This document shows, piece after piece, positions 1 to 64,000 of a stretch of DNA of 64,000 nt. The notes beneath the pieces were generated by a model. It saw only the letters and a list, made by a program, of their open reading frames with translations, was not told the DNA's origin and ran no database searches. The DNA is taken from positions 930,001-994,000 of the forward strand of contig NZ_CP079946.1 in NCBI RefSeq assembly GCF_019968905.1, read 5' to 3'. The DNA comes from Corallococcus sp. EGB (GTDB lineage Bacteria; Myxococcota; Myxococcia; Myxococcales; Myxococcaceae). The position numbers and the translations under genes were made by a program. Within the stretch, counting starts at the first letter, position 1. Every line of letters begins with the position of its first letter.

Positions 1-2
1 TC

Positions 3-686
3 ATCCACGACTTCTCCCGCTTCGAGGACTCGGTGCGTGCGGACGCGCGCGCGATTGAGGCCATGGGCGCGGTGCTCGAGGGCTCCCACCGGCCCTTCGT
101 CAATGCCTCGGGGCTGCTGGGGCTCAGGCCGGGTCGCACGGCCGTGGAGACGGACGCGGCGGCCCCGACGGGACGTGGAGGGGCGGAGGCGACGATGATC
201 GCGCTGGCCTCTCGGGGGGTACGCACGTCCATCGTGCGGCTTCCGCCGTCGGTCCATGGAAGGGGCGACCATGGCTTCGTGCCGCACCTCATCGCGTCCG
301 CGCGGCGGAAGGGCGTGGCGGCCTACGTAGGGGAGGGGGCGAATCGGTGGCCCGCGGTGCACCGGCACGACGCGGCCCGGCTCTTCCGGCTCGCGCTGGA
401 GCGGGCCCCCGCGGGTTCGGCGCTCCACGCGGTGGACGACGAGGGCGTGCCCACCCGGGACATCGCGAGCGCCATCGGCCGCAGATTGGGAGTGCCGGTC
501 GCATCGAAGACGCCGGCAGAGGCGGGCGAGTTCCTCGGCTTCCTGGGGACGCTCTTCGCGCTCGATGCTCCAGCGTCGAGCGCCCGCACCCGCGAGCTGC
601 TCGGCTGGCGGCCCGAAGGGCCCGGGCTCCTGGCCGACCTGGACGACGAGCACTACTTCACGGCGGACGCAGGCACGGTCCTGTGA
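3..686 (+). CDS. NAD-dependent epimerase/dehydratase (extended SDR), 5' truncated
   Basis: The reading frame is open from the first base of the window, so the N-terminus and its dinucleotide-binding Gly-rich loop lie upstream and are not seen. The 227 visible residues look like the substrate-binding half of an extended short-chain dehydrogenase: a segment containing VRLPPSVHG followed by GDHGFVP is typical of the NAD-dependent epimerase/dehydratase group, and the C-terminus matches the usual helix/strand pattern ending near a tryptophan (LLGWRP). The substrate cannot be named. A GC-rich hairpin follows the stop codon, so the gene is probably the last of its transcript. Confidence 0.8.
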   Translation: MHDFSRFEDSVRADARAIEAMGAVLEGSHRPFVNASGLLGLRPGRTAVETDAAAPTGRGGAEATMIALASRGVRTSIVRLPPSVHGRGDHGFVPHLIASARRKGVAAYVGEGANRWPAVHRHDAARLFRLALERAPAGSALHAVDDEGVPTRDIASAIGRRLGVPVASKTPAEAGEFLGFLGTLFALDAPASSARTRELLGWRPEGPGLLADLDDEHYFTADAGTVL

Positions 687-701
687 GGGCGATGGCGGGA
701 C

Positions 702-727
702 GCTGGCGCGTCGCTCCGCGCGCCAGC
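702..727 (+). terminator. Hairpin downstream of the epimerase gene
   Basis: A perfect 9-bp inverted repeat (GCTGGCGCG / CGCGCCAGC) with an 8-nt loop starts 15 nt after the epimerase stop codon. It lacks a clear T-tract, as is usual in high-GC genomes, so termination is inferred from position and stem strength. Confidence 0.5.
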
Positions 728-799
728 ACTGATCATCCAATCGGCGAGGGGAGGGCGCGCGCCCACAGGTGTTTGTCGTGAAAACCCTCCCCCCGTACG

Positions 800-1345
800 A
801 TGCCCGGAGCCATGCCTCCACCGATCAAGGTCCGCCTTGTCCCACACGATCCGCGCTGGGCCGAGGCCGCCGTCGCGCACGGTCAGGAGCTCAAAGGTGT
901 GCTGGGCGCCATCGTGCGCGAGGTGCACCACATCGGCTCAACAGCCATTCCGGGCATCACCGCCAAGCCGATTCTCGACCTCATCCCCGTCGTCGTCTCG
1001 CTGGATGCGCTCGACGAACGGCGGGGCGAGCTCGAGGCGATTGGCTATGAATGGTGGGGCGAGCTCGGCCTCCCCGGACGGCGCTACTGCACCCGACATG
1101 ATCCAGCGACCGGAGCGCGTGTGGTGCAGCTCCACTGCTTCGTCGAGGGGGCGCCCGAGATCACGCGGCACCTCGTATTTCGCGACTACCTGCGAACGCA
1201 TCCGGTCGTCGCGCGCGCATACGACGATGAGAAGTCGCGGTGCCAGCGCCTCTACTCCGACGATTCCCACGCGTACAGCGACTGCAAGGCATCCTGGATC
1301 AAGCGCGTCGAGGCCGAAGCACTGGCAGCCCTCGGCGCTCGTTGA
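800..1345 (+). CDS. GrpB family protein (UPF0157 nucleotidyltransferase-like)
   Basis: The 181-residue product matches the GrpB/UPF0157 family, a compact domain with a nucleotidyltransferase-like fold also found fused to dephospho-CoA kinases. Visible hallmarks are the early DPRWAEAA segment, HHIGSTAIPG followed by KPILDLIPVV (the helix-turn and acidic strand of the family), GRRYCTRH, and the C-terminal YSDCKASWI segment. The second ATG at 812 (177 aa) follows a GGAG and aligns better with family N-termini, so 812 is a real alternative start. The biochemical role of the family is poorly defined. The gene stands alone and converges on the kinase gene. Confidence 0.85.
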   Translation: MPGAMPPPIKVRLVPHDPRWAEAAVAHGQELKGVLGAIVREVHHIGSTAIPGITAKPILDLIPVVVSLDALDERRGELEAIGYEWWGELGLPGRRYCTRHDPATGARVVQLHCFVEGAPEITRHLVFRDYLRTHPVVARAYDDEKSRCQRLYSDDSHAYSDCKASWIKRVEAEALAALGAR

Positions 1346-1370
1346 ATGAAGGCGACGCACCCCGTCGCAG

Positions 1371-1445
1371 GGAGTGGCGTCGGAGCCGCAACGGAAACGA
1401 CGACCCCCGAGGAACGAAGGCGCTGGCCTCCGACGCCGTCACTCC
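1371..1445. repeat. Long inverted repeat between convergent genes
   Basis: Between the convergent grpB-like and kinase genes two arms match perfectly over 10 bp (GGCGTCGGAG at 1376-1385, CTCCGACGCC at 1428-1437). A further GGAGT/ACTCC pair (1371-1375, 1441-1445) is offset by a 3-nt bulge, and the loop is about 42 nt. It could act as a two-way terminator, but the loop is long. Confidence 0.4.
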
Positions 1446-1532
1446 GGCGCGGGTGCGCCACGCCGTCCACCGCACAAGCCACCGGTGGCCTTGTTGAGGA
1501 ACGCGGTGCGTGACCACGGCGTGGAGGCGCCG

Positions 1533-4500
1533 TCAGTCTGGCGGCAGCTCCGCGAGCGCTTGGCGCAGGTCATCGCGTAGGCCACTCGCGTCCTTCCAAC
1601 GCGGGCGCGCGGTGAGCACGCCTTCGATGAGGGCGAGCCCCTGCTGAAGATGAGCACGTGCGTCCGGACCGGAAGCAGCCTCGCCCCAGTCACGAAGGAA
1701 CGCGCCGTAGGCCAGGCGCGCATCCAGGTTCTCCGGCTCCAGCTCCAGTGCCTTCTGGAAGTCGTTCGCCGCGACCTCAAAGGACGCGTCCTTCTTCTGT
1801 CCCCGCCGGACACCATCGCGTGCCTGAAGCGCCCTCACCTCGCCGCGCCAGCGCCACGCCTGCGCGAGGGAGGGGTTGAGCTTCATCGCTCGCTCCATCG
1901 CCTCCGTGGCCTGCGCGAGCGCCGGACGTGGATCCCTTCCCTGTCTCAGGGCATACGCCGCCACGGTGTGGTGCACCTGGCCCAGGTTGGCCCACGGTTC
2001 GGCGAGTCCCGGCAGCAACGCGGTGGCTTGTTGGAGTGCGGTCTGCGCCTCCTTCGCGCTCGCGGTGGGAGCCTGGCCTCGCGTCAGGCGCCAGGTCGCG
2101 CGCCACATGCGCACCTCGCCCAGGTTGTTGTAGGCGAAGCCCACCTTGGGCGCGATGGCGATGGCCTGCTGGAAGGCCTGCTCCGCCTGGTCCAGCAGCG
2201 GCTCCGGTGAATCCCCCCGGTTCCATTCCTCGCGGGCCTGGTCGAGCAGGATGGTTCCCACGCCGTTCTGGAGCGGAGGCAACTTCGGATTGATGGCGAT
2301 GCCGCGGCGGTAGGACTCCAGTGCTCGGGCAAGCCCCGGCCCCGCGTCGCCGCCGTGGTCTCTCAGGCGCAGCGCGAGCGCCCGGTGCACCTCCGCCAGG
2401 TAGAACCACGCGACGACGTGTCCGGGGTCGAGCGTGCTCGCGCGCTCCAGCGCGGCCTGGGCCTCCTCCAGGTCCGCGTCCCTTGATGGCGCGCGCGGGT
2501 GGTTGGCGCGGTTCACGTACGCCGTGCCCAGGTTGATCCACGCATCCGGCCGCTTCGCGTCCAGCGCCAATGCCCGCCGGTAGGCGTCGATGGCCTGCTG
2601 CCGGAAGGGCAGGGAATCTCCTCCGCGCCCGTCCTCCGAATCCGCCCACACCTTGAAGACCAGCCCCAGGTCCAGGTGGAAGTCGTAGTCACGCGCGGAC
2701 TCGGGGATGGATTCGAACGCGGCGACGGCGGCGCGCAATTGTTCGCGCGGATCCTCGTTCCGCTCCTGCCGGTAGCGCGCCCACTGCCACCAGCCCATGG
2801 CCAGCGCGTGGCGTGCCTCCACCTTCCCGGGAGCCAGCCTCAGCGCCTCCTTCGCCGCGTCGAGCGTGCGCGCGAGCAGCGGCTCCAGGTCGCCTCCGCT
2901 GCTGAGGCTCGCCTGGGCGTAGCGCCGGTGCAGCCGTGCCTCCAGCACCCAGGTGTCCGCTTCATCGGGGGCCGCCGTGCGCGCGCGTGACACGGCCTCC
3001 ATGCCTCGCGTGTACGCGGGCAGCACGTCCCCGTTGCCGGACAGCTCCATCAGCACGGACTCCTGCTCCAGCTCCGCCCGGGCACGGTGCACGGCGGCCA
3101 CGCTGCGGCCGATGTCCGCCGCGGCTTCATAGGCCCGGCGTCCGGCCTCCAGGTCGTCCCGCGCCGCGTTGCGCTCACTCGCCAGAGAGTGGCGCACGGC
3201 GCGCGCGAGCAGGACGTCCCCACGCAGCAGCGGCGCTTCGTGGAACCACGGCAGCCGCGTGCCCAGCGCGTCCAGTGACTTCAGCGCGTCCTCGAAGCGC
3301 TCCTCGTGGAAGGCGCGGAGGGCCTCCGCGTATTCGGGCGCGGGCACCTCCGCACCCCGGCCCTGCTCCAGGTAGGCCAGCGCCGGGGCTCGGGAGTGCG
3401 TCTGGGCTTCGCGCCGCTTCGCCTCGCGGCGGGCCTCGTCCGGGATGCGGTCCGCCTCCAGCCGCTCGCGCTGGTAGCGGTGGCCCAGTACCAGCGCGAG
3501 CGCATACGCCACGCGCGGCTCGCGGAAGCCCTTCGCCCAGGCGGCCTCCAGGTGCGTGAGGGCGGCCTCCTCGTCCCCCAGCGCGACGAACCCGCGCCCC
3601 AGCGCATAGTGACCCGGACCTTCCGCGACAGGGCCGGCGTCCCGCATGGAGGACTCGATGTCGCGCATGTGGGTGCGCAACGCTTCACGGTCCGGCCGTG
3701 TGTCGTGCAGGGGCGCCTGGCCGGAGTAGCGGGCCTGGGCCTCGATGCGTTCGACGCCTTCGGTGAAGCGCCGGGTCAGGGCTTCCCGGCGAGACACCTC
3801 CCGCCGCGCCATCACACCCTGGCCCACGGCGCCCGTCATGGCGAGCGCGGTGATGCTCGCGACGACGACGGCGGCCCGGTGAAGGGCCACCCACTTGCGC
3901 ACGCGGTACGCAGGGCCCGTGCGCGCGAGCACCCGGTCCCCTTCGAGGAACCGCGTGAGGTCCTCCGCCAGCGCCCTCGCCGAGCCATAGCGCCGCGAGC
4001 GGTCCTTCTCCAGGCACTTGAGGACGATGGCCTCCAGGTCCGCCGGAATCGCCGCGTCCAGCTCGCGGGGAGGCCGCGGCTCCTGTGTGGCGATGCGCCC
4101 GAGCACCTCCAATCCATTGGCACCCGTGACAGGCGGTTGGCCGGTGAGCAGGTGATACAGGGTGGCGCCCAGGCTGTAGACGTCCGCGCGCCGGTCCAGC
4201 CGGGTGACCTCACCCCGGGCCTGTTCAGGGGCCATGTACTGGGGCGTGCCCAGCACGGTGCCCGTGGCGGTGGCGGCGTCGTCGCTGCTCCAGTCGCGCG
4301 CCAGGCCGAAGTCCATCACGTAGGGGCGCAGGGCGCCGTCCCCGCCGCGCTCCACGAGGATGTTGGAGGGCTTGAGGTCGCGGTGCACGAGCCCGGCCAG
4401 ATGGGCCGCGTGTACCCCCAACGTGGCGTCGCGGAGCACGAGCGCCTTCTGCTCCACGGACAGCGCGCCGGCGAGCGCGTGCAGCGGCGCCCCCGCGATG

Positions 4501-5051
4501 TACTGCATGGCGATGTACGCGCGGCCCTGGACCTCGCCCACCTCGTACACGCGGCAGACGCGCTCGTGGTCCACGCGGGCCTGGGCGCGGGCCTCGGAGA
4601 TGAAGCGGCGGGACAGCTCCGGGTCCTCGTCGCGCACGAACTTCAGCGCCACGTCGCGGTGCAGCCGCAGGTCCCGCGCCAGGAAGACGCGCCCCATGCC
4701 GCCCTGACCCAGGAAGCGGAGGGGCCGGTAGAGCGTCCAGTGCGGAACCGGGAACGCGGGGCCTTCCCCCCCGGCTGCCCGCATGGCCCCCGGAGGCAGC
4801 GTGTCGTCGGCCGTGCCCGGCGCGGGATTGCGCTCCACCTCCATGTTCCGTCGCAACGACACGAGCGAGTCCGCGCTGAGCCGTCCCTGCTCCATGAGCC
4901 ATTGCAACGGGGACACGCCGCGCCGGGCCGCCTCTTCGCGCACGGCCTCCAGGTCCTCGCGAGAGAGCAGGCCCTCGGCCAGGGCCATGCGCAGCTCCGC
5001 TTCGTTCGCCTCAAGCACGCCCGGGAGCGTACCGGAGCCCCCAGTCCCCAC
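1533..5051 (-). CDS. Serine/threonine protein kinase with TPR C-terminal domain
   Basis: A membrane-anchored Hanks-type kinase of 1172 aa. A helical N-terminal region of about 100 residues precedes the kinase domain (about 105-370), which has the Gly-rich loop GQGGMG, the VALK lysine (K137), the catalytic loop HRDLKPSN (223-230), DFG (247-249) and APE (274-276), so it should be active. One membrane segment follows (about 392-414), then roughly 700 residues of TPR-like helical repeats, probably outside the cytoplasmic face. The start is uncertain: GTG at 5051, GTG at 5018 and ATG at 4989 are all possible. It is paralogous along its full length to the kinase at 36.2-39.7 kb. Myxobacteria use many such kinases in developmental and stress signalling; the target is unknown. 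Confidence 0.93.
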   Translation of the reverse strand: MGTGGSGTLPGVLEANEAELRMALAEGLLSREDLEAVREEAARRGVSPLQWLMEQGRLSADSLVSLRRNMEVERNPAPGTADDTLPPGAMRAAGGEGPAFPVPHWTLYRPLRFLGQGGMGRVFLARDLRLHRDVALKFVRDEDPELSRRFISEARAQARVDHERVCRVYEVGEVQGRAYIAMQYIAGAPLHALAGALSVEQKALVLRDATLGVHAAHLAGLVHRDLKPSNILVERGGDGALRPYVMDFGLARDWSSDDAATATGTVLGTPQYMAPEQARGEVTRLDRRADVYSLGATLYHLLTGQPPVTGANGLEVLGRIATQEPRPPRELDAAIPADLEAIVLKCLEKDRSRRYGSARALAEDLTRFLEGDRVLARTGPAYRVRKWVALHRAAVVVASITALAMTGAVGQGVMARREVSRREALTRRFTEGVERIEAQARYSGQAPLHDTRPDREALRTHMRDIESSMRDAGPVAEGPGHYALGRGFVALGDEEAALTHLEAAWAKGFREPRVAYALALVLGHRYQRERLEADRIPDEARREAKRREAQTHSRAPALAYLEQGRGAEVPAPEYAEALRAFHEERFEDALKSLDALGTRLPWFHEAPLLRGDVLLARAVRHSLASERNAARDDLEAGRRAYEAAADIGRSVAAVHRARAELEQESVLMELSGNGDVLPAYTRGMEAVSRARTAAPDEADTWVLEARLHRRYAQASLSSGGDLEPLLARTLDAAKEALRLAPGKVEARHALAMGWWQWARYRQERNEDPREQLRAAVAAFESIPESARDYDFHLDLGLVFKVWADSEDGRGGDSLPFRQQAIDAYRRALALDAKRPDAWINLGTAYVNRANHPRAPSRDADLEEAQAALERASTLDPGHVVAWFYLAEVHRALALRLRDHGGDAGPGLARALESYRRGIAINPKLPPLQNGVGTILLDQAREEWNRGDSPEPLLDQAEQAFQQAIAIAPKVGFAYNNLGEVRMWRATWRLTRGQAPTASAKEAQTALQQATALLPGLAEPWANLGQVHHTVAAYALRQGRDPRPALAQATEAMERAMKLNPSLAQAWRWRGEVRALQARDGVRRGQKKDASFEVAANDFQKALELEPENLDARLAYGAFLRDWGEAASGPDARAHLQQGLALIEGVLTARPRWKDASGLRDDLRQALAELPPD

Positions 5052-5107
5052 GCACGGCGGCGCGGCGCGACTTGAAGTGCCCGGCCGCCCCTTCCCAAGA
5101 TGCGCGC

Positions 5108-5914
5108 ATGAGCTCCGAGTGGGTCCTGGAAACGCCGCAGCCGCCGCCGGACGCGCGCATCGCCTATGGCGAAGCCGCCCAGCAGTTCACCGAGCTGCGC
5201 AAACCCAGGGGCAAGGGCCCGCACCCCGTGGTCCTCTTCATCCACGGCGGCTTCTGGCGCGCCGAGTACGGCCTGGAGCACGCGGGCCACCTGTGCGCGG
5301 ACCTGACCCGGCGCGGCTTCGCCACGTGGAGCGTGGAGTACCGGCGCGTAGGCCAGGACGGAGGCGGCTTCCCCGGCACCCTGGAGGACGTGGCCTCCGC
5401 GGCGGACCACCTGATCAGCGCGGCCCCGTCGCTGGGATTGGACCTGTCCAACGTGGTGGCCATGGGCCACTCCGCGGGCGGCCACCTGGCCATGTGGCTC
5501 GCCGCGCGGCGCCACCTCACGCCGAAGCAGCCGCTGTACCGCGACGCGCCCCTAAAGCTGAGGGGCGTGGTGTCCCTGGCCGGCGTGCTGGACCTCGCGC
5601 AGGGCGCGGCGCTGGACCTGGGGCGCGGCATCGTGAAGACCTTCATGGGCGGCACCCCGGAAGAAGTGCCCGAGCGCTACGCCGTGGCCTCGCCCGCCGC
5701 GCTCCAGCCGCTGAAGCTGCCGCAGGTCCTCCTCCACGGCACCGAGGACGACACCGTCCCCTTCAAGGTCAGCGAGGGCTTCCACGCCCGGGGCGTCCAG
5801 CGGAAGGACCCGGTGCACCTGGTCCCCCTGAAGGGCGCGGGCCACTACGAGCTCATCGACCCGCGCTCCATGGAGTGGCCGCGCGTGGTGCAGGCCGTGA
5901 AGCACCTGCGCTGA
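5108..5914 (+). CDS. Alpha/beta hydrolase, HGGFW type (possible kynurenine formamidase)
   Basis: A 268-aa single-domain cytoplasmic alpha/beta hydrolase. The oxyanion segment HGGFW (46-50), nucleophile elbow GHSAGG (Ser122), acid in HGTEDDTVP and histidine in GAGHYELID complete the catalytic triad. HGGxW is characteristic of the carboxylesterase/kynurenine-formamidase (BNA7/AFMID-like) branch. This matters because the kynurenine operon at 49-56 kb has no formamidase of its own; the link is an inference, as many esterases share the motif. ATG 5108 is preferred over an upstream TTG at 5072. The gene is divergent from the kinase. Confidence 0.85.
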   Translation: MSSEWVLETPQPPPDARIAYGEAAQQFTELRKPRGKGPHPVVLFIHGGFWRAEYGLEHAGHLCADLTRRGFATWSVEYRRVGQDGGGFPGTLEDVASAADHLISAAPSLGLDLSNVVAMGHSAGGHLAMWLAARRHLTPKQPLYRDAPLKLRGVVSLAGVLDLAQGAALDLGRGIVKTFMGGTPEEVPERYAVASPAALQPLKLPQVLLHGTEDDTVPFKVSEGFHARGVQRKDPVHLVPLKGAGHYELIDPRSMEWPRVVQAVKHLR

Positions 5915-6040
5915 GCATCCAGGCAGCCGGGCCCCCGGCCTCACGCCCGGATGGGGAACCGGGGAGACACCTTGCGCCCGTCCTCGTCGAGGGATGCGCA
6001 CCCTGTCCTTCGGTCCGGGAGGCCGGGAGGAGCAGACCGC

Positions 6041-6889
6041 ATGGCGATGATGGACGTGATGCGCGGGCCGGGCATGCAACGGCTCTCACGCGGCGCGAAG
6101 GAGGCCGCGAACCACCCGTGGGCGAAGAAGCTGGGCCGCATGGGCTACGCGGCCAAGGGCTGCGTCTACGCCATCATCGGCGTGCTCGCGCTGAAGCTCG
6201 CCGCGGGCGAGGGCGGCCGTGCCACCGACAGCCACGGCGCCGTGGCCACCGTGGCGCACGGGCCCTTCGGCATCGTGCTCCTGTCGCTCTTGTCGGTGGG
6301 CCTCATCGGCTACGTCGTGTGGCGCTTCGCGCAGGCGTTCGCGGACACGGAAGGGAAGGGCTCGGACGCGAAGGGACTGGCCACGCGCGCCATGTACTTC
6401 GTGAGCGGCGTCATCTACGGCTCGCTGGCGCTGTTCGCCGTGAAGACCGCGGTGGGGGCGTCACAAGGGAGGGGCAAGGGCACGCGCGGCTGGACGGCGA
6501 CGCTGATGGAGCAGCCCTTCGGCCGCGTCCTGGTGGTGCTGGTGGGGCTGGGCATCATCGGCTTCGCGCTGAAGCAGTTCCACACGGCGTGGAAGGCGAA
6601 GTTCCGGGAGAAGCTCACGCTCACCGGCCTGGCGGCGTCCCATCAACACCGCGTCGAGCGGATGTGCCAGTTCGGCATCGCCGCGCGGGGCGTCGTGTTC
6701 GCCGTCATCGGCGGCTTCCTGGTGCTTGCGGGCGTGGACGCGAACCCCGGGGAGGCCAAGGGCCTGGGAGAGGCCCTGGCCGTCGTCGCCCGCCAACCCG
6801 CGGGCGACGTGCTCCTGGGAGTGGTAGCGGCGGGCCTGGTGGCCTACGCCGCCTACCTGTTCCTCCAGGCGCGCTACCGCCAGCTCTAG
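6041..6889 (+). CDS. DUF1206 domain-containing membrane protein
   Basis: The 282-aa product consists of three related blocks, each with two hydrophobic helices (for example CVYAIIGVLALKL and a partner about 40 residues later). This is the DUF1206 pattern of an all-helical inner-membrane protein with six transmembrane segments. Each block begins with an Arg/Lys-rich, Gly-containing lead such as RMGYAAKG. ATG 6041 was chosen because GGAGGAG lies just upstream; an in-frame ATG at 5951 has no comparable signal and would add a non-conserved extension. The stop codon overlaps that of the convergent glutamine synthetase gene within CTAG. Function unknown. Confidence 0.85.
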   Translation: MAMMDVMRGPGMQRLSRGAKEAANHPWAKKLGRMGYAAKGCVYAIIGVLALKLAAGEGGRATDSHGAVATVAHGPFGIVLLSLLSVGLIGYVVWRFAQAFADTEGKGSDAKGLATRAMYFVSGVIYGSLALFAVKTAVGASQGRGKGTRGWTATLMEQPFGRVLVVLVGLGIIGFALKQFHTAWKAKFREKLTLTGLAASHQHRVERMCQFGIAARGVVFAVIGGFLVLAGVDANPGEAKGLGEALAVVARQPAGDVLLGVVAAGLVAYAAYLFLQARYRQL

Positions 6890-8325
6890 AAGAGGTTCCA
6901 GAGGTACTGGTTGGTCACCTCGTGGTGGAACTGGATCTCCGCGTCCTTCACGCGCGTGCCCAGCTGCTTGGGGCAGCGGTCCGCGGAGGCCACCTTCAGC
7001 TCCGCGTACTTGCCCTGCACCTGCTCACCCAGCGCCTGCGCGATGAACTGGCTGCCCTTGAAGAAGCGCACCGCGTCGTAGATGTTGTCCGGCAGGAAGC
7101 GCGTGCGGCTGCGCTTGGTCTCCGCGTCCTCCTGCGGCTGCGGCCCCTCCAGGCCCGTCTTCAAGAGCGTGTAGAGGACCATGTACGGGTTCGCGTCCGG
7201 CGCCACCGAGCGGCACTCGACGCGCGCGCTGCGCTCGTTGCCGAACGGGATGCGCACCATGGCGCCGCGGTTGTTCGCGGAGGCCTTGATCTGGTTGGGC
7301 GCCTCGTAGTGCGGATCCAACCGGCGGTACGCGTTCACGCTGGAGTTGAGCACCAGGCAGATGTCGTTCGCGTTGGTCAGGATGCGGTCGATGAAGTCCC
7401 AGCCCATCGCCGACAGGCCGTCCTGGCCGCCCTTGTCGTAGAACAGGTTCTTGTTGTTCTTCGACAGCGACATGTTGATGTGCATGCCATTGCCGTTCAC
7501 ACCGGTGACGGGCTTGGGCAGGAAGCTGGCCGTCAGCCCCTGCTGCGCGGCGACCTGGCGGCAGAGCAGCTTGTAGAGCTGGATCTGGTCGGCGGCGACC
7601 AGCGCCTCGCTGTACGAGAAGTTCATCTCGAACTGGGAGGGCGCCACCTCCGGGTGGTCCTTCTCGTTCTGGAAGCCCATGGCGCGCTGCGCTTCCGCGG
7701 CCTTGTCGATGAAGGTGCGCAGCCCGTCGCCCGGCAGCGCGTGGTAGTAGCCGCCGATGGAGATGAACTCGAACTTGCCCTCTTCGTGGTAGTGGCGCTC
7801 GGCGTCACGGCCCTTGAAGAGGAAGCCCTCGATCTCCGGCGCCGCATGGAACACGGTGCCGTCCTTCTGGAACAGCGCCTCCGTGGCGCGCTTGAGCTGG
7901 CCGCGCATGTCCGAGTGGTACGGCGTGCCGTCGCGCTCCAGCACCTCGCAGAACGCCAGCACCTTGCCGGGGCCGAAGATGTCGGACGGCAGCCAGTAGA
8001 ACGCGCTCCAGTCCACGTTCAGGCGCAGGTCGCTCTCCGCCTGCGCGGAGAAGCCGCGGATGGAGGAGCCGTCGAAGGTGAGGTTGTCCGCGCTCTTGAG
8101 GAGGAACTTCTTGTCGTAGTCCAGCATGTGCAGCCGACCTTCCAGGTCGGTGAAGCACACGGTGACGGCCTTGATGCGCTTCTCGTCGGCCAGGTACTTG
8201 ATGCGCTCCTCGCGGATCTTGTCCGGCGACTCACGGCGGAGGCGCTGTTCCTTCACCCGGAGGTTGAGCTCCTCCAGTTCGTCGTAGGGAATCTCCAGGA
8301 AGTCCCGCAGCGGCTTCTGCTCCAT
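6886..8325 (-). CDS. glnA: Glutamine synthetase, type I-like
   Basis: ATP-dependent synthesis of glutamine from glutamate and ammonia in the cytoplasm; expected to form a dodecamer if it is a typical GSI. The 479 residues show the N-terminal FDGSSIRGF loop (84-92), the metal-binding glutamates in APEIEG and the HPEVAPSQFE block, NGNGMHINMS for ATP and glutamate binding, and NERSARVECR / DANPYM. The C-terminus ends HHEVTNQYLWNLF and no classical adenylylation-site motif is seen, suggesting control other than by adenylylation. A 21-bp direct repeat and an AT-rich -10-like element lie upstream. The gene symbol is for the general activity; a divergent GlnA paralogue with another substrate is less likely. 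Confidence 0.92.
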   Translation of the reverse strand: MEQKPLRDFLEIPYDELEELNLRVKEQRLRRESPDKIREERIKYLADEKRIKAVTVCFTDLEGRLHMLDYDKKFLLKSADNLTFDGSSIRGFSAQAESDLRLNVDWSAFYWLPSDIFGPGKVLAFCEVLERDGTPYHSDMRGQLKRATEALFQKDGTVFHAAPEIEGFLFKGRDAERHYHEEGKFEFISIGGYYHALPGDGLRTFIDKAAEAQRAMGFQNEKDHPEVAPSQFEMNFSYSEALVAADQIQLYKLLCRQVAAQQGLTASFLPKPVTGVNGNGMHINMSLSKNNKNLFYDKGGQDGLSAMGWDFIDRILTNANDICLVLNSSVNAYRRLDPHYEAPNQIKASANNRGAMVRIPFGNERSARVECRSVAPDANPYMVLYTLLKTGLEGPQPQEDAETKRSRTRFLPDNIYDAVRFFKGSQFIAQALGEQVQGKYAELKVASADRCPKQLGTRVKDAEIQFHHEVTNQYLWNLF

Positions 8326-8393
8326 GGTCCTGCCTCCACGCGTGTCCCCGGTTCCGGAATACCGGCGGGAACATCAAAATCACGGGCGCAGAT

Positions 8394-8447
8394 ATTTATA
8401 TTCCACGTCGCGAAATCAAGCCTAATTTCTGCGAACTGAAGCCTAAA
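8394..8447 (-). promoter_or_regulatory. glnA upstream region: tandem 17-bp direct repeats and -10-like element
   Basis: On the minus strand two imperfect 17-bp direct repeats share TTAGGCTT (complements of 8431-8447 and 8410-8426). They begin exactly 21 bp apart, two helical turns, so a dimer or cooperative pair could bind one face. Just downstream is TATAAAT (complement of 8394-8400), a good -10 element in an otherwise GC-rich region. The inner repeat overlaps where a -35 box would sit. This layout suggests a regulator acting at the glnA promoter, but the regulator is not identified. Confidence 0.55.
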
Positions 8448-8567
8448 GGTCGTGCCGGGTCGCTCACGCATGCCTGAACGTCAAGGGACGGAGTGCCTGA
8501 TGCCCTGGCCAGTGGACACTGCGCGCCGCACCGCGTTGGCCGGGTGTCCGACTCTGGACGGGCGGGC

Positions 8568-9830
8568 CTACGGGAGGGGGACGAGCCCGGGTTCGGGCAG
8601 CGGGGTGCCGGCGGGCCAGAGCACGTACGCGGCCCCCCGGGAGTGCTGCCAGGCACGCCACAGCTCGGCGCGGGGGTAGGTGGCGTGGGTGGTTTCGTTG
8701 GAGGCGAAAGCAGGGTCATTGACCACGACGTCCCCCTTGTCGGTGAAGCCCTTCACGACGATGAGGTGGCCGTCGGTGCGGCGGGCGGCGCCGCCGGGGA
8801 GCTCGCCGGGTTCGTAGGCGATGCTGATGCTGACGGGGATGCCGGCGGCGATGAGGCGCTCCACGGGAGCGAAGGAGTCGAAGCGGGCGACGAGCCCATG
8901 CAGTGCGCCGTCCGCCATGCTGGCCGCGTAGGCGGTGTTGAAGGCCCAGTTGCCGGTGCCCTTGTAGACCCAGTCATAGGTGTGGGCGGCGGCGGTGGGC
9001 ACGGGGTGCTCCAGGTCCGCGCGGCCCAGCCTCCGGCTCCAGTAGCCGAGCAGCATGGTGGTGGACGTGGGGGAGCACCAGACCTCGCCGCCGTCGGGGT
9101 AGATCATCTGCGAGTAGCCCGGCACGTCGAGCACGACGCCCCACGCGGTGTGGTCCGACGTTGCGTCCTGGGGTGTCCGGCGCGTGTCGGTGACGGCGGC
9201 GGCGAGCGCCCGGACGCGGGGGCTTGCGTCCGCGCGTTCGGAGAAGAGGTGGACGGTGACGCGCAGGGCGTCCGCTCGGCGCTTGAGGTTGAGCGTGTCG
9301 GTGAGGACGTTGCCGTCGGCGTCCCCTTGGTTGTCCACGCTGTGGCGCGCGACGGTGGTGGTGTCGAAGGCCCAGATGCCCAGCTCGTAGTCCTTCGTCC
9401 AGGTGCCTTCGATGCGGGCGGAGACGGTGAGCTTCACCCAGGTGCCAGGAGGCGTCTGGGCGTCGAAGGATGGCACCACGCTGTCGAAGCCGCCGGGGAC
9501 GGGCTGGACTTCAGAGGTCGCGGTGCCGGCGCGGAAGGTGCCGCCATTGTAGAAGCTGCCGCCGTCGAACCAGGTGCCCGCAGGGAACGGGTCGGTGCCC
9601 TCCTTCGCGGTGGCGGGGTCCAGCTCCAGCGCGCCTTCCGCGGTGACGCGCGTGCCGTCGCGGGAGAAGCGCGCGAGGTCGCCTGACACGGAGGTCTTCT
9701 GCCACAGGCGCGCGGGCGAGCCGGCCTCTGGAGTCTGCGTGTCCGGAGGCGGGGACGGCGGCGAGGAGGCGCAGGCCCAGAGGCAGGTGGCCAGCAGGAC
9801 GGCGGAGAGGACGCGGGCGCGGGCGTTCAC
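8568..9830 (-). CDS. Lipoprotein with C39-like papain-fold peptidase domain
   Basis: A predicted exported lipoprotein of 420 aa: a hydrophobic signal ends in a lipobox with Cys20 (LWAC), followed by a Ser/Pro-rich linker. Residues of about 45-210 form a beta-rich domain (repeated short aromatic strands such as FYNGGTF and YELGIWAFDT). The C-terminal half matches peptidase C39-like (C39_2) domains: catalytic Cys in EVWCSPTS, His in DGHLIVVKG and Asp/Asn in VVNDPA. Proteins of this layout are secreted or surface cysteine peptidases of unknown substrate. No ABC exporter is nearby, so it is not a bacteriocin-leader peptidase in context. Its gene follows glnA on the same strand orientation but has its own upstream gap. 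Confidence 0.85.
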   Translation of the reverse strand: MNARARVLSAVLLATCLWACASSPPSPPPDTQTPEAGSPARLWQKTSVSGDLARFSRDGTRVTAEGALELDPATAKEGTDPFPAGTWFDGGSFYNGGTFRAGTATSEVQPVPGGFDSVVPSFDAQTPPGTWVKLTVSARIEGTWTKDYELGIWAFDTTTVARHSVDNQGDADGNVLTDTLNLKRRADALRVTVHLFSERADASPRVRALAAAVTDTRRTPQDATSDHTAWGVVLDVPGYSQMIYPDGGEVWCSPTSTTMLLGYWSRRLGRADLEHPVPTAAAHTYDWVYKGTGNWAFNTAYAASMADGALHGLVARFDSFAPVERLIAAGIPVSISIAYEPGELPGGAARRTDGHLIVVKGFTDKGDVVVNDPAFASNETTHATYPRAELWRAWQHSRGAAYVLWPAGTPLPEPGLVPLP

Positions 9831-10040
9831 GGGGTGAAGCTTCGCAAACGCTCGCGCGGGGGCTCAAGTCGGATTCCTGGAAAGTCCGGCCGGGCGGACA
9901 GATGCCGGTCCAGAGGCTGGAATGTCGGACGTGATAGGTAGAAGGCCCTGCGCACCCTCGTGGCCCTGACCGCTTCCGCACCGCCAGGGAGTTGGCCATG
10001 GCGCGGAAGACACAGCGGCCTTCGTCCGGGGAACAGGCGG

Positions 10041-11372
10041 CTACGCCCAGAGGTCCTGCTCCAGCGTGTCCAGCAGCGCCAGCGCCGCCTCCGGCGTGGG
10101 CATGCCCGCCTCCGTGACGATGCTCGCGTCGAACGGCACCGCGACCTCCTGCCGCAGCAGCGCCACCGCGCGCCGCTGGGCCTCCTTCAACGAGGCCCGC
10201 TCCTGCTCGGAGAGGCGCGGCCGGGCCCACTGGTCGATGTCCCAGGACAGGGCCGCGTGCCGCGTCTCGTCCTCGGCGATGTGGACCATGGCCTGCCGCA
10301 CCTCCAGGTCGCGCGCGTGCATCGCCTGGTGGTGCGCGAGCAGCGCGCCGTACGTCTCACGCACGCAGCCCTCCACGGCGTTCTCCAGCGCCACGTCCAC
10401 CAGCGAGCGCAGGGGCAGCTCCTCCACCACCGGGCGCTGGGGCGTGCCACCGAAGCGCCGCGCGATCCGCTCCGTCACCTGCGCGTGCATGACCTCCTCC
10501 ATGGCGCTGCGGCGTGCCGCGTCCTGGAGCCCCAGGTCCGCGCCGTGCAACGCCAGCTCATCGCGCAGCCGCAGGAAGGCGTGCACGGAAGCTGCCTCCA
10601 GGTGCGCCGCGTTCGCGAAGTAGCGGCCCAGTGCCTCGTCGCTCTCGCATGCCTCCGCGGCCTGGAGCCCCACGGGCCGCCGGCCGATGTTGCAGTTCGG
10701 GTCCCCCTTCTCCAGGACGCGCTTCTCCTGCTCCGTCACCTCACCTGACGCGGACACCTTCAGCACATGCTGCGTCAGCTCCGTGCCCGGCCCGCAGGCG
10801 TAGCCCTTCGTCCCGATGACGTTGAAGCTGCCGTCCGCGTTCTTCTTCACCGCGCCCTGCTCCTTGTTGGAGCAGAGCAGGGTGTAGCCCGAGGCGAAGG
10901 TCTTGAGCACCGCCTCCTGTCCGGTGTCGATGGTGCCCAGCACCTGCTGGAGCTCCGCCAGCGTTGCGTAGGTCTTCACCTCGTCACCCCGCGTCGTCAC
11001 CAGGAAGGCGTCGCTGCAGAAGTCCAGGCAGACGTGGTGGAAGCCGGCGTTCACCGTCGCGTGCTCCAGCGCGGTCTCGCACGCGGGGACGTCGCTGGCC
11101 GTCGCACAGGCCTGGCCGGAGGACGCCGCCGCGAAGGGCACCGAGACCTGGCCGGGTCCGTTCGTGCTGATGTAGCGGAGCTGCACGAAGTCCGGCGCCG
11201 GAGTCAGCATGAGGTCGCTGACGGCAGGGCCGCCGTCCGCGCAGGTGATCTCCGAGTAGCCCTTCAGGTCCACGCTGCCCTCATCGCCGCCACAGCCCAC
11301 GAGCACCAGCGGCGTGGCGAGTGAGGCATGCAGGGCCCGCGAGAAGAGACGACGCAGTCGATGGATGTTCAC
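10041..11372 (-). CDS. Ferritin-like domain lipoprotein
   Basis: A 443-aa predicted lipoprotein (lipobox VLVGC, Cys27). The N-terminal half (about 30-240) is Cys-containing and unrecognised. The C-terminal half (about 255-395) is a four-helix ferritin-like domain with carboxylate/histidine motifs suited to a di-iron site: HLEAASVHAF, EEVMHAQ, and later a Glu region followed by AEDETRHA. Such fusions are common in myxobacteria. The role may be metal oxidation, storage or oxidative-stress defence in the envelope; the reaction is not known. It is divergent from the MoxR operon. Confidence 0.82.
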   Translation of the reverse strand: MNIHRLRRLFSRALHASLATPLVLVGCGGDEGSVDLKGYSEITCADGGPAVSDLMLTPAPDFVQLRYISTNGPGQVSVPFAAASSGQACATASDVPACETALEHATVNAGFHHVCLDFCSDAFLVTTRGDEVKTYATLAELQQVLGTIDTGQEAVLKTFASGYTLLCSNKEQGAVKKNADGSFNVIGTKGYACGPGTELTQHVLKVSASGEVTEQEKRVLEKGDPNCNIGRRPVGLQAAEACESDEALGRYFANAAHLEAASVHAFLRLRDELALHGADLGLQDAARRSAMEEVMHAQVTERIARRFGGTPQRPVVEELPLRSLVDVALENAVEGCVRETYGALLAHHQAMHARDLEVRQAMVHIAEDETRHAALSWDIDQWARPRLSEQERASLKEAQRRAVALLRQEVAVPFDASIVTEAGMPTPEAALALLDTLEQDLWA

Positions 11373-11602
11373 GGAAGGCAGCTCCCCCGAGAAGGTGTGC
11401 CCGTGCGCCAGAGCAATGCGGATGCCAGGGCCTCGTCCAGAGGGAAGACGCGCGGTCGCGGTGCTCGGGAAGCCTGGGAATGATCAGAATCCTGAGGCGG
11501 GATGCCTCAGCTCCTGACGCATGTGTCCGAGCGCCCGGACGCGACGGGGGAGGTCACCAGGACGTTTGCCGGATGTCAGACCGGGTGGATAGCGTGCAGC
11601 GC

Positions 11603-12688
11603 ATGCCGGACATCCGCCTGCCTGCCGAAGCGAAGTACAAGAACGAGCTGGACGCACTCGCCGCGCATGACGACAAGCCCCGCCCACCAGGTTGGGCGCT
11701 GTCGCCTCGCGCCGTGGAGACGTACATCCTGGGCAGCCCCAAGCCCGTGGGCGGCGTCGCCATCACGCCCAAGTACGTGGGCGACAAGGGGCTCATCCAG
11801 GTGTGCATCGCCACGCTCGCGTCCGACCGCGCGCTGATGCTCGTGGGCGAGCCGGGCACCGCGAAGAGCTGGCTGTCCGAGCACCTGTCCGCGGCCATCA
11901 GCGGCACGTCCGCGCTCGTCGTCCAGGGCACGGCGGGGACCAGCGAGGACCACATCAAGTACTCGTGGAACTACGCGCTGCTGCTCGCGCAGGGGCCCAC
12001 GCCCGCGGCGCTGGTGCCGTCGCCCATCCTGCGCGCCATGCGCACGGGCAAGTTCGCCCGCTTTGAGGAAGTGACGCGCACGTCGCCGGAGATCCAGGAC
12101 TCGCTCATCTCCATCCTGTCGGAGAAGCAGGTGTCGGTGCCGGAGCTGGGGGAGGTGACGAGCGCCCAGCGCGGCTTCAATCTCATCGCCACCGCGAACA
12201 CGCGCGACCGCGGCGTCAACGAGATGAGCGCCGCGCTCAAGCGCCGCTTCAACTTCGTCACCGTGCCGGTGGTGGAGGACCTGGAGCAGGAGATTCAAAT
12301 CGTGACGAAGCGCGAGGCGGAGCTGCGCACGGACTACCAGGTGGGCGTGCCGCCGCCGGAGGAGCTGTCGCGCGTGCTGCTGACGCTCTTCCACGAGCTG
12401 CGCAAGGGCGTGACGAAGGATGGCAAGACGAAGGTGCGCACGCCGGGCGCGGTGCTGTCCACGGCGGAGGCCATCAGCGTGCTCTTCAACAGCTCCATCC
12501 TCGCGCAGCAGTTCGGCTCCGGGACGTTGACGTCGCAGGAGCTGGCGGCGTCGCTGGTGGGCGCGGTGGTGAAGGAGCAGGAGGACGACGTGAAGGCGCT
12601 GCGCGAGTACATGGAGACGGTGGCCAAGGGCCGCACGGGCCCGTGGAAGGAGCTGTACACCGCCAGCAAGAAGCTCTTGAGGGGCTGA
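11603..12688 (+). CDS. MoxR-type AAA+ ATPase
   Basis: First gene of a four-gene operon. The 361-aa product has Walker A GEPGTAKS (82-89), Walker B-like FARFEEVTR (151-159), and sensor 1 IATANTRDRGVN, matching MoxR-branch AAA+ ATPases. These usually act as chaperones with VWA-domain partners, remodelling or loading cofactors into client proteins. Start options are ATG 11603 and an in-frame ATG at 11573 that adds ten residues. The stop overlaps the next gene's ATG (TGATG), implying translational coupling. The client is unknown; the DUF5682, VWA and SWIM products are the obvious partners. Confidence 0.9.
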   Translation: MPDIRLPAEAKYKNELDALAAHDDKPRPPGWALSPRAVETYILGSPKPVGGVAITPKYVGDKGLIQVCIATLASDRALMLVGEPGTAKSWLSEHLSAAISGTSALVVQGTAGTSEDHIKYSWNYALLLAQGPTPAALVPSPILRAMRTGKFARFEEVTRTSPEIQDSLISILSEKQVSVPELGEVTSAQRGFNLIATANTRDRGVNEMSAALKRRFNFVTVPVVEDLEQEIQIVTKREAELRTDYQVGVPPPEELSRVLLTLFHELRKGVTKDGKTKVRTPGAVLSTAEAISVLFNSSILAQQFGSGTLTSQELAASLVGAVVKEQEDDVKALREYMETVAKGRTGPWKELYTASKKLLRG

Positions 12689-14991
12689 TGGACCTGGCAC
12701 TGCTCGCCCGGGTGCAGCACTTCCCGGTCCGTCACCACTCGCCGCGCACCACCGCGGTGCTCCTGAAGTGGCTGGAGCGCGTGAAGCCCGCCGTCGTCCT
12801 GGTGGAGGGCCCCTGCGACGCGACGGCGCTGGTGGACGTGCTGTGCGACGCGCAGACGCGGCCGCCGGTGGCCATCCTGGGCTACCGCACGGATGGCACC
12901 CCGTCCTCGTCGCTGTGGCCCTTCGCGGCGTACTCGCCGGAGTACCAGGCGCTGAAGTGGGCCCGGGCGAACGGCGCGCGCGTGGAGTTCATCGACATCC
13001 CGGTGGGCGTCGCGCTCGCGGTGGACCGCCAGGCGCCCGGGCTGGGAGTGGAGACGGAAGCGCAAGCCCCCGTGCCCGATGAGGCCATGCCTCTCACGGA
13101 GGCGTTCGCGCGCTCGCAGGGCCACCGCTCCTTCGAGGAGTTCTGGGAGGCATCCTTCGAGGCGCCGGACTGGAGCCCGGAGCAGTTCCGGCCGGTGCTC
13201 ACCGCCTGGGCGGAGGTGGTCAACGCCGGCCCCCGGCAGGCCTATCACCGCCAGCGCGATGCCTTCATGGCTCGCAAGGTGCTGGAGGTGGTGGGAAGCG
13301 GCGTGGCGCCGGAGAAGGTGGCGGTGGTGGCGGGCGCCGCGCACACCGCCGCGTTCCTGGCGGGCGACGTGGACCCGGAGGAGGAGGCGAAGCTGCCTGA
13401 AGCCGGGCCGTGCGCGGTGACGGTGATTCCGTACAGCTTCCCGCGCCTGGCGGAGCAGCTGGGGTACGGCGCGGGCAACCGCGCGCCGCACTTCTACCAG
13501 AAGGCCCACGAGGCGAACTGCGACTTCCGGCGGGCCACGCTGGAGGTGCTCCTGGACTTCGCGGCGCACCTGCGGATGCGCGGCTTCTCCGCGTCGCTGT
13601 CGGACGTGCTGGAGGCGTACCGGCTGGCGGTGACGCTGTCGGACCTGCGCGAGAAGAGCGCCCCGGGGCTGGATGAGCTGCGCGAGGCCACCGTGGCCAC
13701 GCTGTGCCGCGGCGACGCGACGCACGTGGACGGCTTCCTGTGGAAGAGCGTCATCGGCCATGAAGTGGGGCAGGTGGCGAGCCGCATCGGGCAGAACTCG
13801 CTCCAGGCGGAGTTCTGGCGCGAGGTGGGCGAGCGCCGGCTGCCGCGCACGGACAGCCCGGAGACGTTCACCCTGCGGCTCAACAACCCGGTGGAGGTGG
13901 GCTCCTCCGTGTTCCTCCACCGGCTGCGCGTGGCGGGCATCCCGTACGCGTCGCTGTCCGGGACGGGCTCGTCGCGCAAGCAGGGCGCGGAGGGCGAGGC
14001 CGGCGGCTATGCGGCGCTCACCCGGGTGCGCGAGGCGTGGCAGGCGCAGTGGACGCCGTCCACCGACGTGGCGCTGGTGGAGAAGATTGTGTTGGGCGAC
14101 TCGCTGGAGGGCGTGACGACGCGCGTGCTCCAGGAGCGGCTGACGCAGGCGAAGACGACGGCCGAGGCGGCGGACGTGCTGCTGGAGTCCGTCATCACCG
14201 GCTGCTCCCAGACGGTGGCCCAGGCGCTCACGGCCTGTGACGCGCACGCGGCCACGGACGCGGACCTGCCGTCGCTGGCGTCCGCGGCGCGGGCGCTGTC
14301 GGGGTTGATGGCTTACGGCACTTCACGCGCGCACTCGGACGTGGGCGACGAGGCGGTGGCGGCCCTGGGGGAGAAGACCTTCAACCGGGCGCTCCTGCGC
14401 GTGCGCGAGGCCAGCGCCTGCGCTCCGGAGGCGGTGCCCCCGGTGCTGGACGCGCTGCGCACGCTGCAGGAGGTGGCGCTGTCCCAGCCGCGCGCGGACA
14501 AGGCGGCCTGGTTCGCGGAGGCGCGCGGGTTGATGGAGAGCCACGCGGTGCACCCCGCGACATCGGGGCTGGCCACGGGCCTCTTGTACCTGGCGCGCGA
14601 GCTGCCGGAGGCGGACGTGGCCCTGGAGGTGGGGCGGCGGCTGTCCGCGGCGGTGGAGCCCTCGGACGCGGCGGCGTACCTGGAGGGCTTCCTCCAGGTG
14701 AACGCGCTGGTGCTGGTGAAGAGCCGCGACGTGGTGAAGGCGCTGGATGACTTCCTCACCCGCGTGGAGCCGGAGCGCTTCCGGCAGACGCTGCCCATCC
14801 TGCGCCGGGCGCTGGGCGCGCTGGGGGCCACGGAGCGCCGCTACCTGATGGAGAACGTGATGGGCGTGCGCCAGTTGAAGGACAAGGGCCGCGCGGTGAA
14901 GGCGGTGCTGGAGGAGAAGGACAAGGCGACGCTGAAGGACCTGAGCGCGGACCTGGGCAAGGCGCTCGACGACCTGGATGACCTGCTATGA
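12688..14991 (+). CDS. DUF5682 family protein
   Basis: A 767-aa soluble protein coupled by 1-nt overlap to the MoxR gene and by ATGA overlap to the VWA gene. No signal peptide or membrane helix is seen. The N-terminal third has short motifs (HHSPRT, VLVEGPCDA, PFAAYSPEYQALKWA, VAVVAGAAHTAAFL) whose spacing of an early Glu and a late Gly-Ala-His recalls the EreA/ChaN/TraB (TIKI-like) superfamily; this is an inference. The rest is long and helical. DUF5682 proteins are, from memory, regularly encoded beside MoxR, VWA and SWIM genes. The activity is undetermined. Confidence 0.8.
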   Translation: MDLALLARVQHFPVRHHSPRTTAVLLKWLERVKPAVVLVEGPCDATALVDVLCDAQTRPPVAILGYRTDGTPSSSLWPFAAYSPEYQALKWARANGARVEFIDIPVGVALAVDRQAPGLGVETEAQAPVPDEAMPLTEAFARSQGHRSFEEFWEASFEAPDWSPEQFRPVLTAWAEVVNAGPRQAYHRQRDAFMARKVLEVVGSGVAPEKVAVVAGAAHTAAFLAGDVDPEEEAKLPEAGPCAVTVIPYSFPRLAEQLGYGAGNRAPHFYQKAHEANCDFRRATLEVLLDFAAHLRMRGFSASLSDVLEAYRLAVTLSDLREKSAPGLDELREATVATLCRGDATHVDGFLWKSVIGHEVGQVASRIGQNSLQAEFWREVGERRLPRTDSPETFTLRLNNPVEVGSSVFLHRLRVAGIPYASLSGTGSSRKQGAEGEAGGYAALTRVREAWQAQWTPSTDVALVEKIVLGDSLEGVTTRVLQERLTQAKTTAEAADVLLESVITGCSQTVAQALTACDAHAATDADLPSLASAARALSGLMAYGTSRAHSDVGDEAVAALGEKTFNRALLRVREASACAPEAVPPVLDALRTLQEVALSQPRADKAAWFAEARGLMESHAVHPATSGLATGLLYLARELPEADVALEVGRRLSAAVEPSDAAAYLEGFLQVNALVLVKSRDVVKALDDFLTRVEPERFRQTLPILRRALGALGATERRYLMENVMGVRQLKDKGRAVKAVLEEKDKATLKDLSADLGKALDDLDDLL

Positions 14992-16205
14992 GCGTGGACC
15001 CCAAGGACCTGGACCCGAAGGACCGCGACGCGCTCTTGCGCTGGCGGCTGGCGCTGGGCCCGGAGGCGGAGAAGACGGGGGCCTGCCCCTCGTTGAGCGC
15101 GCTGGGGGCCAGCGCGGACACAGTGGACCTGAAGGGCGACGACCTGGAGGGGCTGGATGACGCGCTCTCCTTCGTCTACGGCGAGCGCTCCGCGGGAAGG
15201 GGCGGCTCGAAGCCGTATCTGCCCAGGTGGCTGGGCGCGCTGCGCGACTTCTTCCAGGACGACGTCATCGCGCTGGTGCAGAAGGACGCCATCGAGAAGA
15301 AGGGGCTCACCCAGCTGCTCTTCGAGCCGGAGACGCTGCCCTTCCTGGACAAGAACCTGGAGCTGGTGACGACGCTGGTGAGCGCCCGGGGGCTCATCCC
15401 GGAGCAGGCCAAGGACACCGCCCGCGCCATCATCCGCGAGGTGGTGGAGGACCTGCGCAAGAAGCTGGAGTCCCCGCTGCGCACGGCGGTGCTGGGGGCG
15501 CTCCGGCGCGACCGGACGAGCCCCATCCCCATCGCGCGGAACATCGACTGGCGCCGCACCATCCGCTCCAATCTCAAGGGCTGGGACGCGGAGCGGCAGC
15601 GGCTCATCCCGGAGCGCTTCTACTTCTGGCCCAACCAGCGCCGTCACCACGAGTGGGACGTGACGCTGGTGGTGGACCAGTCCGGCTCCATGGCGGAGAG
15701 CGTGGTGTACAGCTCCGTGATGGCGGCCATCTTCGCGTCGCTGGACGTGCTGCGCACCAGCCTGGTGCTGTTCGACACGGAGATCGTCGACATGACGCCC
15801 GTGCTGTCGGACCCGGTGGAGGTGCTCTTCTCCGCGCAGTTGGGGGGCGGCACGGACATCAACCGGGCGGTGGCCTACGCGCAGGAGCACTACGTGCGCC
15901 GGCCTGAGAAGACGCTCTTCATCCTCATCACCGACCTGTACGAGGGCGGCAACGCCGAGGAGCTGGTGGCCCGCTTGAGGCAGTTGGTGGACTCACGCTC
16001 CAAGGTGCTGTGCCTGCTGGCGCTGTCGGACAGCGGGCGGCCGTCCTACGACCACGCGATGGCCGAGCAGCTCACCGCGCTGGGGATTCCCTGCTTCGGG
16101 TGCACGCCCCGCAAGCTGGTGGACGTGGTGGAGCGGGTGATGCGCAACCAGGACCTGGCGCCGCTGCTCGCGTCGAGTGACACGAAGGGGGAGCGTCATG
16201 GCTGA
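14988..16205 (+). CDS. VWA domain-containing protein (MoxR partner)
   Basis: A 405-aa cytoplasmic protein. The C-terminal half is a von Willebrand factor A domain with an intact metal-ion-dependent adhesion site, DQSGS (230-234), the Thr/Asp elements GGGTDINRA and ITDLYEGG, so it should bind Mg2+ and a protein ligand. The N-terminal 180 residues are helical and unrecognised. VWA proteins next to MoxR ATPases serve as adaptors that bridge the ATPase and its client. The start ATG overlaps the DUF5682 stop (ATGA), and the gene overlaps the SWIM gene by 8 nt. Confidence 0.9.
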   Translation: MSVDPKDLDPKDRDALLRWRLALGPEAEKTGACPSLSALGASADTVDLKGDDLEGLDDALSFVYGERSAGRGGSKPYLPRWLGALRDFFQDDVIALVQKDAIEKKGLTQLLFEPETLPFLDKNLELVTTLVSARGLIPEQAKDTARAIIREVVEDLRKKLESPLRTAVLGALRRDRTSPIPIARNIDWRRTIRSNLKGWDAERQRLIPERFYFWPNQRRHHEWDVTLVVDQSGSMAESVVYSSVMAAIFASLDVLRTSLVLFDTEIVDMTPVLSDPVEVLFSAQLGGGTDINRAVAYAQEHYVRRPEKTLFILITDLYEGGNAEELVARLRQLVDSRSKVLCLLALSDSGRPSYDHAMAEQLTALGIPCFGCTPRKLVDVVERVMRNQDLAPLLASSDTKGERHG

Positions 16206-19074
16206 GGTACGGCCCGTCATCGGGATGGGCGGAATGACGGAGATCATCAGCGACAAGGCGGAGCTGGCCAAGGGCGCGGCCCTGTTCGACGGCAAGCAGC
16301 TCACCAACCTGTCGCGCTTCGAGAACCGGCTCTTCGCGGACGCGGCGGGCTCGGGGGCGACGCCGTACAAGGTGTCGCTGGTGTTCGGCGAGGCGCGCTC
16401 GGACGTGAAGGGGCGGTGCTCGTGCATGGCGGCGCGCTCGCGCCCCTTCTGCAAGCACGCGGCGGCGCTGCTGGTGGCGTGGGCCCGGGCCCCGCAGGCC
16501 TTCGTGACGGCGGAGGCGGCCCCGGCCGCGCCCCCGGGTACGGGCGGCGCGAGGAAGAGCGTGAAGAAGGGCAAGGCGGAAGCCGGCGACCTGATGAAGG
16601 CGGGCGTCACGCAGGTGTCCACGCTGGTGCGCGAACTGGGCCTGTCCGGCGTGGCGTCGCTGGGCGCGGAGCGGCCGGAGCAGGTGCGCGCGCTGGGCGA
16701 GGCGCTCCGGGCCAACGGCCTGCGGCGGCTGTCCGCGCGGGCGGTGGAGCTGGCGGGTCTGTTGGACGCGGCGGCCGCGCGCACGGGCACCTTCGAGGCG
16801 CCGGCGTACACGGACCTGGTGGCGGACATGCTGCTCACCGCGCGCAAGGTGGAGAAGCACCTGGGCGGCGAGGCGCTGGAGTCCCGCCACGTCGAGGAGC
16901 TCATTGGCAAGACGTGGACGAAGAAGGACCGCACGCCCGTCACGGGGCTCGAGCTGGTGGAGTACGCGTTCTCCTCCAAGGTGACGCCAGACAGGTTCCT
17001 CATCCGCGAGAGCCGCTTCGTGGACCTGGCGTCCGGCGGCCACTACAGCGAGAAGCAGATCCTCCCCGCGAACCTGAAGACGGTGGCGCCGAAGATGAGC
17101 CACGCGGGCTCGGTGCTCCAGGACGCGCATGGCGGGCAGTACCCGGGCTTCGCGCCGCACCGCCTGGACCTCGAGTCGTGGAAGGACGGGGCGACCGTGG
17201 ACCGGGCGGCGCTGGAGCGGCTGGTGGAGGTGGCGCTGCCGGACGTGGCCGCGGTGATGGCGGCCTTCCAGGAGCACCGCAAGGACGTGTTCGCGCCGGA
17301 CCTGCTGCCGGTGGCCGTGCGGGTGGAGACGCTGCTCGCCAGCGGGGCCCGCTCGCAGCTCGTGGATGGCGCGGGGCGGGGCCTCTTCCTGCCCGCGGAT
17401 GCATCGCTGGAGGAGCCGCTGGCGAGCGCGCTGGAGGACGCGAAGCTCCTGGTGGTGCTCGGCGACGTGGGCCTGGAGGCGGCGCTGCCGACGCTGTTCC
17501 CCTCGGCCATCGTGGTGCGGACGCCGGAAGGGTTGGACCTGCGCCCGCTGACTCGCGCCTCGGACGTGCCCGCGTCGCCCCGGCGGCGAAGCCGGGTCCG
17601 GGCCCCCGCGACGCCGAGCGCGCTGCCCCGCAGCGGGTGGGCGGACGCGGCTCGGGCGGCGGGTGCGTCGCGGGCGGCCATCGCGCTCGCGGAGGTGCGC
17701 GACGAGCTGGCGGACGCGTTCGCCAGCGGCCTGGCGGCGCTGGGGCCTCGGACGGTGGAGCCGCTGGTGTCCCGGCTGAAGGAGCTGGGTCTGGAGAAGC
17801 CGGGCGCGCTGCTGGAGGCGCTGGCGCAGCGCTTGGATCCGGCGGAGCGGCTGGATGACTTCATCAAGGTGTACCAGGTGCTGGGCATCGCGCTGGTGAG
17901 GCTGGCGGGCGCGTTGCAGGTGGACGTGGCCGGGCTGGAGTCCGTGCCCACGCACCCGAGCATCCACGTGGTCCGGCCGGCGGAGGTGCTGAGTCCGGGC
18001 GAGGCGATGGTGCGCCGGGCGCGCGGGGAGCTGACGCGCTACGAGGCGGCGGCGCACGCGGCGCGCTACTACGCGGACCTGGGGCCGGACGCGCTGCTGC
18101 GGGACCTCTATCCCGCGTGGAGCGACGGCTCGGCGAGCGCCTTCGTGGCGCGCACGGTGGCGGCGCGCGGAGAGGAGGCGCTGGAGGTCGTGCGGGGCGC
18201 GCTGAACGAGCGCCACAGCCGCATGGTGCGCCGCACCGCCATCCGAGTGCTGGGCGCGATGGGCGGGGTTCAGGCGCGGCGCGACCTGGACGCGTTGACG
18301 CGCGCCGGGCACGACGTGGGCCTGCGCCTGTTCGCGCGGGAGACGCTGGAGGACGTGCAGGCCCGGGAGACGGGCGAGAAGGCCGTGGCGGAGCTGGCGC
18401 GGCGCCGCAAGGACAAGGCGGTGCCGCTGATGCAGGCGGCGCTGTCGGAGACGACGAAGGACGCGCGTGCCGCGGCGGTGGCGCTGCTGGCGGACCTGGG
18501 CACCGTGGCGATGCCCGTGCTGCGCCAGGTGCTGCACTCGGACCCGGCGCGCGAGGTGCGGCGCGAGGCGGCGGAGGCGCTGGCCCGGATGGGGGACGCG
18601 GACGTGCTGGACCGGTTCGTCGACATGGTGCAGGGCCGCGGCCACGACGACGTGGAGGCGAAGCACGCCGTGTACGCGCTGGGCATGCTGGGCGACGTGC
18701 GCGGCGCGGAGGCCCTGCTGCTGGCGTTCGCGGACGGGTGGAAGCCCGGCGTCGTCGCGGAGTCCATGCGCACGCTGGGGCTGGCCCTGCTGCGGCCCGC
18801 GCTGAACCTGGCGGAAGTGCGCCCGGAGGTGCTGGAGCGGCAGGCGCTGCGCGGCCTCTTCGAGGCCTTCGACCCGTCCATCCTGGCGAAGGAGCTGCTC
18901 GCCCGCGTGCTCAGGGCCAGCACGCACGTGGACCTGCTCACGCGCGCGGAGGCGTACCTCAAGGTTGCCGCGGTGAACCCGGCGGTGGGCAAGGTCGTGG
19001 CCGCGCGGCTCATGGCGCTACCCGCCGTGGCGGATGACAGGGCCCTGGCCAAGGCGGCGAAGAAGCTCCTGTGA
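16198..19074 (+). CDS. SWIM zinc-finger protein with HEAT-like repeats
   Basis: Last gene of the MoxR operon, 958 aa. The N-terminal SWIM zinc finger uses CxC (Cys74, Cys76) and CxH (Cys85, His87), a module that binds DNA or protein. The C-terminal third has repeated helical units rich in Ala/Arg/Leu with patterns such as AAAVALLADLGTVAMPVLRQ and VRREAAEALARMGDADVL, typical of HEAT repeats and suited to a large binding scaffold. The start ATG 16198 has GGGGGAG five bases upstream. With the ATPase, DUF5682 and VWA genes it makes a coupled unit, so the four proteins likely form one complex or pathway. Confidence 0.85.
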   Translation: MAEVRPVIGMGGMTEIISDKAELAKGAALFDGKQLTNLSRFENRLFADAAGSGATPYKVSLVFGEARSDVKGRCSCMAARSRPFCKHAAALLVAWARAPQAFVTAEAAPAAPPGTGGARKSVKKGKAEAGDLMKAGVTQVSTLVRELGLSGVASLGAERPEQVRALGEALRANGLRRLSARAVELAGLLDAAAARTGTFEAPAYTDLVADMLLTARKVEKHLGGEALESRHVEELIGKTWTKKDRTPVTGLELVEYAFSSKVTPDRFLIRESRFVDLASGGHYSEKQILPANLKTVAPKMSHAGSVLQDAHGGQYPGFAPHRLDLESWKDGATVDRAALERLVEVALPDVAAVMAAFQEHRKDVFAPDLLPVAVRVETLLASGARSQLVDGAGRGLFLPADASLEEPLASALEDAKLLVVLGDVGLEAALPTLFPSAIVVRTPEGLDLRPLTRASDVPASPRRRSRVRAPATPSALPRSGWADAARAAGASRAAIALAEVRDELADAFASGLAALGPRTVEPLVSRLKELGLEKPGALLEALAQRLDPAERLDDFIKVYQVLGIALVRLAGALQVDVAGLESVPTHPSIHVVRPAEVLSPGEAMVRRARGELTRYEAAAHAARYYADLGPDALLRDLYPAWSDGSASAFVARTVAARGEEALEVVRGALNERHSRMVRRTAIRVLGAMGGVQARRDLDALTRAGHDVGLRLFARETLEDVQARETGEKAVAELARRRKDKAVPLMQAALSETTKDARAAAVALLADLGTVAMPVLRQVLHSDPAREVRREAAEALARMGDADVLDRFVDMVQGRGHDDVEAKHAVYALGMLGDVRGAEALLLAFADGWKPGVVAESMRTLGLALLRPALNLAEVRPEVLERQALRGLFEAFDPSILAKELLARVLRASTHVDLLTRAEAYLKVAAVNPAVGKVVAARLMALPAVADDRALAKAAKKLL

Positions 19075-19077
19075 CGC

Positions 19078-20112
19078 TCAGCTCGCCAGCTTCGAGGTGA
19101 CGTCGATGCTGGTGGGCGAGGCCGGCACGGAGAAGGGCTTCCCGGCGGCGCCGCCGAAGTCGAGCGTGTTCAGGTTCACCGAGTACACCAAAGGGTTGCC
19201 GTAGAAGCGCACGGACAGGGTGAGCGCGACCAGGTCCTTCACGACGACCCACTGCGTGTAGTCCAGCGCGTCCTCGCCCAGCTTGTTCGTGGAGCGGCTG
19301 GTCCCGGCCGGGATGTCCACGGTGTTGAGCAGGTGGAAGGCGAGCGTGGTCGCGTCCTCCGCCGTGATGAGGGGCTGCGAGTACTGCTTGAGGTACGCGG
19401 CGCGCACGAAGCGCGCGGGCGGCGTCGAGTCCCCCGGCAGGCCGCGCATGCCGCTGCCGTGGCCGGCCGGCGCGAACGACCCGGAGCCCAGCTCCGTGGG
19501 CTTCGCGTCCCAGGGCGTCAGGTTGGCGTAGCCGCCCAGGTTCTCCAGCTGCAGCGGGAAGGGCGGGTCGTTGGTGCAGACGCCCACGGGGTTCTCGTAG
19601 ACGTGGAGCTGCCCGTGGGTGAACTCCACCACGATGCTGTTGCCCTTGGCGTCGTGGATGGGGAAGTGCAGCGGGAGCAGCTTCGCCAGCAGGTCGCCCT
19701 CCCAGACCTGCACGCTGCCGCTCGACAGCGCGTTCCGCACGTCCGCCACGGAGCCGCACGTGCCCAGCGCCCAGCTCACGAAGTCCACCAGCGCCAGCGC
19801 CTGCGCCGGCTGGCTCACCTTGGGATAGGCGGAGCCCGGCAGCCACAGCGCACCCACGGACAGGCCCTGCGCGTTGAGGCCGTCCGCGATGACCGTGTCC
19901 GTGAGCGCGGTGATGCCCACGAAGCCATACGTGGACTTCCACCTCAGGCCGGGTTTGCCGTTGGGGGCCATGGACTGGAAGGACTCGCCCGCCGCGTGGA
20001 CCAGCAACTGCGAGTTCAGGTCCAGCCCGAACTCCATGCTGCGGCCGTTGACGGCGATGGGCCCGGAGTCGACGCGGGTGTCATTGCCGGTGATCAGGAA
20101 GTCGGTGCACAT
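19078..20112 (-). CDS. Choloylglycine hydrolase / penicillin V acylase-like amidase
   Basis: Ntn-hydrolase of the linear amide C-N hydrolase family, 344 aa. Cys2 directly after the initiator Met would be the nucleophile after Met removal. Other expected residues are present: Arg24 (NGR), Asn80 (GLNAQG), Asn180 (CTNDPPF) and Arg233 (PPARF). Glu27 stands where many bile-salt hydrolases have Asp. There is no signal peptide before Cys2, so it would be cytoplasmic unless exported another way. In soil bacteria the family often acts on penicillin V or acyl-homoserine lactones rather than bile salts; the substrate here is unknown. It converges on the SWIM gene with a 3-bp gap. Confidence 0.88.
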   Translation of the reverse strand: MCTDFLITGNDTRVDSGPIAVNGRSMEFGLDLNSQLLVHAAGESFQSMAPNGKPGLRWKSTYGFVGITALTDTVIADGLNAQGLSVGALWLPGSAYPKVSQPAQALALVDFVSWALGTCGSVADVRNALSSGSVQVWEGDLLAKLLPLHFPIHDAKGNSIVVEFTHGQLHVYENPVGVCTNDPPFPLQLENLGGYANLTPWDAKPTELGSGSFAPAGHGSGMRGLPGDSTPPARFVRAAYLKQYSQPLITAEDATTLAFHLLNTVDIPAGTSRSTNKLGEDALDYTQWVVVKDLVALTLSVRFYGNPLVYSVNLNTLDFGGAAGKPFSVPASPTSIDVTSKLAS

Positions 20113-20356
20113 GGGCGTTCCTCACTGCGTGGCGGCCAATTCCTCCCACGACGGTGGGAGCGTTCCACGGTGCCGGGATGCCATTGCACGGCGCGCACCA
20201 GCAGCTCGTCAAACCGACAACCCGCCAGTTTCCAGGAGATTTGCGTGGAGGCCCGGCGCGGCGGGTCTCCACGCGCGTCCGGACGGGAGGCAGGGGCGTC
20301 CTGGCCCGACGCGGGGCATTGCGTGGCGTCCAGAATCCGGACAGCCTCCGCGCCGC

Positions 20357-21112
20357 ATGACAGCCTCCGCGCCGCCTCCCGAGCCTCCGCCGCGCCACGA
20401 CGACGCGCTCGACGCGTACGAGCTGCCGTTCCTGGAGCGGCTGTCGCTGCAACTGCTGGGCATCGTCATCGCGGTCGTGCTGCGCGTCACCGACCTGCTG
20501 CTGCTCCTGCCGCGTCCCGGGCTCATGAAGCCCTATCTGGGGTTGTGGTGGCAGCGCCTCGTGCGGACGCCCTACAGCGCGCGCCGCACCTTCGAGATGG
20601 CGCGGGTCCTCCAGACCACGGGCCAGTCCTTCCGCGAGCTGATGTATGGCGAGACGCCGCTGGTGACAGCGCTGTGGTTCCTGAGGAAGGCGGGAGTGGG
20701 GCGCGGCAGCCGGGTGGTGGACCTGGGCGCGGGGCGCGGGCGCGTGCTGCTCGCCGCGCGCTGGTGGGGCGCCGGGGCGCATGGCGTGGAGCTGCTCGCG
20801 GACCACGTGGCGCGCGTGGCGCCGTGGCTCCAGCCCGCGGGCATCACGCTCACCGTGGGCGACATGACCCGCGCGCCACTGATGGACGCGACCCACATCT
20901 TCTGCAACTGGGTGGCGTTCAGCCCGGAGACGAAGGCCCGGCTCGTCGCCCACCTGCGCACCTGCGCCCCCGGCACGCGCATCATCACCGTCACCCGTCC
21001 CATCCAGGCGGAAGGCTTCCGCGGCCATGTTCACCAGTGGATGCTCTTCACCTGGGGGTTCGAGAAAGTCTGGGTTCAAGAATACCGCCCGGACGCAATC
21101 ACAAACTCCTGA
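20357..21112 (+). CDS. Class I SAM-dependent methyltransferase with N-terminal membrane segment
   Basis: A 251-aa protein with motif I VVDLGAGRGRVLLAA for S-adenosylmethionine binding, an acidic strand-2 end (GVELLADH) and motif IV-like FCNWVAF. Before the catalytic domain is one strongly hydrophobic stretch (LLGIVIAVVLRVTDLLLLL), so the enzyme is probably tethered to the inner membrane or acts on a lipid. The acceptor is unknown. ATG 20357 is preferred; longer upstream reading has atypical composition. The 244 bases before it hold nothing else recognisable. Confidence 0.82.
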   Translation: MTASAPPPEPPPRHDDALDAYELPFLERLSLQLLGIVIAVVLRVTDLLLLLPRPGLMKPYLGLWWQRLVRTPYSARRTFEMARVLQTTGQSFRELMYGETPLVTALWFLRKAGVGRGSRVVDLGAGRGRVLLAARWWGAGAHGVELLADHVARVAPWLQPAGITLTVGDMTRAPLMDATHIFCNWVAFSPETKARLVAHLRTCAPGTRIITVTRPIQAEGFRGHVHQWMLFTWGFEKVWVQEYRPDAITNS

Positions 21113-21140
21113 CGCGTTGATGTCAGAAGTTGGTTTTAGT

Positions 21141-21181
21141 CTGCCTGCCTTCACTCGCAGTTGGATGGGAAAGGCAGGCAG
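21141..21181 (+). promoter_or_regulatory. 11-bp inverted repeat overlapping the protease ribosome-binding site
   Basis: CTGCCTGCCTT (21141-21151) and AAGGCAGGCAG (21171-21181) are perfect complements with a 19-nt loop. The 3' arm ends two bases before the ATG of the protease gene and contains the AAGGCAGG that would serve as its ribosome-binding site. In RNA the stem would hide that site; as DNA it could be an operator. Confidence 0.5.
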
Positions 21182-21183
21182 TC

Positions 21184-22161
21184 ATGCACTTCGGGTTGAA
21201 ATGCCGCGGCGCCTTCACCGCGGCGATGGTCGCCTTCATCGTGGGTGGGGGCGCGGCGCAGGCCGCGCCGGACGTGTCGGCGGACCCTACGGACAACGCG
21301 GGCTCGCGGACGTTCGCGGCGCAGTCGGACATCGCCGCGGTGCTCGCGTACTGGACGCCGGAGCGCATGGCGGCGGCGGTCCCCGTGGACGTGCCGACGA
21401 CGTCGGGGACGGCGCCCATCAGCCTGCGGCGCACGCCGGAGGACAAGGCGTGGGGCCAGGTGGACGGCGCGGAGCCCCGGGGCGGCGTGCCCATGGGGGC
21501 GGCGGACATCCACTCCATGAGCGGCCGGGTCTTCTTCACGGGCGACCAGGGTGGGAACTTCTCCTGTTCCGGCAGCACGGTGAACAGCAACGGCAAGCGG
21601 GTGGTCTTCACCGCGGGCCACTGCGTGCACGGCGGTGGCGCGGGGCGCGGCTGGCATTCCAACTGGGTCTTCGTGCCGGCGTACCACGCGGGCTCGCCCT
21701 ACGGCGTGTGGAGCGCGTATCAGCTGTGGTCGAAGAACGGGTGGATCAACAACGGGGACCGCGCCTATGACGTGGCGGCGGCGGTGATGAACCCGCTCAA
21801 CGGCGTGCGCATCGTGGACGCGGTGGGCGGCCAGGGCATCAAGTGGGGCATCGGGTACGGGCAGTACATCTACCAGTTCGGCTACCCGGCGGATCCGCCC
21901 TACAACGGCTCGCAGCTGCTCTACTGCGCGGGCACCACCTGGAACGAGAGCGGCTTCCCCACCATCAGCTGCTCCATGACGGGCGGCGCCAGCGGCGGCC
22001 CGTGGCTGGAGAGCTATGGGCAGACGTTCTGGGCGTACCTGTACTCGGTCAACAGCTGGCAGTTCTGGAACCCGGATCCGACCCACGTCTACAAATGGCA
22101 GGGCCCGTACTTCAGCTACGACACGGCGGGCAGCCTGTACGACCTCGTGAAGGACATGTAG
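21184..22161 (+). CDS. Secreted trypsin-like serine peptidase
   Basis: A 325-aa exported protease of the trypsin/V8-like (S1) superfamily. A signal peptide of about 27 residues ends after GGGAAQA. The catalytic triad is visible: His146 (TAGHC), Asp196 (YDVAAA) and Ser270 (GGASGGP). Cys pairs around 128-147 and 248-263 could form disulfides. A pro-region of roughly 85 residues probably precedes the mature enzyme. ATG 21184 is chosen because it starts a clean signal peptide; an upstream in-frame TTG at 21130 would put 18 extra residues before it. Likely used to degrade prey or matrix protein outside the cell. Confidence 0.9.
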   Translation: MHFGLKCRGAFTAAMVAFIVGGGAAQAAPDVSADPTDNAGSRTFAAQSDIAAVLAYWTPERMAAAVPVDVPTTSGTAPISLRRTPEDKAWGQVDGAEPRGGVPMGAADIHSMSGRVFFTGDQGGNFSCSGSTVNSNGKRVVFTAGHCVHGGGAGRGWHSNWVFVPAYHAGSPYGVWSAYQLWSKNGWINNGDRAYDVAAAVMNPLNGVRIVDAVGGQGIKWGIGYGQYIYQFGYPADPPYNGSQLLYCAGTTWNESGFPTISCSMTGGASGGPWLESYGQTFWAYLYSVNSWQFWNPDPTHVYKWQGPYFSYDTAGSLYDLVKDM

Positions 22162-22173
22162 CGCGTGTGCCCT

Positions 22174-22203
22174 GGAGGGAGCGGCGTCGCGTCCGCTTCC
22201 TCC
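22174..22203. terminator. Bidirectional terminator hairpin between convergent genes
   Basis: GGAGGGAGCGG and CCGCTTCCTCC form an 11-bp stem with a single G:T wobble and an 8-nt loop. It lies 12 nt after the serine protease stop and 13 nt past the M20 peptidase stop on the other strand, so it can end both transcripts. Confidence 0.6.
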
Positions 22204-22216
22204 GGGGGCCGGTGCG

Positions 22217-23611
22217 TCAGCGCGTCAGGTGCTTCAGGGTGAGGTAGACGAACTCCGCGCCGGGCTGGAGGGACGCCGCCGGGACGCGCTCGTTGGGCGC
22301 GTGCGCGGTGCGCGCGTCATCCGGAGTGAGCGCGAAGAGGTCGATGCCATACGCGTGGATGCCCGCGCGGCGCAGCGTGGCGGACTCCGTGGTGCCGGTG
22401 GACATGCGAGGAATCACCGGCGCCTTCGGCCACACCTTCGCGGCGGCGGCCTTCACCGCGCGGAACATGGCGTTGTCCCCCACGGGCGACATGGGCGAGT
22501 CCGGCGGCGACACGTCCATCTCCACCTGGACGCCCGGGTCGTTCACGGCCGCGATGATGCGCTCGCGCACGGCCACCGGGTCCGCGTCCGGCAGCAGGCG
22601 GCAGTTCACGGTGGCCTCGGCGGTGGCGGGGATGACGTTGGACTTCGTGCCCGCGTTGAACACCGTGGGCACGCAGGTGGTGCGCAGCACGGCGCCCAGC
22701 GCGGGCTCAAGCCGGGCCACGGCGGCCACCGCGTCCTCGGGCGGCGCGTCCGGCGCGGCGGCGATGCGGCGCAGCGCTTCACCCAGTTCTCCAGGGGTCG
22801 CCTGGGCGCGGCCCTGCACGTGGAGCCGGGCGGCGGGTGTCAGGTGCGCGGGGAAGGTGAGGGCGCCCACGCGCGCCACCGCCGCGGCCACCCGCACCAG
22901 GGGGCCCGCGTCCACGGGCGGCGCGGAGGAGTGGCCTCCGGGGCCCGAGGCCTTGAGCGTCACGTTGCGGGACACGCGCTCCGCGGCCTGGAGCGCCACG
23001 AAGCGCACCTCCTTGCGGTCCGGCGACAGCTCCGTGAGGCCGCCCTCGTTGAGCGCGAGCTCCGCCTCCTTCAGCTCCGGACGGTGCTCCAGCATCCAGT
23101 CCAGTCCCTGTCCGGAGCCCACCTCCTCGTCCGCGCCCAGGTACAGGAGGATGTCGCGCGAGCGCGTGCCGCCCTCCTGCTTCAGCCGGCGCAGCGCGAG
23201 GATGCTCGCCGCCGCCATGCCCTTGTTGTCCTGCACGCCGCGGCCGTAGAGCAGTCCGTCCTTCTCCGTGAGCGTCCACGGGTCGGTGGCCCACTCGGCC
23301 TTTGTGGCGGGCACCGTGTCCAGGTGCGCGAGCACGAGCACCGGCCGCCCCTTGCCGCTGCCCTTCAGGCGCACCAGCAGGTTGCCGCGACCGGGCGACG
23401 GTTCGATGAGCTCCGGTTCGAGGCCCGCCTCGCGCAGCCACTTCTCCGCCACCCGGGCCGCCGCCGTTTCGTTGCCGGGCGGGTTGGAGGTGTCCGCGGC
23501 GACGAGCTCCGCGAGCAGCGTCCGCAGCTCATCCTTCGGCGCGGGACGTGATGACGCGGCGTGGCTTGGACCCAGCGCGAACAATGCGATGACGAAGAGC
23601 AGGAGACGCAT
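22217..23611 (-). CDS. Exported M20 family metallopeptidase
   Basis: A 464-aa zinc dipeptidase/carboxypeptidase. It begins with a short signal peptide (cleavage near SHAAS). Di-zinc ligands of the M20 family can be placed: His96 in AHLDTV, Asp128 in GRGVQDNKG, the catalytic Glu162 and ligand Glu163 in GADEEVG, and a C-terminal His in TAHAPNERV. A dimerisation/lid domain lies between (GPGGHSSAPP). It should trim short peptides in the periplasm. It is divergent from the dipeptide epimerase gene, suggesting a joint role in peptide scavenging. Confidence 0.9.
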   Translation of the reverse strand: MRLLLFVIALFALGPSHAASSRPAPKDELRTLLAELVAADTSNPPGNETAAARVAEKWLREAGLEPELIEPSPGRGNLLVRLKGSGKGRPVLVLAHLDTVPATKAEWATDPWTLTEKDGLLYGRGVQDNKGMAAASILALRRLKQEGGTRSRDILLYLGADEEVGSGQGLDWMLEHRPELKEAELALNEGGLTELSPDRKEVRFVALQAAERVSRNVTLKASGPGGHSSAPPVDAGPLVRVAAAVARVGALTFPAHLTPAARLHVQGRAQATPGELGEALRRIAAAPDAPPEDAVAAVARLEPALGAVLRTTCVPTVFNAGTKSNVIPATAEATVNCRLLPDADPVAVRERIIAAVNDPGVQVEMDVSPPDSPMSPVGDNAMFRAVKAAAAKVWPKAPVIPRMSTGTTESATLRRAGIHAYGIDLFALTPDDARTAHAPNERVPAASLQPGAEFVYLTLKHLTR

Positions 23612-23707
23612 GCACGGGAGGCTCGCGCCTTCGGGCCCTGGAAGGCAACGGAAGCGGTGTTTGCAGGGAGTGCCGTGTTAAGGGTGGAGCCCTGGAGGGA
23701 TTCCGCC

Positions 23708-24727
23708 ATGGCCTCGCCGTTGAGCTTTCGCACCGTGGAGCTGCCGCTGCGTCACGCCTGGACCATTGCCCGGGGCACGAGCACGGTGAAGCGCAACGTG
23801 TTCGTGGAGGTGCGCGCGGAGGGACACGTGGGCTACGGCGAGGCCGCGCCCAACGTGCGCTACGGCGAGTCCTGGGAGTCGGTGGAGGCCGCGCTCCACA
23901 AGTTGGCCCCCGTGCTGGAGGGCCGCGACCTGCGCTACTTCCGCGACGTGTCCGAGGCCGTGGACGCGGCGCTGCCGGACAACCCCGCGGCGAAGGCGGC
24001 GGTGGACCTGGCGCTGCATGACTGGGCGGGCAAGGTGATGGGCGTGCCGCTGTACCGGATGCTGGGGGTGGACCCCACGCGGCAGCCGGTGACGTCCATG
24101 TCCATTGGCATCGACGTGCCGGAGACGCTCGCGGTGAAGGTCCGCGAGGCGGCGGACTTCCCGGTGCTGAAGGTGAAGCTGGGCGTGGACCGCGTGCAGG
24201 AGGTGTTCGGCGCGGTGCGTTCGCTCACGAAGCAGACCCTCCGCGTGGACGCGAACGAAGCCTGGAAGCCGGACGAGGCGCTGGCGCACATCCAGTGGTT
24301 GTCCTCGCAGGGCGTGGAGTTGGTGGAGCAGCCGCTGCCCGCGGCGGACGTGGAGGGCGCGAAGTGGCTGCGCGCGCGCTCGCCGCTGCCGCTGGTGGCG
24401 GACGAGTCGCTGACGAAGGCAGCGGACGTGCCGAAGCTGGCGGAGGGCTTTCACGGCATCAACGTGAAGCTCCAGAAGAGCGGCGGCATCCGCGAGGCGC
24501 TGCGCATCATCGAGACGGCGCGCGCGTGTGGCCTGAAGGTGATGCTGGGCTGCATGGTGGAGACGGGGCTGGGCATCGCGGCGGGCGCGCACCTGGCGCC
24601 GCTGGTGGATTGGGTGGACCTGGACGGCAACCTGCTGCTCGCGGAGGACCCGTACCGGGCGCATCCGGTGGTGAAGGGGCGCATCCAGCTGGGAGCGGGC
24701 GCGGGCCTGGGCGTGGAGCCCCGGTGA
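23708..24727 (+). CDS. Dipeptide epimerase (L-Ala-D/L-Glu epimerase-like), enolase superfamily
   Basis: A 339-aa member of the mandelate racemase/muconate lactonising group. Catalytic KxK is at Lys155/Lys157 (LKVKLG), metal ligands at Asp181 (RVDANEAW), Glu207 (VEQP) and Asp232 (ADES), and the second base region at KLQKSGG (about 254-260). The pattern fits L-Ala-D/L-Glu epimerases, which recycle murein dipeptides so that D-Glu can be metabolised. ATG 23708 has GGAGGGA at a good distance. The stop overlaps the GTG of the next gene, so a permease is translationally coupled. Confidence 0.9.
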   Translation: MASPLSFRTVELPLRHAWTIARGTSTVKRNVFVEVRAEGHVGYGEAAPNVRYGESWESVEAALHKLAPVLEGRDLRYFRDVSEAVDAALPDNPAAKAAVDLALHDWAGKVMGVPLYRMLGVDPTRQPVTSMSIGIDVPETLAVKVREAADFPVLKVKLGVDRVQEVFGAVRSLTKQTLRVDANEAWKPDEALAHIQWLSSQGVELVEQPLPAADVEGAKWLRARSPLPLVADESLTKAADVPKLAEGFHGINVKLQKSGGIREALRIIETARACGLKVMLGCMVETGLGIAAGAHLAPLVDWVDLDGNLLLAEDPYRAHPVVKGRIQLGAGAGLGVEPR

Positions 24728-25926
24728 CGCCGCCGCTCATCCAGGACCCCATGGCGGTGCTCGCCGTGCTGCTCGCGGTGCTGGCGGGGCTGTATGCGTC
24801 GCAGCGCTTCGCGGCGGTGGAGCGGTTCTTCAACGTCGTGCCGCTGCTGGTGTTCGCGTACTTCGTGCCGACGCTGCTGTCGAACACGGGCGTCATCCCC
24901 ACGCAGTCGGAGCTGTACCGCTTCACGCGCGTGTACCTGCTGCCCGCGAGCCTGGTGTTGCTGGTGCTGTCGGTGGACCTGCCCGCCATCGCGCGGCTGG
25001 GGCGCAACGCGGTGGGCGTGTTCCTGGCGGGCTCGGTGGGCATCATGGTGGGCGGGCCGCTCGCGTATCTGGCGCTGGGGTGGCTGGTGCCGGCGGAGCT
25101 GGGAGACCAGGCGTGGAAGGGATTGGCGGCGCTCAGCGGGTCGTGGATTGGCGGTAGCGCGAACTTCGTGGCCATTGGCCAGAGCGTGGGGGCGCTGGAC
25201 AGCACGTTGAGCATGCTGGTGGTGGTGGACGTGGGCGTGTCCAACGTGTGGACGGCGGTGCTGTTGTCCTTCGCCGGGCGGGAGAAGGCGATGGACGCGA
25301 GCATCGGCGCGGACCGGACGGCGCTGGACCACGTGCGCGAGGAGTCCGCGCGCATTCAAGCGGCGTCCGCCCGGCCCGCGAGCCTGTCCGACCTGCTGTC
25401 GATGTTGGCGGTGGCCTTCGGCGTGACCGTGGTGTGCACAGCGCTGGCGAAGCGGCTGCCGGACCTGGGCAACGTGGTGACGGGCTTCACGTGGGTGGTG
25501 CTGCTGGTGACGACGGTGGGCGTGGTGCTGTCGTTCACGCCGGTGCGCAGGCTGGAGGGCGCGGGAGCGAGCCGCGTGGGCTCGCTGTTCCTCTACCTGC
25601 TGGTGGCGACGATTGGCGCGCAGGCGGAGTTCCGGCGGCTGTGGGACGCGCCCGCGCTGGTGGCGGTGGGGGCGGTGTGGATGTGCATCCACGCGGCGGT
25701 GACGATGGGCGTGCGGCGGTGGCTGAAGGCGCCGGTGTTCTTCGCGGCGGTGGGCTCGCAGGCGAACGTGGGCGGGACGGCGTCCGCGTCCGTGATGGCG
25801 GCGGCCTTCCATCCCGCGCTCGCGCCGGTGGGCGTGCTGCTGGCGGTGCTGGGATACGTGTTGGGCACCTACTGTGGCCTGGTGACGGCGCTGATGCTGG
25901 AGCAGGTGCACCGGCTGATTCATTGA
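24724..25926 (+). CDS. DUF819 family membrane permease
   Basis: A 400-aa integral membrane protein with about ten to eleven hydrophobic helices and the conserved GSWIGGSANFVAIG loop, matching DUF819 (YjcL-like) proteins. GTG 24724 overlaps the epimerase stop (GTGA); ATG 24751 is an alternative. Position after a dipeptide epimerase suggests transport of murein peptides or amino acids, an inference from context. A charged cytoplasmic loop sits near residues 180-215. Confidence 0.88.
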   Translation: MTPPLIQDPMAVLAVLLAVLAGLYASQRFAAVERFFNVVPLLVFAYFVPTLLSNTGVIPTQSELYRFTRVYLLPASLVLLVLSVDLPAIARLGRNAVGVFLAGSVGIMVGGPLAYLALGWLVPAELGDQAWKGLAALSGSWIGGSANFVAIGQSVGALDSTLSMLVVVDVGVSNVWTAVLLSFAGREKAMDASIGADRTALDHVREESARIQAASARPASLSDLLSMLAVAFGVTVVCTALAKRLPDLGNVVTGFTWVVLLVTTVGVVLSFTPVRRLEGAGASRVGSLFLYLLVATIGAQAEFRRLWDAPALVAVGAVWMCIHAAVTMGVRRWLKAPVFFAAVGSQANVGGTASASVMAAAFHPALAPVGVLLAVLGYVLGTYCGLVTALMLEQVHRLIH

Positions 25927-25938
25927 AGGGAGTCGCGG

Positions 25939-26883
25939 ATGCGGACGGTGCTGCTCTGGACGGGCCTGCTGGTGATGGGCGGCTGCGCGACGGCACCGGA
26001 GCCGAGCGCGCCGCGTGAGTCCCTGAAGACGGTGGTGGAGTCGCTGGCGAGCGAGGCCCCTCGATTGTCTCCCGGGACGGACCTGTCGCTCGCGGTGATG
26101 GACCTGCGCACGGGGGAGAGGGCGAGTGTCTCCGGCCTGGAGCCGCACATCTCCGCCAGCTCCGCGAAGGTGCTCTGGGTGGCGGCGGCGTTGAGCCAGC
26201 GGGAGATGGCGACGGTGGAGCCGCTCGCGGAGAAGGTGTTCCGCACGTCGGACAACGAGGCCTCGGGCGAGGTGATTGACCTGGTGGGCGGGCCGGATGC
26301 CATCAACGTCTATCTTCGCGGCCTGGGCCTGGGGCACACGGCGCTGACGAAGTGGAATTACGGCCGGGAGCGCTGGGCGACGAACTCGCCGCGCGTGATG
26401 GGGCGGGACAACTACTTCTGCGCGGATGACATGGTGTCGTTCCTGGGGCGGTTGGACCGGCGGGAGGTGTTGGCGCCAGGGCCCACGGCGCGGCTGCTGA
26501 GGTGGATGGAGCTGACGCCGCGCGAAGGTTGTGGCGGTTGGCTGGGGACGCGCCTGCCCGCGAGCACCCGTGCGTCGCTCCAGCACAAGGGCGGGTGGCT
26601 GCCGCCGGGCTGCTGTGGTGATGACGCGCGCTACAACGTGCTCAACGAAGTGGGGCTGGTGACGCTGCCGGATGGTGGACGGTACGCGGTGGCCATCCTG
26701 GCCTCGCGAGGACCGGACTGGCCGAAGCAGGCGTTCTTCGTGGAGCGCGCGTCCTGTGTCCTCTACCGGCACCTGGCGAAGGACGCGGCGCTGGATTGCG
26801 GTGATGCGCTGGCCCGGGCTGGTGGCCCGGCGCCCGTGGTGCTGGAGCCCGGTGCGCCCGCGCCGGACTACGACTGCGAATGA
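25939..26883 (+). CDS. Lipoprotein with class A beta-lactamase-like serine hydrolase fold
   Basis: A 314-aa predicted lipoprotein (lipobox VMGGC, Cys16). It keeps the SxxK motif (Ser74-Lys77), SDN (104-106) and a KTG-like HKGG, the three signatures of the penicillin-recognising serine hydrolases. I could not place a clear Glu166-type deacylating residue, so a D,D-peptidase or related amidase is as likely as a true beta-lactamase. It starts 12 nt after the DUF819 gene and probably closes the operon with the epimerase, consistent with cell-wall peptide turnover in the periplasm. Confidence 0.85.
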   Translation: MRTVLLWTGLLVMGGCATAPEPSAPRESLKTVVESLASEAPRLSPGTDLSLAVMDLRTGERASVSGLEPHISASSAKVLWVAAALSQREMATVEPLAEKVFRTSDNEASGEVIDLVGGPDAINVYLRGLGLGHTALTKWNYGRERWATNSPRVMGRDNYFCADDMVSFLGRLDRREVLAPGPTARLLRWMELTPREGCGGWLGTRLPASTRASLQHKGGWLPPGCCGDDARYNVLNEVGLVTLPDGGRYAVAILASRGPDWPKQAFFVERASCVLYRHLAKDAALDCGDALARAGGPAPVVLEPGAPAPDYDCE

Positions 26884-26970
26884 GGGATGGAAAGACGCCG
26901 CCGGACATGCAGCCCGGCCGCAGGGATTGAGAGGCTGAGAACCGCGTAGAGGCTCCCCGTCGGCGGCGCA

Positions 26971-27114
26971 CCGCGAAAACCTGTCCGACAGTCGGACAAG
27001 TCCGGGCCACGGGAACCTGTCGGACAGTCGGACCGGTTGGGGCGGCACGGGAACCTGTCGGACAGTCGGACCGGTTGGGCCCTGGGGAAACCTGTCCGAC
27101 TGTCGGACAGGTTT
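26971..27114. repeat. Four tandem ~37-bp units with palindromic core
   Basis: The 379 bases between the beta-lactamase-like gene and the nitronate monooxygenase hold no gene but a tandem repeat. Core starts are 26980, 27016, 27054 and 27091, giving periods of 36, 38 and 37 bp. Each unit contains CCTGTCSGACWGTCGGAC; units 2 and 3 are nearly identical over the whole unit. Unit 4 is a perfect palindrome with 13-bp arms and one central base (27088-27114) followed by TTTT. It may be a multi-site operator, a terminator array or a small dispersed intergenic element. Confidence 0.75.
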
Positions 27115-27262
27115 TGCAAGGCCGGGCGGGAGGGGGCGGCCGATGCGCCCCGTGTCCTGGCATGGAGCGTGAAAGCAGGACTGATGGTTCCGTCCCGCGC
27201 GGGGCGCCAGGGGGAGTCTGGGCTGTTAGGGCTATCCGAGGTGAATCACGGGAGGCTTGGCC

Positions 27263-28339
27263 ATGATGGATTCGCAGGCGTGGCGCAGGTTCGCGGAGCG
27301 GCTCGGGGTCGAGCACTCGATCATCCAGGCGCCGATGGCAGGAGGCCTGACGCCGCCGGAGCTGGTCGCGGCGGTGTCCGAAGCAGGAGGCCTGGGTTCA
27401 CTGGGCGCCGCCTACGTGCAGCCGGAGGACATTGTCCAGCAGGCCCGCGCGGTCCGCTCCCTCACCTCGCGGCCCTATGCCATCAACCTCTTCGCGCCAC
27501 AGCCCGCCGTGCCTCCGGCGGACCCCAAGGCCACGCTCGCCATCCTCGAGCGCTTCCATGCGGCGCTGGGGCTGCCTCCTCCCGTGATTCCGGCGGCCGC
27601 GATGCCGGACTTCGCGAAGCAGGTGGAGGCGGTGCTCGATGCGGCGCCCACCGTGTTCAGCTTCACCTTCGGCATTCCACCCGCGCCGGTGCTGGACGCG
27701 TTCCGGTCGCGCGGAATCCTCATCGTGGGCACGGCGACGAATGTGCGCGAGGCCCAGGCGCTGGAGGCTGCGGGCGTGGATGCGATTGTCGCGCAGGGCT
27801 CCGAGGCGGGTGGCCACCGGGGTTCCTTCGGCGGATCATTCGATGCGGGCATGGTGGGGACGATGGCGCTCGTGCCGCAGATGGTGGACGCCGTGCGGGT
27901 GGCGGTCATCGCCAGCGGCGGCATCATGGATGGACGCGGCATCGCGGCGGCCCGGATGCTCGGCGCGGCGGCCGTGCAGCTGGGGACGGCGTTCCTGCGG
28001 TGCCAGGAGTCGAGCGCGGCGGCGGCCCACAAGGCATTGCTGCGCGAGGCCCGGGATGAGTCGTCCCGCATCACCCGCGCCTTCTCCGGGCGCCCGGCCC
28101 GGGCCATTCCCAACGAGCTCACGACCACGCTGGATGCGTCCGGCGCCATCCTGCCGTTCCCGCAGCAACACGGGGCCACTCGCACGCTGAGGGCCGCGTC
28201 GTCGAAGCAGAACGACACCCGCTTCATGGCCCTGTGGGCAGGGCAGGGCATCGGGCTGTCGCGAGAGGTCCCGGCGGCGGACCTGGTGCGGGCGCTGGTG
28301 GCGGAGACCGACGCCGCGCTGTCCGCCGTGCGCGGCTGA
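27263..28339 (+). CDS. Nitronate monooxygenase (2-nitropropane dioxygenase family)
   Basis: A 358-aa FMN-dependent TIM-barrel enzyme that oxidises alkyl nitronates such as propionate-3-nitronate. Family signatures seen: QAPMAGG near the N-terminus, EAGGLGSLGAAY, VAQGSEAGGHRG for the phosphate/flavin site, and ASGGIMDGRGIAAA with GAAAVQLGTAFL for FMN binding. ATG 27263 follows GGGAGG at 7 bp; a second ATG is at 27266. Single gene, converging on the OpgC-like gene with a 1-bp gap. Expected role is detoxifying nitronates in the cytoplasm. Confidence 0.9.
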   Translation: MMDSQAWRRFAERLGVEHSIIQAPMAGGLTPPELVAAVSEAGGLGSLGAAYVQPEDIVQQARAVRSLTSRPYAINLFAPQPAVPPADPKATLAILERFHAALGLPPPVIPAAAMPDFAKQVEAVLDAAPTVFSFTFGIPPAPVLDAFRSRGILIVGTATNVREAQALEAAGVDAIVAQGSEAGGHRGSFGGSFDAGMVGTMALVPQMVDAVRVAVIASGGIMDGRGIAAARMLGAAAVQLGTAFLRCQESSAAAAHKALLREARDESSRITRAFSGRPARAIPNELTTTLDASGAILPFPQQHGATRTLRAASSKQNDTRFMALWAGQGIGLSREVPAADLVRALVAETDAALSAVRG

Positions 28340-28340
28340 C

Positions 28341-29441
28341 TCAGGATGGCGAGGGCGGGCCCATGCTCCGGCCCGCGATTCGCTGGCGCAGCGCCACGAA
28401 GTACATGCTGCAGAACGTGGCCACGAGGACCGCGGCCTCATCCCAGTAGTCCAGCGGGTCTTCGTTCTCGTCCAGCAGCGACAGGCTGAGCAGGCACAGC
28501 ACCACGTGCACGGCGAACACGGGCAGCGACGCCTGCCCCAGCGCCTCCAGCACCTTGGGCCGCAGCCACTGGTACAGCTTGGGCGCGAGCCAGCTGGCGA
28601 GCAGCGCCACGGCCAGGAAGTTCAAGAGCCGCAGCGGCGCGAGCGACCACTTGTCGAACAGCACGGCGGCGGCGCCCAGGTCCACGTCGAGGTGCCGCAT
28701 GACGAAGAACCCCAGGCTGACGACGATGGCGCCCGTGAGGAGCCGGCGGGACACGGGCTCGCGCTGCTCCGGCGCGGTGGCGCGCGCGACGCCCAGCCAC
28801 ACGCCAAGGACCCAGAGGAACTGCCACGCGAACAGGTCGAACGCGCCCGAAAGGTCGATGCTCAACGGCGGCCACGGCAGCACGGGGATGGCGGCGAGCA
28901 GATCATACAGCGCGCGCTTGAGCCCCACCTGCGCCCAGACCCAGATGAGGGCGCTGAGCCCCAGCACCCGGGACCAGCCCTCCTTGCGCGCCCCGACCAG
29001 CACGGCGGGGGTGAGCAACAGGAGCACGACGTACAGCGGAAGGATGTCGAGCAGCGGGGGACAGTAGAGGAGGAACAGGCTGCTCCACAGCGCGGTGAAC
29101 GGGTCCTGGTGGAAGAAGCCGAGCAGGTTGTGGATCGCGGGCCTGCGCGCGGCGACGCCCAGCGCGGCGATGATGGTGAACGCGAAGCCGAGCAGGGCCA
29201 CGTGGTAGCCGTACACCTTGAGGGCGCGGCTCCAGAGGCTCTTGAACACCGCGGCCGTGTCCGGCTTCTTCGCGTGCACCACGCCCACGAGGAACGCGGA
29301 GAGGAACACGAAGCCCTCGGCGGCGGACACGAAGCCGAACGGCTGATTGCCAATGACGCTCAGCCGGGTGGGCAGGTGCGTCAGCGTCATCAAGACGAGC
29401 AGCACTCCGCGCAGGCTGTCGAACTCGGGGCGGCGTTTCAT
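28341..29441 (-). CDS. OpgC-like membrane acyltransferase
   Basis: A 366-aa polytopic protein with about ten hydrophobic helices. The N-terminal FDSLRG and THLP segments and the following QPFGFVSAAEGFVFLSAFLVG match OpgC/acyltransferase-3-type membrane proteins, which transfer acyl (succinyl) groups to periplasmic glucans or other polysaccharides. The acceptor here is unknown. Upstream lies the remnant of a polymorphic toxin gene on the opposite strand. Confidence 0.82.
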   Translation of the reverse strand: MKRRPEFDSLRGVLLVLMTLTHLPTRLSVIGNQPFGFVSAAEGFVFLSAFLVGVVHAKKPDTAAVFKSLWSRALKVYGYHVALLGFAFTIIAALGVAARRPAIHNLLGFFHQDPFTALWSSLFLLYCPPLLDILPLYVVLLLLTPAVLVGARKEGWSRVLGLSALIWVWAQVGLKRALYDLLAAIPVLPWPPLSIDLSGAFDLFAWQFLWVLGVWLGVARATAPEQREPVSRRLLTGAIVVSLGFFVMRHLDVDLGAAAVLFDKWSLAPLRLLNFLAVALLASWLAPKLYQWLRPKVLEALGQASLPVFAVHVVLCLLSLSLLDENEDPLDYWDEAAVLVATFCSMYFVALRQRIAGRSMGPPSPS

Positions 29442-29462
29442 GACGGTAGACTCCCTTCACCC

Positions 29463-30062
29463 ATGCCACAGCCCCGCGTCCCGGGTAAACCTCACCGCGT
29501 GCGCTGTTCCGCTGTCACTGTCCGGCTGACACACGCGGCCGTCATCGCGTGGAGGCTGCTCATCGGGGCCGGCTGTGCATCGTCCCGGAGCGTGTGACTG
29601 ACCACGGGCCGAGGCCCCGTCCACGTTCACACACCGCAACGGGACGTCCGGCCGGTGGCGCTGGATGCAGATGTCTTCGTGGACTCGGTCGCCCGGCTTG
29701 CTCGCGCCGCGCCTGTCTCCACGCACCTGGTGGAGGCGGCCCAGCGTCTGCTGGCGGCGGCCTATGGCCGGTGGTGCAAGCGCAAGTCGCTCTGCGCAGA
29801 CTGTCTCCGCCTGCTGGAGCACGGACCCACGCGCTGGCCTTCTCCATCGCGCTGGACTCGGTGGGGGACGAGACGCAGGACGCGCGCCCTGTCCCTGAGC
29901 TTGTGGTTGTCGCCGGAGCCCGTGTCCAAGGGCAACGCGGCGACCCTGACGGCGGTGCGCATCGTGGGCGAGCAGTACGCCGAGGTGATGGGAGGGAACG
30001 CCGCGCGGGCCTTCGTCGTGCTGGCCACGGCGGCGCTGGGGAGCACCGCGCTGAGCAATTCC
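29463..30062 (+). pseudogene. Decayed SitA-like polymorphic toxin lipoprotein gene
   Basis: Read in one frame, this begins with a hydrophobic signal and lipobox (LLIGAGCASS, Cys codon 29574), hits an in-frame TGA at 29595, and resumes as TTGRGPVHVHTPQRDVRPVA and later YGRWCKRKSLCADCLRLLE. Near 29828 the frame shifts to give THALAFSIALDSVGDETQDA, then near 29888 it returns to the first frame for SLWLSPEPVSKGNAATLTA and MGGNAARAFVVLATAALGST. From memory these are the conserved N-terminal blocks of myxobacterial SitA-type toxins, in the right order, with about 50 residues missing between the last two and no C-terminal toxin domain. It is a relic; no immunity gene is adjacent. Confidence 0.75.
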
Positions 30063-30417
30063 ACGCCTCCGTGCGTCACGGCGGCTGTCCGCCAGACTGC
30101 TCTTTACCTGGGGCCGGTTGCAATCACGGGGCACACGGCTACATTCAGCACTTCAGCGCATTCGCAATCCCCCGGGTCCCTCGTCAGATGACGGTTTCGC
30201 TCACAGCCTGCATGCAGCCCGCGCCGCGCCGGATTCCCGTGCGCCGGACGCTGCCCGCGCACGGCCGAGCTACCGCCTGGCTTGTCACCCACGCCGCCCG
30301 TCTCGCGTAGTTCACGACGGACGGCGTCCGCTCCACCCCGCTGAATTCCCGCGCCGCGCGTTTCCCCCCAGGAGCCCGTGCCGCCCCATTCCCCCCTTCC
30401 ACGCTGGAGGCATTGCC
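30063..30417. other. Gene-free stretch between the toxin relic and rnk
   Basis: No credible coding sequence, repeat or RNA was found. It may contain the eroded 3' part of the toxin gene and must hold the rnk promoter. TGGAGGC just before 30418 is the rnk ribosome-binding site. Confidence 0.6.
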
Positions 30418-30843
30418 ATGACCCTGATGACCCACGACCACCCCCTCATCATCACCGACACCGACCTCCAGCGTCTGGAGCGCGTCGTCGAGCAGTACGG
30501 CAACGCGCGCAACGCGGAGCTCGTGGAGCAGCTGGAGTCCGAGCTCGCCCGCGCCGTCGTCACCTCCTCGTCCGCCATCCCCCGCGACGTCGTCACCATG
30601 AACAGCACCGTCGTCTTTGAAGACGAAGAGGCCGGGGAGACGCGCGAAATCACCCTCGTCTATCCCAAGGACGCCAACAGCGAGGCCGGCCGCATCTCCA
30701 TCCTCGCCCCCGTGGGCAGCGCCCTCATCGGCCTGACCGTGGGCCAGACCGTGGAGTGGCCGCTCCCCAATGGCCGCACCCGCCGCCTGCGCATCATCGC
30801 CGTGCCCTACCAGCCGGAGGCCGCCGGCCACTTCCACCTGTAG
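30418..30843 (+). CDS. rnk: Rnk-type regulator, GreA/GreB C-terminal domain
   Basis: A 141-aa protein with an N-terminal helical hairpin (residues of about 10-50, IITDTDLQRLERVVEQYG) and a C-terminal FKBP-like GreA/GreB domain (VTMNSTVVFEDEEAGE, ITLVYPKDA, GSALIGLTVGQTVEW). This is the Rnk layout, a secondary-channel RNA polymerase interactor first described as a regulator of nucleoside diphosphate kinase. ATG 30418 was chosen because it starts the conserved domain and has TGGAGGC at 7 bp. A strong hairpin follows the stop. Confidence 0.9.
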   Translation: MTLMTHDHPLIITDTDLQRLERVVEQYGNARNAELVEQLESELARAVVTSSSAIPRDVVTMNSTVVFEDEEAGETREITLVYPKDANSEAGRISILAPVGSALIGLTVGQTVEWPLPNGRTRRLRIIAVPYQPEAAGHFHL

Positions 30844-30858
30844 GCCCGCGTCCTCCCA

Positions 30859-30900
30859 TGACGCGTCAGCGCCGTGTCCGCGTTCCCCGCTGACGCGTCA
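30859..30900 (+). terminator. Terminator hairpin of rnk
   Basis: TGACGCGTCAGC and GCTGACGCGTCA form a perfect 12-bp stem around an 18-nt loop, 15 nt after the rnk stop. Each arm also contains TGACGCGTCA, itself a palindrome, so it could alternatively be a pair of protein-binding sites. Confidence 0.55.
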
Positions 30901-31027
30901 GGCCCTGGGGCTCCCGGCACGCCCCGCCGGATTCCCGAGTCATTTCCTACCGTTGGGATGCGGACAGTCCCTGGCCTTCCACGTGCAATCCACTGCGCGC
31001 CCTTCGCTTCACGAGGGGCCAGTGCAT

Positions 31028-32809
<1,782 letters not shown>

Positions 32810-32821
32810 GGCAGACCGTTC

Positions 32822-36052
<3,231 letters not shown>

Positions 36053-36073
36053 CGTCGTCTCGCGGAGCCCGCC

Positions 36074-36117
36074 GGAGGGGTGGGCCTTTCCCCTCCCGGG
36101 AGCGCCCCCACGCTCCC
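36074..36117 (+). terminator. Two back-to-back hairpins after the DUF4215 gene
   Basis: Stem one is GGAGGGG/CCCCTCC with a 9-nt loop (36074-36096). Stem two is GGGAGCG/CGCTCCC with a 6-nt loop (36098-36117). Both are perfect and start 22 nt after the stop codon. Confidence 0.5.
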
Positions 36118-36178
36118 TCCCATGGCGCCCTTCCGGCGGCGCTCCCGTGTTTCACGGCCTTCCCCGTATGCTTCGTCC

Positions 36179-39727
<3,549 letters not shown>

Positions 39728-39728
39728 G

Positions 39729-40124
39729 CTACGGGCGGACCTCGCCCCGTGGGTCGCTGCTCACATCGATGCCGCCGTTCTTGCGGTCCGCCGGCGGGGA
39801 ATGGGCATCCTGGGGCGGGCGGGTCTCGATGCTCACCTCGAAGGTGTGGAGCCCCTTGCTCGCATGGGGGGAGACCGTCCGGTGGGGGGGCACCAGGCTG
39901 AAGGGCTTCAGCTCGAACGGGCCAGGGTCGGTGAAGCAGGCGCGGGAGGTCGCGGCGTCGGGGAAGGTGACGGTGGCGACGGTGTCGGCCTTGTAGCCCC
40001 TCAGCAGGAAGACGACCTTGTCGCCGTGTTTCACATCCGGGCTGGGGTGGTAGGTGATGGGCGCTTGCGGGGAGGGAGCGTCCGGGCAGTGTTCCTTCCA
40101 GATCGTCACGGTGATGATGGCCAT
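39729..40124 (-). CDS. Small beta-rich protein, array member 1 (distal)
   Basis: A 131-aa protein not recognised as a known family. It shares with the next two genes VKHGDKVVF, ATVTFP and a C-terminal DRKNGGIDV-SSDP tail. The pattern of short alternating strands around a GD turn suggests an Ig/cupredoxin-like beta-sandwich, but no copper-ligand set is visible. It has no signal peptide or membrane helix. It is the most divergent of the three copies, with insertions near the N-terminus (WKEHCPDAPS) and before the tail. Its ATG lies exactly 16 nt downstream of the GC of a -24/-12 promoter. Confidence 0.75.
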   Translation of the reverse strand: MAIITVTIWKEHCPDAPSPQAPITYHPSPDVKHGDKVVFLLRGYKADTVATVTFPDAATSRACFTDPGPFELKPFSLVPPHRTVSPHASKGLHTFEVSIETRPPQDAHSPPADRKNGGIDVSSDPRGEVRP

Positions 40125-40139
40125 GGTCCCGCACCGCAT

Positions 40140-40155
40140 TGCAGTCCCTGGACCA
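40140..40155 (-). promoter_or_regulatory. Sigma54 (-24/-12) promoter of array gene 1
   Basis: Minus-strand TGGTCCAGGGACTGCA: GG and GC are 10 bp apart as in the consensus TGGCACG-N4-TTGCW. It is the weakest of the three (TCC for CAC), but its position relative to the start codon is identical to the others. Confidence 0.7.
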
Positions 40156-40209
40156 ACGCGCGGACCGTGAGCACCGCCGGATGTTTCACGGCCGCGAAAC
40201 AGGGCTGCG

Positions 40210-40248
40210 GTCCCCGGACGCGTCAATGGCACGTCACGGTCCGGGGCC
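40210..40248 (-). terminator. Conserved hairpin downstream of array gene 2
   Basis: CCCCGGA/TCCGGGG (40212-40218, 40240-40246) encloses a 21-nt loop nearly identical to that of the hairpin after array gene 3. Stem bases differ between the two copies but stay paired. Probable terminator, possibly also part of the enhancer region for the next promoter. Confidence 0.5.
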
Positions 40249-40262
40249 GACGTGTCCGGTGA

Positions 40263-40646
40263 CTACCGGCGGAGCTCCTCCGGCGGGTCGCTGGTCACGT
40301 CGATGCCGCCGTTCTTCCGGTCCAGCTTGAGCGGATCAACCTTGTCCTCGCTCCGGTTGCCCGACCCGTCGTCGATGGTCGCGTCGAACGCGTAGACCCC
40401 CTTCAGCGCCGTCATCGACACGGTCAGCGGGGAGGTCGCCAGCGCGTGGGTCCCTCCAAGCTGGTAGGGGTACGGGTTCGTGGCGGAAACGGTGAGGCAG
40501 TTCCCGTCGGGGAACTTGATGGTGGCGGTGTAGGCGGGAGGGTAGCTGCCCATCGAGAAGATGACCTTGTCGCCATGCTTCACTTCCGGACCGGGGCTGT
40601 AGGTGATGGGAACCGTGGAGAGGTCGATGGTGATGGTGTTGGACAT
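40263..40646 (-). CDS. Small beta-rich protein, array member 2 (middle)
   Basis: A 127-aa paralogue of array genes 1 and 3, unrecognised function. It has TITIDLSTVPITYSP, VKHGDKVIF, ATIKFPDGNCL, YQLGG, SPLTVSMTA and the tail DRKNGGIDVTSDPPEELRR, which is identical to that of member 3. A single Cys follows the FP strand, as in member 3. It is cytoplasmic by prediction. ATG 40646 is preferred over an upstream ATG at 40685 because the latter would place the sigma54 promoter inside the coding sequence. Confidence 0.78.
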   Translation of the reverse strand: MSNTITIDLSTVPITYSPGPEVKHGDKVIFSMGSYPPAYTATIKFPDGNCLTVSATNPYPYQLGGTHALATSPLTVSMTALKGVYAFDATIDDGSGNRSEDKVDPLKLDRKNGGIDVTSDPPEELRR

Positions 40647-40661
40647 GGGGCCACGTAGCAT

Positions 40662-40677
40662 TGCAGCACCCGTACCA
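40662..40677 (-). promoter_or_regulatory. Sigma54 (-24/-12) promoter of array gene 2
   Basis: Minus-strand TGGTACGGGTGCTGCA matches TGGCACG-N4-TTGCW with GG/GC spacing of 10 bp and only two mismatches (T for C at position 4, C for T at position 12). The GC to ATG distance is 16 nt. Confidence 0.8.
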
Positions 40678-40721
40678 ACACGCATGTCTTGAACACCGGC
40701 CCGGATGTTTCACGGGCGTGT

Positions 40722-40760
40722 GCTCCCGGACGCGTCAATGGCACGTCATGGCCCGGGAGC
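40722..40760 (-). terminator. Conserved hairpin downstream of array gene 3
   Basis: GCTCCCGG/CCGGGAGC forms a perfect 8-bp stem with a 23-nt loop, about 16 nt beyond the stop codon of array gene 3. The loop carries two TGACG elements on the minus strand 11 bp apart, also present in the copy at 40210-40248. Confidence 0.5.
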
Positions 40761-40775
40761 TGACGTGTCCGGCGA

Positions 40776-41129
40776 CTACCGGCGGAGCTCCTCCGGCGGA
40801 TCGCTGGTCACGTCGATGCCGCCGTTCTTCCGGTCCCACTCATGGCCCTTGCGAGCCTGGGACTCCTGCCCGTTGTTGAAGTCCACGTCGAAGTCATAGA
40901 CGCGCCGCTCCGCCGTCATCGCGACGGTCAGGGGCGAGGTCGCCATCGTGGCGCCTCCCAGCGTGTATGGACCGGACGTGGTGAGGCAGGTGCCGTGCGG
41001 GAACGACACGGTGGCGGTGGCGTTGAACGCGCTGCCCAACGTGAAGACCACGGTGTCGCCGTGCTTCACATCGGGGCTGGGGTAGTAGCTGACGGGGGTC
41101 GTCGAGACGTCAATGGTGATGTTGGCCAT
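40776..41129 (-). CDS. Small beta-rich protein, array member 3 (promoter-proximal)
   Basis: A 117-aa paralogue of the two genes that follow. Visible blocks are ITIDVSTTPVSYYPSPD, VKHGDTVVF, ATVSFPHGTCL, YTLGG, SPLTVAMTA and the C-terminal DRKNGGIDVTSDPPEELRR. Predicted all-beta, soluble, without export signal. ATG 41129 lies 36 nt downstream of the enhancer-binding-protein gene on the same strand, with a sigma54 promoter in the gap. The three copies plus spacers look like a recent tandem duplication. Function unknown. Confidence 0.78.
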   Translation of the reverse strand: MANITIDVSTTPVSYYPSPDVKHGDTVVFTLGSAFNATATVSFPHGTCLTTSGPYTLGGATMATSPLTVAMTAERRVYDFDVDFNNGQESQARKGHEWDRKNGGIDVTSDPPEELRR

Positions 41130-41144
41130 GGTGCCCGTGGTCTT

Positions 41145-41160
41145 TGCAGACGCTGTACCA
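41145..41160 (-). promoter_or_regulatory. Sigma54 (-24/-12) promoter of array gene 3
   Basis: Minus-strand TGGTACAGCGTCTGCA, GG/GC spacing 10 bp, fits TGGCACG-N4-TTGCW. It begins 3 nt past the stop codon of the sigma54 activator gene, and its GC to ATG distance (16 nt) equals that of the other two array promoters. Confidence 0.8.
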
Positions 41161-41163
41161 GCC

Positions 41164-42807
<1,644 letters not shown>

Positions 42808-43028
42808 GGTGCTTCTGGGAAGCCTACAACGGGCTGGCTGCCCCTGGACCGTGCAGGCGTCGCTCCTCCTCATTCCTTGGAGCCCTCACGGAAGGCCGAC
42901 CCCACGGCTGCTCGCACGGGGGACATGGGCCGTAGGACCCGCGGCCGCGTTCGCGGTCCTGCTCCGTGAATAGTGTTGAGAGGCGCGCCGTGTGGATCTT
43001 CGAGAGAACGAGAAAGCGCGGGACCTCC

Positions 43029-43745
43029 ATGTCTTCTTCATCGACCTCGAACATCACCGCTTTCGACGCCGTCCTCTTCGACCTGGATGGCGTCGTCATC
43101 GACACGACCGAGCTGCACTACCGCGTCTGGGAGGAGTTCGCCCGCGAGCGGGGCTACATCCCCACGCGGGAGCAGCTGCTCGCCACCAACGGCCGGCGGG
43201 CGGGAGAGACGTTGCGCGCGTGGTTCGGCGAGGAGCTGGACGATGAGCAGGTGGCCGCGCTCACGGACGACCGCGAGCGGGCCTTCCACCGGCTGCTCGA
43301 CCACGAGCCGGTGGCCCCCGTCCCCGGCGTGGGCGGCTACCTGATGTCCCTGAAGCAGGCGGGCGTGCCCTATGCGCTGGGCACGAGCGCCCTGGCGCAG
43401 AACGCGGAGCGGGCCCTGGAGCGCGTGGGGCTGGAGCACCTGTTCCCCGTGCGGGTGACGTCCACGGACGTGGTGCGGGGCAAGCCGGATCCGGAGGTGT
43501 ACCTCAAGGCCTCGGCCGCGCTGGGCGTGTCGCCGCACGCGTGCGTGGTGTTCGAGGACGCGGTGGCGGGCCTGAGGGCCGCGCGGGCGGCGGGCGCGGC
43601 GTGTGTCGCCGTCGCCACGTCTTTCCCGCGCGACGTGCTGCTGCGCGAGCGGCCGGACTGGCTGGTGAAGGACTTCCGGGACCTGCCCCAGGCGCTGCGC
43701 CCCGGAAGTCAGGGCCTCACGGCGCCGACGGCACCTCACCCGTGA
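43029..43745 (+). CDS. HAD superfamily phosphatase / beta-phosphoglucomutase-like
   Basis: A 238-aa HAD hydrolase. Motif I is FDLDGVVIDT (Asp18 nucleophile, Asp20 acid/base), motif II GTSA, motif III Lys in RGKPDP and motif IV VFEDAVAGLRAA. A helical cap (residues of about 30-95) lies after motif I, as in beta-phosphoglucomutases and related sugar-phosphate phosphatases. The substrate is not certain. ATG 43029 starts close to motif I; an upstream GTG at 42966 is in frame. The 3' end overlaps the convergent secreted-protein gene by 29 bp. Confidence 0.88.
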   Translation: MSSSSTSNITAFDAVLFDLDGVVIDTTELHYRVWEEFARERGYIPTREQLLATNGRRAGETLRAWFGEELDDEQVAALTDDRERAFHRLLDHEPVAPVPGVGGYLMSLKQAGVPYALGTSALAQNAERALERVGLEHLFPVRVTSTDVVRGKPDPEVYLKASAALGVSPHACVVFEDAVAGLRAARAAGAACVAVATSFPRDVLLRERPDWLVKDFRDLPQALRPGSQGLTAPTAPHP

Positions 43746-44484
43746 GCACGCAGATGAGCGCGTCCGGGTCGCACTTCACGGGGAACAGCGGGTTGATGCC
43801 GGAGCCGCGCAGCCGTCCCGCGTCGTAGTCCGGGTACGGGTCGCACAGCGCGTCGTCCGGCAGCTTCGTCGTGCTGTTCTGGCACTTCACCACCGGCCAG
43901 ATGCCCTTCACGGAGTACTCGGCGGTGCAGCCGTTCTCCGAGTAGACGAGGTCCGCGGTGAACTGCGTGCCCGGAATCTCCGGCGTGTTGTAGATGCGCA
44001 GGTTGCTCCACGTGTAGCCATAGTCCTGCGCGGGCAGCGTGCCGCCGCCGTCCGCCGTGGACGCGGCCACCTCCAGCCGCGTGGGCGTCAACTCCGGCAC
44101 CGAGCAGAAGTGATCCGCCCCCGGCGTCGGGGAGGCGAAGGGGCCCACCGCCGTGGCGGACGCCTTGGATTCCTCCGTCACCCGGGACGCGAAGCTCGCC
44201 AGCAACTGGCCCAGCCGCGCGCTGCGCACGCCCACGGTGTCGGGCGCGGCCGGGTCGGGGCTGAAGAACTTCTGCAGGCCCAGCGACTCCGGCTTGAGCT
44301 GCGCGCAGACCCGGTCCGGGTTCTGTCCGGGCTTGAGCTGGTACGTCGCGGCGAACGAGCCGGTGGAGTTGTTCGACACGGAGCGCGCCACGACGCACTC
44401 GGCCTCCGGCGCGCGGCCGCACGCGTTCACGGCGACGACCGCGGACGCCACCCCTGCACTCACTGCCATCCAACGAAGCTTCAT
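43717..44484 (-). CDS. Secreted lipoprotein-like companion of the TonB-dependent receptor
   Basis: A 255-aa exported protein with no recognised domain. The N-terminal hydrophobic stretch ends in VVAVNAC, a possible lipobox with a non-ideal -1 Ala. Eight or so cysteines in the mature part suggest disulfides. It starts 27 nt after the TonB-dependent receptor gene on the same strand and probably shares its mRNA. ATG 44484 has GAGGA at the right distance; ATG 44499 does not. It may be a substrate-binding or surface partner of the receptor, by context only. Confidence 0.7.
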   Translation of the reverse strand: MKLRWMAVSAGVASAVVAVNACGRAPEAECVVARSVSNNSTGSFAATYQLKPGQNPDRVCAQLKPESLGLQKFFSPDPAAPDTVGVRSARLGQLLASFASRVTEESKASATAVGPFASPTPGADHFCSVPELTPTRLEVAASTADGGGTLPAQDYGYTWSNLRIYNTPEIPGTQFTADLVYSENGCTAEYSVKGIWPVVKCQNSTTKLPDDALCDPYPDYDAGRLRGSGINPLFPVKCDPDALICVLTGEVPSAP

Positions 44485-44511
44485 CGCGTAGGTCCTCATG
44501 GATGTCAGGCC

Positions 44512-47500
44512 TCAGAAGCTGATCTTCGCGCCCAGGCGGATGGAGCGCGGTGCCTGGTAGGCGGTGGGCCGCTTGAAGTTGGGGTTGATGTCCGCCTCGC
44601 CAATGCGGGGGTTCCCCGTGCCGGTGGAGATGACCTTGCACTTGGGGTTGTTGTCGGTGAGGCAGGCGGTGAGGTCCTCCGGCTTGCCGCCCTGTTCGAT
44701 GGCGAAGACGCGCGTGGTGGTGAAGGTCTGGTCCACGTCCGTGTACTGCTGGAAGTTGAAGAGGTTGAACACATCCAGGGACACCGTGAGGACGGAGTCC
44801 TTCACCAGCCGCTGGTTGAGGCCCACGTGCCCGTCCACGCCGTGCACCCAGGGCAGCCGGCCCGCGCTGCCGCGCGGCAGGATGAACGTCTCCGAGCCGC
44901 TGCGGCGCGGGTGCGCGCCCAGGTAGTTGAGCGGCGTGCCGGAGCGCGCCCGGTAGTTGCCGCCCACGTTGATGCTGGTGCGCGGCCCCAGCACCAGCTC
45001 CTTCGCGGCGAACACCTTGAATGCATGCGTGCGGTCCCCGGGCAGCGGGCCGTCGCGGTTGACGGTGAGCGACACCAGGTCGAAGTCGCGCGTGAGGTTG
45101 GGGGACAGCTGGCCGGTGTCCGCGCGGAACAGGCCGGAGTAGTTCCCGCGCAGGTGGGACCAGGTGTAGCTGGCCTGCGCCAGCCACCCGTTGGTGAACG
45201 CGCGCTGGAAGTAGACGTTCACCGCGTCGTACTTGCGCTTCGCCAGGGGGAAGTCCGTGGAGTAGCCCTTGCCCGGGTTGCCCAGGAAGAAGGTGCTGCC
45301 GTCATCGCGGCTCATGTCCTCGATGACGTCGTTGAGGGCGCGCCGGGTGTAGGTCGCGCCCACGCGGCTCGCGGTGAACAGCTCGTACTCACCGCCCACG
45401 ACGTACTCGTCCGCGGACTGGGCGCGAATCTGGGGGTCCACCGGCACGCGGTCGCCGCCCTGTGCGTCCCAGAACTGGTTGGGGTTCTCGCGGCTGCCAA
45501 TGGGCTTGCGGTTGGCGTCCACGCAGTCCACCCGCAGCGACCCCTCGTTCGACGGGTCGCACGGGGGCTTGAAGTAGGTGGCGGACAGCAGCTGCTGCTG
45601 GGGGAAGGACAGGTCCGCCATGTCCAGCGGGACGTTCTCGAAGAAGCGCGCGAAGTTGGCGAACAGCTTGGCGCGGCCACTCTGCGTCGGGTCGTAGATG
45701 ATGCCCAGGCGCGGGGACCACTGATTGGGCAGGTGCAGGCCCACCTCGCCGTCCAGGCCGTAGATGGTCTGCACGTCGTAGCGCAGGCCCACGTTGACGG
45801 TGACCTTGTCCAGGATGGACCAGCTGTCCTGGAGGAAGCCGCCCACGGTGGTGGACGTGGAGGTGCCTTCTTTATTGGGCAGGAACACCGGCTGGTCCGG
45901 GCCCACCATGTAGCCGTACTGGTTCTGGGTGAAGAAGCAGGTGCCGTCGGTGCACTCCTGCCAGGGCGCGAGGCCGGTGCGCGCGCGGTTGTTGTAGAAG
46001 CTCATCCGCTCGATGTCCGCGCCGGCCTTGAGGATGTGGTGGCCCAGGGCCTCCACGAGGTAGGTGCCCATCACCTTGCCCTGCACGCGGTCCAGCCGCT
46101 GGATGCTGATGGTGCCGGGGCCGCCCGTGGAGTAGGCCGTCACGGGACAGCGCAGCTTCTTCTGTTCGGGCGTGGTGCCGCAGGCGTCCGCGTCCGGGAG
46201 CGTCTCGAACTCGTTGATGGTGTGGTAGTTCCGATTCGTGCTGCGGCGCCAGGCGATGTTGGACTTCGCGGACAGGCCCTCGCCGGAGCCCAGGCCGGAG
46301 CCGTCCGACGGGAGGACGGAGTCCGCCTGGTGGTGCCAGCCGAGCGTCGCGTCCACGAGCAGCTTCTTGTCGAAGAAGGACGACGCCTGCTTCGCCACGA
46401 TGTCCAGCGCGCTGTTGCTGCGCCGGGTGGCGATGGCTTCATACGCGCCCTGCACGTAGCTGGTGCACGACAGGCTGGAGCACACCTCCGGCTCGCCGTC
46501 GTCGCTGAAGGAGTACTTGCCGCTGCCGCCGGAGGAGCGCGGCGTGCCGAAGACGGACACGGACAGGCTGTGGTCCGGGTTGAAGTTGTAGGTGAGCTTG
46601 CCCAGGTACTGCACGCTGCGCTCATCCGCGAAGCGGCGGGTGCGGGTGCCCTCGATGGGGGTCGCCAGGGAGAAGCCGGTGGTGGGGTCCTTGCGGCGGT
46701 CGTTCACCTTCTCGCACTTATAGCTGCCGATGTCCTCCGCGGTGCACAGCTCGTAGCTGCTCAACTGGCGGTCCACCTGGATGCGATTGAAGGACGGCGC
46801 GAAGCCCACGTAGAACCAGAGCTTGTCCTTGAGGATGGGGCCGCCCAGGTCGAAGCCGAAGTCGCCCAGGTTGTGGGCGCTGCCCTGCGCGGAGATGACG
46901 CTGCCCTCGCGGAGGATCTCCTTGCCGGACGTCTGGAACGCGCCGGGCGCGTAGTTGGCGAACACGGAGCCGTGGAACTCGTTGGAGCCGGACTTGGTGA
47001 CGACGTTGAGCACGCCGCCGGTGGAGCGGCCGTACTCCGGCATGTAGCCGCCGGTGATGACGTTGACCTCCTTCACGAACTCCACGGACAGGGGCGTGCC
47101 CAGGGTGCCCACGCCGGGGTCGTTCACGGACAGGCCGTCCACGACGAACTGGCTTTCAGGGGACGAGCTGCCGCTGATGCTCACGCCATAGCGGTCCTCG
47201 GTGGCACCAGGGGCCAGCTCGGCCAGTCCCTCGAAGGAGCGGGACGCGGAGCCCTTGGTGCCGGGGCGGATGACGGCGATGTTGCGGATGAACTCCTGGT
47301 CCACGGTGACGCCGGCGGCGCTGGAGCCCACGTCCAGGGTGGGCGGCGAGCCGACGACCTCGAAGTCGACGGTCATCGTGTACGGAATCATCTCCACGTT
47401 GAAGCGAATGGTGCGGTCGATTCTCAGCAGGATGCCGTCGCGGGCATAGGGCTGGAAGCGCTGGCCCTCGAAGTGCAGCGTGTACGTCCCGGGCGGCAGC

Positions 47501-47718
47501 TGGGGGATGCGGTACAGGCCGCTCTTGTCGGTGAGGACGGTGCGCTCGCCCTGAAGTTGAGGAGAGGTGGCGGTGACGACCACGTTCTCCAGCGGCTGGT
47601 GATCCTCCGCGTCGACCACCGTCCCGGTGATGACCGAGTTGCCCTGGGCCCAGGCCCCGGCGCCCCACAACACGACCATGAGCCACAGCCCACGGATGAA
47701 AAAGATTCGTCTGAGCAC
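44512..47718 (-). CDS. TonB-dependent receptor with carboxypeptidase regulatory-like domain
   Basis: An outer-membrane receptor of 1068 aa. A signal peptide ends near AWAQG. Residues of about 28-105 form a carboxypeptidase regulatory-like (CarbopepD_reg) domain (VITGTVVDAEDHQPLENVVV), followed by a plug domain (about 120-230, including VVDGLSVNDPG and EYGRSTGGVLNVVTKSGSN) and a large beta-barrel ending in a C-terminal Phe, as expected for BAM recognition. This Oar-like layout is common in myxobacteria and bacteroidetes and can import glycans, peptides or serve in secretion. No specific ligand can be assigned. Transcribed with the small secreted protein downstream. Confidence 0.92.
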   Translation of the reverse strand: MLRRIFFIRGLWLMVVLWGAGAWAQGNSVITGTVVDAEDHQPLENVVVTATSPQLQGERTVLTDKSGLYRIPQLPPGTYTLHFEGQRFQPYARDGILLRIDRTIRFNVEMIPYTMTVDFEVVGSPPTLDVGSSAAGVTVDQEFIRNIAVIRPGTKGSASRSFEGLAELAPGATEDRYGVSISGSSSPESQFVVDGLSVNDPGVGTLGTPLSVEFVKEVNVITGGYMPEYGRSTGGVLNVVTKSGSNEFHGSVFANYAPGAFQTSGKEILREGSVISAQGSAHNLGDFGFDLGGPILKDKLWFYVGFAPSFNRIQVDRQLSSYELCTAEDIGSYKCEKVNDRRKDPTTGFSLATPIEGTRTRRFADERSVQYLGKLTYNFNPDHSLSVSVFGTPRSSGGSGKYSFSDDGEPEVCSSLSCTSYVQGAYEAIATRRSNSALDIVAKQASSFFDKKLLVDATLGWHHQADSVLPSDGSGLGSGEGLSAKSNIAWRRSTNRNYHTINEFETLPDADACGTTPEQKKLRCPVTAYSTGGPGTISIQRLDRVQGKVMGTYLVEALGHHILKAGADIERMSFYNNRARTGLAPWQECTDGTCFFTQNQYGYMVGPDQPVFLPNKEGTSTSTTVGGFLQDSWSILDKVTVNVGLRYDVQTIYGLDGEVGLHLPNQWSPRLGIIYDPTQSGRAKLFANFARFFENVPLDMADLSFPQQQLLSATYFKPPCDPSNEGSLRVDCVDANRKPIGSRENPNQFWDAQGGDRVPVDPQIRAQSADEYVVGGEYELFTASRVGATYTRRALNDVIEDMSRDDGSTFFLGNPGKGYSTDFPLAKRKYDAVNVYFQRAFTNGWLAQASYTWSHLRGNYSGLFRADTGQLSPNLTRDFDLVSLTVNRDGPLPGDRTHAFKVFAAKELVLGPRTSINVGGNYRARSGTPLNYLGAHPRRSGSETFILPRGSAGRLPWVHGVDGHVGLNQRLVKDSVLTVSLDVFNLFNFQQYTDVDQTFTTTRVFAIEQGGKPEDLTACLTDNNPKCKVISTGTGNPRIGEADINPNFKRPTAYQAPRSIRLGAKISF

Positions 47719-47850
47719 GTCTGCGCCCCTCCCGGCGAAGGCGGCGAACTTTGTCGCAAAACGTGATAAACCTACCAGCCCAAATCAAAAAGACTTTGCC
47801 GCCAGAATGGAAAATGGCTGGCCCGTTGCGTCAGGTCCGGGGGGAGGGGC

Positions 47851-48432
47851 TCAGAGGATGTTCTCGGGCTCGGAGGTGAAGAGCGCGTGGAGGAGCGTGG
47901 TCTGCGGCGGCTTCATCAAGTTGACGTAGAGGGGCACGGGCGTCTGGGCGACTTCGAGCGGGAGCGCCGTCGCGCCGTATTCGGTCTCGATGTGTCGGGC
48001 GACCGTGTCCGCGATGCCTTGCAGCTCCAGCGGGATGGGGCCCAGGAAGACCTTCGTGCTTCGGAGTTGAGTCCCCAGGTACTCCTTGCGGATGCAGTGC
48101 ACCGTATAGACCGGAGCCAGAATGCTGAGATACCCGGCGACCACCCACACCTTCTGGGGACGGTGCATGATCTTCTCGTGGCGGGGATAGACGAGCGCGC
48201 CGAAGCTGGGATTCGCCGTGGGGGGCGTGTAATCCCAGACCTTGCCATCCGGGAGTGCTTCCTGAATCTCCTCGAGCAGGGCCACCCAGCGGCCGAACTC
48301 CTTGCGCTTCTCGTTCCAGAGCGCTTCGTACCTGAGGTACTCGGGACTGGGGTCGAGCCGGAAGTCGTAGGCCTGATCTGCTCGCCAATAGCGACGTGCG
48401 ATTACAAGCAACTCTTCAGTGGAAGGGCTCAT
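47851..48432 (-). CDS. Myxobacterial hypothetical protein (possible immunity-like)
   Basis: A 193-aa cytoplasmic protein with no known domain. Segments MSPSTEELLVIARRYW, KVWVVAGYLSILAPVYTVH and the C-terminal TTLLHALFTSEPENIL recall, from memory, a Myxococcaceae-restricted family scattered near polymorphic-toxin loci, which would suit an immunity role; this is tentative. Its start overlaps the stop of the upstream lipoprotein gene by 4 nt, so the two are co-translated. Confidence 0.7.
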   Translation of the reverse strand: MSPSTEELLVIARRYWRADQAYDFRLDPSPEYLRYEALWNEKRKEFGRWVALLEEIQEALPDGKVWDYTPPTANPSFGALVYPRHEKIMHRPQKVWVVAGYLSILAPVYTVHCIRKEYLGTQLRSTKVFLGPIPLELQGIADTVARHIETEYGATALPLEVAQTPVPLYVNLMKPPQTTLLHALFTSEPENIL

Positions 48433-48908
48433 CGCGTCTTGCGGCTGGGGACGACGGGTGTTGTTTCCTGACGACAGTCCTTCGACACCTTCGAACCTCC
48501 GATGGCCCCTTTGAGTGCGAGTGTGAACGTGTTCCTGAAGTCCTCACAGGCCAGGCCCAGTGCCGTGACGGGTGTGGCCGCGCTGAAGACAGTCTGGGCT
48601 GCCAGATTCGCGCAGTCTGACGAGATGCGCTGAGCCAGTTCGAGTGGGATGGGGCCATCCCTCGCGGTCTGCATGGGGACTTCGACGCCCAGCTGACAGA
48701 TGAGGACCTCACCCGAGTCGCGCCGGAGGGGCACGCGGACGCAGGCGGCCCGCCACCCTCCTGGCCCCGGGCTTGAGTGTTCCACGATGGTGACGAACCG
48801 GAAATGCCGGGGCTGGAGGCTCCCCTCCACCACCGTGCCCGTACCCGTCGCGCAGCCCGTGAGCAGACATCCCAGCCCCAGGCATACCGCCCGCTTCGTC
48901 GCGTCCAT
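48429..48908 (-). CDS. Small lipoprotein of a myxobacterial family
   Basis: A 159-aa predicted lipoprotein (lipobox LLTGC, Cys19). The mature part has WRAACVRVPLRRDSGEVLICQ and LAQRISSDCANLAAQ followed by LACEDFRNTF. Similar small lipoproteins are, as I recall, encoded beside Sit-type toxin/immunity genes in Myxococcaceae. No toxin domain is present. It is the first gene of a two-gene unit and may be a toxin remnant, a carrier lipoprotein or an outer-membrane-exchange cargo. Confidence 0.7.
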   Translation of the reverse strand: MDATKRAVCLGLGCLLTGCATGTGTVVEGSLQPRHFRFVTIVEHSSPGPGGWRAACVRVPLRRDSGEVLICQLGVEVPMQTARDGPIPLELAQRISSDCANLAAQTVFSAATPVTALGLACEDFRNTFTLALKGAIGGSKVSKDCRQETTPVVPSRKTR

Positions 48909-49004
48909 GGCCTTCCCCCCGGAAGGCCACCGACGCCACTTCGGGCTCTCTTCAACGCACCATCGTCGAAGAGGGTGGAGTGTCCGCTGACATACCCTGA
49001 CGCA

Positions 49005-49742
49005 TCAGAAGCCCCGCAGCGCTCCACCGTCGCAGGCGATGGACTGGCCGCTGATATACGCGGCGGGCTCCGACGCCAGGAACGTCACCAGCGCCGCGAA
49101 CTCCTCCGGCCTCCCCAGCCTCCGTGCCGGGATGTTCGGCGCCACCTTCTCGTCGGACAGGCCCAGGTCCTTCATCCGGTCCGTCGCGTGGTAGCCCGGC
49201 AGCGCCGCGTTCACCGTGATGCCGTACGGCGCCACTTCATTGCTCAGGCTCTTCACCAGCCCCAGCAACCCCGCGCGCAGGCCGTTGGACACCGTGAGGT
49301 TGTTCATCGCCTCGCGCGCCGCCGTGGACGTCACCAGCACGATGCGGCCCCAGCCCTGCGCCTTCATGCCCGGCAGCGCTTCCTGGATCGCATCCACCGT
49401 GGCCAGCCACAGGCTCTGGAACCCTGTCTGCCATTGCTCCACCGTGATGGCCTCGAAGCCTCCCGACGGCGGGCCTCCCGCGTTCACCACCAGCACGTCC
49501 AGGCCGCCCAGCTTCTGCGTCACCTCGCGCACCAGGCCGCGCGCGGCCCCCGGCTGCGTCAAGTCGCACGGCACCGCCAGCGCCGCGCCCAGCTCCTTCG
49601 CCGCCTTCTGGAGCTTCTCCCCTCCGCGAGAGGACACCGCCACCGTCGCGCGCTCCTTCACCAGCGTGTCCGCGATGGCGCGCCCCAGCCCCGACGACGC
49701 GCCCGTCACCAGCGCGCGCCTACCCTTCAAGCCGAAATCCAT
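49005..49742 (-). CDS. SDR family protein lacking the YxxxK catalytic pair
   Basis: Last gene of the kynurenine operon, 245 aa. The Rossmann TGASSGLG (13-20) and NAGG (87-90) are intact, so NAD(P) probably binds. Where the catalytic Tyr and Lys should be, the sequence has Ser152 and Arg156 (TVSNGLRAG). This resembles a known odd subgroup of beta-ketoacyl-reductase-like SDRs without the normal tetrad. It may have a different mechanism or a non-catalytic role. GGAGGAG precedes ATG 49742; the gene overlaps the KMO 3' end by 23 nt, so it is co-expressed with tryptophan catabolism. Confidence 0.85.
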   Translation of the reverse strand: MDFGLKGRRALVTGASSGLGRAIADTLVKERATVAVSSRGGEKLQKAAKELGAALAVPCDLTQPGAARGLVREVTQKLGGLDVLVVNAGGPPSGGFEAITVEQWQTGFQSLWLATVDAIQEALPGMKAQGWGRIVLVTSTAAREAMNNLTVSNGLRAGLLGLVKSLSNEVAPYGITVNAALPGYHATDRMKDLGLSDEKVAPNIPARRLGRPEEFAALVTFLASEPAAYISGQSIACDGGALRGF

Positions 49743-51111
49743 CCGCGTGCTCCTCCATGAAAGGGGTCAGCCGGCCGCGAATCAGCTTCGCCGCACGGTC
49801 CAGGTCCACGTCGTCCGGCCGCTTCAGCTCCCGCGCCAGCTCCGACACGATGCCGCCCGCGATGCTGCCCACGCCGTACGCCAACCGGTAGGGCACCCGG
49901 CTGAAGCTCACCAGCGTGTAGCGGCTGACGAACTCGCCCGGGAACGCGTTGAGCAGCACCTTCTCCACGCCCTTCTCCAACAGGAAGCGCGGATCCGCCG
50001 TGCTGTCGCGCATCTCGATGAAGTTCTCCACCGCCATGTCCGCGATGGCGTCCGCGTTCGTCTTGCGCAGCCGCTCGAACTCACCGAACGCCGCCGCCCA
50101 GTCCGTCTGCTTCGACAACAGCGCGTCCAGCACCACGCAGTCCTCGAAGCCGCAGTTCATCCCCTGGCCGTAGAACGGCACGATGGCGTGCGCCGCGTCG
50201 CCCAGCAGCAGCGTGCGTCCGCCCGAGTGCCACGGCGCGCACTTCACCGTCACCATGTGTCCGGTGGGCCGGGAGAAGAACTCCTCCACCAGTCCCGGGA
50301 TCATCGCCTTCGCGTCCGGGAACTGCTCCTGGAAGAACGCCTCCAGCGCCGAGGGCGTCCGCAGCGACGCGAAGCTCACCGGCCCCTCCCACGGCAGGAA
50401 CAGCGTGCAGGTGAAGCTGCCGTCTTCATTCGGCAGCGCGATGAGCATGTACGTGCCGCGCGGCCAGATGTGCAGCGCGTGCTTCTCCATCTGGAAACGC
50501 CCGCCCTCGCCCGGCGGAATCGTCAGCTCCTTGTAGCCATGCCCCAGCGTCTCCGAGTCCGCGTGGAACCCCGGCTGCGACTGCATCGCCTGCCGCACCG
50601 CCGAACCGGAGCCGTCCGTGCCGAACACCACCGCGTCACGCACCTCGCGCGTCGCGCCCGTGGCCTCGTCCAGCACCGTGAGCGCCCCCGTCGCCGGATC
50701 CGCCTGCGTCACCCGCTGACGGAAGCGGATGGCCACCCGGCCCGTCGCCTCCGCCTGCGTCATCAGGAACGTGTTCAACCAGCCGCGTGACAACGAATTG
50801 ATGTGCTGCGAGTCGTCCTTCCCATACGGCTGGAAGGCCAGCTCACCCTTCACCGGGTGGATGACCCGCCCGCGCATGGGGATGGCGTGCTTGAGCGCCT
50901 CCTCCTCCAGGCCCACCTGTCGCAGCGCATGCAGGCCGCGCGTGGAGATGGCCAGGTTGATGGAGCGGCCCGCGTCCAGCGTCTCGCGGCGCATGTCCGG
51001 GCGGCGCTCCAGCACCTCCACCGTGTGGCCCCGGCGGGCCAGGTACAGCGAGAGCAGCGACCCCACCAGGCCCGCTCCCACCACCGTCAGCTTCGGTTCA
51101 TTCGAGGGCAT
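49720..51111 (-). CDS. kmo: Kynurenine 3-monooxygenase
   Basis: FAD-dependent hydroxylase converting L-kynurenine to 3-hydroxykynurenine with NADPH and O2. The 463 residues show the N-terminal FAD motif VVGAGLVGSLLSLYLARRG, the family signature DAGRSINLAIS, the DG motif GTDGSGSAVR and the second FAD motif LLGDAAHAIVPFYGQGMNCGFED. Length fits bacterial KMO. The C-terminus carries hydrophobic helices as in membrane-associated members. ATG 51111 has TGGAGG upstream within kynU, which it overlaps by 14 nt. Confidence 0.95.
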   Translation of the reverse strand: MPSNEPKLTVVGAGLVGSLLSLYLARRGHTVEVLERRPDMRRETLDAGRSINLAISTRGLHALRQVGLEEEALKHAIPMRGRVIHPVKGELAFQPYGKDDSQHINSLSRGWLNTFLMTQAEATGRVAIRFRQRVTQADPATGALTVLDEATGATREVRDAVVFGTDGSGSAVRQAMQSQPGFHADSETLGHGYKELTIPPGEGGRFQMEKHALHIWPRGTYMLIALPNEDGSFTCTLFLPWEGPVSFASLRTPSALEAFFQEQFPDAKAMIPGLVEEFFSRPTGHMVTVKCAPWHSGGRTLLLGDAAHAIVPFYGQGMNCGFEDCVVLDALLSKQTDWAAAFGEFERLRKTNADAIADMAVENFIEMRDSTADPRFLLEKGVEKVLLNAFPGEFVSRYTLVSFSRVPYRLAYGVGSIAGGIVSELARELKRPDDVDLDRAAKLIRGRLTPFMEEHADGFRLEG

Positions 51112-52375
51112 GGGCCTCCAGCGCCTTCACGAAGCGGAAGACGTCCAGGTACGTGGTGTAGAGGGGCGCGGGCGCGGCGCGGATGATGTCCGGCTCGCGG
51201 AAGTCGCAGATGATGCCGGCCGCGGACAGGCGCTGGAGCAGCCGCTTCGGCTCGCCCTTGAAGCGCAGCGACAGCTGCGCCCCGCGCTGCTTCAAATCGC
51301 GCGGCGTGGTGATGGTGACGAACCCCGCGGGCAGCCGGTCCAACAGGAACTCCAGGTAGCCCGTCAGCCGGTCGCTCTTGGCGCGCAGGGCCGCCATCGT
51401 CGCCTTGTCGAACAGCTCCAGCGACGAGCGCAGCGCCGCAAGCTGGAAGATGGGCGGGTTGGACAGCTGCCACCCCTCCGCGCCCGGCAGCGGGTCGAAC
51501 GTGGGGCCCATCTCGAAGCGCGTGGCCTTGTTGTGCCCCCACCAGCCCTCGAAGCGCGGCAGCTCCGGCGAGTGCGCGTGCCGCTCGTGCACGAACACGC
51601 CGCCCAGGCTGCCCGGTCCGCCGTTGAGGTACTTGTACGAACACCACACCGCGAAGTCCGGGCCGTCGTCGTGCAGGGACAGCTTCAGGTTGCCCGCCCC
51701 GTGCGCCAGGTCGAAGCCCACCTTGCAGCCCTGCGCGTGCGCCACGCGCGTAATCTCTTTCAGGTCGAACGCCTGCCCGGTGAGGTAGTTCACGCTGCCC
51801 AGCATCACCAGCGCGATCTCCTTCCCGTGCCGCTCGATGGCCTCCAGGATGTCCTCGGGCCGCAGCGTGTCCTCGCCCTCGCGAGGCGTCAGCCGGAGGA
51901 TGGCCTCCTGCGGGTCGTAGCCGTGGAAGCGCGCCTGCGACGCCACCGCGTACTGGTCCGACGGAAAGGCGCCGCCTTCAATCAGGATCTTGAAGCGCTC
52001 GCGCGTGGGCCGGTAGAACGACACCATCATCAGGTGCAGGTTCACCGACAGGGTGTTCATCACCACGACCTCCACGGGCTGCGCGCCCACCACCCGCGCC
52101 ACCTGCTCCGTGAGCAGCTCGTGGTAGGGCAGCCACGGGTGCCGGCCGTGCACGTGGCCCTCCACGCCCAGCCGCTCCCAGTCCTCCATCTCCATCTGCA
52201 CGTACTTGCGCGCCTTGCGCGGCTGGAGCCCCAGCGAATTGCCCGCCAGGTAGATGGTCGGCGCGCCGGAAGGGGAGGGCGGGAAGAGGAACTCGTCGCG
52301 CAGGGACCTCAGCGGATCCGCCGCGTCCAGGCCGTAGGCGAATACGTCGCTGTTCTCGTAGACAGGGGCCGTCAT
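51098..52375 (-). CDS. kynU: Kynureninase
   Basis: PLP-dependent hydrolase cleaving 3-hydroxykynurenine to 3-hydroxyanthranilate and alanine. The 425-aa product has the PLP lysine Lys248 in [10 protein letters not shown], the PLP Asp222 in [10 protein letters not shown] and the N-terminal IYLAGNSLG of kynureninases. ATG 52375 overlaps the ACMSD stop (ATGA) and has GAGGAC upstream. Cytoplasmic, homodimer by family. It is the fifth gene in the operon. Confidence 0.96.
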
Positions 52376-53388
52376 CGTGCGAAGTCCTCGTGCGAGCGCC
52401 CCAGCCACTCCAGGGCATTTCGAGACAGCAGCCGCTCGCGCACCGCGGGCGCCAGGTCCGTCAGCGATTCGATGAGCGTGCCGGGCCGCTCCTCGCCCAG
52501 CGGGAAGGGGTAGTCACTGCCCAGCGCCACCTTGTCCGCGCCAAACAGCTTCACGATGGCGCGCAGGGTGTCCGCGTCATGCACCAGCGAGTCCACCCAG
52601 AAGCGGCCCAGGTAGTCGCGCGGCGCGACGGGGTTGTCCACGGCCACCAGGTCCGGGCGCACTTCAAAGCCGTGCTGGATGCGGCCCAGCGTGCCGGGGA
52701 ATGCGCCGCCGCCGTGCGCGAAGGCGAACCGCAGCTTCGGCAGCCGCTCCATCACCCCGCCGAAGATGAGCGAGCAGATGGCCAGCGACACCTCCGCGGG
52801 CATCCCCACCAGCCACGGCAGCCAGTACTTCGCCATCTTCGCCTCACCCATCATGTCCCACGGGTGCACGAAGAGGGCCGCGCCCAGGTCGCTCGCCGCC
52901 TGGAAGAAGGGGAAGAGGGCGGGGTCGGACAGGTTCAGGTCGTTGACGTGGCTGCCAATCTGCACGCCCGCGAAACCCAGCGTGCGCACGCAGCGCTCCA
53001 GCTCCTGGATCGCCAGGTCGGTGGACTGGAGCGGCACCGTGCCCAGCCCCACGAAGCGCCTGGGCGCGGACGCCACCGCGCCCGCGAGGTGGTCATTGAG
53101 GAAGCGCGCCACCTCCAGGCCGTCCTTCGGCTTCGCCCAGTAGCTGAACAGCACCGGCACCGTGGACAGCACCTGCACCTGGACTCCGTGCGCGTCGCAC
53201 TCCGTGACGCGCTGGTGCGGGTCCCAGCAGTTGCTCTCGATCTCGCGGAAGAACTTGCCGTCGTCCCGCATCATCCGCGCGCGGCAGGGCGCGTGGTGGT
53301 CCAGCGTGATGAAGCCGCCGTAGCCGAAGCGCTCGGCGAAGCGGGGCAGCTCCGGGGGCAAGAGGTGCGTGTGGATGTCGACCTTCAC
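52372..53388 (-). CDS. 2-amino-3-carboxymuconate-6-semialdehyde decarboxylase (ACMSD)
   Basis: Zinc amidohydrolase-fold decarboxylase that diverts the 3-HAO product away from quinolinate/NAD synthesis and into catabolism. The 338 residues begin with [11 protein letters not shown] (metal His6 and His8), and include further metal/active-site blocks such as [10 protein letters not shown] and [10 protein letters not shown]. Length matches ACMSD (about 336). GTG 53388 overlaps the 3-HAO stop (GTGA); an upstream in-frame start would only add unlikely residues. Presence of this gene is the best sign that the cluster is degradative. Confidence 0.94.
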
Positions 53389-53909
53389 TGGGGCGCACCA
53401 CCCCGCGTCACCTTCGTGCCGCACCGCTTGCAGGTGCAGTTCTCCGGGTTGCCGTAGAAGTGCTCGAACACCGGCGGCAGCTGCGTCACCAGGTTGGTGA
53501 CGTGCAGCGACTCCTCATAGAGCTTGTCTCCGCACTTCGGGCACAGCCACAGGAAGGAATCCAACTCGTCCGGCTGGCGGCGGCGCTCCAGCACCAGGCC
53601 AATGGTGCCCGGGGGCCGCTGCGGCGAGTGCGGCACCTTGGGCGGCAACAGGAAGATCTCCCCCTCGCGGATGGGGACGTCCTGCACCTGCCCCTCGTCG
53701 ATGACGCGCAGGGTGATGTCGCCCTCCAGCTGGTAGAAGAACTCCTCGCCCTCGTTGACGTGGAAGTCCGTGCGCGAGTTGGGCCCGCCCACCACCGTGA
53801 CCATGAAGTCCCGGTCCGCCCACACCTGCTGGTTGCCCACGGGGGGCTTGAGCAGGGGGCGGTGCTCGTCGATCCACTTCTTGAAGTTGATGGGGGTCAG
53901 TCGGCCCAT
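53385..53909 (-). CDS. nbaC: 3-hydroxyanthranilate 3,4-dioxygenase
   Basis: Fe(II) cupin dioxygenase opening 3-hydroxyanthranilate to 2-amino-3-carboxymuconate semialdehyde. The 174 residues contain iron ligands His50, Glu56 ([11 protein letters not shown]) and His94 ([11 protein letters not shown]) and a second, rubredoxin-like iron site from CPKC (123/126) and CKRC (160/163), a feature of the bacterial enzymes. ATG 53909 lies 1 nt past the RidA stop with GGAGACGAG upstream; the longer in-frame start at 53948 would overlap the RidA gene. Confidence 0.96.
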
Positions 53910-53910
53910 G

Positions 53911-54339
53911 TCACTCGTCTCCAATGGTGGCGATGCACTTGAGTTCAATCGCGATGGGCGTGGGCAGCGCGTTGATCTCCAGCGTGGTGCGGCACGGCGG
54001 GTTGTCCTTGAAGTACTCCGCCCACAGCCGGTTGTACGTGGGGAAGTCCCGCTTCATGTCCGTGAGGTACACCGTCACGTCCACCAGCCGCTCCCACGAC
54101 GAGCCCGCGTCCTCCAGGATGTAGCGCACGTTGCGGAACACGGAGTGGCACTGCGTCTCGATGTCGTAGGAGACGATGTTGCCCGCCGCGTCCAGCTCCA
54201 CGCCCGGGATGGCCTTGCTGCCGCGCTCGCGCGGGCCCACGCCGGAGAGGAACAGCAGGTTCCCCACGCGGCGCGCATGGGGATAGAGCCCCACCGGCTC
54301 CGGGGCCTTCTTCGAATCGATCCGCTCGCCAGCGCTCAC
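53911..54339 (-). CDS. RidA family protein, probable 2-aminomuconate deaminase
   Basis: A 142-aa YjgF/YER057c/UK114 (RidA) domain with GVGPRERG, SVFRNVRYILEDAG and the C-terminal Arg/Glu region CRTTLEINALPTPIAIELKCIA. Members of this size in 2-aminophenol and 2-nitrobenzoate clusters are 2-aminomuconate deaminases, which fits its place between the semialdehyde dehydrogenase and 3-HAO genes. GTG 54339 has GGAGAG just upstream. The deaminase call rests on context; a generic enamine deaminase is the alternative. Confidence 0.88.
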   Translation of the reverse strand: MSAGERIDSKKAPEPVGLYPHARRVGNLLFLSGVGPRERGSKAIPGVELDAAGNIVSYDIETQCHSVFRNVRYILEDAGSSWERLVDVTVYLTDMKRDFPTYNRLWAEYFKDNPPCRTTLEINALPTPIAIELKCIATIGDE

Positions 54340-54356
54340 GTGTGGCTCTCCAGGGC

Positions 54357-55799
54357 TCAAAGCTTGATGCAGACGTTCTTGGGCTCGGTGAAGAAGCGCA
54401 GCGCGTCCCAGCCGCCCTCGCGGCCCACGCCGGACTCCTTCACGCCACCGAACGGCGTGCGCAGGTCGCGCAGCATCCAGGTGTTCACCCAGACGATGCC
54501 GCTGTGCAGCCGCGACGCGAACCGGTGCGCGCGCGTCAGGTCCTTCGTCCACACGCTGCCCGCCAGGCCGTAGCGCGTGGAGTTGGCCCACGACAGCACC
54601 TCCTCCTCGTCGTCGAAGGGCATGAGGGTCGCGACCGGACCGAAGATCTCCTCCTGGTTCGTGCGGCACGTGGGCGCCAGGCCCTCCACCAGCGTGGGCT
54701 CCACGAACCAGCCGTTCGCGCAGCGGCCGGGCACGCTCGCGCGCTGGCCGCCGGTGAGGATGTTGCCGCCCTCCTGCTTCGCGAGCGCGATGTAGCCCAT
54801 CACCTTCTCGAAGTGCTCGCGCGACACCAGCGCGCCCTGGTCCGTGCCCTCCACCAGCGGGTCGCCCACCTTCAGGGCCTTCGTGCGCGCGACCAGCGCC
54901 TCCTTGAAGCGCGGATACAGCGGGCGCTGCACGAAGATGCGCGGGCCGCACAGGCAGATCTGCCCCTGGTTCGCGAACGACGAGCGCAGCGTGGTGGCCA
55001 GCGCCTCGTCGAAGTCGCAGTCCGCGAAGATGACGTTGGGGTTCTTCCCGCCCATCTCCAGCGACAGCTTCTTGAACGACGGCGCGGCCACGCGGGCGAT
55101 CTCCGCGCCCGTGCGCGTGCTGCCGGTGAAGGAGATGGCGCTGATGTCCGGGTGGCGCGTGAGCGGCCCGCCGACGTGGGGCCCCAGGCCGTGCACCAGG
55201 TTGAGGACGCCCGGCGGCAGCCCCGCGTCGCGGCACACCTGCGACAGGAGGAAGGCCGTCATCGGCGTCACCTCCGACGGCTTGGCCACCACGCAGTTAC
55301 CGGCCGCCAGCGCGGGGGCGATCTTCCACGTGAGCAGGTACAGCGGCAGGTTCCACGGTGAGATGCAGCCCACCACGCCCAGCGGCGAGCGCAGCGTGTA
55401 GTTGAGCGCCACGCCGTCCATGGGGTGCGCTTCGCTGGAGAACTGCGTCGCCGCGTCCGCGAAGAACTCGAAGTTGAGCACGCTGCGCGGGATGTCCACC
55501 GTGCGAGCCACCGACAGCGGCTTGCCCGTGTCGATGGACTCCGCCCGCGCGAAGGCGTCCAGGCGCTCCTGGATGAGCCCCGCGATGCGGCGCAGGTAGC
55601 GCGAGCGCTCGATGGCCGGCAGGGCGGCCCACGCGGGGAAGGCCCGGCCCGCGGCCTCCACGGCGGACTGCACGTCCGCCTCGCGCGAGTCCGGCACGTG
55701 CGCGTAGCGCTGACCCGTCGCGGGCTCCGGCTTGTCCAGCCACTGCCCCCCCGCCGCGGGCACCAATTCTCCACCGATATAGTTGAGGACCTTTTCCAA
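54357..55799 (-). CDS. 2-aminomuconate-6-semialdehyde dehydrogenase
   Basis: NAD-dependent aldehyde dehydrogenase, 480 aa, first gene of the operon. Active-site residues are Asn150 (ISPWN), Glu248 (LEMGGKNP) and Cys282 (NQGQIC); NAD-binding FTGSTRTG is present. Its location with ACMSD and 3-HAO identifies the substrate as 2-aminomuconate semialdehyde by pathway logic. The chosen start is TTG 55799, which yields the normal family N-terminus and has GGGAGGG upstream; no ATG or GTG gives a sensible protein. The rare start may keep expression low. Confidence 0.92.
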   Translation of the reverse strand: MEKVLNYIGGELVPAAGGQWLDKPEPATGQRYAHVPDSREADVQSAVEAAGRAFPAWAALPAIERSRYLRRIAGLIQERLDAFARAESIDTGKPLSVARTVDIPRSVLNFEFFADAATQFSSEAHPMDGVALNYTLRSPLGVVGCISPWNLPLYLLTWKIAPALAAGNCVVAKPSEVTPMTAFLLSQVCRDAGLPPGVLNLVHGLGPHVGGPLTRHPDISAISFTGSTRTGAEIARVAAPSFKKLSLEMGGKNPNVIFADCDFDEALATTLRSSFANQGQICLCGPRIFVQRPLYPRFKEALVARTKALKVGDPLVEGTDQGALVSREHFEKVMGYIALAKQEGGNILTGGQRASVPGRCANGWFVEPTLVEGLAPTCRTNQEEIFGPVATLMPFDDEEEVLSWANSTRYGLAGSVWTKDLTRAHRFASRLHSGIVWVNTWMLRDLRTPFGGVKESGVGREGGWDALRFFTEPKNVCIKL

Positions 55800-55982
55800 G
55801 GCAGCGCCCTCCCAGGCAGACGCGGCAATGTACGTCGCGGCTGTCCACCGTCTCCAGGATTCCGAACGGAGGACGTCGGGTGGCGCTCGCTTGCGCGGCT
55901 GACCGGCGCCCGGTGTCACAGGACCCGCTCCAGAGGTGAATCCTTGGTGGAATTGCGGGCCGGGCATGGAAAAGATTCGCGC
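55800..55982. promoter_or_regulatory. Divergent promoter region of the kynurenine-degradation genes
   Basis: The 183 bases separate the dehydrogenase-led operon from the divergent decarboxylase gene, so both promoters must lie here. No operator or riboswitch could be recognised, and no regulator gene is adjacent. Confidence 0.5.
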
Positions 55983-56771
55983 ATGACCTCGACTGTGGAC
56001 GTGGCGGCCCTGGCAGGAATCCTGGACGCGGCGCGGCGCGAGCGCCGTGAGGTGCCGCCCCTGACTCACGCGCACCCGGACCTGACGGTGCCGGACGGCT
56101 ACGCGGTGCAGGCGGAGGGCATCCGGCTGCGCGAGGCCCAGGGGGAGCGGGTGGTGGGCCTGAAGATGGGCTTTACGTCGGAGGCGAAGCGCAAGCAGAT
56201 GAACCTGGGCTCGCCCATCTTCGGCGTGCTCACGGACCGGATGCGCGTGCAGCCCGGCGGCGTGGTGCGCGTGGGCGCGGGCATCCACCCGCGCATCGAG
56301 CCGGAGATCGCCTTCCGCACGTCGAAGGAGCTCAAGGGCACCGTCACGCGCGACGAGGTGCTGGACGCGTGCGAGGCCGTCTTCGCGGCGATGGAGGTGC
56401 TCGACTCGCGCTTCGTGGGCTTCAAGTACTTCAGCCTGCCGGACGTGGTGGCGGACAACGCGTCGTCCTCGCTGTTCGTGCCGGGCACCCTGGAGCGGGG
56501 GCCCCGCGACCTGGACCTGACGAAGCTCCAGATGCGCATGGAGGTGAACGGCAAGGTGGAGGGCGAGGCGCGCTCGGACGCCATCTCCGGTGACCCCGTG
56601 GTGTCCCTCATCCAGTTGTGCGCGCTGCTCGCGGAGCGCGGTCAGGTGCTGCCCGCCGGGAGCCTGGTGTTGTCCGGCGCGGCCACCGCCGCCTACCTGA
56701 TGAAGCCCGGCGACCACGTGCGGCTCACCGTGGACGGGTTGGGCACGGTGGAGGTGACGGCGGGGGAGTAG
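55983..56771 (+). CDS. 4-oxalocrotonate decarboxylase / 2-oxopent-4-enoate hydratase family enzyme
   Basis: A 262-aa FAH-superfamily enzyme with the metal-binding RIEPEIAF (Glu106, Glu108), GLKMGFTS and the C-terminal GAATAAYLMKPGD. Size and sequence match 4-oxalocrotonate (2-oxo-3-hexenedioate) decarboxylases and their paralogous hydratases, which act after 2-aminomuconate deamination in the meta-cleavage route. It is divergent from the kynurenine operon. The following aldolase and acetaldehyde dehydrogenase are not in the window. The 3' end overlaps the Lnt-like gene by 79 bp on the opposite strand. Confidence 0.88.
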   Translation: MTSTVDVAALAGILDAARRERREVPPLTHAHPDLTVPDGYAVQAEGIRLREAQGERVVGLKMGFTSEAKRKQMNLGSPIFGVLTDRMRVQPGGVVRVGAGIHPRIEPEIAFRTSKELKGTVTRDEVLDACEAVFAAMEVLDSRFVGFKYFSLPDVVADNASSSLFVPGTLERGPRDLDLTKLQMRMEVNGKVEGEARSDAISGDPVVSLIQLCALLAERGQVLPAGSLVLSGAATAAYLMKPGDHVRLTVDGLGTVEVTAGE

Positions 56772-58066
56772 GTCGGCGCGCGCTTCTCCAGCGTGAGGAC
56801 GCCGCTGGTGCCCGGCTCGCTCCGGGCCAGCACCCGCCCGTCGGAGGAGACGATGACGGCCGGGCCCGCGAGCGACGCGCGCACCGCGGGCAGGTGCTGC
56901 TCCACGGCGCGCAGGATGACCGCCCCCACGGCCTGCTCCTGCGCGAAGTGGCTGCCCACCAGCGGCAGGTCGCTGGCGAGCACGGCCAGCAGGGTGCCTC
57001 CCGCGGCCTGTCCCTGGAGCGCGGTGGGGCGGCTGAAGGCCTCGTAGCAGATGAGGGGCACGACGCTCCGTCCCGCGACGGACAGCCGGGGAACGGCGGT
57101 GCCCGGTGTCAGGGGCTCACCGCTTCCGCGCAGGCCCAGGAAGGCGCGCTCGCCCACCGGGACGAGCACGGCCTTGCCCCGGCTCTGCGTGAGGCGCCCC
57201 TCCGCGTCGAAGGCGCCCGCGGCGTTGAGGTAGTGCCCTTCCGTGCGCAGCGTGAGGCCCGCGATGCCCGCCACGGGCAGCTGCGTGTCCGCGAAGGCGG
57301 CCAGGGGCACCGGGTGGGGCAGGGCGCCCTCGGGCAGCCGTTGGTTGCCACGCACCGTGCTCTCCGGCCACACGAGCAGCGACGTGCCCTCGGGCACCTG
57401 GCGCGGCAGGTGCGCCGACGAGGCCAGATGCACCACGCCCACGCCCGAGAGCGCGTCGTCCAGGGGGGCGGTCGCGGGCGCACACGCGAGCGCGCCCAGG
57501 ACGAGCCCCGCTGGCGTCAGCAACCGGAGGTCGCGCCGCGACGCCGCCTCGCCCACGCTGGCGGAAGCATAGAGACACAAGAGGAGCAGGGGCCCCCAGC
57601 CCACGAACGCGAGGGCATTCAGCACCGCGGGCTGTGCCCACTGCGAGTGCAGCAGCTGCGTCATGGAGAAGCCGCAGGTGAGCTCCGCCACGGCCTCGCC
57701 CGCCGCCCAGGCGAAGGGCAGCCAGAAGCGCGGCGGCACCCGGCGCGCGGGCGTCAGGACCCACGCCATCGCCGGCACCTGCGAGGCCGCCGCTGTCATG
57801 GCCCACCCCAGCGCCGCCAGCGTGAGCGCGGCCCCGGCGACGCCCGGCGCGAAGTGGCGCGCGGTCCCCACCCACCAGTGCAGCGCCACCACCTGCCGCG
57901 CCAGCGCCGCCAGCGCGAGCATGCCCGCGGCGCGAAGGCCGCCCGGCGCGCGGTGCACGGCCGCCGCCACGCACGCGACGCCCACCCACGCCAGGGGCTG
58001 CGCGGCGGGGCCGAGGAAGGCCGCGCCCTGCAACAGTCCCGCGAGCAGCGCGAGGCCCCAGGTCAT
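56693..58066 (-). CDS. Apolipoprotein N-acyltransferase-like protein (Lnt paralogue)
   Basis: A 457-aa membrane protein: about six N-terminal helices (residues 1-200) and a C-terminal nitrilase domain with the triad Glu (VWPEST), Lys (RGKAVLVPVGE) and Cys (PLICYEAF). This is the layout of Lnt, which adds the third acyl chain to lipoproteins in the inner membrane. It is somewhat short, so it may be a specialised paralogue. ATG 58066 or GTG 58069 overlaps the stop of the upstream lipoprotein gene; the two lipoprotein genes before it are in the same operon and may be its clients. Its 3' end is antisense to the decarboxylase gene. Confidence 0.88.
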   Translation of the reverse strand: MTWGLALLAGLLQGAAFLGPAAQPLAWVGVACVAAAVHRAPGGLRAAGMLALAALARQVVALHWWVGTARHFAPGVAGAALTLAALGWAMTAAASQVPAMAWVLTPARRVPPRFWLPFAWAAGEAVAELTCGFSMTQLLHSQWAQPAVLNALAFVGWGPLLLLCLYASASVGEAASRRDLRLLTPAGLVLGALACAPATAPLDDALSGVGVVHLASSAHLPRQVPEGTSLLVWPESTVRGNQRLPEGALPHPVPLAAFADTQLPVAGIAGLTLRTEGHYLNAAGAFDAEGRLTQSRGKAVLVPVGERAFLGLRGSGEPLTPGTAVPRLSVAGRSVVPLICYEAFSRPTALQGQAAGGTLLAVLASDLPLVGSHFAQEQAVGAVILRAVEQHLPAVRASLAGPAVIVSSDGRVLARSEPGTSGVLTLEKRAPTYSPAVTSTVPNPSTVSRTWSPGFIR

Positions 58067-58767
58067 CACCGGCGGAAGCGCTCCGGCCCCACCGGCGCCA
58101 GGGCCGTGACGCCCGGGCCGGAGAGCTCCACGCCCACGAGGTTCGGCAGCTTGCGCACGAGGCGCGCCTCCAGCGCGTCCACGTCCCAGCTCGCCAGCGT
58201 GTCATGCGCCTGGCGCAGGGTGTCCACGTCCAGCCTCCAGCGCGTCAGCGGCTTGCCGGAGCGGGTGTGGAGACGCTCCGCGCGCGCGTCGGCGGTGCCG
58301 GGCTGGAAGAAGTCCGCGTCATAGAGCAGCCCCCGCGGTGGCAGCTTGTAGGTGGCGCCCACCACCAGCGCGCTAGGGGCCGCGTCCGCGAGCGCATCCA
58401 GCAGCGGCAGCGAGAAGCCGTAGCAGGTGTCCAGCACGATGAGCTCCGGACGGTAGCAGGCCGCGACGCGCGCCAGCCTGTCCGGGCCGGTGTGCAGGTA
58501 CAGGGGCGGCAGGCTGTGGCCGCTGAAGATGAGCACCTCCGCCGCCGCGTCCGGGGGACAGTCGAAGTCCTCCAGCGCGAGGTTGGGACACGCGTCGTCG
58601 CCGACGCCGCAGGCCGCCTGCTGGAGCGGCAGCGCGTCCGCGCGAGAGAAGACGGAGACGACGCGCGGCGCTTCCGTCGCCGCGCGCCGGGGGGGCGGCT
58701 CACGCGAGCACGCCCCCGACAGGAGCACCAGCGCCCCGAGGACTGCCTTGGGATTCAGGGCGGACAT
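58066..58767 (-). CDS. Lipoprotein with caspase/CHAT-like His-Cys pair
   Basis: A 233-aa predicted lipoprotein (lipobox LSGAC, Cys20). The mature domain has VLIFSGHS (His84), then 30 residues later ELIVLDTCYGFS (Cys115), followed by a helix and ALVVGATYKLP. A hydrophobic strand ending in GH and another ending in D-x-C is the hallmark of clan CD peptidases (caspases, CHAT, C13). The call is from pattern only. If active it would be an envelope-tethered protease or transamidase. It is flanked in the operon by a Cys-tailed lipoprotein 32 nt upstream and an Lnt-like gene that overlaps its stop. Confidence 0.7.
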   Translation of the reverse strand: MSALNPKAVLGALVLLSGACSREPPPRRAATEAPRVVSVFSRADALPLQQAACGVGDDACPNLALEDFDCPPDAAAEVLIFSGHSLPPLYLHTGPDRLARVAACYRPELIVLDTCYGFSLPLLDALADAAPSALVVGATYKLPPRGLLYDADFFQPGTADARAERLHTRSGKPLTRWRLDVDTLRQAHDTLASWDVDALEARLVRKLPNLVGVELSGPGVTALAPVGPERFRR

Positions 58768-58799
58768 GGGGCGCTGGCTCCAGGACAGCGGGGAGACGC

Positions 58800-59537
58800 C
58801 TACCAGCAGGCGCAGCCGACCTGCTTGCAGTAGTCGCGGCAGTACTGGGTCATGCCGTTGTTCACGTTGCAGCCCTTCCGGCTGTACTCGCGGCTGCACA
58901 GCAGGAAGGAGCCCGTCAGCCACACGACCACGACGACGGCCACGACCGCGTGGCCCTTGCTGGTGTCGCTCTCCGGAATGTACTTGTGGACGGTGTCGAG
59001 CAGCACGACGAGCGAGTAGTCAGACACCGGGTCCATCACGCCCGTCTTGTGCAGCAGCTCCGCGGCCTCCCGCTCGCTCTTCGCCATCGCGTCACCCACC
59101 CGGATGGTGCCGTCGGCGTTGAACGTCATCTTCTGCTCGCCGGCCTCCGTGACGATGAGGGCCTCGCCCGTCTCGTCCCGCATCTCGTAGTGGCTCTTGC
59201 TCCCCGTCTCCTCGTCGAAGATGTCGATGACCGTCGTGCCGTCGCCGCGCGTGAGCTCCTGGCGCAGCACGAACGCGAGCGTGTGGGGCGCCTGTCCGTC
59301 TTCGCCCAGCACCTGGACGCGGCCGTAGCGCTCCAGGTGGTTGTCCACCACCTGCGCCGGCTGCACCTCGCGGTGGAGGACGCGGCTCTGCAGCATCTGG
59401 GTCTTCTCCAGCGTCCACGGGCTGGCTTCCGGGGTGCGGCTGCATCCCACCTGGAGGGTGAAGACGCTCAGCAGCAGCAGCGCCACCGCGGACTGGAACA
59501 CAGGGCGCGAAACAGGGGACACGTCACGGGGGTTCAT
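58800..59537 (-). CDS. Lipoprotein with C-terminal membrane helix and Cys-rich tail
   Basis: A 245-aa protein of unknown function. It has an N-terminal lipobox (LQVGC, Cys32), a mature domain with beta-hairpin-like pairs (GDGTTVIDIFDEETGSKSHY), one membrane helix at about 196-213, and a 32-residue tail containing six cysteines (214, 223, 233, 237, 242, 244) ending GCACW. Both ends could therefore be membrane-anchored, or the tail could be a processing/sorting signal. ATG 59537 starts the signal peptide. First gene of the three-gene operon with the caspase-like lipoprotein and Lnt paralogue. Confidence 0.72.
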   Translation of the reverse strand: MNPRDVSPVSRPVFQSAVALLLLSVFTLQVGCSRTPEASPWTLEKTQMLQSRVLHREVQPAQVVDNHLERYGRVQVLGEDGQAPHTLAFVLRQELTRGDGTTVIDIFDEETGSKSHYEMRDETGEALIVTEAGEQKMTFNADGTIRVGDAMAKSEREAAELLHKTGVMDPVSDYSLVVLLDTVHKYIPESDTSKGHAVVAVVVVVWLTGSFLLCSREYSRKGCNVNNGMTQYCRDYCKQVGCACW

Positions 59538-59770
59538 GGGGTGTGACTCCTTGCGGACGACCCGGCGTGCCTTCCGAGAGGGAAGGACGCTCCAGGTCGC
59601 TCCTGGCCCCTTGAGCACGGTGCATGCCAGCGCCCGCCCGCGAGCCAATCCCTGTCACCGCCCGCCCAGCGTGTGGCCATCCCAGTCACAAAGACGCTTG
59701 CCTTTGTAGCCATGGATGTCACGTTTTGTGCGGATACTAAACAAGGTCTGTATTCATCCCCTGCCCGCGC

Positions 59771-60919
59771 TCAGTGCAGCAGGCCGTCCTTGGGCTGGAG
59801 GGGAGGGGGCAGCGCGGACTCGCCCAGCATCTGCCGCAGGTTGATCTCGATGGTGCGGCACAGCGCCGTCATGGGCGTGTCGCTGACGCCGTTCTCGAAG
59901 GGGTTCTCCACGTCGCGGCCCACCGCGTCCATGGCGATGAAGAGGAACGCGATGAGGGCGGTGACCAGCGGCGTGAGCACGCCCAGGTCGGTGACGATGC
60001 CCAGGGGCAGCAGCGTGAGGTACACGCGCACCATGGCGTGCGGAAGGATGTCGTACTGCCGGGGCAGGGGGGTGTTCTTGATGCGCTCGCACGCGCCCAG
60101 GTAGTTGGTGAGCTCCGTGAGCGTCTGGTCCATCGCCACGCGCAGGTAGACCTTCTCCGGGTGGTCGACGTCGCTGTAGATGCGGCGCATGCGCGTGCCC
60201 ATCCACAGGAGGATGGCCGAGGGCACGTTCTGTTCGACGCGCAGCGCCTCCAGCACGGACGGCCGGAAGAACGGGCTGATGTCCGGGAAGGGGTCCTGCC
60301 GCCGCAGGTGGCACCGCAGCGCGTTCACGAAGCCCATCTGCGCATACACGAGCTCGCGCGCATCCTCGGCGATGCCCTCGTGCATGCCGGTGATGACGCC
60401 CCGGGGCGTCTCCCTGCCCGGGTGGATGAACGTGGCCAGGCTTCCGCGAGGCTCGCCCGGTCCGCGCAGGTCGCGCGCGTGGCCAAGGGGGTCCCGTACC
60501 GCGCCGTCCCCCACCTGGGACCAGGCGGGTGCCAGCGCGGGCCCCTCCGGCTGCACGGCCATCTGCACCAGGCGGGATGGGGTGGAGGGCATCTCCGGGG
60601 TGCCGTCACTGCGCTGCGCGCGGGGCGCGGGGAGGAACGTGAGGACCTGCCGGGCGAGCGTCCGCGACGCATTCACCAGGCCGCCCCAGATGGTGCGCGC
60701 CTCCCACCAGCGCTCGTAGGCGGAGTTGTTGCGGAAGGCGAGCAGCACGCCCAGCGCCGCGGCCAGCAGCGACACCGGCAGCGCCGGCACCGACAGCCAC
60801 CGGGCGCCCAGGACCTCGTAGCCCAGGGAGATGGCCAGCGCGATGGCGATGTGGACGGCGACGGGGCGCCCCGCGTAGCGGAGGATGATCCGCCAGGACA
60901 GCATCCGACCGACGATCAT
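59771..60919 (-). CDS. Bestrophin family (UPF0187) anion channel
   Basis: A 382-aa membrane protein of the bestrophin/UPF0187 family. Typical features are the early ILRYAGRPVAVHI helix, FRNNSAYERWWEAR (the conserved cytoplasmic motif after the second helix), and the C-terminal GVLTPLVTALIAFLFIAMDAVGRDVENPFE. Bacterial homologues form pentameric channels, cation- or anion-selective. Start ATG 60919 is preferred over 60991 because the family N-terminus begins there. A Pro/Arg-rich insert of about 70 residues (near 100-170) is longer than in most homologues. Confidence 0.88.
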   Translation of the reverse strand: MIVGRMLSWRIILRYAGRPVAVHIAIALAISLGYEVLGARWLSVPALPVSLLAAALGVLLAFRNNSAYERWWEARTIWGGLVNASRTLARQVLTFLPAPRAQRSDGTPEMPSTPSRLVQMAVQPEGPALAPAWSQVGDGAVRDPLGHARDLRGPGEPRGSLATFIHPGRETPRGVITGMHEGIAEDARELVYAQMGFVNALRCHLRRQDPFPDISPFFRPSVLEALRVEQNVPSAILLWMGTRMRRIYSDVDHPEKVYLRVAMDQTLTELTNYLGACERIKNTPLPRQYDILPHAMVRVYLTLLPLGIVTDLGVLTPLVTALIAFLFIAMDAVGRDVENPFENGVSDTPMTALCRTIEINLRQMLGESALPPPLQPKDGLLH

Positions 60920-61075
60920 CTCCCGGGGCTCCTCTGCATGGGCCGCGCTGCGTGAGGAGTGGGATGTAGTGATGCCCCCGCGAGGGGGCAATGCGGCGCG
61001 TCACCATGCGGCCTGAAGTCGCCTCCGCACGCCCGGGGACGTGCGGAAGCGGACGAAGCGACGGCCGGGCGCCCG

Positions 61076-63307
61076 TCAGGCCCGCGACTTGGTGAAGACG
61101 AGGTTCGTCCCCGTCCCCGGCACCGTCACGGTGAAGGTGCGCTCCACCGTGGCCAGGCCGTTGCCGCCGCGCGACGCCAGCTCCAGGAAGAACGCGCCCG
61201 TGGCCTTCAGGTGGAAGGACTGGGCCCACGACTGGGACAGCGCCTTGAACGCGCCATTGAAGACGGAGGGCGAGCGCTGCTCGCCGTTGCGCAGGTCCAG
61301 CAGGCCCGAGCGCAGGTCGCGCCACTTGGACACGGTGCCGGGGTTCTTCTGGATGACCTCCGCGAACGTCAGCATGCCGTTGCCCGGCTGCCCTTCGACG
61401 TACGCGAAGTGCCCGACGAGCGGGTTCTTCTTCAGGGTCGCGGCGGCCGTGTTCGCGGCCAGGGCGGCGGGCCAGTCATGCTCCAGGTACCCCTTCCACA
61501 GGGGCGCGTAGACGGACTCGCGCACGGCGGGCCGGTCGCGGCACGGCACGCCGTACCAGGGCAGGGCCCGGCCCAGCGCGCGGGCGAAGGCGGAAGGGGC
61601 GTCCGGGTCGGCCGCGTGGGTGATGACGTCGCGCATCGTCCGGTTGTCCAGCTTCAGCTCCACCCGCGTCTCAAGCTCCTTGCCGCCGGACGCGTCGCGG
61701 ATGCGCTGGAGGACCTCTTCCTCCTCGGCGTCATCCAGCGCGCCCCAGATGATGGCCTCGTCCACGGCCTGGCGCAGGTCGTCGTCCGACAGCTTTCGCG
61801 CGTCGTGGGCCAGCAGCAGGTACAGGCCCAGGTCGAAGTCCGCCACGGTGGGCGACTTGCGGAACTCCGCCATGTCCGCCTTGAAGTCCGCGGTCCAGCG
61901 CATGTACGGCGTGAGCAGCGCGCCGCTGTAGCCGCGCACGCCCAGGAACGCGATGCGCTGGGGCGCCTCCTTCTCCAGGCTGTTGCGCTGCACCACCTGG
62001 GTGAGCTCGCGCGTGTCGTTGCCGCCCAGCGCCCACCTGCCCAGCTTCAGCGAGAAGCCCCAGGCCTTGGACTCCTTGTTGACCTCCTTGAGCAGGCACT
62101 GCTCCAGCGCCATGCCCTCATCCCGCATCTTCTGCATCGCGCCGTCCAGCCGCCCGGTCACCAGCAGCGGGTGCAGCGTGCGGGCCTGGGCGTCCGTGCA
62201 CACGGTGGACAGGAGCGTGGTCTGCTCGCGCAGGCGCACGTATTCGTAGCGGAAGCCCGCCTCGAACTTGGACTCCGCCAGCGCCTGGATGCGGGTGCTC
62301 ACGTCCGCGCGGAGCTGGTTCCACCGCGCGCGCAGCGCCGTGATGTTGGCCTCCAGCTCCTGGAGGCCCAGCCGGTCCAGGATGAGGCGCAGCGCCTTCG
62401 CCTCGTCCTCCGACAGGGTGTGCGCTTCCAGCTGCGTCATCAGCGATTCGAACCGGGACAGCGGCACCGACAGGAGCCCTTCGAGGACGTGCTCCACCTG
62501 GGCGACGACGGCGGACGGGTCGGTGAGGCTCGCCTCCACGTGGAGGCTGGCTGTCACGCCCGCCTCGCGGGCCACGGCCTTCTTCACCTGCACGCGCACC
62601 TGGCCCGCGGCGGGGCGGGAGAAGATGACGGCGTAGTCGTCCACCGCCTTCACCCTGGCGGACACGGTGGCGCCCGCCTTGGCCTCGAAGGCGAGCATCG
62701 TGCTGGCGGACAAGAGCTTCGTCAGCGTCTGGAGGTTGGACGTGTAGACGTCCGTCCACTCCAGCGTCGCCGTGACGGACAGCTCGCCGCGCGCCTGGAA
62801 GGCCATGGCGTCGCCCACGCCCAGCGTGTCCAGCGACGCCGTGAGCAGGGGCAGCCGCAGCTCGGGCGCGTCCTCGTTCAGCGCGGTGCGCGCGTTCGTG
62901 TCCTGCGTGTGCCGGTGGTAGTCCGCCAGGAGCACGCGCACGTCGCCGTTGGCCGCGAGCGCCACGTAGGGCAGCGGGAAGCCGGCCTCCGCCTTCACGC
63001 GCGCCTCCACGCCGTACTTCAGCCACGCGGCGTCGCCGCCGTAGACGAGCGCCGGCGCCAGCTGGGTCGTCGCGTCGCCCGGGGCCTCGCCCACCACGCC
63101 CGCCGCGTCCACGTCCGCCGGGGCGTCATAGCCCTCCACGAAGCCGCGCGCGGACACGTCGAACGCGAACGTCAGGGGGCCCAGCGTCTGTCCCGCGGGC
63201 AGCGCGTAGCTGGCGGTCGGCAATTCCACGCGGATGTCCGTGCCCCTGAGCGGCGCATCCGGCAGCACCTTCGACACTTCATCCAGTTGCACCAGCTTCC
63301 ACGACAT
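61076..63307 (-). CDS. Large protein of unknown function
   Basis: A 743-aa soluble protein with no domain I recognise. The first ~250 residues look beta-rich with repeated short strands; residues of about 270-450 are strongly helical (long Leu/Glu/Arg runs around LDRLGLQELEANITALRARW); the rest is mixed and ends in a beta-like FTVTVPGTGTNLVF. It has no signal peptide or membrane helix. ATG 63307 is chosen for the GGAGGGAG upstream. It lies 91 nt downstream of another unrecognised gene on the same strand and is likely co-transcribed with it. Confidence 0.7.
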   Translation of the reverse strand: MSWKLVQLDEVSKVLPDAPLRGTDIRVELPTASYALPAGQTLGPLTFAFDVSARGFVEGYDAPADVDAAGVVGEAPGDATTQLAPALVYGGDAAWLKYGVEARVKAEAGFPLPYVALAANGDVRVLLADYHRHTQDTNARTALNEDAPELRLPLLTASLDTLGVGDAMAFQARGELSVTATLEWTDVYTSNLQTLTKLLSASTMLAFEAKAGATVSARVKAVDDYAVIFSRPAAGQVRVQVKKAVAREAGVTASLHVEASLTDPSAVVAQVEHVLEGLLSVPLSRFESLMTQLEAHTLSEDEAKALRLILDRLGLQELEANITALRARWNQLRADVSTRIQALAESKFEAGFRYEYVRLREQTTLLSTVCTDAQARTLHPLLVTGRLDGAMQKMRDEGMALEQCLLKEVNKESKAWGFSLKLGRWALGGNDTRELTQVVQRNSLEKEAPQRIAFLGVRGYSGALLTPYMRWTADFKADMAEFRKSPTVADFDLGLYLLLAHDARKLSDDDLRQAVDEAIIWGALDDAEEEEVLQRIRDASGGKELETRVELKLDNRTMRDVITHAADPDAPSAFARALGRALPWYGVPCRDRPAVRESVYAPLWKGYLEHDWPAALAANTAAATLKKNPLVGHFAYVEGQPGNGMLTFAEVIQKNPGTVSKWRDLRSGLLDLRNGEQRSPSVFNGAFKALSQSWAQSFHLKATGAFFLELASRGGNGLATVERTFTVTVPGTGTNLVFTKSRA

Positions 63308-63398
63308 GACGGCTCCCTCCCACGACGTCCTCGGAAAGGCCGCATCGTACATCGCCGCCCCGTCGCGGGAGGCCGGATGGGAGGAGGGCGCGACGGAC

Positions 63399-64000
63399 TC
63401 AGGGCACGTCGTGCGCCTGCTGGCGCGAGGGCGCTCCGTCCGCCTTCACGACCAGCGCGTCGGGCATCAGCCCCTGCACGCACGAGTGGATCTGGGCCTG
63501 GGTTTCATCCACCGGCTTCAGCACCAGCGTCGTCGTCCGGGTGGGGAGCGCGTGCGGCCACTGGCCCGTCTCCGCGCGGGCCGCGTCGACCTCCGCCAGC
63601 GCGATGAGGGCCTCGGAGCGCAGCGTGCGCAGCTCCAGCGCCTCCATGTCCTCGGGTGACAGCCGCACCGAGGGGGCCTCCTCCTGACGGAAGTGCTCCC
63701 CGGCCTTCCAGATCTCCAGGGCCGCCAGCGAGCGGCGGCGCTCCTCGGCCGGTTGATCCACCACGGCGAGGAGGCGGTCCGCGTCGTCCACCCACTGCCG
63801 CCACTGGCGCCTGCGCGACAGGGCGTCCGGCAGCGCGGGGGCGTCGAACCAGGTGGGCGGCAGCGCGGCGCGGCCGTCGTCGGACAGCAGGTCGCGGAAG
63901 GCGTGGAGCTGCGCGGTGACGGACTCCTCGTGCAGCGCCAGGGACACCGGCGGGATGCCTTCGTGCAGCCGGGTGAGCTGCGAGATGGCCTGGCGCTTGC
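63399..64000 (-). CDS. Unrecognised protein, 5' end beyond the window
   Basis: The frame is open to the end of the window, so the start lies past base 64000; an internal GTG at 63947 is not a convincing start because coding continues upstream. The 200 visible C-terminal residues are mostly helical and charged (RRRQWRQWVDDADRLLAVVD), ending with a short beta-like TTTLVLKPVDET region. No motif is recognised. It precedes the 743-aa gene and may form one functional unit with it. Confidence 0.65.
   Translation of the reverse strand, partial: KRQAISQLTRLHEGIPPVSLALHEESVTAQLHAFRDLLSDDGRAALPPTWFDAPALPDALSRRRQWRQWVDDADRLLAVVDQPAEERRRSLAALEIWKAGEHFRQEEAPSVRLSPEDMEALELRTLRSEALIALAEVDAARAETGQWPHALPTRTTTLVLKPVDETQAQIHSCVQGLMPDALVVKADGAPSRQQAHDVP

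Follow-up and report, generated by a model that had tools for sequence, protein, structure and literature searches.

Among the described systems closest to the locus studied here is AatD, a dedicated Lnt homologue that N-palmitoylates the N-terminal glycine of a single client, CexE/Aap (PMC7943197). As described in this source, AatD is an Lnt-family enzyme found beside a housekeeping Lnt, which retains the catalytic Glu/Lys/Glu/Cys set and whose client is often encoded in its vicinity, on DNA that is mobile (PMC7943197), features that recur in a three-gene cassette of Corallococcus sp. EGB, whose acyltransferase we liken to AatD by description and not by sequence. The Aat system is described with the exporter AatPABC and no protease (PMC7943197), whereas in the cassette a candidate protease is fused to Lnt or encoded by an overlapping gene and no transporter gene is common to its copies. 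The clients differ as well, those of the cassette displaying a cysteine at the likely end of the signal instead of an N-terminal glycine following signal peptidase I.

A second point of comparison is provided by rhombosortases and myxosortases, which share with the cassette the combination of a protease and an exported client containing a C-terminal membrane segment, and the pairing of a sorting enzyme gene with that of a single client is known for MrtJ/JDVT-CTERM (PMC11980579). Rhombosortases and myxosortases are, however, intramembrane proteases whose tags have a different layout, with MYXO-CTERM occurring on dozens of proteins, whereas the cassette encodes a candidate Cys/His protease with a soluble domain, its tail is confined to one protein and its copies all include an N-acyltransferase. 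In MYXO-CTERM, the Cys motif precedes a membrane segment that is followed by an Arg-rich end, in contrast to the cysteines of the cassette clients, which are located at the end of the segment and after it, and the client tail did not match any of the NCBIfam sorting-tag models. Peptidases of clan CD (caspases, gingipains, legumain/GPI8, CHAT), whose catalytic His/Cys dyad resides in GH and [ATG]C motifs, resemble the candidate protease in that GH precedes D[TA]C and both motifs follow a predicted strand, although the cassette protein matches no family model or structure by sequence and is either a lipoprotein or fused to Lnt. Finally, the SitA proteins of Myxococcus are described as modular lipoprotein toxins that share an N-domain, differ in their C-termini and are often encoded on mobile DNA (PMC8546572), an organization resembling that of the cassette clients, but the cassette contains no immunity gene, no matched nuclease domain, a much shorter N-domain and two extra enzyme genes.

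The analysed window, a stretch of 64,000 nucleotides to which all positions refer, contains the three open reading frames on its minus strand. The client (58800..59537) is a lipoprotein-like protein of 245 residues that carries a membrane segment and a six-cysteine tail at its C-terminus, the second gene (58066..58767) encodes a caspase-like (clan-CD-like) lipoprotein of 233 residues assigned by its His/Cys motifs, a structural model and profile comparison, and the third (56693..58066) a dedicated paralogue of Lnt of 457 residues assigned by domain models and a phylogenetic tree. The organization as an operon, proposed in the original prediction, is borne out by a gap of 32 nt between the client and the caspase-like gene and, if Lnt starts at ATG, an overlap of 1 nt (TGATG) between the caspase-like gene and Lnt.

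In searches of 193-195 relatives from the same phylum, plus plasmids, we have identified the trio at 15 loci in 14 genomes, that of Corallococcus sp. EGB included, each genome containing one copy except G004, which has two. Client and Lnt accompany the caspase-like gene at each of these loci, with a client homologue located ahead of the caspase-like gene or of its fusion, and the proposed linkage of the first two genes thus extends to other genomes, where they are adjacent wherever found and never apart. The order client, caspase-like gene, Lnt is preserved in all 13 unfused loci, with gaps of about 30-110 nt between the former two, whose size rests on the start codons that we chose, and overlaps of 1-4 nt between the latter. 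In two genomes, a single polypeptide combines Lnt with the caspase-like domain, each fusion being encoded behind a Cys-rich client. Within flanks of 5-9 kb, no gene beyond the cassette is common to all copies, neighbouring genes being shared solely within subsets. At the EGB site, the cassette constitutes a clean insertion of 3.0 kb (56772..59770), which is found in 2 of the 16 genomes of the genus, the site being empty in the other 14, including G007, which gave two split matches, both at the empty site, and was counted accordingly. Overall, five of the 16 genomes contain the cassette, G002, G006 and G015 only at other places. The insert includes an AT-richer stretch upstream of the client (59538..59770), presumably a promoter, that is kept in a sister genome (L027). 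Because the cassette was inserted at a hydratase gene, the last ~25 residues of the Lnt reading frame (56693..56771, minus strand) run antisense through the 3' end of this gene and are not conserved, and the frame initially proposed holds as an Lnt-like enzyme except for this end. We reject a chance neighbourhood on the basis of the linkage at every one of the 15 loci, of the insertion site and of the two fusions. The distance correlations among the three genes (0.977-0.988, 14 loci) are not counted as support because shared ancestry alone can yield such values. A match in G170 (E 6.5e-4, 31% identity over 95 residues) was dropped, as its reading frame contains no GH/DTC motif pair and its locus no partner genes, and it did not appear in the output of the profile search. 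A scan of contigs from close relatives returned at least one locus and the plasmid search only Lnt genes of Pseudosulfitobacter (8e-3).

The N-terminal hydrophobic stretch of the client ends with LQVGC32-SR, where Cys32 (59442..59444, minus strand) is the candidate site of lipidation. Judged by the lipobox rule, none of the 12 tailed clients shows the canonical form, all of them containing Gln at position -3 while retaining the Cys; in the remaining clients the lipobox of L039 and L040 looks canonical and that of L038 does not. The description of this protein as Cys-tailed lipoprotein was correct with respect to the tail and a candidate lipidation cysteine, whereas its lipobox is non-canonical. 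The membrane segment (residues 197-215, 58893..58949, minus strand), delineated from hydropathy and alignment with a Kyte-Doolittle maximum of 1.87-2.43 in all 12 tailed clients, follows a conserved [IL]PE....[KR][GA] stretch, in which the residue after Lys/Arg is Gly in 11 of these proteins and Ala in one. The tail (58803..58898, minus strand) of about 32 residues contains basic residues and six cysteines (214, 223, 233, 237, 242 and 244) with the pattern C-x8-C-x8/9-C-x3-C-x4-C-x-C, which are invariant in the alignment of all 12 proteins, and among clients of the tailed type it shows conservation and no polymorphism. While sharing a common N-terminal domain, the clients differ in their C-termini, and 3 of 15 do not contain a terminal membrane segment. 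As the same three also have no [KR][GA] site in the form found in tailed clients, no single cut site fits all clients.

A profile of the tail searched against 193 genomes recovered the 12 cassette copies at E-values of 1.4e-29 or lower and otherwise nothing better than 2.4e-4, the latter a match in G189 that was dropped since no client-like gene underlies it. At E <= 1, some match was found in 86 of the 193 genomes, those outside the cassette being weak pieces, several of which cross stop codons. With the tail seen on no other protein, sorting, which was part of the original prediction, is not upheld in the sense of a general tag. The structural model of the client is weak (pLDDT 61.0, pTM 0.57), and PRELID/START-like matches in its fold search, with a maximum Z of 6.6 (82 residues) and under the level considered meaningful for the tool, provide a lead only. 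Compared by sequence to solved structures, its best match has an E-value of 0.25.

The caspase-like protein carries its own candidate lipidation site in the sequence LLSGAC20-SR. His84 (SGHS motif, 58516..58518, minus strand) and Cys115 (DTCYG motif, 58423..58425, minus strand), both found where the original prediction had located them, are invariant together with their motifs in all 15 copies, down to 33% identity. In a low-confidence AlphaFold model obtained from two sequences (mean pLDDT 54.6, pTM 0.60), His65 and Cys96 in the numbering of the mature protein, corresponding to His84 and Cys115, stand at the ends of strands 59-64 and 90-95, which places the GH and [ATG]C motifs behind two neighbouring strands as in the clan CD dyad. 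Fold comparisons of this model gave KaiC as first match in Foldseek, with no E-value under 0.001, and Rossmann dehydrogenases in VIA-align (best Z 6.8, 4.2 A, 138 residues), while the cysteine-protease domains of toxins, which we take to be members of clan CD, only tie with other folds (VIA Z 5.4 for 3ho6 and 3pa8, Foldseek E 0.021 for 7d5y). The chain 6u62_C was not used, as it is more likely the GTPase subunit of a complex than Raptor. In hhalign comparisons with caspase-type sequences, GH aligns weakly with GH and DTC with DSC, at P-values of 0.046 and 0.022 depending on the direction, whereas two other profiles gave 0.085 and 0.19, the one at 0.085 itself containing two fused caspase-like domains. 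The caspase set comprised 20 of 24 loci and is biased towards the motif, since a motif filter had removed four, among them L075 with the strongest caspase match; searches with C13 sequences gave four loci with caspase-type reading frames. No worthwhile Pfam, NCBIfam or PADLOC model and no solved structure was found for the family by sequence, where its profile returned two entries at E 0.2, both ATP synthase subunits. For the cassette protein P0001, this comparison to solved structures returned no entry. We regard a clan-CD fold as likely but unproven, the models being weak and the fold searches placing other folds first.

The assignment of the third protein as Lnt-like is confirmed by a CN_hydrolase match (PF00795, E 1.6e-9, 37.9 bits, cut-off 23.2), while LNT_N (22.1 bits) falls short of its cut-off at 27.1. 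In TIGR00546, it scores 68.1 bits, below the equivalog cut-off of 132.9, compared to 206.7 bits for the housekeeping Lnt encoded elsewhere. E235, K298, E306 and C340, by motif and alignment to the housekeeping copy the counterparts of E267, K335, E343 and C387 of E. coli Lnt, which AatD also needs (PMC7943197), are kept in all 14 cassette Lnts compared. In a tree of 10 of the 15 cassette Lnts, a related Lnt from G016 and seven housekeeping Lnts, from which five further housekeeping loci were left out as they contain no usable reading frame, the former two groups separate from the housekeeping enzymes with a support of 100/100; in this tree hk_own forms a long branch and three sequences are of unusual make-up. 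Judged by hydropathy, no C-terminal membrane helix follows the nitrilase domain in any of the five cassette Lnts examined out of 15, compared to a helix at 503-526 in the housekeeping protein. The fusion L040f shows two hydrophobic windows, both inside its caspase-like domain.

In G016, the gene of the related Lnt overlaps those of a TSP3-repeat lipoprotein, a putative relative of the other clients, and a rhomboid (PF01694, E 8.1e-16) resembling rhombosortases (E 8.6e-8, 32 bits, under the cut-off of 84). By inspection, the lipoprotein contains no C-terminal membrane segment for the rhomboid to cut. The presence of a different protease in this operon adds support to a scheme of one client, one protease and one acyltransferase, as do the Lnt-caspase fusions.

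We consider it marginally probable that the three genes form a private, horizontally moving maturation cassette, in which a protease and an N-acyltransferase serve one exported client in a manner resembling AatD-CexE with an added protease. In this way, a movable package of soil-dwelling predatory bacteria would probably mature one protein by a route of its own. The client would be exported by Sec, and the caspase-like protein, anchored on the periplasmic side of the inner membrane either through a lipid of its own or through fusion to the acyltransferase, would act as a Cys/His protease cutting the client, in tailed proteins most likely near [IL]PE....[KR][GA] just before the membrane segment. 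Following acylation by the Lnt paralogue, the product may be surface-bound or released, carrying a lipid modification that the housekeeping pathway would not make. Whole-gene dN/dS values, which stay below 1 in every pair computed, also speak for this reading. We infer catalysis, cut site, acceptor residue, destination and biological role, as was the case for the originally suggested succession of a tailed substrate, its cutting or transfer by the protease and its acylation. As a counterpoint, the housekeeping Lnt would already be expected to act on a client bearing a lipobox. It appears unlikely that a coupled protease-acyltransferase, in some genomes one polypeptide, cuts after the conserved Lys/Arg and lipidates the new N-terminus, thereby bypassing the lipobox, with either a clan-CD or a rhomboid enzyme as cutter. 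If private maturation is true, it would show that individual exported proteins of bacteria can have dedicated lipidation routes, and the three genes offer a small, testable set. In print, we found a single dedicated Lnt-family enzyme that is linked to its client, AatD, and the cassette Lnt would be the second case, which differs in that it travels together with a protease and one client and is fused to the protease in some species. No publication describing the cassette was found in a literature judged by title and start of the abstract and covering few subscription journals.

A role in antagonism, with the client as lipoprotein-borne precursor whose variable C-terminus, either a cationic Cys-rich peptide, a larger Cys-rich end or a lectin, acts on other cells, is a fairly unlikely alternative. 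The protease would then free the C-terminus and acylation would arm or anchor it, as in SitA toxins transferred by outer-membrane exchange. This proposal draws on the mobile and patchy distribution of the cassette, the confinement of the tail to one protein and the modular clients. In dN/dS, the client ranks first among the three genes in all pairs but L028/L029 and, narrowly, L028/L030, and its N-domain exceeds the tail in 6 of 8 pairs. Yet the cassette does not contain an immunity gene, its tail is conserved within the tailed type, no nuclease family was matched, whereas the C-termini of SitA are described as nucleases, and its single copy per genome, or two in G004, contrasts with 25-80 reported sitAI loci per genome (PMC8546572). 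The sortase-like layout of tailed clients, with a short conserved stretch preceding the membrane segment and a tail with basic residues, would also suit a transpeptidase, and so would the fusions and the fact that clan CD includes transamidases. Such a GPI-transamidase- or sortase-like enzyme would cut before the segment and join the new C-terminus to an amine, while the Lnt paralogue prepares or finishes a lipid anchor. We find this distinctly improbable, as 3 of 15 clients have no terminal membrane segment and the long six-cysteine tail of a single protein is unlike short sorting tails, with the data otherwise fitting hydrolysis and transfer alike.

Equally doubtful is a catalytically dead or regulatory caspase-like partner of an Lnt paralogue that simply acylates the client. 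The sufficiency of AatD alone for CexE acylation (PMC7943197) would permit this, and the fusion would be equally compatible with a subunit and with an enzyme, but the invariance of His84, Cys115 and their motifs and a protease of another fold in the G016 operon argue for activity. Caspase-like proteases cleave bacterial gasdermins, which are also palmitoylated, and the joint presence of protease, acyltransferase and membrane segment in one mobile cassette, together with DrmA/DrmB adjoining one copy, might point to a damage or defence module, in which an acylated membrane-active protein is cut on a signal. This we regard as highly improbable, since client and caspase-like protein both carry predicted export signals, no sensor gene is common to the copies and known defence genes were found beside 1 of 15 loci, with the flanks of three loci scanned. 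In a PADLOC scan of ten proteins, including these flanks, no convincing match was obtained for the three cassette proteins, P0001 and P0002 giving none at E <= 1 and P0003 one to HamB2 (0.035, 10.1 bits) taken as chance. Gasdermin is absent among the 50 matches shown in either fold list of the client, an absence that excludes nothing.

With respect to the boundaries of the insert, no repeat pair is present at both ends, and one imperfect inverted pair of 15 nt was found, with its first arm at the right end of the insert and its second 113 nt inside the left end.

The original prediction of an operon combining a lipoprotein, a caspase-like protein and an Lnt-like acyltransferase is borne out, as the three-gene cassette turned out to be real and conserved (15 loci in 14 genomes). 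In the window, all three genes are located on the minus strand, where the gene of the client (59537-58800), a lipoprotein-like exported protein, is separated by a gap of 32 nt from that of the caspase-like protein (58767-58066), which in turn overlaps by 1 nt with the Lnt-like gene (58066-56693). A description of such a cassette was not contained in any of the papers found. With the caspase-like protein as query, matches were obtained in 15 of 193 genomes, its own included, of which that in G170 (locus L041) was dropped as a chance match, leaving the 15 loci. Profiles of the caspase-like protein (14 of 195 genomes) and of the client (14 of 193) both recovered the same 15 loci and nothing further; since these profiles were built from the 15 loci, their own members match by construction and the informative part is the absence of extra matches. 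In tblastn comparisons at the 15 loci outside the window (L027-L041, including the dropped L041), the caspase-like gene was detected at 14, the Lnt also at 14, with that of L029 being partial and its remainder residing on another contig, and the client at 12. At L039 and L040, the client was identified by reading the ORFs and linked to the others by profile comparison, with an E-value of 5.5e-6 and a probability of 85.7 if 13 clients were contained in the profile and values of 5.7e-4 and 29.4 with 12 clients (controls: 0.37 and 0.73). Estimates of dN/dS by the Nei-Gojobori method, which is crude at this GC content, range from 0.13-0.52 for the caspase-like gene (8 pairs), 0.16-0.31 for the Lnt (7 pairs) and 0.27-0.65 for the client (8 pairs), with values of 0.22-1.05 in the N-domain and 0-0.63 in the tail of the latter.

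The caspase-like protein did not match any family model. His 84 and Cys 115, together with four further cysteines, are invariant in all 15 copies including the one of the window, at identities down to 33%. In an AlphaFold model calculated from two sequences (pLDDT 54.6, pTM 0.60), strands alternate with helices and the His and Cys each directly follow a strand. Searches with this model of pLDDT 54.6 yielded no Foldseek match at 0.001, with KaiC chains ranking first and the toxin protease domain 7d5y found at an E-value of 0.021, and VIA-align placed dehydrogenases on top (Z up to 6.8), followed at Z 5.4 by a pair of cysteine-protease domains from toxins. These toxin domains are members of clan CD. 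In a profile comparison with 20 caspase-type sequences of relatives, which were picked with a motif filter, GH aligned on GH and DTC on DSC with P-values of 0.046 and 0.022 depending on the direction. With two other profiles, P was 0.19 and 0.085, the lower value being due to the two fused caspase-like domains in that profile. We consider the caspase-like protein a likely member of clan CD.

The Lnt-like protein contains a CN_hydrolase domain (E 1.6e-9) and weakly matches LNT_N (22.1 bits, cut-off 27.1), and its score of 68.1 bits with the Lnt equivalog model is below the cut-off of 132.9. A housekeeping Lnt (206.7 bits) is encoded elsewhere in the genome, a single contig of 9.43 Mb. Glu 235, Lys 298, Glu 306 and Cys 340 are invariant in all 14 aligned module Lnts, the fifteenth (from G076), which is cut by a contig end, having been left out. 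They are the counterparts of Glu 267, Lys 335, Glu 343 and Cys 387 of E. coli Lnt, which are required for function there, as are the homologous residues in AatD (PMC7943197). Judged by hydropathy, the five module Lnts examined do not have the membrane helix with which the housekeeping Lnt ends.

Two genomes, G019 and G053, encode the Lnt and the caspase-like domain in a single ORF (662 and 639 residues), with the caspase-like part located C-terminally at the position expected for the last Lnt membrane helix, and in both a Cys-rich client precedes the fused ORF. The Lnt profile retrieved one additional genome, G016 (184 bits), which was neither matched in the client profile search nor among the matches of the caspase-like profile. 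In its operon (L125:1485-4245, contig C89), the genes of a TSP3-repeat lipoprotein, a module-type Lnt and a rhombosortase-like rhomboid (PF01694, 8.1e-16; rhombosortase model 8.6e-8, 32 bits versus a cut-off of 84) follow one another with overlaps of 19 and 4 nt. When 18 Lnts were placed in a tree, this Lnt and 10 module Lnts separated from 7 housekeeping Lnts with a split support of 100/100. With a related Lnt next to a rhomboid, the protease position has therefore been kept in this one operon of a single genome, and the protease itself differs. Models of CglD and MtsD are also matched in part by the TSP3-repeat lipoprotein, at scores far below their cut-offs.

The N-terminal hydrophobic stretch of the client ends at Cys 32, with a Gln at position -3, and the following domain is predicted to be beta-rich in a weak model. 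In tailed clients, a stretch [IL]PE....[KR][GA] precedes a segment that is hydrophobic in all 12 of them (Kyte-Doolittle 1.87-2.43) and a tail with six invariant cysteines; the conserved Lys/Arg is followed by Gly in 11 of the 12 and by Ala in one. A search with the tail profile found no protein other than clients. Clients are modular, combining a common N-domain with differing C-terminal parts, namely the membrane segment and six cysteines at 12 loci, a Cys-rich end at two (12 and 13 cysteines in all) and, at one locus, ricin-type beta-trefoil lectin repeats (L038:5255-7420, 721 residues, PF00652 5.7e-101).

We consider it slightly more likely than not that the cassette constitutes a private maturation system, in which the putative caspase-like protease would cut the client and the Lnt paralogue would N-acylate it. 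The nearest precedent for this paralogue is AatD, which N-palmitoylates an N-terminal glycine of CexE and on a foreign protein requires only a single N-terminal glycine, with more glycines increasing the signal (PMC7943197). Given the Gly or Ala after the conserved Lys/Arg, we conjecture that a cut at this site would expose an AatD-like acceptor. A dedicated protease sorting tailed proteins in the same phylum is described as myxosortase (PMC11980579). The main rival, an antagonism cassette resembling SitA, the modular lipoprotein toxins of myxobacteria (PMC8546572), is considered less likely; that the cassette comes without an immunity gene argues against it.

Besides the cassette, no gene cluster common to all copies was found. 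Common flanks connect only some copies with each other, namely the window with L027, L028 with L030, and some of L031-L034 among themselves. The insertion site lies between genes that we take to encode a hydratase and a bestrophin-like protein. These adjoin each other in 14 of 16 genomes of the genus, with stop codons 3-14 nt apart in 13 junctions, and are separated by the cassette in the genome of the window and in G004, a genome of the same genus containing the closest copy. Three of the 14 genomes with an empty site hold the cassette at another place, and G004 contains a second copy, with its two divergent versions (L027 and L037) residing at different places. Repeats at both cassette ends were not found. 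As a consequence of the insertion, the 3' end of the hydratase gene and the Lnt ORF overlap antisense by 79 nt (window:56693-56771). An ORF of 758 residues near the cassette (window:61076-63352) is conserved in position at L027 of the sister genome, and the copy at L029:977-6149 (G076, contig C320) is located about 0.45 kb downstream of two genes, DrmA and DrmB, that belong to a DISARM-type system.
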